DNA of 64,000 nucleotides from Buchnera aphidicola (Ceratovacuna keduensis). GTDB lineage: Bacteria > Pseudomonadota > Gammaproteobacteria > Enterobacterales > Enterobacteriaceae. A program made the translations under genes and the position numbers. Under the pieces are notes generated by a model that saw only the letters and a program-made list of their open reading frames with translations, was not told the origin of the DNA and ran no database searches. This document shows positions 1-64,000 of the stretch, piece by piece; the first letter of the stretch is position 1; each line of letters starts with the position of its first letter. The stretch covers positions 62,001-126,000 of the forward strand of contig NZ_CP134994.1 in NCBI RefSeq assembly GCF_039372665.1, given 5' to 3'.

Positions 1-2
1 GA

Positions 3-281
3 ATAAATTCTGTAGAAATAAAAAATTTTAATAATTTTTTAAATATTCTTAGCAATCAAATATTTCAAAAAGAAAAAAATATTTTTGAAATTAATATTAA
101 AAAAAAAATGTTTTTAAAAAATATTTTAAAAAATAAAAGAAAAATAAATATATTAAAATTTTTTAAATTATATTTAATAAATAAAGAATATAATAAAGAT
201 ATTTGTATAATTGATTTTAATAATGAAGAGTTAATGCAAACTTTTTTTTTAATAAATAAAAATCTAATATTTTATTATTAA
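3..281 (+). CDS. C-terminal part of an unidentified flagellar-cluster gene (possibly fliK)
   Basis: An open frame enters from the left edge and ends at the TAA at 279-281, giving 92 visible residues rich in Lys, Asn, Ile and Phe. I do not recognise a domain in it. It ends 48 bases before the fliM start, on the same strand. In E. coli and Buchnera flagellar operons the gene before fliM (fliL being absent in Buchnera) is fliK, the hook-length regulator, whose sequence is poorly conserved. The fliK assignment therefore rests on position only. It could equally be another hypothetical gene of the cluster. Confidence 0.4.
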   Translation: MNSVEIKNFNNFLNILSNQIFQKEKNIFEINIKKKMFLKNILKNKRKINILKFFKLYLINKEYNKDICIIDFNNEELMQTFFLINKNLIFYY

Positions 282-329
282 TTTTTTATTTTTATAGTTT
301 TATAATTTTTTATTATATAAGGAAATTTT

Positions 330-1712
330 ATGAATAAATATTTTGGTAATTTTATACATGTTAATAAAGTTTTAGAAAAGTTTGATAATTTTTCATGTAA
401 TAAAAAAAAAAATATAAAAAACTTTGTTAATAACGATTTTAATTTTTTTAATATTTTATATGCTAATTTAAATAATATATATTTAAAAGAAAAGTTTTTA
501 TTAGAAATTTTATTTAAAAATTTTTCTAAAATTTTAGAAAAAAAATTATCTAATATGTTACATTATAAAATTAAAATATATGTTGAAGATATAAAAATAC
601 AAACATATAAAAAGTATTTTAAAAATATTAGTTCTTTGATAAGTTTAAATTGTTTTAAAATATCTTCTATAAAAGATTTTGGTTTTTTTATATATTCTAA
701 CAATTTCGTATTATATATATTAGAACTTTTTTTTGGAGGTAAAACTAATTTTTTAAATAAAAAGATGTTTTATAATGTTTCTTATAGTCAAAATTTTATT
801 AGTAATAATATAAAAAATATATTAATTAATAGTTTATCAAAAATTTTAAAAAAAAAATTAAATTTAGATATATTTTCATATAAATTTGAAAAAATTTTTT
901 CTATACATAATGAAAATTTTTTTTCTTTAAAAAATTTTTCAGCAATAATATTTTTTAAAGTTTTTACTAAAAATAAAGATTATAATACTTTTAATATATG
1001 TTTGCCACTTAGTTTTATAAAATATATAAATAAAATTATTATTAAAAAATCTAACAAAATATGTGATAATAATAATTTAAAAAAAAATTTTTATATGTTG
1101 AATGATATAAAATTCATAATGTCTGTTTTTTTACAAAATTTTTTTATTAGTTTATCGAAATTATATAAATTAAAATATAATTATATTATTGAGATAAACA
1201 ATCCAAATGATGTTTATGTTTTTGTAGGAAAAAAATTATTTTTCTTAGGAAAAAATATAGCTTTTAAAAATAATAATTCTATTGTAATAAAAAAAATGAC
1301 ATATTTAAAATATATAAATTCAGGTGATAAAATGAACAATGAACTAGAAAAATTTAAAAAATATTTTTCAGAAAATGAACAAAAATTATATAAAAAAGAA
1401 AATGATAATAAAGTATTTTCAGATAATTCTTATAAAGAAAATTTAGAAAAAGATATTTTTAATGAAAAAATAAATTGTATAGGAGATATAAAAATTAAAA
1501 TTTCTGTTAGATTAGGAAGTACAAATATAAAAACAAAAAAATTATTATCTATAAGAAATGGATCAATAATACAATTGAATCAATTAGCAGGAGAACCTTT
1601 AGATATATTAGCAAATGGTTGTTTAATAGCAAAAGGTGAAATAGTAGTTATAAAAAATAAATATGGAATAAGAATTGTAAATATAATAAACAATATTAAT
1701 AATTTAAAATAA
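330..1712 (+). CDS. fliM-fliN: FliM-FliN fusion: flagellar C-ring switch proteins in one reading frame
   Basis: One 460-codon frame carries both C-ring proteins. Residues 1-334 resemble FliM, with the LFFGGKTNF segment near residue 135 matching the FliM GG motif. Residue 335 is a Met, and residues 335-460 are FliN, ending in a clear SpoA domain (SVRLGSTNIKTKKLLSIRNG followed by the LNQLAGEPLDILANG segment). E. coli FliM is 334 residues, so the join falls where FliM normally stops. An internal Shine-Dalgarno (AGGTGA, 1322-1327) precedes the ATG at 1332-1334, so FliN may also be made separately. The main ATG at 330 has AGGAAA at 320-325. The N-terminal EIDALL-type CheY-binding motif of FliM is not visible, in keeping with a non-motile cell lacking chemotaxis. 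C-ring parts support the flagellar export apparatus encoded just downstream. Fusion versus two overlapping products cannot be decided from sequence. Confidence 0.9.
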   Translation: MNKYFGNFIHVNKVLEKFDNFSCNKKKNIKNFVNNDFNFFNILYANLNNIYLKEKFLLEILFKNFSKILEKKLSNMLHYKIKIYVEDIKIQTYKKYFKNISSLISLNCFKISSIKDFGFFIYSNNFVLYILELFFGGKTNFLNKKMFYNVSYSQNFISNNIKNILINSLSKILKKKLNLDIFSYKFEKIFSIHNENFFSLKNFSAIIFFKVFTKNKDYNTFNICLPLSFIKYINKIIIKKSNKICDNNNLKKNFYMLNDIKFIMSVFLQNFFISLSKLYKLKYNYIIEINNPNDVYVFVGKKLFFLGKNIAFKNNNSIVIKKMTYLKYINSGDKMNNELEKFKKYFSENEQKLYKKENDNKVFSDNSYKENLEKDIFNEKINCIGDIKIKISVRLGSTNIKTKKLLSIRNGSIIQLNQLAGEPLDILANGCLIAKGEIVVIKNKYGIRIVNIINNINNLK

Positions 1713-1819
1713 TTTTTTAATTATATTTTTATTTTTTATAATAATAATATTTTTTTTAATATTATAATTATTAAAATATATTAAAATTTTTTAAATAACT
1801 AAATATTTTGGAAATTATA

Positions 1820-2560
1820 ATGAAATATAGTAAAATTTTATTATTTTTGTTTTCATTACTTTCTACTTCTGTATATACAATGAATTTAGATTCAATAAAT
1901 AATTTATTTTTTAATAAAGGAAGTGATCTTTCTATTCCTTTAGATATTTTAATAATAATGAGTTCTTTAAGTTTTTTACCTGCTATAATTCTTTTAATGA
2001 CTAGTTTTACTAGAATTATAATTGTTTTGAGTTTATTAAGAAATGCTTTAGGAATGACTTATTCTCCTCCAAATCAAATATTAATTGGATTGAGTTTATT
2101 TATTACTTTTTTTATAATGTCTCCTGTATTTAACTTAATTTATAAAGATTCTTATTTGCCATTTATTAATAAAAAAATTAGTTCTGAAATAGCTATAAAT
2201 AGAGCTGTGTTTCCATTTAAAAAATTTATGTTGAGTCAAATTAAAGAATCAGATATATCTTTTTTTTTAAAATTATCTAGAGAAAAAATAGTTAAATTTG
2301 ATAATAAATATGACATACCTATGTATGTAGTAATACCTGCTTTTGTTTCTAATGAATTAAAAATAGCTTTTCAAATAGGTTTTATAATATTTATACCATT
2401 TATAGTAATAGATTTAATTATATCTAGTGTTTTAATGGCATTAGGTATGATGATGGTTCCACCGTCTAGCATATCTTTACCATTTAAATTAATACTTTTT
2501 GTATTGTCAGATGGATGGAATTTATTAATTAGTTCTTTAGTAAAAAGTTTTTATTTTTAA
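1820..2560 (+). CDS. fliP: FliP, flagellar type III export gate protein
   Basis: FliP is a core membrane subunit of the flagellar protein-export gate, forming a ring with FliQ and FliR. The 246-residue product compares with 245 in E. coli. An N-terminal hydrophobic segment ([15 protein letters not shown]) is a likely signal peptide. Conserved blocks are visible: [53 protein letters not shown] and [10 protein letters not shown] at the end. I chose the ATG at 1820, preceded by GGAA at 1810-1813. The in-frame TTG at 1808 overlaps that ribosome-binding site and is less likely. fliO, which lies between fliN and fliP in E. coli, is absent; only 107 bases separate the fusion gene from this start. 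Confidence 0.95.
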
Positions 2561-2595
2561 ATTTTATTTAAATTTTAAAATATTAGGTAAAAAAT

Positions 2596-2868
2596 ATGAC
2601 TTTAGAAACTGTAGATAGTTTATTAGGTGAATCAATAAAAATGATTTTAATATTATCTATGCCATTATTAATTGTTGTATTGTTAATAGGTTTAATAATT
2701 AGTATATTACAATCTGCTACTCAAATTAATGAACAAACTTTGTCTTTTGTACCAAAAATATTTTCTATATTAAGTATATTAGTATTATTAGGTCCTTGGA
2801 TGTTAAATACTATAATAAATTACATTAAAGATTTATTTAAAATTTTACCTATTATTATAAATGCATGA
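2596..2868 (+). CDS. fliQ: FliQ, flagellar type III export gate protein
   Basis: This 90-residue protein (89 in E. coli) consists of two hydrophobic segments, about residues 15-38 and 52-75, around the typical ISILQSATQINEQTLSFVPK loop. These features identify FliQ of the export gate. An AGGT ribosome-binding site lies about 8 bases before the ATG. Its TGA overlaps the fliR ATG in the ATGA arrangement at 2865-2868, pointing to translational coupling with fliR. Confidence 0.95.
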   Translation: MTLETVDSLLGESIKMILILSMPLLIVVLLIGLIISILQSATQINEQTLSFVPKIFSILSILVLLGPWMLNTIINYIKDLFKILPIIINA

Positions 2869-3653
2869 TAAATTTTAATTTTTATGAAATTTTTAATATT
2901 TTTAATAAATTAATTTTTCCATTTTGTAGAATATTACCAATATTAATTATGGTGCCTATTTTTGGAGAAAAATTTTTAAATAAAAGAATAAAAATATTAT
3001 TTTCAATATTTTTAAGTTTTTTATATATAAATTTTTATAAAATAGAAAATGATATAAATTTATTTACTAATTATGGATTTTTAATTTTATTAAAACAAAT
3101 ATTTGTAGGATTTTTTTTTGGATTTATAATACAATCAGTTTTTTCTATATCTATTGTAATTGGTGAAATACTTAGTTCTCAAATAGGTCTTTCATTTTCT
3201 ACTATTTTTGATATTTCACAAAAATGGAATTCTTCAATATTTTCTTATTTTATAAAAATATTTCTTTTAATGACTTTTTTATCTATTAATGGTCATTATT
3301 GGATAATTTATACTATATTTAATAGTTTTTTATTAATTCCAATTGAAAATTTAAATTTTTCTAAAAATATTTTTTTTTTAATATTTTCTTTTTTTTCTGA
3401 TTTTTTTTATAATGGAATTTTAATTATTTTACCAATAATAATACTTATTTTGTCATTAAATATTATGATGGCTATATTAAATAGAACAATACCTCAACTT
3501 TCTGTTTTTTCAATTTTTTTACCTGTTCTTTTATTAGTAAGTTTATTAATTTTTTATTTTTATATATCAATTAATATAAACAATTTTGTACTTTTTTTAA
3601 GAAGTTCATTTGAAAAAATAAATAATTTAAAACAAAATTTAATTTTTTATTAA
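2865..3653 (+). CDS. fliR: FliR, flagellar type III export gate protein
   Basis: FliR completes the FliPQR export gate in the inner membrane. The product has 262 residues (261 in E. coli) and six or so strongly hydrophobic stretches. Recognisable segments include RILPILIMVPIFGE near the N terminus, GFIIQSVFSISIVIGEILSS and QIGLSFSTIFD in the middle, and LNRTIPQLSVFSIFLPVLL near the C terminus. It starts inside the fliQ stop (ATGA). It is the last gene of the cluster and is followed by a strong inverted repeat at 3693-3741. In a non-motile endosymbiont the likely use is protein export through basal bodies; this is inference from the family's known role. Confidence 0.95.
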   Translation: MINFNFYEIFNIFNKLIFPFCRILPILIMVPIFGEKFLNKRIKILFSIFLSFLYINFYKIENDINLFTNYGFLILLKQIFVGFFFGFIIQSVFSISIVIGEILSSQIGLSFSTIFDISQKWNSSIFSYFIKIFLLMTFLSINGHYWIIYTIFNSFLLIPIENLNFSKNIFFLIFSFFSDFFYNGILIILPIIILILSLNIMMAILNRTIPQLSVFSIFLPVLLLVSLLIFYFYISININNFVLFLRSSFEKINNLKQNLIFY

Positions 3654-3692
3654 ATTTATTTTTGCATATTTTAAAATAATATATTTTTAAAA

Positions 3693-3741
3693 TTAAACGA
3701 ATTGATTTATTTTATGTTTTTTATATTTTCAATTCGTTTAA
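3693..3741. terminator. Bidirectional terminator between fliR and rpmG
   Basis: A perfect 13-base inverted repeat (TTAAACGAATTGA at 3693-3705 and TCAATTCGTTTAA at 3729-3741) encloses a 23-base loop. It stands between convergent genes, so it can end transcripts from both sides. Confidence 0.75.
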
Positions 3742-3762
3742 TAAATTTATTTTTAAAAAATT

Positions 3763-3930
3763 TTATTTTATGTTACATTCTTTATACCATACATGTTTTT
3801 TTAGTATTGGATCATATTTTTTTAATTTTAATTTTTCAGGATTATTTATTTTATTTTTACTAGTAGTATAAAAGTGTCCATTTTTTGAAGTTGATAACAA
3901 TTTTATTTTTTTTCTAGATTTTTTAGCCAT
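3763..3930 (-). CDS. rpmG: 50S ribosomal protein L33
   Basis: A short frame of 55 codons starts at the ATG whose complement is 3928-3930 and stops at 3763-3765. The product begins [20 protein letters not shown] and ends [12 protein letters not shown], matching E. coli L33 (also 55 residues) along its whole length, including the GHFYTT and [12 protein letters not shown] blocks. It lies 24 bases downstream of rpmB on the same strand, the standard rpmB-rpmG pair. Confidence 0.95.
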
Positions 3931-3954
3931 ATTTTCCTCAAAAAAATATATTTT

Positions 3955-4173
3955 TTAAAAGTAATTTTTAAATATTTTTTCTATTCCTTTTTTATTTATT
4001 AGTCTTATTCCTTTAGTACTTATTTTTATTTTTATAAATTTATTTATACTTGGTACCCAAAATTTATGATTATGTATATTTGGTTTAAATTTTCTTCTAT
4101 TTGAGTTCATAGCATGAGATCTTTTGTTACCAAATATAGTTTTTTTTTTTGTAATTTTACATATTTTTGACAT
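3955..4173 (-). CDS. rpmB: 50S ribosomal protein L28
   Basis: This 72-residue basic protein begins MSKICKITKKKTIFGNKRSH, and continues with the family's SHAMNSNRRKFKPNIH segment. E. coli L28 has 78 residues; the shortening is at the C terminus. It is cotranscribed with rpmG downstream and sits 51 bases after ppa on the same strand. Confidence 0.95.
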   Translation of the reverse strand: MSKICKITKKKTIFGNKRSHAMNSNRRKFKPNIHNHKFWVPSINKFIKIKISTKGIRLINKKGIEKIFKNYF

Positions 4174-4224
4174 TTTTCATCCTAATTTTTTTTATTTTTA
4201 AATATTTTATAATATAATATTTTA

Positions 4225-4758
4225 TTATTTTGAATTTTTATAATTTTTGATAGACTTTAATATTTCTTCTTTAGCTTCTTTTTTATTACCCCAGCCAATT
4301 ATTTTTATCCATTTATTTTTTTCTAGTTTTTTATAGTTATAAAAAAAATTTTGTATTTTTTTTTTAATATTACTTTTTAAATCATTTATATCTAATATAT
4401 TTTTATATTCTTCAGTAATTTTTTTATTTGGTATACTTATTATTTTATTATCTTTTCCTGATTCATCTATCATTTTTAGCATTCCTATTGGAATACATCT
4501 TATTACAGATTTAGATATTATAGGATAAGGAGTTATAACTAAAGTATCTAAACAATCTCCATCTTCTGATAAAGTATTATTTATATATCCATAGTTATAT
4601 GGATAAAACATAGCTACAGGAATAAATCTATCTACAAATATATTTCCACAATTTTTATTTATTTCATATTTTACTGGACTAGAATTAGATGATATTTCTA
4701 TTATAGCAAAAATGTCATGTGGAGGATTTTTTCCTGATGATATTTTTTTTATGTTCAT
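4225..4758 (-). CDS. ppa: Inorganic pyrophosphatase
   Basis: The enzyme hydrolyses pyrophosphate to phosphate, driving biosynthetic reactions such as tRNA charging and nucleotide polymerisation. The product has 177 residues (176 in E. coli), a family I soluble pyrophosphatase. Visible signatures are IEISSNSSPVKYEINK, the active-site block YGYINNTLSEDGDCLDTLVI with its metal-binding aspartates, and the C-terminal KWIKIIGWGNKKEAKEEI. It heads the minus-strand ppa-rpmB-rpmG group. Confidence 0.95.
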   Translation of the reverse strand: MNIKKISSGKNPPHDIFAIIEISSNSSPVKYEINKNCGNIFVDRFIPVAMFYPYNYGYINNTLSEDGDCLDTLVITPYPIISKSVIRCIPIGMLKMIDESGKDNKIISIPNKKITEEYKNILDINDLKSNIKKKIQNFFYNYKKLEKNKWIKIIGWGNKKEAKEEILKSIKNYKNSK

Positions 4759-4956
4759 ATTTTTAAAAAATTATATAATATTTTATATTTATAAAAAATA
4801 TAATATTAATTATATAATATATTATATATCATTTTCTTTTTATAAAAAAATATTTTTGAATAATAAAAAAATAATATTTTGTAATATATTATTAAATATT
4901 TTTTTATAAAAATTATAAAAATTTATAAAATAAAAATAATTTTATTAATTTTTTGT

Positions 4957-5338
4957 TGAAGTTAGACTATAAGCCGGATTCTGTATTAAACAGTCATTCA
5001 TCTAGATTAATAATTACTTATTAATTCATGCAACCTACCCAGACTTATTATTTTAACGGGTTATTTTTAGTCTTGTTTGGTCTTGCTCTAAGCGGAGTTT
5101 ACATTGCCATAATTTGTTACCAATTTATGCGGTGTGCTCTTACCACACCTTTTCACCCTTTCCAAAAATTTTATTTTTTGGAGGTTTTTTTTCTGTTGCA
5201 CTATTCATAAGTTTTCACTTTCCAGGAGTTACCTGGCGCTTTAACCCGTGTAGAGTCCGGACTTTCCTCTTTTCATATAAAAATATAATAAAATTTTTAT
5301 AATATTTTTATTAAAAAAGCGACTGTATGTCTAACTTC
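4957..5338 (-). ncRNA. rnpB: RNase P RNA (M1 RNA)
   Basis: On the minus strand the RNA begins GAAGUUAGACAUACAGUCGC, matching the 5' end of bacterial class A RNase P RNA. The universal P4 segment GAGGAAAGUCCGGACUC is at about 5252-5269. The 3' end carries the conserved ACAGAAUCCGGCUUAUAG at about 4967-4984. The ends (GAAGUUAGAC with GUCUAACUUC) pair to close helix P1. The RNA of about 380 bases cleaves tRNA leaders. It follows rsmI on the same strand. Exact ends are estimated from helix P1. Confidence 0.95.
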
Positions 5339-5367
5339 AACTATATAAATATATTATATATATTTGT

Positions 5368-6222
5368 TTATGTCATTTTTTTTTTTAAAATATATTTATA
5401 TAAAAAATTTTTTTTTAAATTATGTATTTTAGAAGTTATTTTTATAGATAAGTTTGTACTTAGTTTTTTTTTTAAAATTTTAAATGTTTTTAATATTTTT
5501 TCTTTTATTTTTTTTTTTTTATTATTTTGACCTTTTATTATTAAAACAATTTCTCCTTTTTGTCTTTTTTTATCAAATTCTAACCATTTTATTAATTTTT
5601 CTAATTTTGTTTTTTTTATAGTTTCCCAAAATTTTGTTATTTCTTTTGAAAATGTAATAGTTCTATTTTTACCAAAAAATTTTTTCATAATTTTTAAAGA
5701 TTTTATTATTCTTTTAGAAGTTTCAAATAAAATTATAGTTCTTTTTTCTATAGACAATTTTTTACACATTTTTTTTATTTGTTTTTTTTTTTTTGGTATA
5801 AAACCTTCATAACAAAAACTTTTAGAATCTATGCCAGAACTAACAATTGCGGATATAGCAGAACATGCTCCTGGTATAGGAGTTATTTTTATATCTTTTT
5901 TATGACACATTTTTACTATTATATTTCCTGGATCATTTATCAATGGAGTTCCAGCATTTGAAACTATTGCAATATCTTTTTTTTTTAATAATTCTGAAAA
6001 TATTTTTTTACTTTTTTTATTTTCATTGTTTTTATTTAAAGAAATTATATTAGATTTTATTTTATAAACATTTAATAATTTTCTTGTATGTTTTATGTTT
6101 TCTGCTGCTATTATATTTACATTTTTTAATATTTCTATAGATCTATATGTAATATCTTTTATATTTCCTATTGGCGTAGATACTATATATAAATTTCCAA
6201 AATTTTTATATTTTTTATTCAT
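5368..6222 (-). CDS. rsmI: 16S rRNA (cytidine-1402 2'-O) methyltransferase RsmI
   Basis: RsmI methylates the ribose of C1402 in 16S rRNA, at the decoding centre. The 284-residue product (286 in E. coli) has the tetrapyrrole-methylase fold signatures: LYIVSTPIGNIKDITYRSIE at the N terminus, AAENIKHTRKLL, SNAGTPLINDPG around residue 90, and PIPGACSAISAIVSSGI. The C-terminal 60 residues are very lysine-rich and less recognisable. It lies just upstream of rnpB on the same strand. Confidence 0.93.
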   Translation of the reverse strand: MNKKYKNFGNLYIVSTPIGNIKDITYRSIEILKNVNIIAAENIKHTRKLLNVYKIKSNIISLNKNNENKKSKKIFSELLKKKDIAIVSNAGTPLINDPGNIIVKMCHKKDIKITPIPGACSAISAIVSSGIDSKSFCYEGFIPKKKKQIKKMCKKLSIEKRTIILFETSKRIIKSLKIMKKFFGKNRTITFSKEITKFWETIKKTKLEKLIKWLEFDKKRQKGEIVLIIKGQNNKKKKIKEKILKTFKILKKKLSTNLSIKITSKIHNLKKNFLYKYILKKKMT

Positions 6223-6358
6223 AAATTTTTATATTTTATGATTTTTAATATTATAACAAAATTTTTTTTTAAATAATAAAATAAAATTATATTTTTAGTT
6301 TTTAATTTTTATTTTTTTTGTTTTATTATAAAAATAATATTTATTTTGGATGTTTTTT

Positions 6359-7570
6359 ATGAAAAGAGTAGTAATAACTGGAATAGGAATAATTTCTAGT
6401 ATTGGTAACAATAAAAAAGAAGTTTTACAATCTTTAAAATTAGGTAAATCTGGAATTTCTTTTTCTAAAGAAATGTTTAATTTAGGTATGAAAAGTAATG
6501 TAATAGGAAATATAAATATAAAAAAATTTGGGAAAATTGATAATAAAATATTTAGGTTTATGAATATGTCTTCTGTATATTCTTATTTTTCTTTTTTAGA
6601 AGCAGTAAAAGATTCTAAATTAAATTTAAATATATATCAAAAAAATTATAGAGTAGGTTTAATTTCTGGATCAGGAAATGTGTCTTATGAATTTAATGAT
6701 TTTTCAAAAAGAATGTTAAAAAAATATAATAAAATAGATCCATATTTTTCAATAAAAAATTTTCCATCAAATATTTCTGCTTGTTTATCTACATTTTTTA
6801 AAATATATGGAATTACTTATTCTATAAGTTCAGCTTGTACAACATCTTCACATTGTATTTGTAATGCTTTTGATTTAATAAAATATGGAAAACAAGATAT
6901 TATATTTGCTGGTGGTGCAGAAGAAATAAATTTTAAATTAGCAAATAGTTTTGATGTTATGAAAGTTCTTTCTAGAAAAAGAAATGATTTTCCAAAAAAA
7001 TCTTCTAGAGCATTCGATGAAGACAGAGATGGTTTTGTAATTTCTGGTGGTTCTGGTTTTTTAGTTTTAGAAGAATTAAATTTTGCTATTTCTAGAAATG
7101 CTAATATATATGCAGAAATTATTAATTATTCATGTCTTTCAAATGGTAAAAGTATGATTTTACCTTCAAAAGATAGATCAGCAAAATGTATGGAAAAAGC
7201 TATAAATGGTACAAAAATAGATTATATAAATGCACATGCAACTTCTACTAAAATAGGAGATCATATAGAATATAATGCAATTTTAAAAGTTTTTAAAAAA
7301 TATAATTATATTCCTATAATTTCTTCTACTAAATCTATGACAGGTCATTCTTTAGGAGCATCTGGTGTTCATGAAATTATTTATACTATATTGATGATGA
7401 AAAACAATTTTATAGCTCCTTCTATTAATATAAAAAAATTAGATACTAGATTTAAAATAAATAATATTGCTTATAAAAAAATTAATAGAAAAATTTATAC
7501 AGCTATGTCTAATAATTTTGGTTTTGGTGGAACTAATGTAAGTATAATAATAAAGAATTTTATTTTATAA
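6359..7570 (+). CDS. fabB: 3-oxoacyl-[acyl-carrier-protein] synthase I
   Basis: FabB condenses malonyl-ACP with acyl-ACP in fatty-acid elongation. The product has 403 residues (406 in E. coli). The catalytic triad is visible: Cys160 in SISSACTTSSH, His in INAHATSTKIGDH, and His in MTGHSLGASG; the C terminus carries NNFGFGGTN. I take the ATG at 6359, which gives MKRVVITGIG as in E. coli and has TTGGA 8 bases upstream. The ATG at 6350 overlaps that ribosome-binding site. As the main condensing enzyme it would sustain membrane lipid synthesis. Confidence 0.96.
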   Translation: MKRVVITGIGIISSIGNNKKEVLQSLKLGKSGISFSKEMFNLGMKSNVIGNINIKKFGKIDNKIFRFMNMSSVYSYFSFLEAVKDSKLNLNIYQKNYRVGLISGSGNVSYEFNDFSKRMLKKYNKIDPYFSIKNFPSNISACLSTFFKIYGITYSISSACTTSSHCICNAFDLIKYGKQDIIFAGGAEEINFKLANSFDVMKVLSRKRNDFPKKSSRAFDEDRDGFVISGGSGFLVLEELNFAISRNANIYAEIINYSCLSNGKSMILPSKDRSAKCMEKAINGTKIDYINAHATSTKIGDHIEYNAILKVFKKYNYIPIISSTKSMTGHSLGASGVHEIIYTILMMKNNFIAPSINIKKLDTRFKINNIAYKKINRKIYTAMSNNFGFGGTNVSIIIKNFIL

Positions 7571-7670
7571 ATTATTATATTAAAATAAAACAATTATATT
7601 TTTTGTTTATATATATATATAATATATATAAATTTTATTTTTAGTTACAAAATATTTTTGGAGAAAAATT

Positions 7671-8621
7671 TTGAATCAATTAGATCAATTAAAAAAATAT
7701 AGTACTGTTGTAGCAGATACAGGAAATGTAGAACTAATTAAAAAGTTTTCTACACAAGATGCTACAACTAATCCTTCTTTAATATTAAATGCAATTAAAT
7801 TACCTAAATATAAAAATTTATTATTAAAATCTATAGAATATGCAAAAAAAAAAAATATTAATTTAAAAGAAACAGTTTCTTTAGCTAGTAATAAAATATC
7901 TGTAGATATTGGTACAAAAATTTTAAATTTTATACCAGGAAGAGTTTCAACTGAAGTAGATTCTAGATTATCATTTAATAAAAATTTATGTATTTTCCAT
8001 GCTAAAGAAATAATAAGAATGTATGAAGAAAATGGAATAAAAAGAAATAGAATTTTAATAAAATTAGCTTCTACTTGGGAATCTATTCAAGCAGCTAAAG
8101 AATTAGAAAAAGAAAATATAAATTGTAATTTAACTTTGTTGTTTTCTTTTGCTCAAGCAAAAGCTTGTGCTCAATCTGGTGTATTTTTAATATCTCCATT
8201 TGTTGGTAGAATATATGATTGGCATATAAATAAATATAATTTAGATAGTATTAATATTGAAAATGATCCAGGTGTTAAATCTGTAAAAAAAATATTTAAT
8301 TTTTATAAAAAATATTCTTATAAGACTATTATAATGGCTGCTAGTTTTAGAAATATAAATCAAATATTAGAATTGTCTGGTTGTGATTATTTAACTATAT
8401 CTCCTACATTATTATCTGAATTAAAATCTAACTTTAATAAAATAGATAAAAAACTTAACTTTACTATAAAAAATAAAACTTATAAAAATAAAATTACTGA
8501 AGAAGAATTTAGATTTGAACATAATGAAGATATTATGGCTACAGAAAAATTATCTGAAGGAATAAGGCAATTTGGATATGATCAAAAAAAAATAGAAGAT
8601 ATCATTATTAAAAATATTTAA
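7671..8621 (+). CDS. talA: Transaldolase
   Basis: Transaldolase exchanges three-carbon units between sugar phosphates in the non-oxidative pentose phosphate pathway. The product has 316 residues, beginning MNQLDQLKKYSTVVADTGN, aligned with the start of E. coli transaldolases. The start codon is TTG at 7671, with TTGGAG at 7658-7663; no ATG fits. The Schiff-base lysine lies in NRILIKLASTWESIQAAKEL, and ATTNPSLILNA near the N terminus is the family signature. It precedes tkt by 60 bases, forming a pentose-phosphate pair. The talA rather than talB label follows Buchnera gene order. Confidence 0.92.
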   Translation: MNQLDQLKKYSTVVADTGNVELIKKFSTQDATTNPSLILNAIKLPKYKNLLLKSIEYAKKKNINLKETVSLASNKISVDIGTKILNFIPGRVSTEVDSRLSFNKNLCIFHAKEIIRMYEENGIKRNRILIKLASTWESIQAAKELEKENINCNLTLLFSFAQAKACAQSGVFLISPFVGRIYDWHINKYNLDSINIENDPGVKSVKKIFNFYKKYSYKTIIMAASFRNINQILELSGCDYLTISPTLLSELKSNFNKIDKKLNFTIKNKTYKNKITEEEFRFEHNEDIMATEKLSEGIRQFGYDQKKIEDIIIKNI

Positions 8622-8681
8622 TTTTATATAATATTTATATAATATATATTTTAAATTTTAAAAAATTTTGGAGTTTTTAAT

Positions 8682-10691
8682 ATGCATAAAAACAATTTAT
8701 CAAATGCGATAAGAGCGTTAAGTATAGATGCTATTCAAAAATCTAATTCAGGTCATCCTGGCATGCCTTTAGGAATGGCTGATATATCAGAAGTTTTATG
8801 GAGAAAATTTTTAAAACATAATCCAAAAAATCCAAATTGGCATAATAGAGATAGATTTATTATGTCAAATGGTCATGGTTCTATGTTATTATATAGTTTA
8901 TTGCACCTTACTGGATATGACTTATCTATAGAAGATATAAAAAAATTTAGACAATTTGGTTCTAAAACTCCAGGTCATCCAGAAAAATATATTACTGAAG
9001 GAGTAGAAATTACTACTGGTCCTTTAGGTCAAGGTTTATCTAATGCTGTAGGTATGGCAATTTCAGAAAGTATTTTAAGAAATACTTTTAATAAAAAAGA
9101 TTTTAAAATAATAGATCATTATACATGGGTTTTTGTAGGAGATGGTTGCTTAATGGAAGGAATTTCTCATGAATCTTGTTCTTTAGCTGGTCATTTAAAA
9201 TTAAATAAATTAATAGTTTTTTATGACAAAAATAATATTTCTATAGATGGAAATATAAATGGATGGTTTACAGAAAATATAAAAAAGAGATTTGAATCAT
9301 ATAATTGGAATGTGATAGATAATGTTAATGGTCATTGTAGAAATGATATAATAAAATCTATTAAAAAAGCTAAAAATAGTAAAGATAAACCAGTATTAAT
9401 AGTATGTAATACTAAAATTGGATTTGGTTCTCCTAATAAAGAAAATTCTAGTGAATCTCATGGATCTCCTTTAGGAGAAGAAGAAGTAATTTTAACTAAA
9501 AAAAATCTTAATTGGAAATATGATCCATTTTTTATTCCTAATGATATATATAATAAATGGAATTGTATAAAAAAAGGTAAATTTTTAGAAAAAGAATGGA
9601 AAAACAATTTATTAAAATATAAAAAAAAATATCCTAATTTATATTTTGAATATATAAGAAGAATTAATAAACTTCTTCCTGAAAATTTTAAAAAAAATAT
9701 TTCTGAACATTTTAAAAAAGTTTCTAAAAATGTTTTAAATATATCTACTAGACAAGCTTCTAGAAATACTATTGAAATTTTAGGAAAAAATTTAACAGAA
9801 TTATTAGGTGGTTCTGCAGATTTGTCAGCTAGTAATTTAACTAAATGGTCAGAAGCTAGATCAATATTTAAAAATAAAAATGGTAATTATATAGATTATG
9901 GTGTTAGAGAATTTGGAATGACTGCTATAGCTAATGGAATTTTTCATCATGGTGGTTTTATACCTTATACTTCTACTTTTTTAATGTTTATGGAATATGC
10001 TAAAAATGCTATAAGAATGTCTTCTTTAATGAACACACAACAGATTTTTATATATACTCATGATTCAGTATGGTTAGGGGAAGATGGTCCTACTCATCAA
10101 CCTATAGAACAATTATCTAGTTTAAGAATAATACCAAATTTAAATGTTTGGAGACCATGTGATGAACTAGAAACTATAGCAGCATGGAAATCCGCAATAG
10201 AAAGAAAGAATGGTCCATCAGCATTAATATTATCTAGACAAAATTTAAATTATATAAATGAAAAAAATAAAAAAGTAATTAGTAATATTTTAAAAGGAGG
10301 ATATATAATTAAAGATTTTTCTAAAAATCCAAATTTTTTAATAATTTCCTGTGGATCTGAATTAAGTTTATCATACAAAGTATGTAAAATTTTAAATAAA
10401 GATAAAAATTATAGAATTAGATTGATTTCTATGCCTTCTACTAACGTATTTGATTCTCAAGAAAAAAAATATAAAGAAAAAATATTACCGTTACATATAA
10501 AAAATAGAATTTCTATAGAAGCTGGAATATCTGATTTTTGGTATAAATATATAGGTAATGAAAATTTATCTATTGGAATAAATAATTATTCACATTCAGC
10601 TCCCGAAAATATTTTATTGAAAAAGTTAAAATTCAAAAAAAAATATATAGTAAAAAAAATAAAAAACTTTTTTAATAATAGATTATTGTAA
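8682..10691 (+). CDS. tkt: Transketolase
   Basis: Transketolase moves two-carbon units between sugar phosphates using thiamine diphosphate; together with talA and gnd it supplies ribose and erythrose phosphates for nucleotides, histidine and chorismate. The product has 669 residues (663 in E. coli). Signatures are SGHPGMPLGMADI at the N terminus, the thiamine-diphosphate motif beginning VGDGCLMEG, TTGPLGQGLSNAVG, FGMTAIANGIFHHGGF, and HDSVWLGEDGPTHQPIEQL in the pyrimidine domain. A GGAG ribosome-binding site precedes the ATG. Whether the ancestor was tktA or tktB is not decidable by eye. Confidence 0.96.
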   Translation: MHKNNLSNAIRALSIDAIQKSNSGHPGMPLGMADISEVLWRKFLKHNPKNPNWHNRDRFIMSNGHGSMLLYSLLHLTGYDLSIEDIKKFRQFGSKTPGHPEKYITEGVEITTGPLGQGLSNAVGMAISESILRNTFNKKDFKIIDHYTWVFVGDGCLMEGISHESCSLAGHLKLNKLIVFYDKNNISIDGNINGWFTENIKKRFESYNWNVIDNVNGHCRNDIIKSIKKAKNSKDKPVLIVCNTKIGFGSPNKENSSESHGSPLGEEEVILTKKNLNWKYDPFFIPNDIYNKWNCIKKGKFLEKEWKNNLLKYKKKYPNLYFEYIRRINKLLPENFKKNISEHFKKVSKNVLNISTRQASRNTIEILGKNLTELLGGSADLSASNLTKWSEARSIFKNKNGNYIDYGVREFGMTAIANGIFHHGGFIPYTSTFLMFMEYAKNAIRMSSLMNTQQIFIYTHDSVWLGEDGPTHQPIEQLSSLRIIPNLNVWRPCDELETIAAWKSAIERKNGPSALILSRQNLNYINEKNKKVISNILKGGYIIKDFSKNPNFLIISCGSELSLSYKVCKILNKDKNYRIRLISMPSTNVFDSQEKKYKEKILPLHIKNRISIEAGISDFWYKYIGNENLSIGINNYSHSAPENILLKKLKFKKKYIVKKIKNFFNNRLL

Positions 10692-10740
10692 TTTTTATAT
10701 TTATTTTTTTTAATTTTTTATATTTTTACTAGGAAAATTT

Positions 10741-11883
10741 ATGTGTAGTTCTATTATAAAATTATTTAATAAATTAATTTCTATACCATCTATTAGTCCA
10801 AATGATATGGGATGTCAAAAAATTATATCAAAAGAATTATTAAACATGGGTTTTTCTATAAAAAATTTTGATATAAAAGATACTAAAAATATTTGGGCTG
10901 AAATAGGAAATAAAAAAAATGGAAAAACATTAAATTTTTTAGGACATACTGATGTAGTTCCTTCTGGTAATTTATCTAATTGGAAATTTGATCCATTTGT
11001 TCCTACTATATATGAAGGAAAATTATATGGAAGAGGATCTTCAGATATGAAAGGATCTATATCTTCTTTTATAATAGCTATTAAAAGATTTTTACATAAT
11101 TTTAAAAACAATATGAAAGGAAGAATAACAATATTATTAACTTCTGATGAAGAAGGAAATGCTAAAAATGGAATTAAAAAAGTAGTAAAAAAATTAATAA
11201 AAAATAAAGAAAAAATAGATTATTGTATAATAGGAGAACCTACTTCTGAAAAATTTTTAGGAGATACCATAAAAAATGGAAGAAGAGGTTCTTTGCATTT
11301 AAAATTGTTTTTAAAAGGAAAAGGAGGTCATATTGCCTATAAAGATTATTCTGAAAATTTAATTCATAAAGCATCTTTTTTTATTAATGATTTAATTAAA
11401 TTAGATTGGCATGATAAATTTAATAATAAAGATGAAAATACTAATGTTCAAGTTTCTAAAATTTTTTCTGAAGATACAGTAGAAAATATGATTTCTGAAA
11501 ATTTATTTATTAGGATAAATTTTAGATTTAGTTATAAAATTAGTGTTAATTATATAAAATCATATGTTAAAAAATTATTGAATTATTATAAAATAAAATA
11601 TAATATGAAGTGGAAACTTTCAGCGAAACCTTTTGTGAATAAAAATAGTAGACTTTTAAATTCTGTTGTAGAAACTATTGTATTTTTTAATAAAAAAAAA
11701 CCAAATGTATCTATGTCTGGTGGTACATCTGATGGAAGATTTATTAAAAAAATGAAACCTGAAATAATAGAATTAGGATTACTAAATAATACTATTCATA
11801 AACCAAATGAATTTGTAAAAATTTCTGATTTAAAAAAATTAAGCAAAATTTATGAAAAAATTATTGAAAAATTATTATTATAA
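10741..11883 (+). CDS. dapE: Succinyl-diaminopimelate desuccinylase
   Basis: DapE hydrolyses N-succinyl-LL-diaminopimelate in the lysine and peptidoglycan-precursor pathway. The product has 380 residues (375 in E. coli), an M20 metallohydrolase. Zinc ligands and catalytic residues are visible: His in FLGHTDVVPSG, Asp in YGRGSSDMKGS, Glu-Glu in SDEEGNAKNG, Glu in IGEPTSEKF, and His in NNTIHKPNEFV. Other conserved parts are KNGRRGSLHLK and GGTSDGRFIKKM. An AGGA ribosome-binding site precedes the ATG. It works with dapA and dapB elsewhere in this window. Confidence 0.95.
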   Translation: MCSSIIKLFNKLISIPSISPNDMGCQKIISKELLNMGFSIKNFDIKDTKNIWAEIGNKKNGKTLNFLGHTDVVPSGNLSNWKFDPFVPTIYEGKLYGRGSSDMKGSISSFIIAIKRFLHNFKNNMKGRITILLTSDEEGNAKNGIKKVVKKLIKNKEKIDYCIIGEPTSEKFLGDTIKNGRRGSLHLKLFLKGKGGHIAYKDYSENLIHKASFFINDLIKLDWHDKFNNKDENTNVQVSKIFSEDTVENMISENLFIRINFRFSYKISVNYIKSYVKKLLNYYKIKYNMKWKLSAKPFVNKNSRLLNSVVETIVFFNKKKPNVSMSGGTSDGRFIKKMKPEIIELGLLNNTIHKPNEFVKISDLKKLSKIYEKIIEKLLL

Positions 11884-11918
11884 TTTTAAAATTTAATAAT
11901 TTTTATTAATATTTTATA

Positions 11919-11950
11919 ATACACGGAGTATCATTAGACACTCTGTGTAT
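11919..11950 (+). terminator. Terminator after dapE
   Basis: Arms ATACACGGAGT (11919-11929) and ACTCTGTGTAT (11940-11950) pair over 11 bases with one G-U, with a 10-base loop. A run of ten T residues follows at once, so it is a rho-independent terminator for dapE. It also separates the convergent dapA. Confidence 0.85.
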
Positions 11951-11956
11951 TTTTTT

Positions 11957-12886
11957 TTAATAAAAATTTTTATTTAAATAATTTTTATTTTTTTTGTTAA
12001 ATATAATTTTTCTAAAAATATTTTTTTTTAAAAAAAAATTTAAAATACTATTATTTTTTTTAGATAATTTTGTTAAAGGTAATCTAACTGTATCAGTTTT
12101 TATTAGTCCTATTTTTTTAGATATCCATTTTATAGGTATAGGATTTGTTTCTATGAACATTAATTTATTTAGTTCATTTATTTCATTATTTATTTTTCTA
12201 GCTTTATAAAATTTTTTTTTAATTGCAAAATTGCACATTTTAAATATTTTATTTGGAATTATATTTGCTGTTACTGATATTACAGCATTTCCTCCTAATT
12301 GCATAAAATCTAATGCAGTAGTGTCATCTCCACTAATTAATAAAAATTTTTTATTTACAAAAGATTTTATATTATTTACTCTAGATAGATCTCCACTAGC
12401 TTCTTTTATACCTATTATATTTTTTATTTTAGAAAGTTTTATAACAGTTTTAGGTAATAAATCTGATCCTGTTCTTTTAGGTATATTATATAATATTTGT
12501 GGTAGATCTGTATTATTAGATATTTTTTTAAAATGTTCAAATATACCTTTTTGTGTAGGTTTGTTATAGTATGGCACAACATTAAGGCATGCAGATATTC
12601 CTGAGTTTTCTAATTTTTTTGTTAATTCTATTGATTCATAAGTAGAATTTGATCCTGTTCCTGCTATTATTGGTATTTTTTTTTTAGAATATTTTACTGT
12701 TTTTATAATTACTTTATAATGTTCTTTTTGAGTTAAAGTAGCAGATTCTCCTGTTGTTCCTACAGATACAATAGCATTTGTATTACTTTTAATATGATAT
12801 TTTACTAATTTTTTTAAACTTTTATAACAAACTTCTCCATTAATTTTCATAGGAGTTATTAAAGCAACAATACTTCCTTTAAACAT
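11957..12886 (-). CDS. dapA: 4-hydroxy-tetrahydrodipicolinate synthase
   Basis: DapA condenses pyruvate with aspartate semialdehyde, the first step committed to lysine and diaminopimelate. The product has 309 residues (292 in E. coli); the excess is a basic, Asn/Lys-rich C-terminal tail of about 17 residues. The Schiff-base lysine lies in IIGIKEASGDLSR, the tyrosines of the active site in VVPYYNKP and LYNIPKRTG, and the TTGESAT loop follows the first 40 residues. Of the lysine-feedback residues known in E. coli, His53 is Gln here, while His56, Asn80, Glu84 and the PYY tyrosines are kept. It is on the minus strand, downstream of and codirectional with aroC. Confidence 0.95.
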   Translation of the reverse strand: MFKGSIVALITPMKINGEVCYKSLKKLVKYHIKSNTNAIVSVGTTGESATLTQKEHYKVIIKTVKYSKKKIPIIAGTGSNSTYESIELTKKLENSGISACLNVVPYYNKPTQKGIFEHFKKISNNTDLPQILYNIPKRTGSDLLPKTVIKLSKIKNIIGIKEASGDLSRVNNIKSFVNKKFLLISGDDTTALDFMQLGGNAVISVTANIIPNKIFKMCNFAIKKKFYKARKINNEINELNKLMFIETNPIPIKWISKKIGLIKTDTVRLPLTKLSKKNNSILNFFLKKNIFRKIIFNKKNKNYLNKNFY

Positions 12887-13024
12887 ATAAATTATCTCTT
12901 AAAATAAAGTGTATTTTATAAAAATTTTTAAAAATAAAAAATTTTAAAAAGTATATAATAATTTTTATTTTTAATTATTAAAAAATATATTTATTCGTTT
13001 TAAACAAAAATTATAAAATATATT

Positions 13025-14086
13025 TTATTTTTTACATTGAGCATTATTTCTTAAAATATGATCCATTAATACAATAGCAATCATTGCTTCTGCTATAGGT
13101 ACAGCTCTTATTCCAACACATGGATCATGTCTTCCTCTTACTACTATACTAGTATTTTCATTTTTTTTGTTTATTGTATTGCATTTTATTTTTATACTAG
13201 AAGTTGGTTTTAATGATATTGTTGCTATTATATCTTGTCCATTACTTATTCCACCTAAAATTCCTCCTGAATGATTTGATTTAAATCCATATGAATATAT
13301 TTCATCTCTATTTTCTGTTCCTTTTTGTGTAGATACATTTGTTCCATCTCCTATTTCTACAGATTTTACTGCATTTATACCCATTAAAGCATAAGATATT
13401 TCTGCATCTAATTTGTCAAAAACTGGTTCTCCTAATCCAGGTGGTACATTTTTAGATACTATTGTTATTTTTGCTCCTATTGAATTATTTTCTTTTTTTA
13501 TTTTTTTAATTAGATTTTTTATTTTTTTTATTTTTTTTTTATCTCCACAAAAAAAATTATTGTTTTTTACTATTTTCCAATCTTTTATTTCACATAATAT
13601 AGGTCCTATTTGTTTAAGATATCCTCTTATTTTTATATTATATTTTTCAAATAAATATTTTTTTGCGAATGCTCCAGCTGCTACTCTCATACATGTTTCT
13701 CTTGCTGATGATCTTCCTCCTCCTCTATGATCTCTGATTCCATATTTTTTTTGATATGTATAATCTGCATGTCCCGGTCTAAATACATTTTTTATAGAAT
13801 TATAATCTTTTTCTCTTTGATCTTTATTTTTTATTATTAAACCTATACTGGTTCCTGTAGTTTTTCCATTAAAAATTCCTGAAAGTATTTTAACTTTATC
13901 TTTTTCTCTTCTTTGAGTAGTATACTTTGAACTTCCTGGTTTTCTTTTATCTAATTCTTTTTGTATATATTTTTCTGAAATTTTTAATCCAGGAGGCATT
14001 CCATCTATTATGCATCCTAATGAGTGACCATGAGATTCTCCATATGTTGTTACACAAAACATTTTTCCTATTGTGTTTCCAGACAT
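13025..14086 (-). CDS. aroC: Chorismate synthase
   Basis: AroC converts EPSP to chorismate with reduced FMN, the last step of the shikimate pathway and the branch point for aromatic amino acids. The product has 353 residues (361 in E. coli). Family signatures are [50 protein letters not shown] and [18 protein letters not shown]. The C terminus is about ten residues shorter than in E. coli. In E. coli prmB lies between aroC and smrB; here it is missing and only 185 bases separate aroC from the divergent smrB. Confidence 0.97.
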
Positions 14087-14271
14087 TTTAATTCCTATTT
14101 TTAATAAAAAATTTAATTATTTTGTTTTAAATATTATATACATAATTTTTATTTTTTAAGTAATTTTTTTATTTTTTTAAAAAATATATGTTTTTATATA
14201 AAAAAAATTTTATAATTATTAATATTGTTAATAATTTATTATTTTTAAAAATTTATAAAAATGGAAAAATT

Positions 14272-14796
14272 ATGAATAATAAGAATTTTATTTCATTAAA
14301 TGATTTATTTTTATTTAAAAAATCTTTTGAAAACATAGATAAAATGGTTCAGGATAATATTTTTTATTATAAAAAAAATGTTTGTAAAAAAAAAAAAAAA
14401 TATAAAAAAAAAATTTTTGAAAAGGATTTTCATAAATATTTTTTTTCTAAAAAAAATTTTAATAGCAATTTATCTTATAAACCTATTAGATATGTTAGAT
14501 CTAATTGTTTTATTAAAAAATTGAAGAAGTTGATATATGGAAAAGTTTTTCCTGAAATTTTTTTAGATGTTCATGGTATGAATATAGTACAAACAAAAAT
14601 AGAGTTAGCAAATTTATTTACTATTTGTTATGAAAAAAAAATTTCGTATATAAGTATAATTCATGGACATGGAAAAGAAATATTGAAAAAACAAATACCT
14701 TTATGGCTTTCTAATCATCCTGATATTGTTGCTTTTCATGAAGCTCCTAGATTTTCAGGAAAAAGTACTTCAATTTTTGTAATAATAGATATTTAA
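14272..14796 (+). CDS. smrB: SmrB, Smr-domain endonuclease acting in ribosome rescue
   Basis: In E. coli SmrB is recruited to collided ribosomes and cleaves the mRNA. The 174-residue product has a variable lysine-rich N half and a clear Smr domain in the C half: EIFLDVHGMNIVQTKIEL, then IIHGHGKEILKKQIPLWLSN, and VAFHEAPRFSGKS. I chose the ATG at 14272, preceded by GGA at 14263-14265; the longer frame from 14188 adds 28 hydrophobic residues with no homologue. The gene contains an unbroken run of 15 A residues at 14386-14400 encoding five lysines, a likely slippage site. Confidence 0.88.
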   Translation: MNNKNFISLNDLFLFKKSFENIDKMVQDNIFYYKKNVCKKKKKYKKKIFEKDFHKYFFSKKNFNSNLSYKPIRYVRSNCFIKKLKKLIYGKVFPEIFLDVHGMNIVQTKIELANLFTICYEKKISYISIIHGHGKEILKKQIPLWLSNHPDIVAFHEAPRFSGKSTSIFVIIDI

Positions 14797-14983
14797 AATT
14801 ATAATTATAATTTAATATTATATTTTTTTTTAAATTTTAAAAATAATTATTTTTTTTAATATTTTTTTTATTAAAATATATAAAATTTATTTTAAAAATA
14901 ATATTAATTTTTAAAAATTTTTAAAAATATTAAATATATTTTTATTATTTTTTATTATAAAATTTTAGAGAGAGATTTTAAAT

Positions 14984-15880
14984 ATGTATGATAATAAATT
15001 AAGAATAGCAATACAAAAATCTGGAAGATTAAGTAAAGATTCTAGAAAATTATTGAAAAATTGTGATATAAAAATAAATTTTCAGAAAAATAAATTAATT
15101 TCTTTTTCAGAAAATATGCCAATTGATGTTATGTGTGTTCGAGATGATGATATACCAGGATTAGTTATAGATGGTATAGTAGATTTAGGAATTGTTGGTA
15201 GAAATGTTTTAGAAGAAGAAGTTTTAAAAAGAAAATTTAAATTAGAAAAAATTTCTTTTAAAATATTAAAACATTTAGATTTTGGAATATGTAGACTTTC
15301 TATAGGAATACCAACTGAAAAAAAATATTGTGGTATAAAATGTTTAAATGGATTAAGAATAGCTACTTCTTATCCTTATATATTAAGAAAATATTTTTAT
15401 AAAAAAAATATTTCTTTTAAATTGTGTAAATTAAATGGATCTGTAGAAGTTGCTATTAGAGCTGGATTAGCTGATGCTATTTTTGATTTAGTTTCTACAG
15501 GAGAAGCTTTAGTTTCAAATGGATTAAAAGAGGTAAAAATAATACATAATTCTAGTGCTTGTATAATTTCTAATAGTAAAAATTTTAATTTATCTAAAAA
15601 TAATATTGTAAAAACTTTTATATCTAGAATTAATGGTGTTGTAAAGGCAAGGAAATCTAAATATATTATTTTTCACATATATTCTAATAAAGTGAAAAAT
15701 ATATTTAAATTGTTTTCAGAATGTGAAAAACCTATAATATATAAATTATTAGGAAATGATGATATAGTTTCTGTTCATATAATTAGCAGAGAATCAATAT
15801 TTTGGAAAACTATGGAAAAATTAAAGGAATTAGGAGCTAAATCTATATTAGTTTTTCCAATTGAAAAAATGTTGGAGTAA
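14984..15880 (+). CDS. hisG: ATP phosphoribosyltransferase
   Basis: HisG joins ATP and PRPP in the first step of histidine synthesis and is normally inhibited by histidine. The product has 298 residues (299 in E. coli), the long form with a C-terminal regulatory domain. Signatures include LRIAIQKSGRLSKDS, VMCVRDDDIPGLVIDGIVDLGIVG and the PRPP-binding FDLVSTGEALVSNGL. It opens the his operon. The ribosome-binding site is AGAGAGAG about 9 bases upstream. The 187 bases before it contain no His codon, so no hisL-type attenuator leader is present. Confidence 0.97.
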   Translation: MYDNKLRIAIQKSGRLSKDSRKLLKNCDIKINFQKNKLISFSENMPIDVMCVRDDDIPGLVIDGIVDLGIVGRNVLEEEVLKRKFKLEKISFKILKHLDFGICRLSIGIPTEKKYCGIKCLNGLRIATSYPYILRKYFYKKNISFKLCKLNGSVEVAIRAGLADAIFDLVSTGEALVSNGLKEVKIIHNSSACIISNSKNFNLSKNNIVKTFISRINGVVKARKSKYIIFHIYSNKVKNIFKLFSECEKPIIYKLLGNDDIVSVHIISRESIFWKTMEKLKELGAKSILVFPIEKMLE

Positions 15881-15886
15881 TTTTAA

Positions 15887-17212
15887 ATGAATTTTAACAA
15901 TAATATATATTTTTGGGAAAAATTAACAGATATAGAAAAAAAAAATGTATTAAATAGACCTATATTTTTTATAAATAAAAAATTGAAAAATAATGTTTTC
16001 AAAATATTAAAAAATATTAGAAAATTTGGAGATTCATATATATACAAATATAATTTTTTATTTGATAATTTTAATATTAATAAAATAAAAATAAATTGTA
16101 ATGAAATAGATATAAAAGAAATTTTAGTAGAAGAAAAATTTAAAAATGCAGTTTTGCATGCTAAAAAAAATATAGAAAAATTTCATTTATTACAAAAAAA
16201 AAATAATAATATAAATGTTACAATAGAAAATGGAATTAATTGTAGATATTTAGAAACACCTATTTCTAATATAGGAATTTATATACCTAAAGGGATAAAT
16301 TCAAATTTAATTTCTACTATGCTTATGTTATGTATTCCTGCTAATATTGTAGGATGTAAAAATATAGTTGTTTGTTCTCCACCAAAAATTAGTAATGAAT
16401 TATTATATACTGCGAAGATTTGTAATATAAATAGTATTTTTCAAGTTGGAGGTGCTCAAGCTATAGGATCTATGGCTTTTGGAACTAAAACTATTCCTAA
16501 AGTTAATAAAATTTTTGGACCTGGTAATGCTTATGTTACTGAAGCAAAAATTCAAGTTAGTAAAATGAATATTGGTGTAAGTATTGATATGCCTGCTGGT
16601 CCTACTGAATTATTAATAATTTCAGACAAAAATTCTAATCCAAAATTTATATCTTCTGATTTGATTGCTCAATTGGAACATGGAGAAGATTCTCATGCAA
16701 TTTTATTAACTAATTCATTTAGTTTAATAAAAAATGTTATAAAGGAAATAAAATTTCAATTAATAGATTTTCCTAGAAAAGAAATATTAACTAAATCTTT
16801 ATATAACAGTAAATTTATTTTAGAAAAAAATTTATTTAATTGCATTAAAATTTCTAATATTTATTCACCTGAACATTTATGCATTTATTCTAAAAATTAT
16901 AAAGATTTACTAAAAAATGTAAAAAATGCTGGATCAGTTTTTTTAGGAGAATGGTCTCCTGAAGTTATAGGAGATTATGTTTCAGGTTCAAATCATGTTT
17001 TACCTACTTATGGATATTCTTCTTCTTTATCTGGAATTGGATTGAAAGATTTTGTTAAAAATATTACAATTCAAGAAATAAATTATAAAGGATTTTTAAA
17101 TGTATATAATACTGTAAGTGTTATGTCTAAAATAGAAGGTTTAGAAGGACATAGAAGATCTATGAAAATAAGAAAAAAATATTTAGAGGAAAATAAAAAT
17201 TTTGAACTTTAA
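15887..17212 (+). CDS. hisD: Histidinol dehydrogenase
   Basis: HisD oxidises histidinol twice to histidine with NAD and zinc. The product has 441 residues (434 in E. coli). Visible features are GIYIPKGINSN, the signature block GGAQAIGSMAFGT with IFGPGNAYVTEAK, the zinc-site IAQLEHGEDSHAI, the catalytic YSPEHLCIYSKN and GHRRSM near the end. It starts 7 bases after hisG and overlaps hisC by 11 bases. Confidence 0.97.
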   Translation: MNFNNNIYFWEKLTDIEKKNVLNRPIFFINKKLKNNVFKILKNIRKFGDSYIYKYNFLFDNFNINKIKINCNEIDIKEILVEEKFKNAVLHAKKNIEKFHLLQKKNNNINVTIENGINCRYLETPISNIGIYIPKGINSNLISTMLMLCIPANIVGCKNIVVCSPPKISNELLYTAKICNINSIFQVGGAQAIGSMAFGTKTIPKVNKIFGPGNAYVTEAKIQVSKMNIGVSIDMPAGPTELLIISDKNSNPKFISSDLIAQLEHGEDSHAILLTNSFSLIKNVIKEIKFQLIDFPRKEILTKSLYNSKFILEKNLFNCIKISNIYSPEHLCIYSKNYKDLLKNVKNAGSVFLGEWSPEVIGDYVSGSNHVLPTYGYSSSLSGIGLKDFVKNITIQEINYKGFLNVYNTVSVMSKIEGLEGHRRSMKIRKKYLEENKNFEL

Positions 17213-18275
17213 AAAATTAGTAAAATTTAATATTAAAAATTTTGTTCCATATAAATCTGCAAGAAATATATGTGTTGATGGTAGTATTTGGTTAAATGCA
17301 AATGAATCACCTATTAACAATGAGTTATTAGTATTAAACAAAAATTTGAATAGATATCCTAATCCTCAACCAAAAAATATTATTTTAAAATATTCTAAAT
17401 ATTCTAAAGTTAATGTTAATAATATTTTAATAAGTAGAGGTATAGATGAATCAATTGAATTATTTATAAAAGTTTTTTGTAAGCCTAATATAGATAAAAT
17501 AATGTATTTTTCTCCTACTTATGATATGTATAGAATAACTGCAAAAATATTTGGAATAGATACTATAAATGTATTTTTAAAAGATTATAATAATTTTGAT
17601 TATAATATAATTAAAAAAAATATAAAATTTTTAAAATTAATATATATATGTAGACCAAATAATCCAACTGGTGATATTATGCCTGAAGAAATTTTAATAA
17701 ATATATTAAATTTTTGTAAAAAAACTTCTTTAGTCATAGTAGATGAAGCTTATATAGAATTTTGTTACTATAAAAGTGTAGTAAAATTAATAAAAAAATA
17801 TTCTAATTTAGTTGTTTTAAGAACAATGTCTAAAGCATTTGGATTGGCTAGTGTAAGATGTGGTTTTTCAATAGCTAATTTAGAAATAATAAATATATTA
17901 AAAAAATTTATTGCACCTTATCCAATATCTACTCCTACATGTAATATTGTTGATAAATTTTTAAGTAATAAATTTATTAATTTTATGAAAAAAACAGTTT
18001 TGGAAATAAATGAAAATAAAAATTGGTTATTTAATAAACTTAAAAAAATTAATTTTATAAAAAAGGTTTTTGAAAGTTTTTCTAATTATATATTAATAAA
18101 ATGTGTTTCATCAGATTTTGTTATTAAGAAATTAGAATCTAAAGGTATAATATTAAGAGATCAAAGTAAAAATTTTGGATTAAAAAATTGTATTAGAATT
18201 TCTATAGGAACAAAATTAGAATGTAAGAAATTAATTTATGAATTGAAAAATATTTCTTATAAAAATGTATTTTAA
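17202..18275 (+). CDS. hisC: Histidinol-phosphate aminotransferase
   Basis: HisC transaminates imidazole-acetol phosphate using pyridoxal phosphate. The product has 357 residues (356 in E. coli). The start is TTG at 17202 inside the end of hisD, with AGAGGA at 17185-17190; it gives a sequence that aligns with E. coli from NFVPYKSARN and WLNANESP. The cofactor-binding lysine lies in RTMSKAFGLASVRCGF, and RPNNPTGDIMP and VDEAYIEF are typical class II aminotransferase motifs. No in-frame ATG could replace the TTG without removing conserved residues. Confidence 0.95.
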   Translation: MNFKKLVKFNIKNFVPYKSARNICVDGSIWLNANESPINNELLVLNKNLNRYPNPQPKNIILKYSKYSKVNVNNILISRGIDESIELFIKVFCKPNIDKIMYFSPTYDMYRITAKIFGIDTINVFLKDYNNFDYNIIKKNIKFLKLIYICRPNNPTGDIMPEEILINILNFCKKTSLVIVDEAYIEFCYYKSVVKLIKKYSNLVVLRTMSKAFGLASVRCGFSIANLEIINILKKFIAPYPISTPTCNIVDKFLSNKFINFMKKTVLEINENKNWLFNKLKKINFIKKVFESFSNYILIKCVSSDFVIKKLESKGIILRDQSKNFGLKNCIRISIGTKLECKKLIYELKNISYKNVF

Positions 18276-18299
18276 TTATTTGAGAACATTTTATATATT

Positions 18300-19367
18300 A
18301 TGAAAAATAAATTTTTGTTTATAGACAGAGATGGAACTATAATAGATGAGCCTATTAATGATTTTAAAGTAGATTCTATAGAAAAATTAAAATTTAAAGA
18401 AAATGTATTTACATCTTTATTAAATTTAAAAAAAAAAAATTATAAATTTGTTATGGTTACTAATCAAGATGGATTAGGAACTAATGAATTTCCTGAAGAT
18501 AAATTTTATTTTGTACAAAATTTCATTATAAAAATGTTTTTGTCTCAAAAAATAAAATTTTATAATATTTTTATATGTCCTCATTATATTTTTGATAATT
18601 GCAAATGTAGAAAACCTAATATTGGAATGTTAAGTGAATTTTTAAAAAATAATAAATTAGATAAAAATAATAGTTTTGTAATAGGAGATAGAGATACAGA
18701 TATAGAATTTGCAAATAATATTGGGATAAAAGGAATTTTATATAAAAAAAATTATAATTGGAAAAAAGTTGAAAAAAAAATATTATATTATAATAATATA
18801 ACTATTTTTAGAAAAACAAAAGAAACTAGTATAAAAATAAAGGTAAATTTAGAAAAATATTATAATAGTAATATTAATACTGGAATAAAATTTTTTGATC
18901 ATATGTTAAATCAACTAGCTTTTCATGCTAGAATTTATTTATATATAAAATCTATAGGTGACATAAATATAGATGATCACCATACTGTGGAAGATGTAGC
19001 TATTACTTTAGGTAAATCATTTTTAAAATCTATAGTTTTAAGAACTGGAATAAATAGATTTGGATTAGGAATAGTTCCTATGGATGAAAGTATTTCTAAA
19101 TGTGTTTTAGATATTTCAGGAAGACCATATATTTGTTTTAAATCTAATTTAAAAAATAAATTTTTAGGAAATTTTAATTTAAATATGGTAAAACATTTTT
19201 TTTATTCATTAAGTTATTCTATGAAAAGTACTATACATATAAGTTCTTATGGAGAAAATGATCATCATATATGTGAAAGTATATTTAAATCTTTTGGCAT
19301 TGCTTTAAGAAAAGCAATATTTATAAATTCTAATTATGTACAAAGTTCTAAAGGAATATTATTATGA
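18300..19367 (+). CDS. hisB: Bifunctional histidinol-phosphatase / imidazoleglycerol-phosphate dehydratase
   Basis: HisB catalyses two steps of the pathway. The product has 355 residues, as in E. coli. The N-terminal HAD phosphatase shows FIDRDGTIIDEP and GDRDTDIEFANN, with a zinc loop CPHYIFDNCKCRKP. The C-terminal dehydratase, from about residue 167, shows the metal-binding DHHTVEDVAITLG and NDHHICESIFKSFG. It retains the fused arrangement of enterobacteria. Its stop overlaps the hisH start as ATGA at 19364-19367. Confidence 0.97.
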   Translation: MKNKFLFIDRDGTIIDEPINDFKVDSIEKLKFKENVFTSLLNLKKKNYKFVMVTNQDGLGTNEFPEDKFYFVQNFIIKMFLSQKIKFYNIFICPHYIFDNCKCRKPNIGMLSEFLKNNKLDKNNSFVIGDRDTDIEFANNIGIKGILYKKNYNWKKVEKKILYYNNITIFRKTKETSIKIKVNLEKYYNSNINTGIKFFDHMLNQLAFHARIYLYIKSIGDINIDDHHTVEDVAITLGKSFLKSIVLRTGINRFGLGIVPMDESISKCVLDISGRPYICFKSNLKNKFLGNFNLNMVKHFFYSLSYSMKSTIHISSYGENDHHICESIFKSFGIALRKAIFINSNYVQSSKGILL

Positions 19368-19969
19368 CAAAAGACATAGTTATAATAGATACTGGATCTT
19401 CTAATATATCTTCTTTAAAATTGGCAATTAATAGATTAGGATATGAAGTATATGTATCAAATGATTTAAAAATAATTAGAAATTCAAAAAAATTATTTTT
19501 TCCAGGAATAGGTAGTGCAGAATATATAATGAATTTTATTAAAAATAAAAATATTGATATTGAAATAATAAATTATAAAAATTTTGTTCTTGGAATTTGT
19601 TTAGGAATGCAATTATTTTGTAAATATAGTTTAGAAAGTTTTAATGGAAATATTATAAATACATTAAATATTATAAATAGTTCTTCTAGATTGATAAAAT
19701 CAAATAGATTGTCAATACCTCATGTTGGATGGAATAATGTAGTATATAATAATAATAATATTTTATTTAAAAATATTCCTCAAGGAGAAAGATTTTATTT
19801 TATACATAGTTATATAGTTCCTATTAATAAAAATACTATTTCTAGAACTTTTTATGGAGAATATTTTTCTTCATCAATAAGATTAAAAAATTTTTTTGGT
19901 GTTCAATTTCATCCAGAAAAATCTGGATTAGCTGGATCTTTATTATTAAAAAACTTTTTATCGGTGTAA
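19364..19969 (+). CDS. hisH: Imidazole glycerol phosphate synthase, glutaminase subunit
   Basis: HisH releases ammonia from glutamine for HisF. The product has 201 residues (196 in E. coli). The class I glutaminase triad is visible: Cys in LGICLGMQLFC, and His-Glu in VQFHPEKSG. The N terminus IVIIDTGSSNISSLKLAI fits the family. It overlaps the hisB stop by four bases and is followed after 5 bases by hisA. Confidence 0.97.
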   Translation: MTKDIVIIDTGSSNISSLKLAINRLGYEVYVSNDLKIIRNSKKLFFPGIGSAEYIMNFIKNKNIDIEIINYKNFVLGICLGMQLFCKYSLESFNGNIINTLNIINSSSRLIKSNRLSIPHVGWNNVVYNNNNILFKNIPQGERFYFIHSYIVPINKNTISRTFYGEYFSSSIRLKNFFGVQFHPEKSGLAGSLLLKNFLSV

Positions 19970-19974
19970 AAAAA

Positions 19975-20709
19975 ATGATAATTCCTTCATTAGACATATT
20001 AAATAATAATATAGTTAGATTATATAAAGGAAATTATAAAAAAGTAAAATTTTATGATAATGATTTATTTTTTTTTGCAGAAAAATATAGATCTGAAGGA
20101 GCTAATTTTATTCATTTAGTAGATTTAGATGGAAGTAAAAATCCTAAAAAAAGACAAATAAAATTTATAGAAAAATTTATAAAAAACGTTAAATTATCTA
20201 TACAAGTAGGAGGAGGAATTAGAAGTATAACAGATATAGAAAATTTATTATTATGTGGTGCTAAAAGAGTTGTAATAGGATCTTCTGCTATTACAGATTT
20301 TTTAGAAGTAAAAAAGTGGTTCAGAAAATATAGTGATAAATTAGTTTTAGCTATTGATGTTATTTATAAAAATAAAAATAAAAGTGAAATTAAAATAAAT
20401 GGTTGGACCAAAAAATCAAAAAAAAATATTTTAGAAATTATTTCTTTATATATAAAAAATGGTTTAAAACATTTGTTGTGTACAGATATTAATAAAGATG
20501 GAACTTTAAAAGGTCCTAATTTTAATTTATATAAAAATATTACTGAAAATTTTAAAAATCTATCAGTTCAAGCTTCAGGAGGAATTAGTTGTTTAGATGA
20601 TATAAAAAAAATAAAATTACAAAATATTTCTGATGTAATAGTTGGCAAAGCTCTATTAGAAAATAGATTTAGCTTATCGGAGGCTATTTCATGTTGGCAA
20701 AAAGAATAA
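19975..20709 (+). CDS. hisA: Phosphoribosylformimino-5-aminoimidazole carboxamide ribotide isomerase
   Basis: HisA performs the Amadori rearrangement of ProFAR. The product has 244 residues (245 in E. coli), a beta-alpha barrel. Catalytic aspartates lie in IIPSLDILNNNIVRLYKG and CTDINKDGTLKGPN; phosphate-binding loops are VGGGIRSITDIE and SGGISCLDDI. Its last 19 bases overlap hisF, as in E. coli. Confidence 0.97.
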   Translation: MIIPSLDILNNNIVRLYKGNYKKVKFYDNDLFFFAEKYRSEGANFIHLVDLDGSKNPKKRQIKFIEKFIKNVKLSIQVGGGIRSITDIENLLLCGAKRVVIGSSAITDFLEVKKWFRKYSDKLVLAIDVIYKNKNKSEIKINGWTKKSKKNILEIISLYIKNGLKHLLCTDINKDGTLKGPNFNLYKNITENFKNLSVQASGGISCLDDIKKIKLQNISDVIVGKALLENRFSLSEAISCWQKE

Positions 20710-21467
20710 TTCCTTGTTTAGATATTAAAGATGGAAAAGTTGTAAAAGGAATAAAATTTAAAAATCATAGAACAATATCTAAAAATATATTTTCTATGGT
20801 AAAAAATTATGTAAAAGAAGGTGCTGATGAATTAGTTTTTTATGATATTTCTGCTTATACTCAAAATAAAATAGTAAATAAAAATTTAATATATAAAATT
20901 TCAAAAATTATAAACATACCGTTTTGCGTATCTGGGGGTATAAGAACGGTTAAAGATGCAAGTGAAATACTTTTGTCCGGAGCAGACAAGATTTCAATAA
21001 ATTCTCCTGCTATTGATAATCCATTCTTAATAAGTAAATTAGCTGATAGATTTGGTAAACAATGTGTAGTAGTAGGAATTGATTCATTTTTTAATTCTAA
21101 ATTAAATAAATATTTTGTTTTCAAATATACAGGAGATAATAAAAAAACTGTTAATACTAATTTATCTACTTTATATTGGGTTAAAAAAGTACAAAAATTA
21201 GGTGCAGGAGAAATAGTTTTAAACGTAATGAATTTTGATGGATTGAAATTAGGATATGATATAAAACAATTAAAAAAAATAAGAAAAATTTGTAAAGTAC
21301 CATTAATTGCTTCTAGTGGTGCTGGATCTATGAATCATTTTTATGAAGTTTTTTATAAAACAAATGTAGATGGAGCATTAGCAGCATCAGTATTTCATGA
21401 TAATAAAATTAATATAAAAAAACTAAAAATATTTTTATTTAAAAAAGGTATAGAAGTAAGGTTATGA
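20691..21467 (+). CDS. hisF: Imidazole glycerol phosphate synthase, cyclase subunit
   Basis: HisF uses ammonia from HisH to form imidazole glycerol phosphate and AICAR. The product has 258 residues, as in E. coli. Catalytic aspartates are in IIPCLDIKDGKVVKG and VVGIDSFFN; CVSGGIRTVKDASEILLSGADK and ASSGAGSMNHF are the phosphate-binding parts. It starts inside the end of hisA (GGAGG at about 20680 serves as ribosome-binding site) and overlaps hisI by ATGA. Confidence 0.97.
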   Translation: MLAKRIIPCLDIKDGKVVKGIKFKNHRTISKNIFSMVKNYVKEGADELVFYDISAYTQNKIVNKNLIYKISKIINIPFCVSGGIRTVKDASEILLSGADKISINSPAIDNPFLISKLADRFGKQCVVVGIDSFFNSKLNKYFVFKYTGDNKKTVNTNLSTLYWVKKVQKLGAGEIVLNVMNFDGLKLGYDIKQLKKIRKICKVPLIASSGAGSMNHFYEVFYKTNVDGALAASVFHDNKINIKKLKIFLFKKGIEVRL

Positions 21468-22078
21468 TTATAAAAAATATTATTTCTTCTATTAATTGGA
21501 ATAAAATTAATAATATGATTCCTGTTATAATACAAAACAATTTTTCTGGAAGAGTTTTAATGTTAGGATATATGAATCAAGAAGCATTAAAAATTACATT
21601 AAAACAAAAAGTTGTAACTTTTTATTCAAGAGTTAAAAAAAGATTATGGACAAAAGGAGAAACTTCTGGAAATTATTTAAATGTAATAGATATAATTTTA
21701 GATTGTGATTTAGACAGTATAGTCATTTTAGTCAATCCTATAGGAAAAACTTGTCATCTCAAAAATAAAAGTTGTTTTAATTATAAAAATACTTGTTTTG
21801 ATTTTTTATATATATTAGAAGATATAATAAACAAGAGAAAAAAATCTTCAAAAAATTCTTATACTAAAAAGTTATATAATTCTGGTATTGAAAGAATAGC
21901 TCAAAAAGTTGGAGAAGAATCTGTAGAAACAATTTTGTCTTCTTTAGGAAAAAAATCTAATAAATTTATTAATGAAGTTTCTGATTTAATATATCATTTA
22001 TTAGTATTAATTAACGCTAAAAAATTAAATATGTATAAGATAATATGTAATTTGATTAAAAGAAATAAAAATGATTAA
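21464..22078 (+). CDS. hisI: Bifunctional phosphoribosyl-AMP cyclohydrolase / phosphoribosyl-ATP pyrophosphatase
   Basis: HisI carries out the second and third steps of histidine synthesis. The product has 204 residues (203 in E. coli). The N-terminal cyclohydrolase shows LWTKGETSGNYL, the metal-binding DCDLDSIVILV and cysteines in TCHLKNKSCF. The C-terminal pyrophosphatase shows the helix GIERIAQKVGEESVETILSS. It is the last gene of the complete hisGDCBHAFI operon, in E. coli order. Confidence 0.97.
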   Translation: MIIKNIISSINWNKINNMIPVIIQNNFSGRVLMLGYMNQEALKITLKQKVVTFYSRVKKRLWTKGETSGNYLNVIDIILDCDLDSIVILVNPIGKTCHLKNKSCFNYKNTCFDFLYILEDIINKRKKSSKNSYTKKLYNSGIERIAQKVGEESVETILSSLGKKSNKFINEVSDLIYHLLVLINAKKLNMYKIICNLIKRNKND

Positions 22079-22136
22079 TATTATTTTTTTAATATATATT
22101 TAAATTTTTATTTAACTTTTTATTAGGATTAATTAT

Positions 22137-23540
22137 ATGAAAAAAGAACATGTCGGAATAATTGGTATGTCCGTTATGGGAAGAAATTTATGTTTAAATT
22201 TAGAAAGAAATGGATATTTGGTTTCTATATTTAATAGATCTTATAAAAAATCTAAAAAAATATTAGTTGAAAATCCTAATAAAAATATTTTATGTTTTAA
22301 AAATATAAATGAATTTATTAGTTCTATTCAAAAACCTAGAAAAATATTTTTGATGATAAAATCAGGAAATGTAACTGATAAAGTTATAAATTCTATTTTA
22401 AAATATTTAGATAAAGAAGATATAATAATAGATTTAGGTAATTCTTATTATAAAGATACTATAAGAAGAGAAAAATATTTATATAATTTAGGTATAAAAT
22501 TTATTGGTGCTGGTATTTCAGGAGGAGAAATGGGTGCATTATTAGGTCCTTCTATAATGCCTGGATGTAAAAAAAGTGTATATAATATAATGAAATCTAT
22601 TTTTATAAATATATCTGCTAAATATAATGATTTTCCATGTGTAGATTATATAGGACCTAATGGTTCTGGACATTATTTAAAAATGATACATAATGGAATA
22701 GAATATGGAGATATGCAAATTATATCTGAATCTTATTATATATTAAAAAATTTGTTGAAAATGAGTAATGTAGAGATATCAGAAATATTTAATTTATGGA
22801 ACAAAGGTGAATTAAATAGTTATTTAATAGAAATTACTAGAGATATTTTTTTAAAAAAAGATGACAAAGGAAATTATTTAATAGATTTTATATCTGATGT
22901 TGCAAAAAACAAAGGTACTGGTAAGTGGATTTGTAAAAATGCATTAGAAATAGAATCACCACTATCATTAATAACAGAATCTGTTTTTTTTAGATATATA
23001 TCTTCAATGAAAAATGAAAGACATTTTGCTTCTAAAATATTAATAGGATCTAAAAATAATTTTGTATGTAATAATAAAGATATTTTTATAGAAGATCTTA
23101 GAAGGTCTTTATATTTTAGTAAAATAATTTCTTATGCTCAGGGTTTTTATCAATTATATATAATTTCAAAAATAAATAAATGGAATTTAAATTATATAAA
23201 CATTGCTAAAATTTTTCGTTCTGGTTGTATCATAAGAGCAAAATTTTTAAATAAGATAATAGATGCATATAAAAATAATTTTAAATTAAAAAATTTGTTA
23301 TTAGATAAATATTTTTCTGAAATATCTTGTAAATATCAGAATTCTTTGAGAAACATAGTATCTACTTCTATATTAAATGGAATACCAATTCCTGCTTTTT
23401 CATCTGCTATTTCTTATTATGATAGTTATAGATCTAATATGTTGTCTTCGAATTTAATACAAGCTCAAAGAGATTTTTTTGGATCACATAAATATGAAAG
23501 AATAGACATTAAAGGTAGTTTTCATACTAATTGGAAATAA
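22137..23540 (+). CDS. gnd: 6-phosphogluconate dehydrogenase, decarboxylating
   Basis: Gnd converts 6-phosphogluconate to ribulose 5-phosphate with NADP. The product has 467 residues (468 in E. coli). The nucleotide-binding VGIIGMSVMGRNLCLNLERN opens the protein; the substrate loop GAGISGGEMGALLGPSIMPG, the catalytic lysine region GHYLKMIHNGIEYGDMQ and the C-terminal YYDSYR and QAQRDFFGSHKYERID are all present. It lies 58 bases after hisI. gnd is near the his operon in E. coli too. Confidence 0.97.
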   Translation: MKKEHVGIIGMSVMGRNLCLNLERNGYLVSIFNRSYKKSKKILVENPNKNILCFKNINEFISSIQKPRKIFLMIKSGNVTDKVINSILKYLDKEDIIIDLGNSYYKDTIRREKYLYNLGIKFIGAGISGGEMGALLGPSIMPGCKKSVYNIMKSIFINISAKYNDFPCVDYIGPNGSGHYLKMIHNGIEYGDMQIISESYYILKNLLKMSNVEISEIFNLWNKGELNSYLIEITRDIFLKKDDKGNYLIDFISDVAKNKGTGKWICKNALEIESPLSLITESVFFRYISSMKNERHFASKILIGSKNNFVCNNKDIFIEDLRRSLYFSKIISYAQGFYQLYIISKINKWNLNYINIAKIFRSGCIIRAKFLNKIIDAYKNNFKLKNLLLDKYFSEISCKYQNSLRNIVSTSILNGIPIPAFSSAISYYDSYRSNMLSSNLIQAQRDFFGSHKYERIDIKGSFHTNWK

Positions 23541-23688
23541 CATTTTTTATAATTTTAATAAATTTTATAATGTTTTAAATAGTGTTTACTATAAAAATAT
23601 TATAAAATTTATATAATTAAAAATATTTTATATTATTTTTTATTTATATATAATTATATTTTAACTATAGTTTATTTTTTATAAAAAT

Positions 23689-25314
23689 ATGAAAAAAAAA
23701 ATTTTAATAACATGTGCTTTTCCATATGCTAATGGTTCTATTCATATAGGTCATTTATTAGAACATATTCAAGCAGATATATTAGTTAGATATAAAAGGA
23801 TGACAAATCATGAAGTTTGGTTTATATGTGCTGATGACGCTCATGGAACAGCTATAACTATAAAAGCTAATGAAAACAATATTTCAGAAGAACATTTAAT
23901 ATGTAAAATTTTGAAAGAACATAAAAGAGATTTGTACAATTTTGATATTATATATAATAAATATTATTCTACGCATTCTAAAGAAAATTTATTTTTTGTG
24001 AAAAAAGCATTTTTTTGTTTAAAAAAAAAAAAATTAATAAATAAAAAAAATATTAAACAATTTTATGATAATACAAAAAATATTTTTTTATCTGATAGAT
24101 ATGTATATGGATCATGTCCATTTTGTAAAAGTTTTAAAGAATATGGAGATAATTGTTCTTCTTGCGGTGCTTTTTATTCAGTTACAGATTTATTAAATCC
24201 TATTTCTTCATTTTCAAAAAAAACTCCTATTTTAAAAAAAACTGTTCATTTATTTTTTAACATTTCTTCTTTTAAAAATATTTTAAAAAAATGGATTTTT
24301 TCTGATGTTTTTAACAATAAAATTTTGAAAAAAGTTTTAGAATGGTTCAATATAGGTTTAAAAGATTGGAATATTTCTAGAGATCATCCTTATTTTGGTT
24401 TTGAAATACCAGGATTTAAAAAAAAATATTTTTATGTTTGGTTAGATGCTACTATTGGATATATAAGTACTTTTAAAAAATTATCTAAAGATTGTAATTT
24501 AAATTTTGAAGAATTTTGGAATAAAAAAAGTAATACTAAATTATATCATTTTATAGGAAAAGATATAGTTCATTTTCATAGTATATTTTGGCCATCTTTA
24601 TTACATGCTATGTCTTTTAGAAAGCCAACTAAAATATATGTTCATGGTTATGTTAAAATAAATAATAAAAAATTATCTAAATCTAAAAATTATATAATTA
24701 GTGCAAAAAAGTGGTTAAAATATTTTGATTCTGATAGTTTAAGATATTATTATGCATCTAAAATTTCTAATGGAATAGAAGATATAAATATAAATGCAGA
24801 AGATTTTGTATATAAAATAAATTCTGGTTTAGTAAATAAAATTATAAATTTAGCTTTAAGAAATTCAAAATTAATAAATAAATATTTTGATGGAATGTTA
24901 TCTAAAAATTTAGAAAACATGTCAGAATATAATAATTTTTTATTAAAATTTAAAAAAATTGATGTTTTTTTCAAACATTTAAAATATAAAAATATAATTA
25001 TAGAAATTTTAAAAATTTCTAATTTTGCTAATTCTTATATTAACAAAAAATCTCCATGGTCTTTTGTAAAAAAAGATTCTAATTTATTATATGTTCAAAA
25101 TGTTTGTTCTATAGGAATAAATTTTTTTAGAATAATAATGACTTATATGAAACCAATATTACCTAAATTATCTAAAAAAGTAGAACTTTTTTTAAATTCA
25201 AAATTAAGTTTTAAAAATTTAAAATTTCCTTTGTTAAATCACAGGATTTATAATATGAAAATTTTATATAAAAGAGTTTCAATAAAAAATTTTAACAAAC
25301 TATTTAAAAAATAA
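23689..25314 (+). CDS. metG: Methionyl-tRNA synthetase, form without the C-terminal dimerisation domain
   Basis: MetG charges initiator and elongator tRNA-Met. The product has 541 residues against 677 in E. coli; the missing part is the C-terminal EMAPII-like tRNA-binding and dimerisation domain, which is dispensable for catalysis in E. coli. The class I signatures are kept: HIGH in YANGSIHIGHLLEH and KLSKS in NNKKLSKSKNYI. A zinc knuckle CPFCKSF with CSSCGAF is near residue 145. The protein ends just after the anticodon-binding helical domain. It converges on tilS with a 6-base gap. Confidence 0.95.
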   Translation: MKKKILITCAFPYANGSIHIGHLLEHIQADILVRYKRMTNHEVWFICADDAHGTAITIKANENNISEEHLICKILKEHKRDLYNFDIIYNKYYSTHSKENLFFVKKAFFCLKKKKLINKKNIKQFYDNTKNIFLSDRYVYGSCPFCKSFKEYGDNCSSCGAFYSVTDLLNPISSFSKKTPILKKTVHLFFNISSFKNILKKWIFSDVFNNKILKKVLEWFNIGLKDWNISRDHPYFGFEIPGFKKKYFYVWLDATIGYISTFKKLSKDCNLNFEEFWNKKSNTKLYHFIGKDIVHFHSIFWPSLLHAMSFRKPTKIYVHGYVKINNKKLSKSKNYIISAKKWLKYFDSDSLRYYYASKISNGIEDININAEDFVYKINSGLVNKIINLALRNSKLINKYFDGMLSKNLENMSEYNNFLLKFKKIDVFFKHLKYKNIIIEILKISNFANSYINKKSPWSFVKKDSNLLYVQNVCSIGINFFRIIMTYMKPILPKLSKKVELFLNSKLSFKNLKFPLLNHRIYNMKILYKRVSIKNFNKLFKK

Positions 25315-25320
25315 TTTTTT

Positions 25321-26631
25321 CTATATATCATTTTTCCAAGATATTTTCCATATTTTATTTTTTTTAATGTATTTTTTGTTTATTATTACAAATACTCCTA
25401 TTGCAGATATAAAAATTTCATTATAAAATAATAATGGAATATTATTTTTGTATATATTTGGTATATTTATATGTTTCCACATTTTTTTTATTTTACAAGA
25501 TTTATTTCTTTCATTTGTTTTTACAATTCCTTGAAATTGAAATCTTATATTTATTAAATCATTTTTTTTTGGAGCTGGTATTTTCATACCTTTTTTATTT
25601 ATTTCTAATATGCCTAATTTTTCGGGAAGTATAATTTTTTTAAATGGATAATGACAAAAAATTATTTTATTTTTTATATTATCAATTTTTCTTATATAAT
25701 AAATAATATTTTTACATTTTTGTATTTTATAATTTTTAAAGTTTGTAGATGATATTTTATGTTTTTTACACAAGACAAAATCTTTATATATTTGATTTAT
25801 TCTTTTATATGATAAAAATTTTTTTGTTAAATTATATATCCATTTTCTTATTATTAATATTCCAATTTCTTTTGGAAAAATTTTTATTTCTTCTATTTTT
25901 ATTTCTGTATTGTTTATATTACATTTTTTTAATATAGGTTTTATAAAAAAATTTAATATTTTTTCATTTTTTTGACATATTTTTGAAGTTCTATATAAAT
26001 TTTTTAAAAAAAAAGGCCATTTACTTTCAAATTTTGGAATTATTTTTAGTCTAATAAAATTTCTTTCAAATTTTGTATTTAAATTACTTTCGTCATTTAT
26101 CCATTTTATTTTTTTTTTAATAGCCCATTTTTCTAATTTTATTTTATTTATTTTTATAAATGGTCTTATTAAAAGTTGATTTTTATATCCAAAAATTTTT
26201 GAATTTTTAATTCCAGATAAACCTTTTGGACCGCTTCCTCTTTTTAAAGCTAATAATAATGTTTCACATTGATCATTTAAATGGTGACCTGTGACAACTA
26301 TTTCTTTTTTTAATAATTCTTTTTTTATTATATTATATCTTTCGTTTCTTAATGAATTTTCTAAATTTTTATTATATTTTTTTTTTATTTTTTTTATAAT
26401 AATTGGTATTTTATTTTTTTTACATTCTTTATAACAATGATATTCCCAACATTTAGAATTTTTGCTTATTTTATGATTTATATGTATTGCTCTAATTTTT
26501 ATATTTTTTAATTTTTTTTTTTTTAATTCAATTAATTGATATAATAAAACAGTGGAATCTAATCCTCCACTATATGCTACTAATATTTTTTGATTATTAT
26601 TAATATGTTTTAATATACTTTTTATTAACAT
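25321..26631 (-). CDS. tilS: tRNA(Ile)-lysidine synthetase
   Basis: TilS converts C34 of tRNA-Ile(CAU) to lysidine so that it reads AUA codons, which are abundant in this genome. The product has 436 residues (432 in E. coli). The PP-loop motif ILVAYSGGLDSTVLLYQL lies near residue 17, followed by HHLNDQCETLLLALKRGSGPKGLSG. I chose the ATG at 26629-26631 (complement), giving MLIKSILKHINN as expected for the family; the frame stays open 20 codons further upstream, but that part lies within the tRNA-Val gene. The C-terminal domains are divergent and lysine-rich. Confidence 0.93.
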   Translation of the reverse strand: MLIKSILKHINNNQKILVAYSGGLDSTVLLYQLIELKKKKLKNIKIRAIHINHKISKNSKCWEYHCYKECKKNKIPIIIKKIKKKYNKNLENSLRNERYNIIKKELLKKEIVVTGHHLNDQCETLLLALKRGSGPKGLSGIKNSKIFGYKNQLLIRPFIKINKIKLEKWAIKKKIKWINDESNLNTKFERNFIRLKIIPKFESKWPFFLKNLYRTSKICQKNEKILNFFIKPILKKCNINNTEIKIEEIKIFPKEIGILIIRKWIYNLTKKFLSYKRINQIYKDFVLCKKHKISSTNFKNYKIQKCKNIIYYIRKIDNIKNKIIFCHYPFKKIILPEKLGILEINKKGMKIPAPKKNDLINIRFQFQGIVKTNERNKSCKIKKMWKHINIPNIYKNNIPLLFYNEIFISAIGVFVIINKKYIKKNKIWKISWKNDI

Positions 26632-26661
26632 TTTTAATATTAAAAATATTTTTAAAATTTT

Positions 26662-26735
26662 TACGTCCGAGTGGATTCGAACCACTGACATCCATCATGT
26701 CATAATGGCACTCTAACCTGCTGAGTTACGGACGT
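26662..26735 (-). tRNA. tRNA-Val (anticodon GAC)
   Basis: The minus strand folds as a tRNA of 74 bases. The acceptor stem pairs ACGTCCG with CGGACGT; the D arm is ACTC-AGCAGGTTA-GAGT; the anticodon stem CCATT/GATGG holds the loop ATGACAT with anticodon GAC; the T arm is AGTGG-TTCGAAT-CCACT. The anticodon arm closely resembles E. coli tRNA-Val(GAC). The 3' CCA is not encoded and must be added. It lies 30 bases upstream of tilS on the same strand. Confidence 0.93.
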
Positions 26736-26885
26736 ATAATATTATTATAAAATTAATAATATATAAATTATATTTTTTAAATATAATAACATATTTTTAA
26801 CTAAAAATGTTAATTAGATATTTTGTTTATTATAAATTTTTGCTATAGATATTATTTATATATAATTTTATTTTTTTTTAAAAAT

Positions 26886-29084
26886 ATGAAAAACATTGTT
26901 TTTATTGTAAAAATAGCATTTAATATACCTGTTAATAAAATATTTTCATATTTATATAATCTTAGAGAATTTCCTATAATTGGAGGAAGAGTAATAGTAA
27001 ATTTTAATAATAAAAAAATAATAGGAATAATATTATCTTATAAAATATATAATAATAAAAAAAAATATTTTAAATTAAAATATGTAAATTATGTTATTGA
27101 CAAAGTTTCTATTTTTAACAATTTTGTGTGGAAAACTATATTAAAATGTTCTGAATATTATGAATGTTCTATAAATTTTATAATTTTTTTTGGTATTCCT
27201 AATTTTATAAAAAATGGTAAGATTTTTAAACATAATTTAAAATATTTTTGGTATATAACAAATTATGGAAAAAAATTGAATTTAAAAATTATAAAAATGT
27301 GTAAAAAAAAAATTTTTATTATAAAATTATTAAAAAAAAATGTTTTATATGTTGATGATGTTAAAAAATATAATTTATCAAATTATATTTTAAATTTACT
27401 TAAAAAAGAAAATATATGTAAAAAAAAAAATATATTTTTTAAAAAAAAAAATAATGAAATTTTTAATTTAATTAATAAAAATGTTATTAAAGTTAAAAAA
27501 AATATAGAAATAAAATTAGAAAAAATTATAAAAAATTTGAATAGTTTTAAAGTATGGTTGTTAACTAATTCTTTATTTCATCAAAAAATTAAATTTTATA
27601 TTTTATTATTTAGAAAAGTTTTAAAATATAATTTAAAAATATTATTAATAGTTTCTAATTATTATTTATTAAATAAGTTTAAAAAAGAAATAGAAAAAAA
27701 TATATTTGTTTCTATATATTCTTATCATTCAAATTTAACAGAAAAAAAAAAATCATTTTATTGGAAAATATTTAGAAAAAAACATCCAGCTATAATAATA
27801 TCTACTAAAATAGGAATATTTGTTCCAATTGTAAATTTAGGAATATTAATATTAGATGAAGAAAATAGTAATTCTTATAAAATTGTAGATAAATGGACTT
27901 TTAATATTAAAAATGTTTTTTTAATAAGATCATATTTTGAAAAAATACCTATTATTTTAGAATCCTCTGAACCTGAATTAAATACATTACATAATGTATA
28001 TAAAAATAAAATAAAGAAAATAAAAATTTCTAATAAAATAATAAATTATTATAAAAATTTAAATAAAATTTTAATAAACATGAACAATGAAAGATTCAAA
28101 GGTGTTTTTTCTATTTCTTTAATAAACAAAATTAATATATTTTTAAAAAAAAATAATAATATATGCATATTAATAGATAACATATCTAATATATTTTTTT
28201 TTATAAAATGTTACTTTTGTAAAAGTATATTAAAATGTAATTTTTGTAATCAAATTTGTGAATTTAAAATTTATGAAAAAAAAATTTTTTGTAGATTTTG
28301 TTTTTTTGATAAAAATATTTTTTTTAGTTGTTTTAAATGTGGAAGTAAAAAATTCTATTATAAAAAGTGTAATATTTCTTTTTTAATAAAAAATATACAA
28401 GAAGTTTTTCCAAAGATACCTATATTTTTTTTAAAAGAAAAAAATATTAAAAATAATTTTTCTTTTTTATCTAAATCTATTTTTTTAATAAAAAATGAAA
28501 ATATATATAAATATAAATTAAACAACATAGATTTATTAGTATTACTTTATATAGATTATTATTTTAATCTTCCATATTTTAAGCATATAGAAATTTTTAG
28601 TCAGAAATATTATGGTATAATTAGATTATTTTTGGATAATTTTAATTTTTCTTTTACTATTATAATTCAAACTAAACTTATAAAAAATAGTTTATTTAAT
28701 AAATTTTTTTATTGTGGTTATATGATTTTTTCTGAATATTTATTATATATTAGAAAAAAATATAATTTGCCTCCTTTTAATTTTCATGCAATAATAAGAT
28801 TAGAAAGTAAAAATAAAAAAAAAGTTTTTATTTTATTAAAAAAAATTTTAATAATTTTTAATAAATCATATATTTATGATAATAGAGATTTTTTTTTTAT
28901 AAGTTGTAATAATATTTATTTTAATAAATATAATAATTATTTTTATTCAAAAATATTATTATCACATTCATCTAAATTATTTTTAAGAAAAATTTTTAGA
29001 AAATTAAAAGAATATTTCAAAAATTTTTTATATATTAATAATATTAATATATTTTTTGATATAGATACTGTACAAACAATTTAA
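26886..29084 (+). CDS. priA: PriA-like primosome protein with a degenerate helicase core
   Basis: PriA restarts collapsed replication forks by binding DNA, unwinding and loading the primosome. The product has 732 residues, as in E. coli, from the ATG at 26886 (NIPVNKIFSYLYNLREFP aligns with the PriA DNA-binding domain). All eight zinc-binding cysteines are kept (KCYFC, KCNFC, FCRFC, SCFKC). The ATPase is not: the Walker A GVTGSGKT is NSLFHQKI at about residues 228-235, DEEH is DEEN, and the motifs GTQMLAKGHHFP and QVAGRAGR have no counterpart. The C-terminal NLPPF segment and final FDIDTVQTI match PriA. It probably cannot hydrolyse ATP; a zinc-dependent scaffold role is inference. Confidence 0.85.
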   Translation: MKNIVFIVKIAFNIPVNKIFSYLYNLREFPIIGGRVIVNFNNKKIIGIILSYKIYNNKKKYFKLKYVNYVIDKVSIFNNFVWKTILKCSEYYECSINFIIFFGIPNFIKNGKIFKHNLKYFWYITNYGKKLNLKIIKMCKKKIFIIKLLKKNVLYVDDVKKYNLSNYILNLLKKENICKKKNIFFKKKNNEIFNLINKNVIKVKKNIEIKLEKIIKNLNSFKVWLLTNSLFHQKIKFYILLFRKVLKYNLKILLIVSNYYLLNKFKKEIEKNIFVSIYSYHSNLTEKKKSFYWKIFRKKHPAIIISTKIGIFVPIVNLGILILDEENSNSYKIVDKWTFNIKNVFLIRSYFEKIPIILESSEPELNTLHNVYKNKIKKIKISNKIINYYKNLNKILINMNNERFKGVFSISLINKINIFLKKNNNICILIDNISNIFFFIKCYFCKSILKCNFCNQICEFKIYEKKIFCRFCFFDKNIFFSCFKCGSKKFYYKKCNISFLIKNIQEVFPKIPIFFLKEKNIKNNFSFLSKSIFLIKNENIYKYKLNNIDLLVLLYIDYYFNLPYFKHIEIFSQKYYGIIRLFLDNFNFSFTIIIQTKLIKNSLFNKFFYCGYMIFSEYLLYIRKKYNLPPFNFHAIIRLESKNKKKVFILLKKILIIFNKSYIYDNRDFFFISCNNIYFNKYNNYFYSKILLSHSSKLFLRKIFRKLKEYFKNFLYINNINIFFDIDTVQTI

Positions 29085-29157
29085 TTTTTTATGATACTAT
29101 AAAATATATATTTTTTTTTAAATTTCATAAAATGAAATAATATTTAGGAACAATTTT

Positions 29158-30441
29158 ATGATAAATAAAGAAATAATAAATAAATTTAAAAATTCAGGAT
29201 TTATTTATAAGATTACAAACAAAAAAAAATTTTTAAAAATTACTAAAAAATATAATAGTATATCATTATATTGTGGTTTTGATCCTACTTCAGATAGTTT
29301 ACACGTAGGTCATATTTTACCTATATTGTTTTTAAAAAAAATGCAAGAATACGGAAATAAAATAATTTTTTTAATAGGAGGAAGTACTAGTTTAATAGGT
29401 GATCCTAGTTTTAAAAAAAAAGAAAGAAAATTATTTTCTAAAAAAAAAAATTTAAAATATCAAAAAAAAATAAAATTACAGATATCATCAATTTTAAAAA
29501 AAAATTTTTTTAACAAAAATGTAAAAATTTTAAATAATTATAAATGGTTTAGTAATATCAATATAATAGATTTCTTAAGAAATATTGGAAAAAATTTTTC
29601 TATAAATAACATGATAAATAAATCTTCTGTTATAGATAGAATAAATAGATCAGATAAAGGAATGTCATTTTCTGAATTTTCATATAGTCTTTTACAATCA
29701 TATGATTTTTCTTATTTAAATAAAAAATATAATACTATATTACAAATAGGAGGTTCAGATCAATGGGGTAATATTGTATCAGGTATAAATTTAACTAAAA
29801 AATTATATAAAAATAAAGTATTTGGTATTACAATACCATTATTTGTAAAAAAAAATGGTAAAAAGTTTGGTAAAAGTTCCAAAGGTTCTATATGGTTAGA
29901 TAAAAAAAAAACTTCTGTATATGATTTTTATCAATTTTGGTTAAATATATCTGATGAAGAAACTAATAATTTTATGAAAATTTTTTGTTTTGTTGGCATA
30001 TTAGATAAAAAAAAAATAAAAAAAAAATGTTCTATAAAAAATATTATAGAAAACAGAAAAAATATAGCAAATTCTATTACTAAATTTGTACATGGAAAAA
30101 ATTTTTTAAAAATAGTTAAAAAAATTTCTAAAATATTATTTAAAAAAAAAATTTTTTTTATAAATAAAAATAGTTTTAATTTTTTAACTAAAAAATATGT
30201 TGGAATTAATAAATTTTATGTAAATAAAAATAATAATTTATCAGAAATATTATTAAAAACTTTTTTTTCTAAATCTTTAAGTAAATCTAAAAAAATTATT
30301 TTATCAGGTGGTATAAAAATAAATAATATAGTAAAAAAAAATTATAATTATATTTTTAAAAGTTCAGATAAGATATTTTCTAAATATTCTTTATTATCAA
30401 AAGGTAAAAAAAAATTTTGTATATTATGTTGGAAAAAATAA
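29158..30441 (+). CDS. tyrS: Tyrosyl-tRNA synthetase
   Basis: TyrS charges tRNA-Tyr. The product has 427 residues (424 in E. coli). Class I signatures are LYCGFDPTSDSLHVGHILP and KFGKSSKGSIWLD (the KMSKS-type loop); QIGGSDQWGNIVSG contributes to tyrosine binding. A divergent S4-like RNA-binding domain occupies the last 70 residues (SEILLKTFFSKSLSKSKK onward). An AGGA ribosome-binding site precedes the ATG. It converges on sufA with 5 bases between stops. Confidence 0.96.
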   Translation: MINKEIINKFKNSGFIYKITNKKKFLKITKKYNSISLYCGFDPTSDSLHVGHILPILFLKKMQEYGNKIIFLIGGSTSLIGDPSFKKKERKLFSKKKNLKYQKKIKLQISSILKKNFFNKNVKILNNYKWFSNINIIDFLRNIGKNFSINNMINKSSVIDRINRSDKGMSFSEFSYSLLQSYDFSYLNKKYNTILQIGGSDQWGNIVSGINLTKKLYKNKVFGITIPLFVKKNGKKFGKSSKGSIWLDKKKTSVYDFYQFWLNISDEETNNFMKIFCFVGILDKKKIKKKCSIKNIIENRKNIANSITKFVHGKNFLKIVKKISKILFKKKIFFINKNSFNFLTKKYVGINKFYVNKNNNLSEILLKTFFSKSLSKSKKIILSGGIKINNIVKKNYNYIFKSSDKIFSKYSLLSKGKKKFCILCWKK

Positions 30442-30446
30442 TTTTT

Positions 30447-30821
30447 TTATATATTAAAACTTTTTCCACATCCACAAAAATTTTTTATTTTTTCATTAAT
30501 AAATTTAAACTTTTTATTAATGCCTTCTTTTATAAAATCTATTTTTGTATTATTTAATATTTTTAAATATTTTTTATTTATTAATATATGTATTTTATTT
30601 TTTAAAATAATATATTTTTTATTTTTTTTATTATCTTTTTTATTTTCTATAAATTTCATTTTATATTCTAGTCCTGCACATCCAGATTTTTTTATATAAA
30701 TTTCTAGTATCTTTTTTTTAAATTTTTTTTTAATTAGTATTTTTATTTGTTTTTCTGCTTTTCTTGTAATAAAAATTTTTTTTGAATTTTTATCTATTTT
30801 ATATTCTATTATTTTTTCCAT
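30447..30821 (-). CDS. sufA: SufA, A-type iron-sulfur cluster carrier
   Basis: A-type carriers bind and deliver Fe-S clusters to target proteins such as the complex I subunits encoded later in this window. The product has 124 residues (122 in E. coli SufA). The three ligand cysteines are visible in KSGCAGLEYKM and FCGCGKSFNI. The segment IDFIKEGINKKFKFINEK resembles SufA more than IscA or ErpA. Position next to ydiK and aroH, as in Buchnera and near the E. coli suf locus, supports the name. The middle part is unusually lysine-rich. Confidence 0.85.
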   Translation of the reverse strand: MEKIIEYKIDKNSKKIFITRKAEKQIKILIKKKFKKKILEIYIKKSGCAGLEYKMKFIENKKDNKKNKKYIILKNKIHILINKKYLKILNNTKIDFIKEGINKKFKFINEKIKNFCGCGKSFNI

Positions 30822-31058
30822 ATTTCTTATTTATAAATATTTTTTAATTTTTTATATATTATATATTATATAAAAAATTTAAATTTTTTTAAATTAAATT
30901 ATTTATATAATTAAAATATTTTTAAAAAATATTTTTAATATTTTATTATTAAATATTATTAACAAAAATTTTTAAAAAAATAAAAGTATATTTTTCTTAA
31001 GATTAAAAATATTTTTTTTTAATTAAAATTAAATTAAGTAATTTTTTAGGTGATTTTT

Positions 31059-32123
31059 ATGAAAAATTCTAAATTATTTATGTATTCTAAAAAAGAAATA
31101 TTTTCTTTAATTTTTATTTTTTTATTGTCATTTTTAAGTTTTCTAATTCTTAGGCCATTTATATTTAGTTTTATTTGGTCATGTATGATAGTTATTTCTA
31201 CTTGGCCTATTATGATAAAAATACAAAAAATTTTTTTTAATAAACGTTATATTGCAATAGTAATTATGACATTTTTTATTTTTATTTTTATTTTAGTTCC
31301 GATATTATTTTTTTTTAATATATTAATATATAATTCTAAATCTTTTATAATGTTTTTATTTTCTGAAGATTTCAAAATTCCAGATCTAATTTTTTTAAAG
31401 AATATACCATTTATAGGAAAAAAAATATTTTATAATTATCAAAAATTAACTATTAATAATAGTTCTAATATTATAAAATATCTTCAACCATATATATTTA
31501 AATTATCAGAATTTTTTTTTGAAAAAATAGGATATTTTAGTTATATAATTATACAATTAAATTTTATATTGATATTTAATATTTTACTTTTTTATAATGG
31601 AGAAAAATTTGTATATGTAGTAAAAAGTTTTGCTATTAGAATTTCTTATAAATATGGGAATTCAATATTATTATTAATAGGAAAATCTATTAGAGCTATA
31701 TCTATAGTAGTTTTAATTACTACTTTTGTACAATCATTATTTGGATGGATAGGATTAATAGTATCTGGAATTCCATATTTTTCTTTTTTTTCTTTTTTAA
31801 TATTTTTATGTTGTTTTTTACAATTAGGTCCACTTCCTATATTAGTTCCTTTATCAATATGGTTATTTATAAACAATAATTTTATTTCTGGATCTATTTT
31901 AACAATTTGGAGTTTATTTATTTGTATTTTAGATAATACGTTAAAACCAGCTTTAATACAGTTAGGAATAAGATTACCTTTTTTTATAATATTGTTTGGT
32001 GTAATAGGAGGGTTATTAGCTTTTGGAATAATAGGTGTTTTTATAGGTCCTACAGTTTTATTAATTATGTATAGATTAATAATATTATATTTGAATAAAA
32101 GTTCTAAGTATAATTTTTTTTAA
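31059..32123 (+). CDS. ydiK: YdiK, AI-2E family membrane protein
   Basis: This 354-residue protein (370 in E. coli YdiK) has about seven or eight hydrophobic segments, with paired helices at residues 15-55, a cluster around 60-90 and a C-terminal group ending LAFGIIGVFIGPTVLLIMYR, the typical AI-2E transporter ending. The substrate is unknown; the family includes autoinducer-2 exporters and sodium/proton antiporters. I chose the ATG at 31059 with AGGTGA at 31048-31053; the GTG at 31050 lies inside that ribosome-binding site. Confidence 0.9.
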   Translation: MKNSKLFMYSKKEIFSLIFIFLLSFLSFLILRPFIFSFIWSCMIVISTWPIMIKIQKIFFNKRYIAIVIMTFFIFIFILVPILFFFNILIYNSKSFIMFLFSEDFKIPDLIFLKNIPFIGKKIFYNYQKLTINNSSNIIKYLQPYIFKLSEFFFEKIGYFSYIIIQLNFILIFNILLFYNGEKFVYVVKSFAIRISYKYGNSILLLIGKSIRAISIVVLITTFVQSLFGWIGLIVSGIPYFSFFSFLIFLCCFLQLGPLPILVPLSIWLFINNNFISGSILTIWSLFICILDNTLKPALIQLGIRLPFFIILFGVIGGLLAFGIIGVFIGPTVLLIMYRLIILYLNKSSKYNFF

Positions 32124-32287
32124 AGATATATTTTTTATAAAAATTTTATATTTTCAAAAATTTTATAACAAATTTTAAATTGCAAGAACATTTTTATTAA
32201 ATTTTTGATAAAATATTGTATATACATTTCGATATTTTTCTAATATTTTTTATATTTATTTTTATAAAAATTGTTATAGAGAACAAA

Positions 32288-33334
32288 ATGAAAAAAATAA
32301 AAAAATTAAGAATTTCTAAAGTTGAAAAGTTAGTAACTCCTATAGAAGTTTATAATAGTTATAAATTAAGCGAAAATGTTATAAATAATGTTAAAAAATC
32401 TAGAAAAAGAATTTGTAATATAATAAATGGTAAAGATAAAAGATTATTAGTAATAATAGGTCCTTGTTCAATACATGATACTAAATCTGCAATTGATTAT
32501 GCTAATAAATTATTTGAAAAAAGAAAAAAATATGAATCTAGACTAGAAATAGTTATGAGAACTTATTTTGAAAAACCTAGAACAGTAGTTGGTTGGAAAG
32601 GTTTAATAATAGATCCTTATTTAGATGGAAGTTTAAAAATAAACGATGGTCTTAAGATAGCTAGAAAATTATTAATAGATATAAATGAAATTGGAGTTCC
32701 TTCATCTACAGAATTTTTAGATATGTCTATAGGTCAATTTATATATGATTTAATAAGTTGGGGTGCTATAGGAGCTAGAACTACTGAAAGTCAAATTCAT
32801 AGAGAAATGGCATCTTCTTTGCCTTGTGCTATAGGATTTAAAAATGGTACTGATGGAAATATAAAAATATCTATAGATGCAATTAAGTCTGCAAGCTGTG
32901 AACACTTATTTTTAACTTCTAATTTATATGGAAATGTTGTAGTTAATCATACTTTAGGAAATAAAAATTTGCATATAATAATGAGGGGAGGTAAAAAACC
33001 TAACTATTATGATAATGATATAAAAAATGCAATGTATTTACTAAAAAAAAATGGATTAAAAAAATATTTAATGATAGATTTTAGTCATGCTAATTGTTTT
33101 AAAAATCATGTTTTACAATTAGAAGTATCTAATTCTATATGTTCTCAAATAAAAAATGGAAATAATTTTATTTGTGGTGTTATGATAGAAAGTTTTTTAG
33201 AAGAAGGATCTCAAAATATTAATTCAAAAAATAATTTAATATATGGAAAGTCAATTACTGATCCCTGTTTAAGTTGGAAAGATAGTGAAAAAATTTTAGA
33301 CAATTTAGCAGATTCTATAGATTATCGTTTTTAA
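32288..33334 (+). CDS. aroH: 3-deoxy-7-phosphoheptulonate synthase, AroH type
   Basis: DAHP synthase joins phosphoenolpyruvate and erythrose 4-phosphate, the entry step to chorismate. The product has 348 residues, the same length as E. coli AroH, and follows it closely: RLLVIIGPCSIHD, RTYFEKPRTVVGWKGLI, SWGAIGARTTESQIHREMAS, FKNGTDGN, IMRGGKKPNYYDND, DFSHANC and the final SITDPCLSWKD. I chose the ATG at 32288; the longer frame from a TTG adds only hydrophobic residues. It is the AroH (tryptophan-sensitive) type by similarity; the feedback-site position 147 is Ser here instead of Val. Confidence 0.95.
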   Translation: MKKIKKLRISKVEKLVTPIEVYNSYKLSENVINNVKKSRKRICNIINGKDKRLLVIIGPCSIHDTKSAIDYANKLFEKRKKYESRLEIVMRTYFEKPRTVVGWKGLIIDPYLDGSLKINDGLKIARKLLIDINEIGVPSSTEFLDMSIGQFIYDLISWGAIGARTTESQIHREMASSLPCAIGFKNGTDGNIKISIDAIKSASCEHLFLTSNLYGNVVVNHTLGNKNLHIIMRGGKKPNYYDNDIKNAMYLLKKNGLKKYLMIDFSHANCFKNHVLQLEVSNSICSQIKNGNNFICGVMIESFLEEGSQNINSKNNLIYGKSITDPCLSWKDSEKILDNLADSIDYRF

Positions 33335-33341
33335 TAAATTA

Positions 33342-33369
33342 GTACCAGTCTTATATTTTTGGCTGGTAC
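33342..33369 (+). terminator. Hairpin after aroH, probable terminator
   Basis: Arms GTACCAGTC (33342-33350) and GGCTGGTAC (33361-33369) pair over 9 bases with one T-G, enclosing a 10-base loop of mostly T. It starts eight bases after the aroH stop. The T run after the stem is weak, so termination strength is uncertain. Confidence 0.65.
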
Positions 33370-33637
33370 AAAATTTTAATTATATATTTTTTTTTGATTA
33401 CATTAATGTTTTTAATTAAATAAAAATAATATATTAATTATAATGAAGTTTTTGTATATTATTAATTTTATATTAATAATAAAAAATAATGAATTAAAAA
33501 AAAAATCATTAAAAATTTTTTAATAAATACAAAATTTATAAAATATTAATTTTATATTTATTTATAAAATAAAAAATAAATTATTTAACATTGCCAATTT
33601 TATATTAACAGATAAATAATTTTCTTTAATAAATAAT
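33370..33637. other. Non-coding AT-rich spacer between aroH and thrS
   Basis: The whole gene-free stretch from the aroH stop to thrS is 303 bases. Apart from the aroH hairpin I see only A+T-rich sequence, with ATTATTAAT-type palindromes near 33460. No RNA gene or eroded reading frame is recognisable. The thrS frame is closed by a TAA at 33617-33619, so no lost N-terminal coding part is hidden here in frame. It must contain the promoter of the thrS-pheT cluster, which I cannot localise. Confidence 0.6.
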
Positions 33638-35371
33638 ATGAATAAAAAAGAATTTTTGAACGTTATACAAAACTCTTGTATACAATTATTGTCTTATGCT
33701 GTAAAAAAATTATGGCCTAAAACTAAATTTGCAAGTTTTGGTTTTAGTAAAAAAGAATTTTATTGCGATTTTGAAATGAAAAATAATTTAAATAAAAATA
33801 GTTTAAGTTTAATATTTAATAAAATGAAAGAACTTTGTAAAAATTATTATTGTATAAGATCTAAAAAATTTAATATAAATAGATTAATAAAAATTTTTTC
33901 TTCTTATAAAGAAAATTATCAAGTTTTTATTTTAAAAAATATTTTTAAAGATAAAAAAAAATTAATAAATATTTATTTTCACAATAATCATTTTGCTTTT
34001 GTTCCAGGAACTCAAATTAATAATATAAAACTTTGTAAAAATTTTTTTTTAACTAAATTTTCTGGTGTATACTGGAATGGTAAAAAAAATAATAAAGTTT
34101 TACAAAGAATATATGGAGTTGTTTTTTCTACTAAAAAAAAAATGTTATATTATATTAAAAAAAATATAGATTTAAATAAATATGATCATAGAAAATTAGG
34201 TGTTAAATTAAATTTATATCATATTGATAAAAAATCTCCTGGAATGATATTTTGGCATAAAAATGGTTTTATAATATTTGAATTATTAAAAAAATTTTTA
34301 AGAAAATATTTATATAAATATAATTATCAAGAAGTAATTACTCCTATTATAATGAGTAAAGATATATGGAAAAGAAGTGGTCATTTTAAAAGTTATAAAG
34401 AACATATTTTTAATACATTTTCTGAAAATAAAGATTATTGTATAAAACCTATGAATTGTCCAGGTCATATTAAAATATTTAATCAAACTATAAGATCTTA
34501 TAAAGATTTACCTATAAGATTATCTGAATTTGGAATTTGTCATAGAAATGAATATTCAGGTTCTCTTCATGGATTAATGAGAACTAGATCTTTTACTCAA
34601 GATGATGCACATATATTTTGCAGAAAAAGTCAGTTTGAAAAAGAAATAAATAAATGTATTAGAATGATATTTAAAATTTATAAAGTTTTTAATTTTAAAA
34701 ATATAAAAATACATTTTTCTACTAGACCAAAAAATAGTATTGGAGATGATAATACTTGGAAATTTTCAGAAGAAATTTTATATAAAATTTTAAAAAACAA
34801 TAATATAAATTTTAATTTTAAACATGGTGATGGTGCATTTTATGGACCAAAAATAGAATTCATTTTAGAGGATCGTTTATATAGAAATTGGCAATGTGGA
34901 ACTATTCAATTAGACTTTTATATTGCTAAACGTTTAAAAGTTTTTTATATTAATAAATATAATATAAAAAAAAATCCTATAATAATACATAGAGCAATTT
35001 TAGGATCTATTGAAAGATTTATAGGAATATTGTTAGAAGAATATTATGGAAATTTACCTTTATGGATATCTCCTATACAAATAGTTATAATAAGTGTATC
35101 TAAAAAACATAAATATTATGTAAAAAATATTTCTAAAAAATTAATTAAAAATGATTTTAGAGTTATTTATGATACAAATAATGTTACTATAAGTTCTAAA
35201 ATAAGAAAATATTCTACTATAAAAATTCCATATATTTTAATATGTGGAGACATGGAAATGAAAAGTTCAAGTTTAACAGTAAGAGATTTTAATGGAAAAA
35301 TAACTAATAGAGTTTTTGTTGAAGATTTTATAAAACAAATTTCAAAAAAAATATATTCTTATAGTTTTTAA
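33638..35371 (+). CDS. thrS: Threonyl-tRNA synthetase lacking TGS domain and editing residues
   Basis: ThrS charges tRNA-Thr. The product has 577 residues against 642 in E. coli. The N-terminal TGS domain is absent, confirmed by an in-frame stop 21 bases upstream. The second domain, which in E. coli hydrolyses Ser-tRNA-Thr, is present but its active residues are changed: His73 to Gln16, His77 to Tyr20, Asp180 to Ala120, Cys182 to Val122 and His186 to Gln126. The catalytic core is intact, with zinc ligands in KPMNCPGH, DDAHIFC and IIHRAILGS and the class II motifs around FGICHRNEYSGSLHGLMRTR. The anticodon domain closes the protein. It should charge but not proofread. It heads the thrS-infC-rpmI-rplT-pheST cluster. 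Confidence 0.95.
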   Translation: MNKKEFLNVIQNSCIQLLSYAVKKLWPKTKFASFGFSKKEFYCDFEMKNNLNKNSLSLIFNKMKELCKNYYCIRSKKFNINRLIKIFSSYKENYQVFILKNIFKDKKKLINIYFHNNHFAFVPGTQINNIKLCKNFFLTKFSGVYWNGKKNNKVLQRIYGVVFSTKKKMLYYIKKNIDLNKYDHRKLGVKLNLYHIDKKSPGMIFWHKNGFIIFELLKKFLRKYLYKYNYQEVITPIIMSKDIWKRSGHFKSYKEHIFNTFSENKDYCIKPMNCPGHIKIFNQTIRSYKDLPIRLSEFGICHRNEYSGSLHGLMRTRSFTQDDAHIFCRKSQFEKEINKCIRMIFKIYKVFNFKNIKIHFSTRPKNSIGDDNTWKFSEEILYKILKNNNINFNFKHGDGAFYGPKIEFILEDRLYRNWQCGTIQLDFYIAKRLKVFYINKYNIKKNPIIIHRAILGSIERFIGILLEEYYGNLPLWISPIQIVIISVSKKHKYYVKNISKKLIKNDFRVIYDTNNVTISSKIRKYSTIKIPYILICGDMEMKSSSLTVRDFNGKITNRVFVEDFIKQISKKIYSYSF

Positions 35372-35388
35372 CTTAGAGGAAATACAGT

Positions 35389-35928
35389 ATTAAATTAAAA
35401 AAAAAAAATAAATTTGCTAAAAATAATAAGATAAATAAACAAATAACAGCAAATAAAGTTCGTTTAATAGGAATTGATGGTAATTTAATAGGGATAGTTA
35501 ATTTAGAAGAAGCTATAATGGAATCAGAAAAGATTAATTGTGATTTAGTTGAAATTAATCCTAATTCTTTTCCTCCTGTTTGCAGAATAATGAATTATGG
35601 AAAATTTTTATATGAAAAAAATAAAAATTCTAAATTTCAAAATAAAAATCAAAAAAAAATTCAAATTAAAGAAATAAAATTTAGACCTGTTACTTTTGAA
35701 GGAGATTATCAAGTAAAGTTAAGAAGACTAAAAAAATTTTTATTATTAGGAAATAAAGTGAAAATTACTATTAGATTTAGAGGAAGGGAAATGACTCATA
35801 AAGAAATTGGAATAAATGTTTTACATAGAGTTAAAAATGATTTATCTGATATTTCTACAGTAGATTTTTTTCCTAGAAAAATTGAAGGAAGACAGATGAT
35901 AATGTTATTATCTTCTAAAAAAAAATAA
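35389..35928 (+). CDS. infC: Translation initiation factor IF-3 with AUU start codon
   Basis: IF-3 binds the 30S subunit and checks the start codon. The frame reads upstream of the first ATG (35518) through residues aligned to E. coli IF-3 ([16 protein letters not shown]), and the only plausible start is ATT at 35389, preceded by AGAGGA at 35375-35380 and closed upstream by TAG at 35374-35376. This gives 179 residues (180 in E. coli). E. coli infC also starts at AUU, the basis of its autoregulation. Core motifs are [24 protein letters not shown] and [12 protein letters not shown]. Twelve A residues (35397-35408) follow the start closely. thrS ends 17 bases before. Confidence 0.95.
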
Positions 35929-35976
35929 AATATTTAAATTAAAATATTAAATAAATGTTTTAGGAAATTTATATTT

Positions 35977-36174
35977 ATGATTAAAAACAAAACTTTAAAA
36001 AGTGCTTATAAAAGATTTAAGAAGACTTCTACTGGTTTATTTAAAAGGAAAAAAAGTAATTTACGTCATTTGCTTACTAAAAAAAGTAGTAATTATAAAA
36101 GAAAACTTAGAAAAAAAAATATTGTATCAAAACATGATAGAAAAAGAATTCGTTTGTTTATTCCATATGTATAA
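35977..36174 (+). CDS. rpmI: 50S ribosomal protein L35
   Basis: This 65-residue, highly basic protein ends SKHDRKRIRLFIPYV and contains KTLKSAYKRFKKTSTGLFKRKK, both typical of L35 (65 residues in E. coli). An AGGAAA ribosome-binding site precedes the ATG. It lies between infC and rplT in the conserved IF3-L35-L20 order. Confidence 0.96.
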   Translation: MIKNKTLKSAYKRFKKTSTGLFKRKKSNLRHLLTKKSSNYKRKLRKKNIVSKHDRKRIRLFIPYV

Positions 36175-36225
36175 TGTATTTTTTTTGTTCTAATTATTTT
36201 TATTTTTTTTAAAAATGAGAAATAT

Positions 36226-36579
36226 ATGACAAGAATAAAACGAGGTGTAATTGCTAGAGCTCGTCACAAAAAGGTTCTGAAAAAAGCTAAAGGATATTAT
36301 GGGGCCAGATCCAGAATATATAGAGTAGCCAATCAAGCTGTTATAAAAGCTTCTCAATATTCATATAGAGATAGACGTCAAAAAAAACGTCAGTTTAGAA
36401 AATTATGGATATCTAGGATAAATGCAGAAAGTAGATTATATAATTTGTCTTATAGTAATTTTTTATATGGATTAAAAATTTCTAATATTATTATTAATAG
36501 AAAAATTCTTTCAGAAATTGCTATTTATAATAAAAATTTATTTAAGAATTTAATTTTAGAAGTTAAAAAAAAAATATAA
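36226..36579 (+). CDS. rplT: 50S ribosomal protein L20
   Basis: L20 binds 23S rRNA early in assembly and, in E. coli, represses rpmI-rplT translation. The product has 117 residues (118 in E. coli) and begins [20 protein letters not shown], with [20 protein letters not shown] following. It is followed by a perfect hairpin at 36604-36646. Confidence 0.97.
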
Positions 36580-36603
36580 AATTTTTATTTTTTTTGATTT
36601 TTT

Positions 36604-36646
36604 AATATTAAAAAAGCTTCCATTAAAAGGAAGCTTTTTTAATATT
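36604..36646 (+). terminator. Strong hairpin between rplT and pheS
   Basis: A perfect 18-base inverted repeat (AATATTAAAAAAGCTTCC at 36604-36621, GGAAGCTTTTTTAATATT at 36629-36646) has a 7-base loop. The GC-containing tip followed by a T6 run resembles a rho-independent terminator. In E. coli pheST is controlled by an attenuator at this place, but no Phe-rich leader peptide is recognisable here. Confidence 0.8.
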
Positions 36647-36677
36647 AAAAATTTTTAAAACTTAGTTTTACAATAAC

Positions 36678-37667
36678 ATGAACATAAATAAAATTCATAT
36701 ATTTTTAAAATTAGTGATTATTATTATAAAAAATATAAATAGTTTTTATGAATTAAAAAAAATAAAAAAAAGAATTTTGGGTAAGAGTAGTTATTTATAT
36801 ATTAATATAAAAAAAATAAAATTTTTAAAAAAAGATAAAAAAATTATTTTTGGAAAATTAATAAATAGATCTATAAATATAATAAAAAAAAATATTTTTT
36901 TAAAAGAAAAATATATAAAAAATAAATTTATAAAAAAAAATAAAAAAAAAATATTTTTTGATGTTTCTTTACAAGGAAAAAAATCTTTAAAAGGATCTAT
37001 TCATCCAATAAGTAGTTCGATTAGTAAAATAGAAAATTTTTTTTATAATATTGGTTTTAATATAATAACTGGATATGAAATTGAAGATAAATATCATAAT
37101 TTTACTGCTTTAAATATACCTAAACATCATCCTTCTAGAAATTTACAGGATACTTTTTGGATAAATAAAAATATTTTGTTAAGAACTCAAACTTCAAATG
37201 TACAAATTCATATTATGAAAAATAAAAATTTGCCTATTAAAATTATTTCTATAGGTAAAGTGTACAGAAATGATAATGATATAAAACATACACCAATGTT
37301 TCATCAAATAGAAGGATTAATTATAAATAAAAAAATAAATTTTTCTAATTTAAAATGGATAATAAAAAATTTTTTAAAAAATTTTTTTAATAGTGATATT
37401 TCTATAAGATTTAGAAGTTCTTATTTTCCATTTACTGTACCTTCAGCAGAAGTAGACATTAAAGAAAAAAATGGAAAATGGCTTGAAATATTAGGATGTG
37501 GAATGGTTCATCCTAATGTATTAAAAAATATGAAAATTGATTATAAAAAATATATTGGATGTGCTTTTGGAATTGGTATAGAAAGATTAACAATGTTGAA
37601 ATATGGAATATTAGATTTAAGATATTTTTTTGAAAATAATTTAAGTTTTTTAAATAAATTTAAATAA
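36678..37667 (+). CDS. pheS: Phenylalanyl-tRNA synthetase alpha subunit
   Basis: PheS carries the catalytic site of the alpha2-beta2 enzyme. The product has 329 residues (327 in E. coli). The N-terminal 100 residues, a coiled coil in the family, are very Lys/Ile-rich and divergent. The catalytic part is clear: [49 protein letters not shown] motif 2 ([12 protein letters not shown]), [26 protein letters not shown] and [13 protein letters not shown] (motif 3). The alanine that sets the phenylalanine pocket (AFG) is kept. pheT starts 11 bases after its stop. Confidence 0.96.
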
Positions 37668-37678
37668 AAAGGTATAAT

Positions 37679-40072
37679 ATGAAGATTAGTAAAAACTGGA
37701 TAATGGAATGGATAAATTTTCCAATAAATTTTGAAAAAGTTTGTAAAAATTTAACTAAAATAGGTATAGAAGTAGAAAAATATAATAAAATATGCATGAA
37801 TTATGATAATTTAATGGTTGGTAAAATAATTTTAAAAAAAGAAATTTTTTTAGATAAAAAAAAATTTTTTATATATTCTATAAAAATAAAAAAAAATATT
37901 GTTATAAAATCATTTTCTTTATTTAATTGTAAAATTAAAAGTAAAATTATTGTTTCAACTTCTAAAAATCAATTTTCTCAAATAGTATATTCTTCTTTGT
38001 TAAAATATCATCATTATAATTCTAAATTTTTTATTTGTTCTCCTTTTTCTATAGGTATTTCAAATATAAAAAATATTCCAGTAAAACTACCTAGTTGTTT
38101 TGATTTAAATGAAAATATTTTAAAAAAAATAAAAATTTTTGATAATATATTTAAATTTAATATTCCTTATAATAGATTAAAAGAATTAAATATAATTGGA
38201 ATTTGTAGAGAAATATATGCTATTTATAATATAAATTTTAATTATTTTAAAAACAATTTAATAGAAAAAAAATATAATAAACATTATATAAAAGTTTTAA
38301 TAGAAAAAAAAATAAATAATTATTGTTATTTAGGAAGAAAATTAATTAAATTAAATATGAACATTAAAACTCCATTATGGATTTCTAAAAGACTAAAAAT
38401 ATCTAATATAAAAAGTCAAAATGTATTATATGATATTATAAATTATGTATATTTAGAAACTGGAGAACATTTTCATTTTTTTGAATTTAATGATTTTAAT
38501 AAAAAAATTTTTATAAAAGTTTTAAAATGTTCCAAGGAAATCAATGTATTTAAAAAAAAAATTTTTTTAAAAAAAAATAGTATAGTATTATGCAATAAAA
38601 AAAAAATATTAGTTTTTGGAAATAATTTTAATATTGAAAAATATGGTTATATTAAAAATTATGCAAACATATTTTTAGGTTCTTTATTTTTAAAAAAAAA
38701 TATTTTTACAAATAATAAAAAAATTGATTTTAATAATAGAAAAATAAATTATTTTTATCATAGTAGTAATATTGATTCTCAACTTTTTGCATTAAAATAT
38801 ATTACAAAAATAATTTTAATGGTTTGTGGTGGTTATTCTAAAAAAATAGTTAATTTTAATGATTTAAAAAAAAATAATAAAAAAAATATTTTTTTATATA
38901 ATAAAAATATAAGTAGAATTATTGGATGTTCATTAAAAAATGATATAATAGAAAATATATTAAAAAAATTAAATTATACATTTTTGAAATATAAAAATAA
39001 ATTTGAAGTTTTTGTACCAAGTTATAGAAATGATATATTAATTGAAGAAGATGTTATATCTGATATAATAAGATTTTATGGAATTGATAATATACCTTAT
39101 TCATCACCATGTGACAAATATAATATTACTTATAAAAATTATAATAAAAATAATTTTTTTAAAGAAATAAAGTTTTTTTTAATATCTAAAGGTTATAGTG
39201 AAGTTATAAATTATAGTTTTATAAATTTTAATAATCAGAAATTATTTTCTAATATTTCAAATTATATAGATGTAAAAAATCCAATTTCTAAAAATATGTC
39301 TGTTATGAGATCTTCTTTGTTTCCAGGTTTATTAGAAAATTTTGTATATAATATAAATAGACAAAATAATTTTATTAAAATTTTTGAATTAGGATTATGT
39401 TACTTTAAAAATAAAAAAAAATATTTAGGAATTGATCAGAAAAAATTTTTATCTTGTTTAATTTATAAAAATTCTAATTGTGAAAATTTTAATTCAACAA
39501 ATAAAGAACTAGATTTTTATGATTTAAAAGGTGATTTAGAATATATTTTTGAAATTTTTAGATTAAATAATAATATAAAATATATAAGTAAAAATTTTAT
39601 AGGTTTTGATAAAAAAATTAGTTCTGCTATATTTTTAAATAAAAAATATATTGGAAAAATTGGAAAATTAGATAAAAATGTTTTAAAAAATTTTAATTTT
39701 AATAAAAATGTTGATTTATTTTTATTTGAAATTTGTATAGAAAATATTAGTAAAAAAGAAATTTCAAATATAGAAAAAATTTCAGAATATCCTAAAATTA
39801 ATAGAGATATTTCTATTATAGTTTTAGAAAATGTAAAATGTTATAATATAATAAATTTTTTTAAAAAAATATTTTTTAAAAATTTAATAGATATTTATAT
39901 TTTTGATATTTATACTGGAAAAAATATTTCTAGTAATAAAAAAAGTATTTCAATAAGATTAGTATTTCAAAGTTTAGAAAAAACTTTAAAAGAAATTAAT
40001 ATAGATAATTTTATAAAAGAAAAATTAAAAATTGTTAAAGAAAAATTTAATGCTACTATAAGAGAAAAATAA
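37679..40072 (+). CDS. pheT: Phenylalanyl-tRNA synthetase beta subunit with eroded editing site
   Basis: PheT completes the synthetase and normally hydrolyses Tyr-tRNA-Phe in its B3/B4 domain. The product has 797 residues (795 in E. coli). The N-terminal tRNA-binding region is divergent; the C-terminal anticodon-binding domain (EYPKINRDISIIVLENV onward) is clear, as are PSYRNDILIEEDVISDIIRF and NPISKNMSVMRSSLFPGLLE. In the editing domain the conserved glycine loop GGIFGG reads FGNNFN near residue 313, the ECAFF block is GSLFL near 334, and the TDASHRYERG signature has become an unrelated RKINYFYHSS around 354-363. One histidine (His266 in EHFHFFE) remains. Charging is probably intact; editing is doubtful. 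Confidence 0.94.
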   Translation: MKISKNWIMEWINFPINFEKVCKNLTKIGIEVEKYNKICMNYDNLMVGKIILKKEIFLDKKKFFIYSIKIKKNIVIKSFSLFNCKIKSKIIVSTSKNQFSQIVYSSLLKYHHYNSKFFICSPFSIGISNIKNIPVKLPSCFDLNENILKKIKIFDNIFKFNIPYNRLKELNIIGICREIYAIYNINFNYFKNNLIEKKYNKHYIKVLIEKKINNYCYLGRKLIKLNMNIKTPLWISKRLKISNIKSQNVLYDIINYVYLETGEHFHFFEFNDFNKKIFIKVLKCSKEINVFKKKIFLKKNSIVLCNKKKILVFGNNFNIEKYGYIKNYANIFLGSLFLKKNIFTNNKKIDFNNRKINYFYHSSNIDSQLFALKYITKIILMVCGGYSKKIVNFNDLKKNNKKNIFLYNKNISRIIGCSLKNDIIENILKKLNYTFLKYKNKFEVFVPSYRNDILIEEDVISDIIRFYGIDNIPYSSPCDKYNITYKNYNKNNFFKEIKFFLISKGYSEVINYSFINFNNQKLFSNISNYIDVKNPISKNMSVMRSSLFPGLLENFVYNINRQNNFIKIFELGLCYFKNKKKYLGIDQKKFLSCLIYKNSNCENFNSTNKELDFYDLKGDLEYIFEIFRLNNNIKYISKNFIGFDKKISSAIFLNKKYIGKIGKLDKNVLKNFNFNKNVDLFLFEICIENISKKEISNIEKISEYPKINRDISIIVLENVKCYNIINFFKKIFFKNLIDIYIFDIYTGKNISSNKKSISIRLVFQSLEKTLKEINIDNFIKEKLKIVKEKFNATIREK

Positions 40073-40097
40073 ATAATATATTTTTCTAAAAATTATA

Positions 40098-40120
40098 TGT
40101 TGTTAATAAAATTAACAACA
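40098..40120. terminator. Terminator between convergent pheT and glyS
   Basis: A perfect 9-base repeat TGTTGTTAA (40098-40106) and TTAACAACA (40112-40120) surrounds a 5-base loop and is followed on the plus strand by six T residues. It lies 26 bases after pheT and 16 bases before the glyS stop, so it probably serves pheT. Confidence 0.75.
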
Positions 40121-40135
40121 TTTTTTATTACATTT

Positions 40136-42067
40136 TTAATTTAAAATATATTTTAATTTTATTATTTTATTAAATTGTTTATTTATTTCTTTGAGAATTA
40201 ATATTCTGTTTATTCTTATTTGTTTATTTTTATCATTTATAAAAATTTTTTTAAACAATACATTAGTAATTTTACATATTATATTAATATAATAAAATAT
40301 ATTTTTATATTTTAATTTTTTTATCATTTTTATTATATTTTTTTTAAATATTTTTAATATAAAATATAATTTTTTTTCTATATTGTTGTTAATTATTTTT
40401 TCTTTTATTTTTTTATTTTTAACATTTTTTTTATTTTTGGTTATATTTTTTATTCTTTTACATGTATTTTTTAAAATTTCTATATTTTTATAATTAGATA
40501 TTTGTAATGTATTTCTATATATTATTATAGGTATTATTTTATATGTATTTATAGAAGACATTATAAAACATTTTTTAAAATTATATTTTTTAATTAATAA
40601 TGATAATATTCTTTTTTTAAAATATTTTATTATTTTATTTTTTAATGTTTTTTCAATTTTATTTTTTAAATATAAATATATAGAAATTTTTATTAATTTA
40701 ATTAAATCAATTTTTAATTTTTTTTCTAATAAAATTCTTATTATTCCTATTGATTTTTTTCTGATATAAAAAGGATCATTTTTACTATTTGGTTTTTCTC
40801 CAGAAATAAATAAACCTACTATAGTATCTATTTTTTCAGAAATTGATATAGTGCACGAGATTTTATTTTTTGGTATTTTAGAATTATAAAATAAAGGATA
40901 ATATTGTTCTTTTATAGAATATGCTATTTTTTTTTTTTCTTTTTCTCTAATTGCATACTTCATTCCTATATATCCTTGCATTTCTGGAAATTCAAACACC
41001 ATATTTGTCAATAAATCACACTGAGATAATAAAGATGCTCTTATAACATCTTTTTTGTTTATTTTAATTTTTTTAGATATCCAAGATGATATTTTTTTTA
41101 TTCTAATTGTTTTTTCAAAAAATGTTCCTAATTTTTTATGAAAAATATGTTTTTTTAATTTATTTAAATTTTCTATTAATTTTTTTTTATAATCTAATTT
41201 TAAGAAAAAAATTATATCTTGTAATTTTTCATTAATAATATTTTCATTATCTAATATTATTCTATAAGAGTTTTTTTTAGATATATTAGATATTATTACA
41301 AAATGTTTTGTAATATTATTTGATTTAGAATATATAATTAAGCATTTTTGTGTATTTTCTACAACATGTTTTATTAGTTTTTTATATATATTTAAAAATT
41401 TGCTTTTAAATTTTCCAATATATATTTTTGGCCATTCTATCATATAGTTTATTTCTTCTAAAAATTTTTTTTTAATTATTAGTTTTCCATTAATTTTTTT
41501 TATTTTTTTTTTAATTTCTTTTAATATTTTCTTTTTTCTTTCTAAAAAATCTATTATAACTTTTCCTTCTTTTTTAATTTTTTTTTTATAATTAGATACA
41601 TTTTTTATATATATTTTTTTATTATTTTTTATAAAAAAATTTCCTAATGTATAATTTTTAGATTTAATATTTAATATTTTTAAATTAATTTTTTTATTTT
41701 TTAACATACATAATATATTTCTAATTGGTCTTATAAACTTTATTTTTGTATTATTCCAATGCATAACTTTTTTAAAATTAATTTTTTTTATAGAATTAAG
41801 TATTATTGTTTTTATATCTTCTTTTATTTTTACTAATATTTTTTTTTTGTTTTTTTTTAATTTATTTATTATTATTTTTTTATATTTTATTTTATTGATT
41901 TTTATTGATAATCTTCTACATGTTGCATACCATATTATTTTATTATATTTTATAAACTTTTTTTCACATTCATTAATTACATTTCTATAAAAAGATTTTA
42001 TAATTGTCATTATATTTTTAGGTGGTAATTCTTCAGTTATTATTTCTATCAAAAAGTCTTTTTTCAA
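40136..42067 (-). CDS. glyS: Glycyl-tRNA synthetase beta subunit
   Basis: GlyS is the tRNA-binding beta subunit of the alpha2-beta2 bacterial glycyl-tRNA synthetase. The product has 643 residues against 689 in E. coli, and is very lysine-rich. Conserved islands are FLIEIITEELPPKNI at the N terminus, NYMIEWPKIYIGKFKSKFL, KLGTFFEKTIRIKKISSWIS, LLSQCDLLTNMVFEFPEMQG (matching E. coli closely) and NDPFYIRKKSIGIIRILLEK. The C terminus keeps QIRINRILILKEI. Shortening is spread over loops rather than at one end. It follows glyQ by 17 bases. Confidence 0.93.
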   Translation of the reverse strand: MKKDFLIEIITEELPPKNIMTIIKSFYRNVINECEKKFIKYNKIIWYATCRRLSIKINKIKYKKIIINKLKKNKKKILVKIKEDIKTIILNSIKKINFKKVMHWNNTKIKFIRPIRNILCMLKNKKINLKILNIKSKNYTLGNFFIKNNKKIYIKNVSNYKKKIKKEGKVIIDFLERKKKILKEIKKKIKKINGKLIIKKKFLEEINYMIEWPKIYIGKFKSKFLNIYKKLIKHVVENTQKCLIIYSKSNNITKHFVIISNISKKNSYRIILDNENIINEKLQDIIFFLKLDYKKKLIENLNKLKKHIFHKKLGTFFEKTIRIKKISSWISKKIKINKKDVIRASLLSQCDLLTNMVFEFPEMQGYIGMKYAIREKEKKKIAYSIKEQYYPLFYNSKIPKNKISCTISISEKIDTIVGLFISGEKPNSKNDPFYIRKKSIGIIRILLEKKLKIDLIKLIKISIYLYLKNKIEKTLKNKIIKYFKKRILSLLIKKYNFKKCFIMSSINTYKIIPIIIYRNTLQISNYKNIEILKNTCKRIKNITKNKKNVKNKKIKEKIINNNIEKKLYFILKIFKKNIIKMIKKLKYKNIFYYINIICKITNVLFKKIFINDKNKQIRINRILILKEINKQFNKIIKLKYILN

Positions 42068-42084
42068 TTTTTTATTTCCTATTT

Positions 42085-42981
42085 TTATTTTTTTTTATAA
42101 TTTATATTATTTTTTATACAATATTTAATTGCAATTAATTTTGACAAATTTCTTATTTTATATATATAATTTTGTCTTTCTATAATAGAAAAATGTTTTC
42201 TTGATTCTAATAAATTAAACTGATGTATAGATAATAATAAATGTTCATAAGAAGGAAATATTAATGGATTTTTTAATAAAATTAATCTTTTAGATTCTTT
42301 TATGTTTTTTTTAAAAAAATTTAATATTTCCTTAATATTAGATTTTTTAAGATTATACAAACTTTGCTCTATTTCATTATATAAGAATATTTCTTTATAT
42401 TTTATTTTTTCATTTAACTTTTCATTCCATATTAATTCATATATGTTATTTTTGTTTTGTATATGCATAGCTATTCTTTCTAATCCATATGTTATTTCTA
42501 CAGTGGATGGATTACATTCTAAATTTGCCATTTTTTGAAAATATGTAAATTGTGTAACTTCCATACCATTTACTCTTACTTCCCATCCTACCCCAGAGGC
42601 TCCTATTGTTTTATTTTCCCAATTATCTTCTATAAACTTTATATCTTGAATTTTAGGATTTATATTTAGAGCTTTTAATGAATTTATATATTTTTTTTGT
42701 ATATCTTTTGGAGGTGGGTTAATTACAACTTGTATTTGATAATAATGTTGTAATCTACTATTACTTTTTCCATTTCTACTATCTGAAGGTCTTCTGCATG
42801 CTTGTAAATATATTCTAGAAAATTTTTTTGATGATATAGAATTAAAAAAAGTTTCTTTATGAAATGTTCCAGCTCCAATAGGAATATCTAATGATGGAAC
42901 AATAGTACATCCATTTTTTTCCCAAAAATGTTCTATAATTTGTATTATTTTTTGTAAACAAAAAATTTTTTCTTTTTTCAT
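42085..42981 (-). CDS. glyQ: Glycyl-tRNA synthetase alpha subunit
   Basis: GlyQ is the catalytic alpha subunit. The product has 298 residues (303 in E. coli). Signatures include IQIIEHFWEKNGCTIVPSLD, IPIGAGTFHKETFF, YLQACRRPSDSRNGKSNSRL, HYYQIQVVINPPP, GWEVRVNGMEVTQFTYFQ and EITYGLERIAMHIQ. It heads the minus-strand glyQ-glyS pair, divergent from nfo. Confidence 0.97.
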   Translation of the reverse strand: MKKEKIFCLQKIIQIIEHFWEKNGCTIVPSLDIPIGAGTFHKETFFNSISSKKFSRIYLQACRRPSDSRNGKSNSRLQHYYQIQVVINPPPKDIQKKYINSLKALNINPKIQDIKFIEDNWENKTIGASGVGWEVRVNGMEVTQFTYFQKMANLECNPSTVEITYGLERIAMHIQNKNNIYELIWNEKLNEKIKYKEIFLYNEIEQSLYNLKKSNIKEILNFFKKNIKESKRLILLKNPLIFPSYEHLLLSIHQFNLLESRKHFSIIERQNYIYKIRNLSKLIAIKYCIKNNINYKKK

Positions 42982-43071
42982 ATTTTTATTTTTTTTTTAC
43001 ACATTTTTAAATATGTTAATATATTAATACTTTTTAATATATATTTTATTTTATATTTTTTATTTAATTTT

Positions 43072-43914
43072 ATGACTAAATATATTGGAGCTCATTTTAG
43101 TTGTTTAAATAGTTTAGATTCAGTTTTTTTAGAAGCTAATAAAATACATGCTAATGCAATATCATTTTTTATAAAAAATCCAAGAAAATGGTTTGAAAAA
43201 GAAATAGATAATACAGTAATAAAAAATTTTAAATATAATATGAAAAAATATAATTTTACATACAATCAAATATTACCTCATGCTAGTTATTTAATAAATT
43301 TATGTAATCCTAATAAAGAAAAAAATTATTTATCAAAAAAATCTTTTTTGTCAGAAATAGTAAGATGCAATAAATTAGGAATAAAATATATTAATGTTCA
43401 TCCTGGTAATTATATAGAAAAAAATAATATTAAAACATGTTTTAAAATTGCTTCTAATACAATTAATGAAATATTTTGCGAAACAGAAAATGTTTCTATA
43501 ATATTAGAAAATACTTCAGGTATGGGTACTAGTATAGGTTATAAATTTGAACATTTATATGAATTAATAAATTTAATTGATGATACTTCTAGAATTGGTG
43601 TTTGTATAGATACATGTCATTTATTTTCTTCTGGATATGATATAAGTAATATAGAAAGTATACAAGAAGTTTTTTTAGAATTTAATAAGTTAATAGGATT
43701 TAATTATTTGAAAGGAATTCATTTAAATGATTCTTTAGGATCTTTAGGAAGTAAAATTGATAGACATGAAAATTTAGGTTTTGGAAAAATAGGAAATGAT
43801 ATTTTTTCTTTTATAATAAAAAATAAAAAATTTGATAATATTCCAATTATATTAGAAACTAAGAGAAAAGATCTTTTAAAAGACGAAATATTGTTTTTGA
43901 AATCTTTTTTTTAA
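43072..43914 (+). CDS. nfo: Endonuclease IV (AP endonuclease)
   Basis: Nfo cuts DNA 5' to abasic sites in base-excision repair. The product has 280 residues (285 in E. coli). The trinuclear zinc ligands are all present: His in YIGAHFSC, HASY, HPGN, Glu in ILENTSG, Asp-His in CIDTCHLFSSGYD, His in GIHLNDS, DRHENLG, and the last Glu in IILETK. It is followed 16 bases later by rplY. Confidence 0.96.
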   Translation: MTKYIGAHFSCLNSLDSVFLEANKIHANAISFFIKNPRKWFEKEIDNTVIKNFKYNMKKYNFTYNQILPHASYLINLCNPNKEKNYLSKKSFLSEIVRCNKLGIKYINVHPGNYIEKNNIKTCFKIASNTINEIFCETENVSIILENTSGMGTSIGYKFEHLYELINLIDDTSRIGVCIDTCHLFSSGYDISNIESIQEVFLEFNKLIGFNYLKGIHLNDSLGSLGSKIDRHENLGFGKIGNDIFSFIIKNKKFDNIPIILETKRKDLLKDEILFLKSFF

Positions 43915-43930
43915 ATTTTGGATAAAAAAT

Positions 43931-44227
43931 ATGAAAATTATTATTAAAGCACATTATAGAAATAATTTAGGTACTAGAAATAGTAAAAGATTAAGAAAAC
44001 AAAATAAATATCCATGTATTTTATATTCAGTTAAAAAAAAATCTATACCAATTTATTTAAAAATTAATCAAATATTAAAATTAAAATTTTTAGAAGATAT
44101 TTATAAAAAAAATATTATAATTTATTTAAATAAAATAAAATATTTAGTAAAAATATTAGAAATTCAAAGACATGTTTTCAAAAATGAAATATTGCATATA
44201 GATTTTTTCTTATTGAAAATTTTATAA
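43931..44227 (+). CDS. rplY: 50S ribosomal protein L25
   Basis: L25 binds 5S rRNA. The product has 98 residues (94 in E. coli). The N-terminal RNA-binding block is visible in RNNLGTRNSKRLRKQNKYPC with ILYSVKKKSIPIYL after it, and the ending ILHIDFFLLKIL resembles E. coli L25. It lies 16 bases after nfo, on the same strand. Confidence 0.92.
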   Translation: MKIIIKAHYRNNLGTRNSKRLRKQNKYPCILYSVKKKSIPIYLKINQILKLKFLEDIYKKNIIIYLNKIKYLVKILEIQRHVFKNEILHIDFFLLKIL

Positions 44228-44269
44228 AATTTTTTTAATATTTTTATTTTTAATATTATTATTTTAATT

Positions 44270-44313
44270 GGCACGTATTAATTATTTGTATATAAATTTT
44301 TATTTTACGTGTC
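44270..44313 (+). terminator. Possible hairpin after rplY
   Basis: Arms GGCACGTA (44270-44277) and TACGTGTC (44306-44313) pair over 8 bases with one G-T and a 28-base AT-rich loop. It is the only GC-containing pairing in the 249-base gap before rsmA. No strong T run follows, so the assignment is tentative. Confidence 0.4.
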
Positions 44314-44476
44314 ATTAATAAACATTATTTGATTTTTAAAATATTTTTTTATATTTTTTCAAATATTTTTATTACAATTAATATAATTTTATTGAAAAAT
44401 ATTAATTTTAATTTTATAAAAAATAATATTGTTTAATATTTTTTTGTATTTTTTAATTATTGCGAGAATTTTTTTT

Positions 44477-45295
44477 ATGAATATATATTTGAAAAAAAAA
44501 ATTAAATTAAAAAAATCTCTTGGACAAAATTTTTTAGTAGATATGAAAATAATTGAAAAAATTTTAAAATATATTTGTCCAAAAAAAAATAATAATTTTT
44601 TTGAAATAGGAGCTGGATCTGGATCTTTAACAAAAGTTTTATATATTTATGTAAAAAAATTGTTAGTTATAGAAATTGATAATTATTTATTTAAATTTTT
44701 AAAAAATTATTTTTTTAAAAAAAATGTTAATATTTTTAATGAAGATATATTAAAATTTAATTTTAAAAAAAAATTAAAAAATTATTTTCCTATAAGAATA
44801 ATTGGTAATTTACCTTATAATATTTCTATTAACATAATATTTTATTGTATAAAATTTTTAAAAAAAATAGAAGATATTCATTTTATGCTTCAATATGAAG
44901 TAGCTAAAAAAATTTCAGCTAAAGTTGGTAGCAAATTTTATGGAAAATTAAGTATATTTTTACAATATTATTTTAAAATAAAAATTCTTTTTAAAATAGG
45001 TCCTAAATCTTTTTATCCTTCACCTAAAGTAAATTCATGTTTTGTAAAGTTGTTTCCTACAAATAAATTTTTTGATGATGAAATTAATATGAAACATTTT
45101 AAATATATAGTTTCAACTGCATTTTCTAAAAGAAGAAAAATTTTAAAAAATAGTTTATCAAAAATATTTAATAAAAATATTTTTTTTAAATTAAATATTA
45201 ATTCATCATTAAGAGCTCAAAATATAACTATAATAGAATATTGTAAATTAACAAAATATTTTTCTAAAAATATTTTTAAAAATTTTATGTACTAA
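44477..45295 (+). CDS. rsmA: 16S rRNA dimethyladenosine transferase RsmA (KsgA)
   Basis: RsmA dimethylates A1518 and A1519 of 16S rRNA, a checkpoint in 30S assembly. The product has 272 residues (273 in E. coli) from the ATG at 44477; a longer frame from 44429 adds only hydrophobic residues. Motifs are LKKSLGQNFLVDMK at the N terminus, the SAM-binding FFEIGAGSGSLTKVL, the catalytic NLPYNIS and LQYEVAKKISAK, then FYPSPKVNSCFV. apaG, which lies between ksgA and apaH in E. coli, is missing. Confidence 0.95.
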   Translation: MNIYLKKKIKLKKSLGQNFLVDMKIIEKILKYICPKKNNNFFEIGAGSGSLTKVLYIYVKKLLVIEIDNYLFKFLKNYFFKKNVNIFNEDILKFNFKKKLKNYFPIRIIGNLPYNISINIIFYCIKFLKKIEDIHFMLQYEVAKKISAKVGSKFYGKLSIFLQYYFKIKILFKIGPKSFYPSPKVNSCFVKLFPTNKFFDDEINMKHFKYIVSTAFSKRRKILKNSLSKIFNKNIFFKLNINSSLRAQNITIIEYCKLTKYFSKNIFKNFMY

Positions 45296-45350
45296 CTAAG
45301 TTTTAATTGTTATAATTATAAATATGTTTTTTTAATTTTCTATAAAAATA

Positions 45351-46178
45351 ATGAGTACTTATTTTGTTGGTGATATACATGGATGTTTTAAACAATTAAA
45401 AAATTTATTGAATAAAGTTTCATTTAATTTTAAAAAAGATACTTTGTGGGTAACTGGAGATTTAGTTTCTAAAGGTCCTAATTCAATAGAAGTATTAAAT
45501 TTTTTATATAGTAATAAAAAATCTATAAAAATAGTTTTAGGTAATCATGATTTAAATTTAATAAGATTGTATTTTGAAAACATATTATTTCCAGATAAAA
45601 ATAATAATTTTAAAAATAGTGATTATAATTTTAAAAGTTTAAGATGTATAATAGATTGGTTAAGAAAACAACCAATATTTAGAGTAAATTTAAAAAAAAA
45701 ATTTGTCATTTCTCATTCTGGAATTCCTCCAAAATGGGGAATAAATTTGTCAAAACATTATTCTAATTTAATAAAAAAAATATTGAGTAGCAATAATTAT
45801 AAAAAAATTTTTTATATTTTAAATATGATGTTTGTAAACAATTGTAAATGGAATAATTGTTTAGAAAATAAAAATAATATAAAATTTGCTATTAACGGTT
45901 TTACTAGAATGAGATATTGTGTAAAAAAAACTTATGACTTAGATTTAGAATACAAAAATTTTCCTCCTGAAAATTATAAAAAAAATTTAATTCCATGGTT
46001 TTTAACTAAAAATAAAATACCAAAAAAATTTAGTATAATTTTTGGACATTGGTCATCTTTAAATGGAGAAGGAGTTCCAAAAAATTTTTATGCAATGGAC
46101 ACTGGTTGTTGTAAAGGAAATAAATTGACTATGTTAAGATGGGAAGACAAAAAAAAATTTTATGAATCATTTTATTAA
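45351..46178 (+). CDS. apaH: Diadenosine tetraphosphatase ApaH
   Basis: ApaH hydrolyses Ap4A and decaps Np4-capped RNA in E. coli. The product has 275 residues (280 in E. coli). The phosphoesterase motifs are in order: VGDIHGCFKQL, VTGDLVSKGPNSIEVL, VLGNHDLN, SHSGIPPKW and IIFGHWSSLNGEG. It lies 55 bases after rsmA, retaining the ksgA-apaH neighbourhood. Confidence 0.96.
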   Translation: MSTYFVGDIHGCFKQLKNLLNKVSFNFKKDTLWVTGDLVSKGPNSIEVLNFLYSNKKSIKIVLGNHDLNLIRLYFENILFPDKNNNFKNSDYNFKSLRCIIDWLRKQPIFRVNLKKKFVISHSGIPPKWGINLSKHYSNLIKKILSSNNYKKIFYILNMMFVNNCKWNNCLENKNNIKFAINGFTRMRYCVKKTYDLDLEYKNFPPENYKKNLIPWFLTKNKIPKKFSIIFGHWSSLNGEGVPKNFYAMDTGCCKGNKLTMLRWEDKKKFYESFY

Positions 46179-46207
46179 TTTTATATATTTTTTTTAATAT
46201 AATTTTT

Positions 46208-46258
46208 AAAACACAAAAGTTTTTTATTATTTTTTTAAACAAAAAAATTTTGTGTTTT
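46208..46258. terminator. Bidirectional terminator between apaH and carB
   Basis: A perfect 11-base repeat (AAAACACAAAA at 46208-46218, TTTTGTGTTTT at 46248-46258) with a 29-base loop lies between the convergent apaH and carB stops. Confidence 0.65.
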
Positions 46259-46269
46259 TATAAAATATT

Positions 46270-49200
46270 TTATATATTATTTTTTTTATGTAGTTTTTGA
46301 ATAGAAATTATATTTTTATAAGGATTTTTTTTTAATGATGAAATAGTAGCATTAGCTAATCTAATTGTAGTATCAAAATAAATATTATATTTTATTGCAT
46401 TTTTTACTATTTTGTAGAAATTTTTTGTTTCTTTTTTTTTAATTTTTTTAATACATATTATATAATCATATTTTTTTTTCTTTATATTTTTTATAATATT
46501 TTCTATTTTTTTATATATTTCATTTTTATAATATGTTTTTATATTTTTTTTTTTTAAAAAATTATTAATTTTTTTTGTAGTATGTATTTTAAAATTTAAA
46601 TTTTCTAATTTTTTAGATATTTTTATAATTTCTTTTTTATAATATTCTTTTGTATATATAAAAACATTTTTTATTTTTTTAATATTAGTTTTTTGTGATA
46701 AAATTATTTTTGAAAATGCTTCTGAAAAATTTTTTCCTATTCCCATTATTTCACCTGTAGATTTCATTTCTGGTCCTAACATATAATTTGATTCATAGAA
46801 TTTATTATATGGAAATATTGATTCTTTTATATAAAAATATTCTGGAGTTATTTCGTTCGTTATTTTTTGTTTTTTTAAAGATATTCCACACATTACTTTT
46901 GCTGCGACTTTAGCTAATGGTATTCCTATAGCTTTTGATATAAATGGTATAGTTCTAGATGCTCTAGGATTTACTTCTAATATATATATTTTTTTGTTTT
47001 TTATTGCAAATTGTATGTTTATCATGCCTTTAATTTTTAAATATATAGATATTTTTTTTACTTGTTCTCTTATTTTTTTTTTTATATTTTTTTTTATTGT
47101 ATATGTGGGTAATACGCAAGCTGAGTCTCCTGAATGTATTCCAGCTTTTTCTATATGTTCTAATATTCCTGCTATAAAAACAGTTTTTTTATCACATATT
47201 GCATCTACATCTATTTCTATAGCATCTTTTAAATAATGATCTAATAAAATAGATTTATTATTTTTTTTATAAAATTTTTTGAAATGTTTTTTAAGTTCAA
47301 AATTATTATATACTATTTCCATATTTTTACCTCCTATAACATATGAAGGTCTTATTATAATAGGATATTTTATTTTTTTAGATTTTTTTAATGCTTCTTT
47401 TAAAGTTTTAACTGTATAATTTTTTGGTTGTTTTAGTTTTAATTTTTTTATTATTTTTTTAAATTTTTTTCTGTTTTCTGTTTTTTTTATACTTTTTATA
47501 TTCGTACCAACAATTTTTATTTTTTCTTTATGTAATTCATTTGCTAGTTTTAATGGTGTTTGTCCACCATATTGTATTAATACCCCTAAAGGTTTTTCTA
47601 TTCTAACAATATTTAATATATGTTCTATAGTTATTGGTTCAAAATATAGTTTATCTGAAATACTATAATCAGTAGAAACAGTTTCTGGATTACAATTTAT
47701 CATAATAGTTTCAAAATTTATTTCTTTTAATGCAATAGATGCATGAACACAACAATAATCAAATTCTATTCCTTGTCCTATTCTATTAGGTCCACTTCCT
47801 ATTATTATAATTTTTTTATTTTTTTTTGTTGGCTTTGACTCACATTCATCTTCCCATGTAGAATACATATATGTAGTTTTTGCTGGAAATTCTGCGGAAC
47901 ACATGTCTATTCTTTTATATGTAGGATATATATTATATTTTTTTCTTATTTTTCTAATATTTTTTTCTTTAATATTAATTAAATTTGATATCATATAATC
48001 TGAAAATCCATTTTTTTTTATTAACATTAAAAATTTTGAATTTATTTTATTTTTTTTTGTATTTTTAATAATTTTTTCTAATTTTATTATTTCTAAAATT
48101 TGTTGTAGAAACCATTTATCAATTTTGGTTAAACTAAAAATTTTTTCTAAACTTAATCCGAATCTAATTGCTTCAGCTATATATAAAATTCTTTTAGGTC
48201 CAGCTACTTTTAGTTCATATTCTATTTTTTTTTTGTTATATTTTTTTATTTTTTTTAAAAAAATATTGTTTTTATCTTCTAAACTACATAATCCTTTTTG
48301 TAAAGATTCTTTAAATGTTCTTCCTATTGACATTATTTCACCAACAGATTTCATTTGTGTGGTAAGTCTATCATTACAATTTTTAAATTTTTCAAAATTA
48401 AATTTAGGTATTTTAGTGACTATATAATCTATAGAAGGTTCGAAAGATGATGATATATTATTTTTTGTAATATCATTTTTTAATTCGTCTAGAGTATATC
48501 CTATAGATAATTTAGTAACTATTTTTGCTATTGGATAACCTGTAGCTTTAGATGCTAATGCAGAAGATCTTGAAACTCTTGGATTTACTTCTATAACTAC
48601 TATTTTTCCATTTTTTGGATTTAGCGCAAATTGTACATTAGATCCTCCGGTTTTTATTCCTATTTTTTTTAATATTTTAATTGAAGAATTTCTCATATAT
48701 TGGTATTCTTTATCAGTCAAAGTTTGTGCTGGAGCTATTGTTATAGAGTCTCCTGTATGTATACCAATGGGATCTAAATTTTCTATAGAACATATTACTA
48801 TACAATTTTCATTAGAATCTTTTATAATTTCTATTTCAAATTCTTTCCATCCTGTTAAAAATTCATCTATTTGTAATTGTCCTATTGGAGAAGATTTAAG
48901 TCCAATTTTACACATTTTTTCAAATTCTTTTTTATTTTTTGCTATTCCACTTCCACTACCACCCATAGTAAAAGATGGTCTTATTATACAAGGAAGTCCT
49001 ATATTTTTGATAATTTTTTTTGCAGAAAATATGTTATTTACTATTTTAGATTTTGCTGTATATAAATTTATTTCTTTCATAGATTTTTTAAAAAGTTTTC
49101 TATTTTCTGATTTATTTATAGCATTTATTGATACTCCAATAATTTCTACTTTATATTTGTTTAAAACTTTTTTTTTATTTAATTTTATAACACAATTTAA

Positions 49201-49485
49201 AGCAGTTTGTCCTCCCATAGTAGGAAGTATTGCATTTGGTCTTTCTTTTTTGATTATATTTTTTATTATTTTCCAATGTATAGGTTCAATATATGTTACG
49301 TCTGCTATATCAGGATCAGTCATAATAGTTGCAGGATTAGAATTTATTAATATTACTTTAAATCCTTCTTCTTTTAATGCTTTACAAGATTGAGTTCCTG
49401 AATAGTCAAATTCACAAGCTTGTCCTATTATAATTGGTCCAGATCCTATTACAAGAATAGTTTTTATATCTTTTCTTTTAGGCAT
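46270..49485 (-). CDS. carB: Carbamoyl-phosphate synthase large subunit
   Basis: CarB makes carbamoyl phosphate from ammonia, bicarbonate and ATP for arginine and pyrimidines. The product has 1071 residues (1073 in E. coli). Both ATP-grasp halves are intact: [20 protein letters not shown] at the N terminus, [20 protein letters not shown] in the second half, and matching [20 protein letters not shown] and [18 protein letters not shown]. In the C-terminal allosteric domain several UMP-site positions known in E. coli differ: Ser948 to Tyr, Thr977 to Ile, Lys993 to Glu, Asn1015 to Cys and Thr1017 to Lys, while Lys954, Thr974 and Thr1042 are kept. It overlaps the carA stop by one base (TAATG). Confidence 0.97.
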
Positions 49486-50636
49486 TATTTTTCTCTATTT
49501 TTTTTATATTTTTTCATAATTTTTAAAAAATTTATTAATATTTTTTTTGCATCATGTGGGCCAGGACTTCCTTCAGGATGACCTTGAAAACCTATTACGT
49601 TTCTTTTTTTTATATATATTCCTTGTATAGTATTATCTAGCAATGAAATATGTGTTATTTTTATATTTTTATTATTTTTTTTATGTAAAACCGAAAAGTT
49701 ATGATTTTGTGATGTTATAAATATTTTATTAGTTTTTATTTCTTTAACAGGATGATTAGAACCATGATGACCAAATTTCATTTTTTTTATTTTAAGACCA
49801 ACAGATAAAGATAGAAGTTGATGACCTAAACATATTCCTAATATTGGTATTTTTGTTTTTGACAAAATCTCTTTTACTATTTTTATTTCTTTTGAATATT
49901 CTATTGGATTTCCAGGACCATTAGATAAAAGTATACCATGTGGATTATATTTTAAAATTTTTTTCATTTTAGTGTTTGATGGTACTACTACAATTTTACA
50001 ATTATATTTTGAAAAAATTTTTAAAATATTAAATTTTACTCCGTAATCATATACTATTAAAATTAATTTTTCTTTATTTTTTTCAATATTATAGTTATTT
50101 ATAAATTTTGATTTTTTCCATATATATATTTTTTTTGTAGATATTTTTTTATTTTTTTTTAATTTAATATTATTTTTAAAATCTAAAATTTTTTTTTTTG
50201 CTATTTTATAATTTTTTTTTTTGTCTTCAAAAATGCATCCTATTTGTGTTCCTAAATTTCTCAATATTTTTACTAGCTTTCTAGTATCTATGTCATATAT
50301 AGAAATTATTTTTTTTTTTATTAAAAAATTTTTAAATTTCTTTTTACATTTGTAATGATTTGGATTGTTATATATATCTTTTAATATTAAACCATTTAAA
50401 TATACAGATTTAGATTCATTGTCTTCATAATTTATTCCAGTGTTTCCTATATGCGGGGAAGTTAATAAAACAATTTGATTGAAATATGATGGATCTGTTA
50501 TTATTTCTTGATATCCTGTAATTGAAGTATTAAAAATTATTTCACCTACACATAATTTTTTGTTTCCAGCAATTTTTCCTTTAAAAATTTCATTGTTTTC
50601 TAAAAGTAATACTGCTTTTTCATTTTTTTTTTCCAT
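49485..50636 (-). CDS. carA: Carbamoyl-phosphate synthase small (glutaminase) subunit
   Basis: CarA hydrolyses glutamine and channels ammonia to CarB. The product has 383 residues (382 in E. coli). The glutaminase triad is visible: Cys in [13 protein letters not shown], and His-Glu in [14 protein letters not shown]. The N-terminal domain shows [20 protein letters not shown] and [13 protein letters not shown]. The order dapB-carA-carB is as in E. coli. Confidence 0.97.
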
Positions 50637-50647
50637 AATATATTTTT

Positions 50648-51415
50648 TTATTTTTTGTTAATTATGTTTTTCATACTAAACAATCCAAATTTTTTTTTAA
50701 AACACCATATTGCAGATTGTATAGCTCCTATTGCAAAAATAGATCTATTTTTTGCTTTATGACTTATTTTAAAAATTTCATTTTTATCTGAAAAAATTAT
50801 TGAATGATTTCCTATAATATTTCCTTTTCTTTTTGAAATAAAATTTATATTTTTACTTTTTAATATTTCGTTTTTACAAAATTTTTTTCTAAGTTTTTTA
50901 TTTATTATTTTTGCAAATTCTATAGATGTACCAGAAGGAGAATCTTTTTTATTTTTATGATGTTCTTCTTTTATTTTTATTTTTTTATCTTTTAATTTTT
51001 TTATTATTTTTTTTAAAATAAAATATATTAAATTTATTCCATTACTAAAATTTGATGATTTTACTATACATATTTTTTTAGAAGATAACTTTATAAATTT
51101 TTCTTCTTCATCATTAAATCCAGTAGTTCCAATTATTATATTTTTTTTATTTTTTACACAATATTTTATATTTTTTATAGTATTTTTTTTTTCAGAAAAA
51201 TCTATTATTACATCAAAATTTTTCTCTTGATTTTTTAAAGATGTACATTTTTTAATTTTATAATTTTTATTTTTATATTGTATATTTTTTATTTTTTTTT
51301 TTGTTATTAAAATAGATAAAATTATATTTTTTATTTTAAAAATTTCTTTTATAATAATTTTACCCATTCTTCCATTTGCTCCTGAAACTGCAATTCTTAT
51401 TTTTTTATTTTTCAT
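50648..51415 (-). CDS. dapB: 4-hydroxy-tetrahydrodipicolinate reductase
   Basis: DapB reduces the DapA product in lysine and diaminopimelate synthesis. The product has 255 residues (273 in E. coli) if it starts at the ATG at 51413-51415 (complement), giving the nucleotide-binding KIRIAVSGANGRMGKIIIKE at the N terminus. An upstream in-frame ATG at 51445 would add ten residues; neither has a convincing ribosome-binding site. Other signatures are IIGTTGFNDEEEKF, the catalytic EEHHKNKKDSPSGTSIEFA and the C-terminal SAIWCFKKKFGLFSM. It lies 11 bases before carA. Confidence 0.94.
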   Translation of the reverse strand: MKNKKIRIAVSGANGRMGKIIIKEIFKIKNIILSILITKKKIKNIQYKNKNYKIKKCTSLKNQEKNFDVIIDFSEKKNTIKNIKYCVKNKKNIIIGTTGFNDEEEKFIKLSSKKICIVKSSNFSNGINLIYFILKKIIKKLKDKKIKIKEEHHKNKKDSPSGTSIEFAKIINKKLRKKFCKNEILKSKNINFISKRKGNIIGNHSIIFSDKNEIFKISHKAKNRSIFAIGAIQSAIWCFKKKFGLFSMKNIINKK

Positions 51416-51530
51416 ATTTTTAATATTTTTATAATGTATAAACATTAATTATGTTAAATTATTTTTTTTATAAAATATAGTATAAATTAAATATTTTCTA
51501 TGTTTAAAATAAAATTTTATATATTTTTAT

Positions 51531-54329
51531 TTATAAAAAATTTCTTTTTTCACCTATTTTTGTAATATTTTCTATACATCTCATACATAAATTTTTATAT
51601 ATTAGTTCTTTTTTTTTATTTTTTTTAAAAAAATTCCAGCATCTTTCACATTTTTTTCCTTTGTATTTTTTAACATATATTTTAATTTCTTTTTTTGATT
51701 TATTTTTTGTTTTAATATCTTTTATTTTTACTTTAGATACTATGAACATAAATTTTATTTCTTTTTTTAATATTTCAATTTTTTTTTTAATATTTTTGTT
51801 AACATATATTTTTATATATGATTCTAAAGAATTTTTTATAATTTTTTTTCTTATTGATTTTTCTATTTCAATGTTAACTTTATTTTTTATTAATATTAAA
51901 TTTTGCCAATCTGATAAATTTAAAATTTCATTTTTTGAAAAACTTTTTAATTTATTAAACCAATTTTGTGTAAATATATGAGTTTTATTATTTTTTTTAA
52001 TAAATTCCCATATTTCATATGATGTAAAAGGTAAAATAGGATAAATCCATATTACCATTGCATTTAAAATTTTATGTAAAGTTGTTTGACAACTTTTTCT
52101 TTCTAAACTTTTTTTTGGAAGAGTATATAATCTATCTTTTATTATATCTAAATAAAATGATCCTAGTTCTAAATTACAAAATTTAGTAATAATATTTATT
52201 ATTTTATGAAATTCATATTTTTCATAAAAATTTATTATTTTTTTTTGTATTATTTTAGTTCTACCTATTATCCATTTATCTATTAATATAAGTTTTTTAT
52301 ATTTTATATTTTCTAAATTTTCTTTAAAATCATATAAATTAGATAACATAAATTTTATAGTATTTCTTATTTTTCTATATATATCTATAACATTGTTTAT
52401 TACATTATTTGATATTACTATTTCTTTTAAATAATCAGTAGAAGAAACCCAAAGTCTAAGAATATCAGCTCCAAAATTTTTTATTATTTTACTTGGTTTA
52501 ATAATGTTTCCTTCTGATTTTGACATTTTTTTTCCATTTTTATCTACTACAAATCCATGAGCTATTACATTTTTATATGGTGACATTTTTTTTGTAATCA
52601 TCGAAATTATAATAGAAGACATAAACCATCCTCTATATTGATCTGATCCTTCTATATATAAATCTGCTTTTAATTTTTTTTTAAAATTTTTATATACAGA
52701 ATTTACATCTATAGATCCAGAATCAAACCATACATCTAATACGTCTTTACTTTTAAAATAATTTTTTTCTTTTTTAAACAAAAATTCTTTTTTTTCTATA
52801 TTTTCCCAATATTCATTACCTAATTTAAATAAGTTTTTTTCAATTTTTTCAATAAATTTTTTTGTATTATAATGCATTTTATTAGTATTTTTTTCTACAA
52901 AAATAGTTATAGGCACTCCCCAATGTCTTTGTCTAGAAATACACCAGTCTGGTCTGTTTTTTAACATATTTATCATTTTTTTCATTCCCCATTCTGGTTT
53001 CCATTTTACTTTTTTTATTTCTTTTATAACTTGTTTTTTAAATTTTTTTTTATTTATATTTATAAACCATTGAGGTCTAGATATAAAAATTATTGGATAA
53101 TTATGTCTCCAACAAAATGGATATTTATGAAAAATATTTTTTTTATATATTATTTTATTTTTTTTTTTTAATATTTTTATAATAATTTTATTAGAATCAA
53201 AAATAAATTTTTTATTTAATAATTTATGTATATTTTTTTTATAAAAACCATTTTTTGTTATTAAATTTAATGGTTTTATATCATATTTTTTTCCAGCTTC
53301 AAAATCTTCTGGACCATTGTCAGGAGATATATGAACTAAACCAGTTCCAACTTTTAAATTTACATGATTGGACAAAATTATAGGTACATTTTTTTTTATA
53401 AATGGATGATGACATTTTATAAATTCTATTTTTTTTCCTAGTTCTTTTCCTAATATTTTATATTTTTTTATTTTAAACTCTTTTAAAATTGATTTTGTTA
53501 TTTTTTTTGCTAAAATTATGTTAATTTTTTTTGTTTCTATAATATTATAATATATATTGGCATTTAAAGATATTGCTTGATTTGATGGTAAACTCCATGG
53601 AGTTGTTGTCCAAATAGGTGCATAAATATTTTTTTTATTTTTTTTTATTTTAAATATTTTTTTTAATTTTTCTTTTTCTTTTATTTTAAATAATACAAAA
53701 ATTGTATTACATTTTTTTTTTTTATATTTTAATTCTGCTTCAGCTAATGAAGATTTACATTTTATACACCAATGTATTGGTTTATATGCAGAATATATAT
53801 ATTTTTTTTTAATTATTTTTTTTAATTTATTTATTACATTTTTTTGGCTTTTTAGATTCATAGTAATATATGAATTTTTCCAATTTGCGAATATTCCTAA
53901 TCTAATAAATTCTTTTTTTTGTCTTGATATCTGTTTTAAAACATACTTTTTACATTTTTTTTTAAAATATTTTTTATCTATTTTTTTTTTATTTTTTTTT
54001 ATTTTTTCTTCAATTTTTTGTTCTATAGGTAATCCATGACAATCCCAAGATGGAGTATATAATGCATTGAAATTAGATAAACATTTAGATTTTATTATTA
54101 TGTCTTTTAATATTTTATTTAATGCATGTCCTATATGTATATTTCCATTTGCGTATGGAGGTCCATCTTGTAATATAAATTTTTCTTTATTTATATTATT
54201 TTTTTCTATTATTTTTTGTATATTTAACTTTTTCCATTTTTTTAAAATTTCTGGTTCTTTATTTATTAAATTAGCTTTCATAGAAAATTTTGTTTTAGGC
54301 AAATTTAATGTTTTTTTATAATTTTTCAT
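51531..54329 (-). CDS. ileS: Isoleucyl-tRNA synthetase
   Basis: IleS charges tRNA-Ile. The product has 932 residues (938 in E. coli). Class I signatures are GPPYANGNIHIGHALNKILK (HIGH) and KNGKKMSKSEGNIIKPSKII. The editing domain appears functional: TTTPWSLPSNQAISL, and VHISPDNGPEDFEAGKKY keeps the His and Asp equivalent to E. coli 333 and 342. A C-terminal zinc finger (CERCW with CMRCIENI) is present. In E. coli ribF precedes it and lspA-ispH lie between it and dapB; all are absent here, with 85 bases to dapB. Confidence 0.97.
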   Translation of the reverse strand: MKNYKKTLNLPKTKFSMKANLINKEPEILKKWKKLNIQKIIEKNNINKEKFILQDGPPYANGNIHIGHALNKILKDIIIKSKCLSNFNALYTPSWDCHGLPIEQKIEEKIKKNKKKIDKKYFKKKCKKYVLKQISRQKKEFIRLGIFANWKNSYITMNLKSQKNVINKLKKIIKKKYIYSAYKPIHWCIKCKSSLAEAELKYKKKKCNTIFVLFKIKEKEKLKKIFKIKKNKKNIYAPIWTTTPWSLPSNQAISLNANIYYNIIETKKINIILAKKITKSILKEFKIKKYKILGKELGKKIEFIKCHHPFIKKNVPIILSNHVNLKVGTGLVHISPDNGPEDFEAGKKYDIKPLNLITKNGFYKKNIHKLLNKKFIFDSNKIIIKILKKKNKIIYKKNIFHKYPFCWRHNYPIIFISRPQWFININKKKFKKQVIKEIKKVKWKPEWGMKKMINMLKNRPDWCISRQRHWGVPITIFVEKNTNKMHYNTKKFIEKIEKNLFKLGNEYWENIEKKEFLFKKEKNYFKSKDVLDVWFDSGSIDVNSVYKNFKKKLKADLYIEGSDQYRGWFMSSIIISMITKKMSPYKNVIAHGFVVDKNGKKMSKSEGNIIKPSKIIKNFGADILRLWVSSTDYLKEIVISNNVINNVIDIYRKIRNTIKFMLSNLYDFKENLENIKYKKLILIDKWIIGRTKIIQKKIINFYEKYEFHKIINIITKFCNLELGSFYLDIIKDRLYTLPKKSLERKSCQTTLHKILNAMVIWIYPILPFTSYEIWEFIKKNNKTHIFTQNWFNKLKSFSKNEILNLSDWQNLILIKNKVNIEIEKSIRKKIIKNSLESYIKIYVNKNIKKKIEILKKEIKFMFIVSKVKIKDIKTKNKSKKEIKIYVKKYKGKKCERCWNFFKKNKKKELIYKNLCMRCIENITKIGEKRNFL

Positions 54330-54614
54330 TTTAGTTTATTTTTTAAATAATTTTTATTTTTAACAAATTTTAATTTAATAATTTTATTATTAAAATAATA
54401 TATTTTTAATAAAATATTTTATAAAAATAATTTCTATATAAAAATATTTATTATAAAATTAATATTTTTTATTATTTTTTATTATAATAAAATAATATTA
54501 AAAACTGTATAATATTATATATTATAATTTTAATTTTTTTTATTGTATAGTTAGTTTATATATTATATTTTTTATAATTTGAAAATATTATTAAAAAAAA
54601 AATAAAAAATTGTT
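54330..54614. other. Non-coding divergent spacer between ileS and rpsT
   Basis: These 285 bases are nearly all A and T. In E. coli ribF lies here; no recognisable trace of it remains. The spacer must hold the promoters of ileS (minus) and rpsT (plus). Several TATAAT-like strings occur (for example near 54510), but in such AT-rich DNA they are not informative. Confidence 0.5.
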
Positions 54615-54890
54615 ATGGCAAATATAAAATCTTCTAAAAAAGATAAAATAAGATCTATAAGTAGAAAATTTAGAAATAATAGTAAAAAATCTAGAATAAA
54701 AACTTTTTTTAAAAAAGTAAAAGAAAATGCAAAAATTAAAAATTTAAAAAAATGTTTATATTATTTTAAAATTTTTCAATCTATTGTAGACAAATATTCT
54801 GTGAAAAAAATAATACATAAAAATAAAGCAGCTAGACATAAACATAATTTAGTTAAAATTATAAAGAAAATTTCTAATATTAAAAATTAA
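54615..54890 (+). CDS. rpsT: 30S ribosomal protein S20
   Basis: S20 is a small basic primary binding protein of 16S rRNA. The product has 91 residues (87 in E. coli), beginning MANIKSSKKDKIRSISRKFR and containing SRIKTFFKKVKENA and a final HKNKAARHKHNLVK block typical of S20. It is monocistronic, divergent from ileS, and followed by a terminator. Confidence 0.96.
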   Translation: MANIKSSKKDKIRSISRKFRNNSKKSRIKTFFKKVKENAKIKNLKKCLYYFKIFQSIVDKYSVKKIIHKNKAARHKHNLVKIIKKISNIKN

Positions 54891-54916
54891 AAAAATTTAT
54901 TTTTTATAAATTTTAT

Positions 54917-54946
54917 AGGAGGCATTTAAAATTGCCTCCTTATTTT
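54917..54946. terminator. Terminator between rpsT and dnaJ
   Basis: AGGAGGCA (54917-54924) and TGCCTCCT (54933-54940) form a perfect 8-base stem with an 8-base loop, then TATTTTT. It is the most GC-rich element around and lies between convergent rpsT and dnaJ. Confidence 0.85.
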
Positions 54947-54967
54947 TAATTTAAGGAAGCAACATTT

Positions 54968-56110
54968 TTATATTTTATATTTTCTCAAATTTTCAAAAAA
55001 TTTTTTTACTCTATAAAAAAACCTTTCATATTTAGGACTATTTTTATTACCATTTGATGTATTTAAACTTTTTCCTAATTTATAAATTATTTTTTTTTGT
55101 TTTTCATTTAAATTTACTGGTGTTTCAACAATTATTTTGCATATTAAATCTCCTAAATACATGCTATTTATTGTTTTTACTCCTTTTTCTCTTATTCTAA
55201 ATAATTCTCCATATTGAGTTTCTTTAGGAATTTTTAATTTTACTTTTCCATTTAAAGTAGGAACTTCTACTATTCCACCAATAGCTGCTATAGAAAAGTT
55301 TATAGGTATTTTACAATATAAATTTGATTTTTTTCTTTTAAAAATTGGATGTTTTTTTATTTTTATCTTTATGTATAAATCACCATTAGGTGCATTATTT
55401 TTTCCTGCTTCTCCTTCTTTATTAAGTCTAATTTTATCTCCAGTATCTATTCCTGGTGGAATTTTTATAGATAATGTTCTAATAGTATTTAATCTTCCTT
55501 CTCCATTACATTTATAACATGGATCTTTTATATGTTTTCCATTACCATTACAAGTATAACAAGTCTGTTGAATAGTAAAAAATCCTTTTCTTACATGTAT
55601 TTGTCCATTTCCATTGCATGTATTACATTTGTTATTATATAAATTTTTTCTGTTTCCTGTTCCTTTACAAAAATTACATTTTTTAAATGTAGGTATTTTT
55701 ATATTTTTTTCTATTCCGTTTACTACATCTTCTAAATTTATATTCAAATTATATTGTAAATCTGATCCTTTTTCAAAATGATCTTTTTTTTCATCTCCAA
55801 ATATATCTCCAAAAACTTCTCCAAATATGTCTCCAAAATCATTTGTACTAGAAAAATTTCCATTATAACTATTATAATTTGATTGATCAAAAGCTTTATG
55901 TCCATATTTGTCATATGCAGATCTTTTTTCTTGATTTGATAATATTTCATAAGCTTCTTTTATTTCTTTAAATTTTTCTTCAAAATTTTTGTTTCCTTGA
56001 TTTCTATCAGGATGATATTTTATTGCTAATCTTTTATATGCTTTTTTTATTTCTAAATCTGTAGCTGATTTTGATATTCCTAAAATTTTATAATAATCTT
56101 TTTTAGACAC
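54968..56110 (-). CDS. dnaJ: Chaperone DnaJ (Hsp40)
   Basis: DnaJ delivers substrates to DnaK and stimulates its ATPase. The product has 380 residues (376 in E. coli). The J domain with HPD ([12 protein letters not shown]) is at the N terminus, then a Gly/Phe/Asn linker, then four CxxCxGxG zinc repeats ([32 protein letters not shown] at about 146-210) and the C-terminal substrate-binding domains. The start codon is GTG (complement of 56108-56110), giving [14 protein letters not shown] as in the family. It is downstream of dnaK, from which it is separated by a hairpin. Confidence 0.96.
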
Positions 56111-56133
56111 TCTTCTTTTTCCTAAATTTTAAT

Positions 56134-56170
56134 ATATAAAAATCACGGGTTCAGAAAAATCTGCCCCGTG
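56134..56170 (-). terminator. Intercistronic hairpin between dnaK and dnaJ (attenuator-like)
   Basis: On the transcribed strand CACGGGGCAGA and TCTGAACCCGTG pair with a small internal loop (C against AA) and a UUUU loop between CAGA and UCUG, covering 56144-56170. It is followed by AUUUUUAUAU. This looks like a rho-independent terminator inside an operon, which would lower dnaJ relative to dnaK. Read-through must occur, since no other promoter for dnaJ is evident. Confidence 0.65.
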
Positions 56171-56228
56171 TAAATTGTTAGAAGTTTTAAAGAAAAAACA
56201 TATTTTTTTTTTTTTTTTAAGTAATTTT

Positions 56229-58139
56229 TTATTTTTTAGAATTTTTTACTTCTTCAAATTCAGCATCTACTACATTTTTTTCTTTTTTTTCTGAATTTTT
56301 TTCATTATTTTTTATATCTTTATTATTATTTTCATTAAATTGCATAATTTGAGAAGATACATTCATTACTAATTTTATATTTTCTTCTATTTCTTTTTTA
56401 TTTTCTCCTTTTAGTGATAAATCTAATCTTTGTAAAGATTTTTCTATTTTTTCTTTATTTTCTTTAGTTATTTTTTCTGAATTTTCTAACAATTGTTTTT
56501 TAGTGCTATGAGAAATTTGATCTCCATGATTTCTAATTCTCATTAATTCTTCAAATTTTCTATCATTTTCAGAATTTTTTTCAGCATCATTAATCATTTT
56601 TTTTATTTCTTCTTCATTTAATCCTGATGATGCTTTAATAGTTATTTTTTGTTCTTTATTAGTATTTTTATCTTTTGCTGAAACATGTAAAATTCCATCT
56701 GCATCTATATCAAATGTAACTTCTATTTGAGGCATTCCTCTAGGAGCTGGTTGTATTCCATCTAAATTAAATTGACCTAATGATTTATTATTTAAAGCTC
56801 TTTTTCTTTCTCCTTGTAAAACATGTATTGTAACTGCTGATTGATTGTCTTCTGCTGTAGAAAATATTTGACTATGTTTTGTAGGAACAGTCGTATTTTT
56901 ATTTATTAAAGTTGTCATAATACCACCCATTGTTTCTATTCCTAATGACAACGGAGTTACATCTAATAATAAAACATCTTTAACATCACCTGATAAAACA
57001 CCTCCCTGAACAGCAGCACCTACAGCCACAGCTTCGTCTGGATTGATATCTTTTCTAGGATCTTTACCAAAAAATTTTGCAACTTCTTTTTGTACCATAG
57101 GCATTCTAGTTTGACCACCTACTAATATTATATCATTAATATTAGATTTTGATAATTTTGCATCTTTTAAAGCTAATTCTAAAGGTTTTATAGATCTTTT
57201 TACTAAATCTTCTACTAATGATTCTAATTTTGATCTAGTTAGTTTTATATTAAGATGTTTAGGTCCAGAAGCATCTGCAGTTATATAGGGTAAATTTATG
57301 TCAGTTTGATTTATAGTAGAAAGTTCTATTTTAGATTTTTCTGCAGATTCTTTTAATCTTTGCATAGCTAAAGAATCTTTTCTTAGATCTATTCCTTGTT
57401 CTTTTTTAAATTCTTCTACTAAATAGTTTATAACTCTACTATCAAAATCTTCACCTCCTAAATGTGTGTCACCATTTGTAGATAATACTTCAAATGTTTT
57501 TTCTTTATCTACTTCATCTATTTCTATTATAGAAATATCAAATGTACCACCACCTAAATCATATACTGCTATAGTTCTATTTCCCTTATTTTTATCTAAA
57601 CCATATGCTAAAGCAGCAGCAGTAGGTTCATTTATTATTCTTTTTACTTCTAATCCTGCTATTTTCCCAGCATCTTTTGTTGCTTGTCTTTGAGCATCAT
57701 TAAAATATGCAGGTACAGTAATTACTGCTTCATTAATTTTTTCTCCAACGTATTCTTCAGCAGTTTTTTTCATTTTTTTTAATATTTCAGCTGATATTTG
57801 AGGTGGAGCTATTTTTTTATTTTTTATTTTTATCCATGCATCTCCATTTTTAGAATTTATTATTTCATAAGGCATAATTTTTATGTCTTTTTGAACTTCT
57901 TTATCTGTAAATTTTCTACCTATTAATCTTTTTATAGCAAATAAAGTATTTTTTGGATTAGTTATAGCTTGTCTTTTTGCTGGTTGCCCTACTAATACTT
58001 CTTCTTCTTGAGTATATGCAATTATTGATGGAGTTGTTCTATCACCTTCAGAATTTTCTAGTACTTTAGTTTTATTACCATCTGTTATTGCTACACAAGA
58101 ATTTGTAGTTCCTAAATCTATTCCTATAATTTTACTCAT
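56229..58139 (-). CDS. dnaK: Chaperone DnaK (Hsp70)
   Basis: DnaK binds unfolded peptides in an ATP-dependent cycle. The product has 636 residues (638 in E. coli) and is among the best conserved proteins in the window. Signatures are [14 protein letters not shown], the [15 protein letters not shown] phosphate loop, [16 protein letters not shown], the linker [16 protein letters not shown] and the C-terminal EFEEV motif. It is transcribed from a clear sigma-32 promoter at 58204-58232. After its stop the mRNA contains an unbroken run of 16 A residues (56203-56218 on the opposite strand). Confidence 0.98.
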
Positions 58140-58203
58140 TTTATTGTTCCTTTTATATTTTTTATTTTATTTAATAATTTAAAATATTTTCTTATAATAA
58201 TTA

Positions 58204-58232
58204 TCATGGGGTCATTTTAACTATCAATCAAG
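58204..58232 (-). promoter_or_regulatory. Sigma-32 heat-shock promoter of dnaK
   Basis: The minus strand reads CTTGATT (complement of 58226-58232) and CCCCATGA (complement of 58204-58211), with 14 bases between these blocks. This matches the sigma-32 consensus CTTGAAA and CCCCATNT. The E. coli dnaK promoter has the same CTTGAT and CCCCAT elements. The predicted start of transcription is near 58195, about 55 bases before the dnaK ATG. GC-containing blocks of this kind are conspicuous in DNA that is otherwise almost pure A+T. Confidence 0.88.
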
Positions 58233-58350
58233 TGTAAATATATTAAAAAAATTGATTTTTATATATAATTGTATCAATATTGAAAATAATTATTATATAA
58301 TATTTTTATTATTTGTTTTTTATAAAATATTATTTTTATACTACAAAAAT

Positions 58351-58710
58351 ATGAAAGATTATTCTATTTTAATTTATTTTATATCTTCAATAATATTTTG
58401 TTTAATAATATTATTGATAAGCAATTTTTTAGGTACTAAGCGTGAATCAAAAAATAAAAATTTACCGTTTGAATCAGGAATATATTCTTATGGTAATTAT
58501 AATTCTAGTTTTTTTGTGCAATTTTATTTAATAGTTTTATTTTTTGTAATTTTTGATACTGAATCTTTATATTTATATACTTGGTCTATTAGTGTTAGAG
58601 AAACTTCTTGGCTTGGATTTTTTGAATCCTTGTTTTTTGTATTTACTTTGTCTATAAGTTTTTTTTATATAATTAGACTTAATATTTTTGATTTCAACAA
58701 AAAAAGTTAA
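58351..58710 (+). CDS. nuoA: NADH-quinone oxidoreductase subunit A
   Basis: NuoA is a small membrane subunit of complex I. The product has 119 residues from the ATG at 58351 (147 in E. coli), with three hydrophobic segments. The family signature [13 protein letters not shown] is followed by [19 protein letters not shown] and the [13 protein letters not shown] region. The frame is open from a TTG at 58252, but the extra 33 residues have no counterpart. It starts the nuo gene cluster, divergent from dnaK. Confidence 0.94.
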
Positions 58711-58750
58711 ATATTTTTATATAATATATAATTATTTTTATGAGGTTAAT

Positions 58751-59404
58751 ATGAAATATACGTTTACAAAAATTAATGATCAAAATTTTAAAAAAAATGA
58801 TAAAAAGTTTTCTAAAAAAAATAGTTTTAAAAATATATTTTTTGGAAATTTAAAAAATATTTTTACTAAAGTTGTAAATTGGGGAAGAAAAAATTCTATA
58901 TGGCCTTATAATTTTGGATTATCTTGTTGTTATGTGGAAATGGCTACTAGTTTTACTTCGTTTCATGATGTTTCTAGATTTGGATCAGAAGTAATTAGAA
59001 CTTCTCCTAGACAATCAGATTTAATGGTAATATCTGGAACTCCATTCATTAAAATGGCTCCAATAATAAAATTATTATATGATCAAATGTTAGAACCTAA
59101 ATGGGTAATTTCTATGGGTGCATGTGCAAATTCTGGAGGTATGTATGATATATATTCAGTAGTTCAAGGTGTAGATAAGATAATACCTGTAGATGTTTAT
59201 GTTCCTGGATGCCCCCCAAGACCAGAAGCTTATATACATGCATTAAGATTATTACAAAAATCTATATATAAAGAAAAAAGACCATTATCATGGGTTATAG
59301 ACAAAGAAAATAAATATTATAAAATAAAGATGAAATCAGAAAAAATTTTAAGAAATAAAAATAAAAAAATTGATATAAAATATAAAAATCAAGAAACAAT
59401 ATAA
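58751..59404 (+). CDS. nuoB: NADH-quinone oxidoreductase subunit B
   Basis: NuoB holds the N2 4Fe-4S cluster next to the quinone site. The product has 217 residues (220 in E. coli) from the ATG at 58751, which has GAGG at 58742-58745. Cluster cysteines lie in [25 protein letters not shown] and [29 protein letters not shown] is also conserved. A longer frame from 58688 overlaps nuoA and is not supported. Confidence 0.96.
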
Positions 59405-59419
59405 TAAATTTAAAAAAAA

Positions 59420-61213
59420 ATGAAAAAAAAAATAGAAATTTTAAAAAAAAAAAATAATAATTATATTTTTTATGATTATTATACTATAAAAAAAATAATT
59501 AAAATATTTAATAATAATATACTTTATATACAAAATACTAAAATTGGATGTGATGTAATATGGATAAATAAAGATATATTAATAGATATTTTAATTTTTT
59601 TAAAAAATATAGATAAACCATATATTTTTTTATATGATCTTCATGGAGTTGATGAAAGAACTAGATCTAATAGAAAAAATTTACCAAAATCAGAATTTTC
59701 AGTATTTTATCATTTAATGTCTATAGAAAGAAATAAAGATATTTTAATAAAAGTTCCTATAAAAATAAATGATATGAAAGTAAATAGTATTACAAAAATA
59801 TTTAATAATGCAAATTGGTATGAATGTGAAACATGGGAAATGTTTGGAATAAAATTTTTAGGACATCCATTTTTAAGAAGAATAATAATGCCTAAAAATT
59901 GGAATGGATATCCTTTGAGAAAAGATTATTTATCTAGAGCTACAGAAAGAGAAGAATATAGTTTAACTGAAGATTTAGAAAATTCAGAAATGGAATCTTT
60001 AAAATTTAATCCTAAAGATTGGGGTATGAATTCTGGAATTAAAAATTCTAATTTTATGTTTTTGAATTTAGGTCCAAATCATCCATCTGTTCACGGAGTT
60101 TTTAGAATAGTTCTTCAGTTATATGGTGAAAAAATAATAAATTGTGTTCCGGAAATAGGATTTCATCATAGAGGAGCGGAAAAAATGGCAGAACGTCAAT
60201 CTTGGCACAATTATATACCATATACTGATAGAATAGAATATTTAGGAGGATGCATAAATGAAATGCCTTATATTTTATCTATAGAAAAATTAGCTAATAT
60301 AGTTGTTTCTGATAGAGTTAAAGTTATAAGAGTAATGTTATCAGAATTATTTAGAATAAATAGTCATTTATTATATATAGCAACTTTTATTCAAGATTTA
60401 GGAGCAATTACTCCAATATTTTTAATGTTTACAGATCGTCAAAAAATTTATGATGTTATAGAGTCTATTACTGGATTTAGAATGCATCCAGCTTGGTTTA
60501 GAATAGGAGGTTTGTCTCATGATTTACCAAAAGGATGGAATAAGTTATTAAAAAGTTGTTTAGATTGGATTAAAAACAGAATGAACAAATATTATTTTAC
60601 TTCTTTAAAAAATAGTATATTAATAAGTAGATCAAAAAATATAGCTGAATATAATAAATTTTCTGCTTTATCATGGGGTGTTACAGGATCTGGTTTAAGA
60701 GCTACTGGTATAAATTTTGATGTTAGAAAATCTAGACCATATTCTGGATATGAAAATTTTGATTTTAAAATACCTTTAGGAGAAGAAAATAGTGATTGTT
60801 ATACTAGAGTAATGTTAAAATTTGAAGAAATTTTTCAAAGTTTATATATTTTAGAACAATGTATTGATAATATGCCTGAAGGTCCTTTTAAATCTGATCA
60901 TCCACTTACTACTCCTCCTCCAAAAGAATTAGTATTTAATAATATTGAAAATATGATATCACATTTTTTACAAGTTTCATGGGGTCCTATAATACCATTT
61001 GGTGAATCCTTTCAAATGGTAGAAGGAAGTAAAGGAATAAATAGTTACTATATAATTAGTGATGGAGGAAATATGAGTTATAGAACTAGAATAAGAACTC
61101 CTAGTTTCCCTCATTTACAACAAATTCCTTCAGTAATAAATGGACACAGTATTTCAGATTTAATATCATATTTAGGAAGTATAGATTTTGTAATGTCAGA
61201 TGTAGATAGATAA
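59420..61213 (+). CDS. nuoC: NADH-quinone oxidoreductase fused subunit C/D
   Basis: This 597-residue protein is the NuoCD fusion typical of enterobacteria. The N-terminal NuoC part (to about residue 190) shows [22 protein letters not shown] and GYPLRKDY. The NuoD part begins near [20 protein letters not shown], with [34 protein letters not shown] and the C-terminal [19 protein letters not shown]. The first 50 residues are lysine-rich and divergent. It sits in the hydrophilic arm, forming part of the quinone site. Confidence 0.97.
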
Positions 61214-61265
61214 TAAAAATTAATTTAAAATTTTGTTATATTTTTAATAAAAAATGTGAAAAAAA

Positions 61266-61730
61266 ATGATAAATGATAAAGAAAAAAAATTTATTTTAAA
61301 AGAACTAAATAAATATGAAAATTCTGATGCTGTTATTGTAGAATCTTTAAAATTTGTTCAAAAAAGATTAGGATGGATATCTTTAGATACCATGTCAGAA
61401 ATTTCTAAAATTATTTCAGTTCCAGTATCAAAAATAGAAAGTATTGCTACATTTTATAATCAAATATTTAGAAAACCAGTAGGTAAAAATATTATAAAAT
61501 ATTGTGATGGAGTTGTATGTTATATAAATGGGTATAAAAAAATAAAAAATGCAATTTCTAAACATTTAAATATAAATACTGGTTGTACTACTAAAGACAA
61601 TAAGTTTACTTTAATACCAATTTGTTGCTTAGGAAATTGTGATAACAGTCCTACTATTATGATAAATGAAAATTTGTTTTCTAATATTACTGTAAAATCT
61701 GCTATAAACATATTAGAGAGTATAAAATGA
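61266..61730 (+). CDS. nuoE: NADH-quinone oxidoreductase subunit E
   Basis: NuoE carries the N1a 2Fe-2S cluster. The product has 154 residues (166 in E. coli). The four cluster cysteines are in [14 protein letters not shown] and [13 protein letters not shown]; the thioredoxin-like N part includes [13 protein letters not shown] and [16 protein letters not shown]. It overlaps nuoF by ATGA at 61727-61730. Confidence 0.96.
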
Positions 61731-63067
61731 ATAATTATTTTTATAAGTATGAAGAAACTCATCCTTTGACATGGAGAATAAAAAAATTTAAAAAAACTAT
61801 TTTTATAGATGAATATGAAAATAAAAGAGGATATTTAGCATTAAAATTTGCTTTAAAAAATCTTTCTCCTGACGAAGTTGTTTCTATAATAAAAAAATCA
61901 AAATTAAAAGGAAGAGGAGGTGGAGGATTTTTAACTGGAGAAAAGTGGAGTTTAATTCCTAAAAAAAATTATTTTGGAAAAACATATTTATTATGTAATG
62001 CTGATGAAATGGAACCTGGTACATATAAAGATAGATTTTTAATGGAAAAAATACCTCATTTACTTTTAGAAGGAATATTGTTAAGTGCTTATGCTATTCA
62101 AGCATCTTGTAGTTATATATTTTTGAGAGAAGAATATTTTCTTTCAAAATTTTTATTAGAAAAATCTATATTAGAAGCAAAAGAAAAAAGATATATAGGT
62201 AAAAATATATTAAATAGTGGTTTTAACATAGAAATTTTTATACATACAGGAGCTGGTAGATATATATGCGGAGAAGAAACTGCATTAATAAATTCTTTGG
62301 AAGGCAAAAGACCTAATCCTAGATCAAAACCTCCATTTCCATCTCAGTCAGGATTGTGGAATAAACCTACATGTGTGAATAATGTAGAAACTTTGTCAAA
62401 TGTTCCTGCAATAATACTTAATGGATATAAATGGTATAAAAATATTTCAAAAAATAATGATACCGGTACTAAATTAATGGGATTTTCTGGAAAAGTAAAA
62501 AAACCTGGACTTTGGGAATTGCCATTTGGAACAACATCTAGAGAAATATTAGAAGATTATGCAGGAGGCATGAAAGATGGATATAATTTAAAAGCTTGGT
62601 TTCCAGGAGGAGCTGGAACTGGAATATTAACTAAACATTATTTAGATATATCAATGGATTTTAATAGTTTAAATTTAGTAGGAAGTAGATTAGGAACTGG
62701 AATTTGTATAGCTGTAGACAATAAGATTAATATAGTATCTTTATTATTAAATATAGAAATTTTTTTTTCTAGAGAATCTTGTGGATGGTGTACTCCATGT
62801 AGAGAAGGTTTACCTTGGTCAGTAAAAATATTAAAAGATTTAAAAAATAAAAAAGGTAGAATCGGTGACATTGAAATATTAGAAGAAATATGTAAAAATT
62901 TAAGTATAGGTAAAACTTTTTGTGCTTTTGCTCCTGGAGCTATAAGTCCTTTATATAATGCTATTAAATATTTTAGAAAAGAATTTGAAAATGGAATAGA
63001 TTTTAATTTACCTATTATTAAAAATAAAGTGTTTGGAATTCAGTCAAACAATTTAAATAATATATAA
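61727..63067 (+). CDS. nuoF: NADH-quinone oxidoreductase subunit F (NADH-binding)
   Basis: NuoF binds NADH, FMN and the N3 cluster and is the electron entry point. The product has 446 residues (445 in E. coli). NADH/FMN motifs are [20 protein letters not shown] and [14 protein letters not shown], with [20 protein letters not shown] following; the 4Fe-4S cysteines lie in [16 protein letters not shown] and [11 protein letters not shown]. It starts inside the nuoE stop. Confidence 0.97.
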
Positions 63068-63102
63068 GTTTAATTTTATTATTTTTTTGGATATAAAATA
63101 TA

Positions 63103-64000
63103 ATGGTTACAATATTAATAGATAGAAAAAGATATGAAGTAGACTCATCAAAAAATATATTGCAAAATTGTCTTGAAAATAATGTTAATGTTCCATATTT
63201 TTGTTGGCATCCTTCTTTAGGAAGTGTGGGTTCTTGTAGACAATGTGCTATAAAACATAAATTTATAGATTTTAATGGAATTGTTCAAACTAAAATAATA
63301 ATGTCATGTATGTCCAAACCTGAAAAAAATATGGAAATTTATGTACATGAAGATGATGAAGTAAATAAATTTAGAAAAAGTATTGTTGAAATGTTAATGT
63401 TACATCATCCTCATGATTGTCCTATATGTCCAGAAGGAGGAAATTGCCATTTACAAGATATTACAGTTGTTTCAAATCACAATATTAGAAGATATAGATA
63501 TAAAAAAAGAATATATAAAAATCAATATTTAGGAAGATTTATATCTCATGAAATGAATAGATGTATTTCTTGCTATAAATGCGTTAGATTTTATAAAGAT
63601 TATGCTGATGGAAAAGATTTTGATGTATATGGTTTATCTAATAATCTTTATTTTGGAAGAGTTAAAGATGGTGATTTAGAAAATGAGCATTCTGGAAATT
63701 TAATAGAAATTTGTCCTACTGGAGTTTTTACTGATAAATTACATAACAAAAATTATAGTAGAAAAATTGATATGAGTCATACACCTAGTATATGTAATTT
63801 TTGTAGTGTTGGATGTAACATAATAGGTAGTGAAAGACTAGGAATATTTAGAAAAGTAGAAAATAGATATCATGGTGATATAAATGGTCATTTTATTTGT
63901 GATTTAGGAAGATTTGGTCATCAATTTATTAATAAAAAAAATGTTCCATTATATCCATTTTTATTAAAAAAAAATAAAAGATTAAAATTAAGTAAAAAAC
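63103..64000 (+). CDS. nuoG: NADH-quinone oxidoreductase subunit G, N-terminal part (cut by window edge)
   Basis: NuoG is the large Fe-S subunit of complex I. The frame opens at the ATG at 63103, 35 bases after nuoF, with a TTTTTGGA ribosome-binding region, and runs open through the last base, giving 299 residues. The N-terminal 2Fe-2S domain shows PYFCWHPSLGSVGSCRQCAI and MSCMSKP; the next clusters are HHPHDCPICPEGGNCHLQD and NRCISCYKCVRFYKD; the ICPTGVFTDK segment and a 4Fe-4S MopB head SICNFCSVGCNI follow. The remaining two thirds lie beyond the window. Confidence 0.96.
   Translation, partial: MVTILIDRKRYEVDSSKNILQNCLENNVNVPYFCWHPSLGSVGSCRQCAIKHKFIDFNGIVQTKIIMSCMSKPEKNMEIYVHEDDEVNKFRKSIVEMLMLHHPHDCPICPEGGNCHLQDITVVSNHNIRRYRYKKRIYKNQYLGRFISHEMNRCISCYKCVRFYKDYADGKDFDVYGLSNNLYFGRVKDGDLENEHSGNLIEICPTGVFTDKLHNKNYSRKIDMSHTPSICNFCSVGCNIIGSERLGIFRKVENRYHGDINGHFICDLGRFGHQFINKKNVPLYPFLLKKNKRLKLSKK

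Follow-up and report, generated by a model that had tools for sequence, protein, structure and literature searches.

Threonyl-tRNA synthetase (ThrRS) of bacteria usually, though not in every case, has a TGS domain, and it usually has an active editing site. The E. coli enzyme has both, and the thrS gene considered here encodes an enzyme with neither. The locus raises the question of what a cell would keep a dead editing domain for once the TGS domain in front of it has gone, and of what becomes of any Ser-tRNA-Thr that such an enzyme might make.

Gene and Aminoacylation Core

The window (the whole 64,000-nucleotide stretch of DNA that was analyzed) comes from a 99.47% complete genome, with three contigs totaling 422,862 bases, which we take to be that of a Buchnera from an aphid of the cerataphidine tribe. 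One contig, a 7 kb plasmid carrying leuB and leuC, is 91.6% identical, over the 3000 bases searched, to the plasmid of the Pseudoregma panicola symbiont; the third contig had no match to any plasmid record. Among the matches listed, the closest named ThrRS is that of the Buchnera of Pseudoregma panicola (85%), followed by that of Ceratovacuna japonica (80%). The first-pass annotation of this DNA had spoken of a host-restricted bacterium, which agrees with the reduced genome and with Buchnera as the closest named source of both ThrRS and plasmid. The gene and its parts are as follows:

33456 to 33637, forward strand: fossil of the TGS domain, aligned to genome G005; the former ATG is now ATA (33456 to 33458), and in-frame stops include TAA at 33617 to 33619
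33638 to 35371, forward strand: thrS, threonyl-tRNA synthetase, 577 aa, without a TGS (N1) domain (open reading frame, TIGR00418, E. coli alignment)
33644 to 34132, forward strand: N2 editing domain, equivalent to E. coli 64 to 225, fold predicted to be kept (pLDDT, 1qf6 alignment), catalytic site lost
33671 to 33685, forward strand: former HxxxH motif, Asn12 (AAC, 33671 to 33673) and Gln16 (CAA, 33683 to 33685) for E. coli H73 and H77 (alignment, codons)
33995 to 34015, forward strand: former DxC...H motif, Ala120 (33995 to 33997), Val122 (34001 to 34003), and Gln126 (34013 to 34015) for D180, C182, and H186
34184 to 35059, forward strand: class II aminoacylation core with zinc ligands C274, H325, and H451 (alignment; Pfam tRNA-synt_2b, 164.3 bits; pN/pS)
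35060 to 35368, forward strand: anticodon-binding domain of ThrRS (Pfam HGTP_anticodon, 64 bits)

The NCBIfam model for threonine--tRNA ligase (TIGR00418) matches the protein at 607.2 bits (cut-off 383.65), and sequence alignment with E. coli K-12 ThrRS gives 44.7% identity over 575 columns. The alignment with the E. coli structure (1qf6, about 44% identical) begins only at residue 4, which corresponds to E. coli residue 65, so the TGS part is missing and the gene does begin past the end of that domain, as had been proposed; from there on the N2, core, and anticodon domains of the two enzymes are co-linear. The aminoacylation core appears intact, again in keeping with the earlier reading. The zinc ligands C274, H325, and H451 align with C334, H385, and H511 of E. 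coli, and 17 of the 17 positions that we take to form the core active site (E. coli numbering, zinc ligands included) are the same as in a free-living relative (L021). From its sequence, then, this ThrRS would still charge tRNA-Thr by means of its zinc-dependent core.

Downstream of thrS lie infC, rplT, pheS, and pheT, in that order (open reading frames; pheT by alignment), which is the order annotated in E. coli. The apparent start of infC is ATT at 35389 to 35391, with AGAGG at 35375 to 35379, and the list of open reading frames starts the gene at an internal ATG at 35518. An AUU start is a known hallmark of infC.

Loss of the Editing Site

Alignment with E. coli K-12 ThrRS pairs H73 with N12, H77 with Q16, Y104 with C43, K156 with Q95, D180 with A120, C182 with V122, and H186 with Q126. 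The first-pass annotation had named the same partners for D180, C182, and H186; its partners for His73 (Gln16) and His77 (Tyr20) were one step off, and Tyr20 pairs with E. coli His81. On the corrected alignment its central claim holds, since none of the five catalytic editing residues (H73, H77, D180, C182, and H186) is left. The count is likewise zero of five in each of the six genomes of the genus, so the loss in this enzyme is not due to chance. An assembly or gene-calling artefact might be suspected in a sequence that is very AT-rich and has long runs of A; given the same empty site in all six genomes and a second TGS-less genome that starts thrS at the same place, we consider this explanation exceedingly unlikely.

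In terms of structure, the fold of the editing domain is predicted to remain, as had been claimed. The editing site has its own Pfam family, tRNA_SAD, which scores 22.5 bits on the protein (under the cut-off of 24) and 26.6 bits at ThrRS in the genome search (over it). The predicted model, for which the whole protein was folded on 48 chosen rows, some with intact editing sites, has a mean pLDDT of 90.2 and 83 to 96 in the N2 block. Its structural alignment with 1qf6 covers 574 residues and is co-linear (model 3 to 577 on chain 64 to 637), and the VIA-align rows for this comparison cover mostly the core. The structure-based alignment proposed earlier thus agrees, at the level of a model, with the sequence pairs and does not restore the catalytic residues. 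A displaced motif was also looked for: residues 1 to 166 contain neither HxxxH nor CxxxH, and their only histidines are at 115 and 118. N2 thus offers no alternative motif of this kind.

That editing persists by way of other residues or a shifted motif is very improbable in our judgment. Selection still acts on N2 in most genome pairs (see below), and most Buchnera rows among the matches listed keep D180 and K156, both of which would speak for it. However, both of these residues are replaced in the window's enzyme, the model is co-linear with 1qf6, and His115 and His118 are the sole histidines of a domain without HxxxH or CxxxH.

Age of the Loss

The earlier reading had framed the editing loss as a feature of this genome, and this frame turned out to be wrong. 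We compared ThrRS with 67 rows named Buchnera, identified by eye (own row excluded) in the best 120 of about 8000 candidates, a list ranked by likeness to the window's dead enzyme. None of the 67 has an intact editing site; two of the five residues are kept in 13, one in 42, and none in 12. H186 is lost in all 67, H73 in 66, C182 in 63, and H77 in 58. The other 52 rows of the best 120 include 7 intact sites, 3 from other named symbionts and 4 for which no organism is given. Because no Buchnera row is intact, the loss is probably old: as old as Buchnera or older by these sequences, or else very often repeated.

These relatives have the same gene, with the editing residues lost and the zinc core kept. 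ThrRS of the Ceratovacuna japonica Buchnera also resembles the window's in having no TGS domain. Most Buchnera ThrRS differ from it here: in 64 of the 67 rows of the best 120, no fewer than 40 of the 59 TGS positions are filled. Most rows also differ in retaining D180 (54 of 67) and K156 (53 of 67), neither of which the window's enzyme has. D180 has gone from 13 rows of the 67, and the same 13, and no others of the set, carry K156Q; so confined a pattern may reflect few independent events.

Among the matches listed, the D180 and K156 pair outlasted the rest of the catalytic residues across most of the genus. Its persistence hints at some residual function of the pocket elsewhere in the genus.

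Fate of Ser-tRNA-Thr

Mutational data on E. coli ThrRS give a measure of what these residues contribute. Editing kcat fell about 7000-fold in H73A, more than 500-fold in C182A/S, and 70-fold in H186A (PMC4041444). With all of these residues lost together, hydrolysis of Ser-tRNA-Thr in the N2 pocket is very unlikely, and by its sequence we infer that the window's enzyme cannot perform it. By analogy with the E. coli biochemistry, serine would then enter threonine codons at a modest rate.

A free-standing editing domain elsewhere in the genome, which the first reading had listed as something to look for, was not found. Profile searches of the genome (99.47% complete) placed tRNA_SAD only in AlaRS and ThrRS, with no second gene of this family. 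They likewise returned no archaeal-type ThrRS editing domain (tRNA-Thr_ED, PF08915), no D-aminoacyl-tRNA deacylase (DTD), and no match of the YbaK family over the cut-off, the one match of that family being at 12.9 bits in ProRS. The same searches were positive in 14 (tRNA_SAD), 5 (PF08915), 12 (YbaK family), and 10 (DTD) of 14 control genomes. The searches thus gave no replacement in trans from these four families.

Even with editing dead, mistranslation could be prevented by pre-transfer editing at the core, by discrimination at EF-Tu, or by a high Thr:Ser ratio. Yeast mitochondrial ThrRS, which has no N2, performs tRNA-dependent pre-transfer editing (PMC4267643), the disappearance of an editing domain does not necessarily lead to errors, as a review cautions (PMC11415595), and thrC is present in the window's genome. 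Against this, the yeast study itself says that Ser-tRNA-Thr still forms when pre-transfer editing is the only safeguard (PMC4267643), and the link between thrC and loss of ThrRS editing is not significant (p = 0.067). We therefore regard full protection as rather unlikely and keep to some entry of serine at threonine codons.

The TGS Fossil

The in-frame TAA at 33617 to 33619 that was first taken to exclude a hidden N terminus is present, and further stops lie upstream in the same frame. Compared with the open TGS frame of the sister genome G005, the fossil is identical at 48 of 60, 47 of 60, and 48 of 61 sites at codon positions 1, 2, and 3 (0.80, 0.78, and 0.79), which amounts to no coding signal. 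Genome G004 is likewise without TGS. A tree of five synthetases (4263 aligned columns) groups the window's genome (G000) with G005 and places G004 outside, ((G000,G005),G004), with support of 100; together with the open frame in G005, this is most simply explained by two separate losses of TGS. Going by these alignments, the loss of TGS is recent and that of editing old, two events of very different age.

No Shine-Dalgarno-like sequence precedes the new thrS start (33620 to 33637), and the old TGS start in G005 has AAAAGG upstream. A hairpin, GTACCAG...CTGGTAC at 33342 to 33369, lies between the DAHP synthase gene and thrS and is conserved across an alignment of the DNA from three genomes. It resembles a terminator, in which case a separate promoter for thrS may lie within or close to the TGS fossil.

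Selection on the Remaining Domains

Selection was assessed by pN/pS in six genomes of the genus, giving 15 pairs that share taxa and are not independent, against 100 neutral, AT-biased simulations per pair. Values for the core were 0.17 to 0.33 in 15 of 15 pairs, those for N2 were 0.28 to 1.06, and those for the anticodon domain were 0.27 to 0.80. For N2, none of the 100 simulations reached the observed pN/pS in 12 of the 15 pairs, among them all 10 pairs without G003. The exceptions (4, 1, and 13 of 100 simulations; pN/pS up to 1.06) all involve G003, the most diverged genome, and the weaker signal there perhaps comes from saturation. For TGS, pN/pS was 0.66 to 0.95 in six pairs (47 to 59 codons), and the observed value was reached in 0, 3, 4, 15, 18, and 19 of 100 simulations. 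The TGS pair G001/G002 gave 5 of 200 in an earlier run of 4 pairs, whose simulations stop differently, versus 0 of 100 in the 15-pair run. In most comparisons purifying selection acts on N2, about as strongly as on the anticodon domain, and TGS is weakly or not constrained. Because TGS was tested on so few codons and shows weak constraint in some pairs, its contrast with N2 is one of degree only. This result separates a catalytic from a tRNA-holding role of N2, and the dead domain probably serves as a clamp for the acceptor stem.

N2 could instead be merely decaying, its persistence reflecting lag time and its fate being that of TGS. The weak constraint on TGS would fit such a course, as would four other reduced genomes with a ThrRS frame without N2 (see below) and the finding that, in every dead ThrRS retaining N2, this domain is less conserved than the core (identity to E. 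coli in the window's ThrRS of 0.33 for N2 versus 0.49 for the core). However, long after the loss of catalysis, N2 in 12 of the 15 pairs still has a lower pN/pS than any of the 100 neutral simulations, with a constraint close to that on the anticodon domain, and we hold simple decay to be improbable.

A kept clamp is the reading that we prefer. It seems to us quite probable that the charging core is intact, that editing died in or before the Buchnera radiation, that TGS was lost later, and that N2 was kept as a clamp. The post-transfer editing site of ThrRS would have died in Buchnera, or before its radiation, with nothing else found in the genome that could hydrolyze Ser-tRNA-Thr, and TGS would have been lost later and independently in the window's lineage. 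The N2 fold would have persisted because its hold on the acceptor stem is still of use in charging, and perhaps also in pre-transfer editing in the core; TGS would have decayed because it had little or no such use.

Selective Loss among Synthetases

Published cases of editing loss in host-restricted bacteria already exist, and the Buchnera ThrRS adds another. Editing-defective synthetases of such bacteria were reportedly described by Melnikov in 2018. Those cases share with the present one a reduced genome, a degenerate editing domain, and an affected ThrRS. The Mycoplasma precedent invoked in the first-pass annotation is in print: two papers describe editing-defective synthetases (PMC4014445, PMC10057733), the first reporting editing-domain defects in LeuRS, PheRS, and ThrRS. 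Among the literature matches listed for Buchnera with synthetase editing domain or mistranslation, no title concerned Buchnera ThrRS, and a term search of PMC9035817 found no mention of editing outside its references.

In contrast to the published cases, Buchnera keeps the editing sites of AlaRS, IleRS, and ValRS, as known here from sequence. Two of the genes compared lie in the window:

37679 to 40072, forward strand: pheT, PheRS beta, with the B3/4 domain present (B3_4, 69 bits), G318N, E334G, T354N, and A356K replaced, and H265 kept
51531 to 54329, reverse strand: ileS, IleRS, with editing residues T241 to T243, N250, H333, and D342 intact and Ser at T246 (alignment)

The positions that we take to be the editing residues of AlaRS, IleRS, ValRS, LeuRS, and PheRS were read in the six genomes of the genus. 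All six keep H564, H568, C666, H670, and Q584 of AlaRS, T222, K277, and D286 of ValRS, and T241 to T243, N250, H333, and D342 of IleRS, with Ser at T246 of the last in 4 of 6. All six have lost G318, E334, T354, and A356 of PheRS beta, with H265 kept. The GTG stretch of LeuRS (L059, L101 to L105) is missing from all six genomes and its D345 from five of them; T252 is still in place, and the LeuRS editing domain is recognizable in the window's genome at 125.6 bits. For ProRS, in the window's genome only, the insertion-domain family scores 12.8 bits against a cut-off of 25.5. AlaRS was also read in the best 120 of about 8000 candidates (own row excluded), where its four HxxxH...CxxxH residues are intact in 120 of 120 rows, including all 66 identified by eye as Buchnera; the AlaRS and ThrRS Buchnera sets overlap and are not identical in species.

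Judged by these residues, editing loss in the genus is selective: the sites of ThrRS, PheRS, and largely LeuRS are lost and those of AlaRS, IleRS, and ValRS are intact. The earlier phrase "relaxed translational accuracy" is therefore too broad, since the last three sites are intact in 6 of 6 of the same genomes. AlaRS, with the same kind of HxxxH...CxxxH site, is an internal control in these genomes, and its keeping what ThrRS lost means that the cell is not simply indifferent to accuracy. Synthetases differ in their rates of misactivation, and a likely guess is that editing is kept by those that misactivate most often. A fuller account, in which catalysis was lost ahead of the Buchnera radiation, N2 is purely a tRNA clamp whose fold is selected, TGS is now being shed, serine at threonine codons is tolerated, and accuracy is dismantled selectively, strikes us as evenly poised. 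If it is true, Buchnera tolerates serine at threonine codons, and yet the AlaRS pocket keeps serine off alanine codons.

Editing in Reduced Genomes of the Order

The ThrRS site was examined in 38 of the order's reduced genomes, picked by size. Ten are intact, four have only H73 changed, and four have open frames without N2. These results provide a graded natural series within one bacterial order: intact site, single-residue loss, dead fold kept, and N2 gone. It thus becomes directly testable which steps of proofreading a minimal cell can do without, and for what reason.

A supply argument, by which threonine makers can drop ThrRS editing, was tried with thrC, searched in 147 genomes with sub-cut-off matches (G026, G034, and G067) counted as absent. 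Three thrC genomes of 1.9 to 2.0 Mb (G043, G120, and G140) are not among the 38. ThrRS is intact in 2 of 18 genomes with thrC and 8 of 20 without, which is the expected direction and is not significant (p = 0.067) in a Fisher test that ignores kinship, 6 of the 18 being from one genus. The thrC-less genomes include seven with a dead or N2-less ThrRS (G010, G012, G026, G105, G078, G011, and G091). With the link not significant, the supply argument gained no firm support.

The four frames without N1 and N2 (G010, G012, G026, and G105; loci L036, L037, L038, and L085) encode 407 to 433 aa and indicate that N2 is not indispensable in every lineage. They represent a second path of loss, akin to the one in yeast mitochondria, whose MST1 has no N2 at all (PMC4267643; PDB 4eo4). 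The window's enzyme is distinct from this minimal type in that N1 is absent but an N2 fold is predicted. G012 (no N2) pairs with G076 (intact site) at a support of 93 in a ThrRS-core tree of the 38 genomes and E. coli, whose deep branches are poorly resolved and which was used only for this pairing.

H73 is the sole change among the five residues in G018, G020, G062, and G111. It may have changed first there, though its loss costs the E. coli enzyme 7000-fold, more than that of C182 or H186 (PMC4041444).
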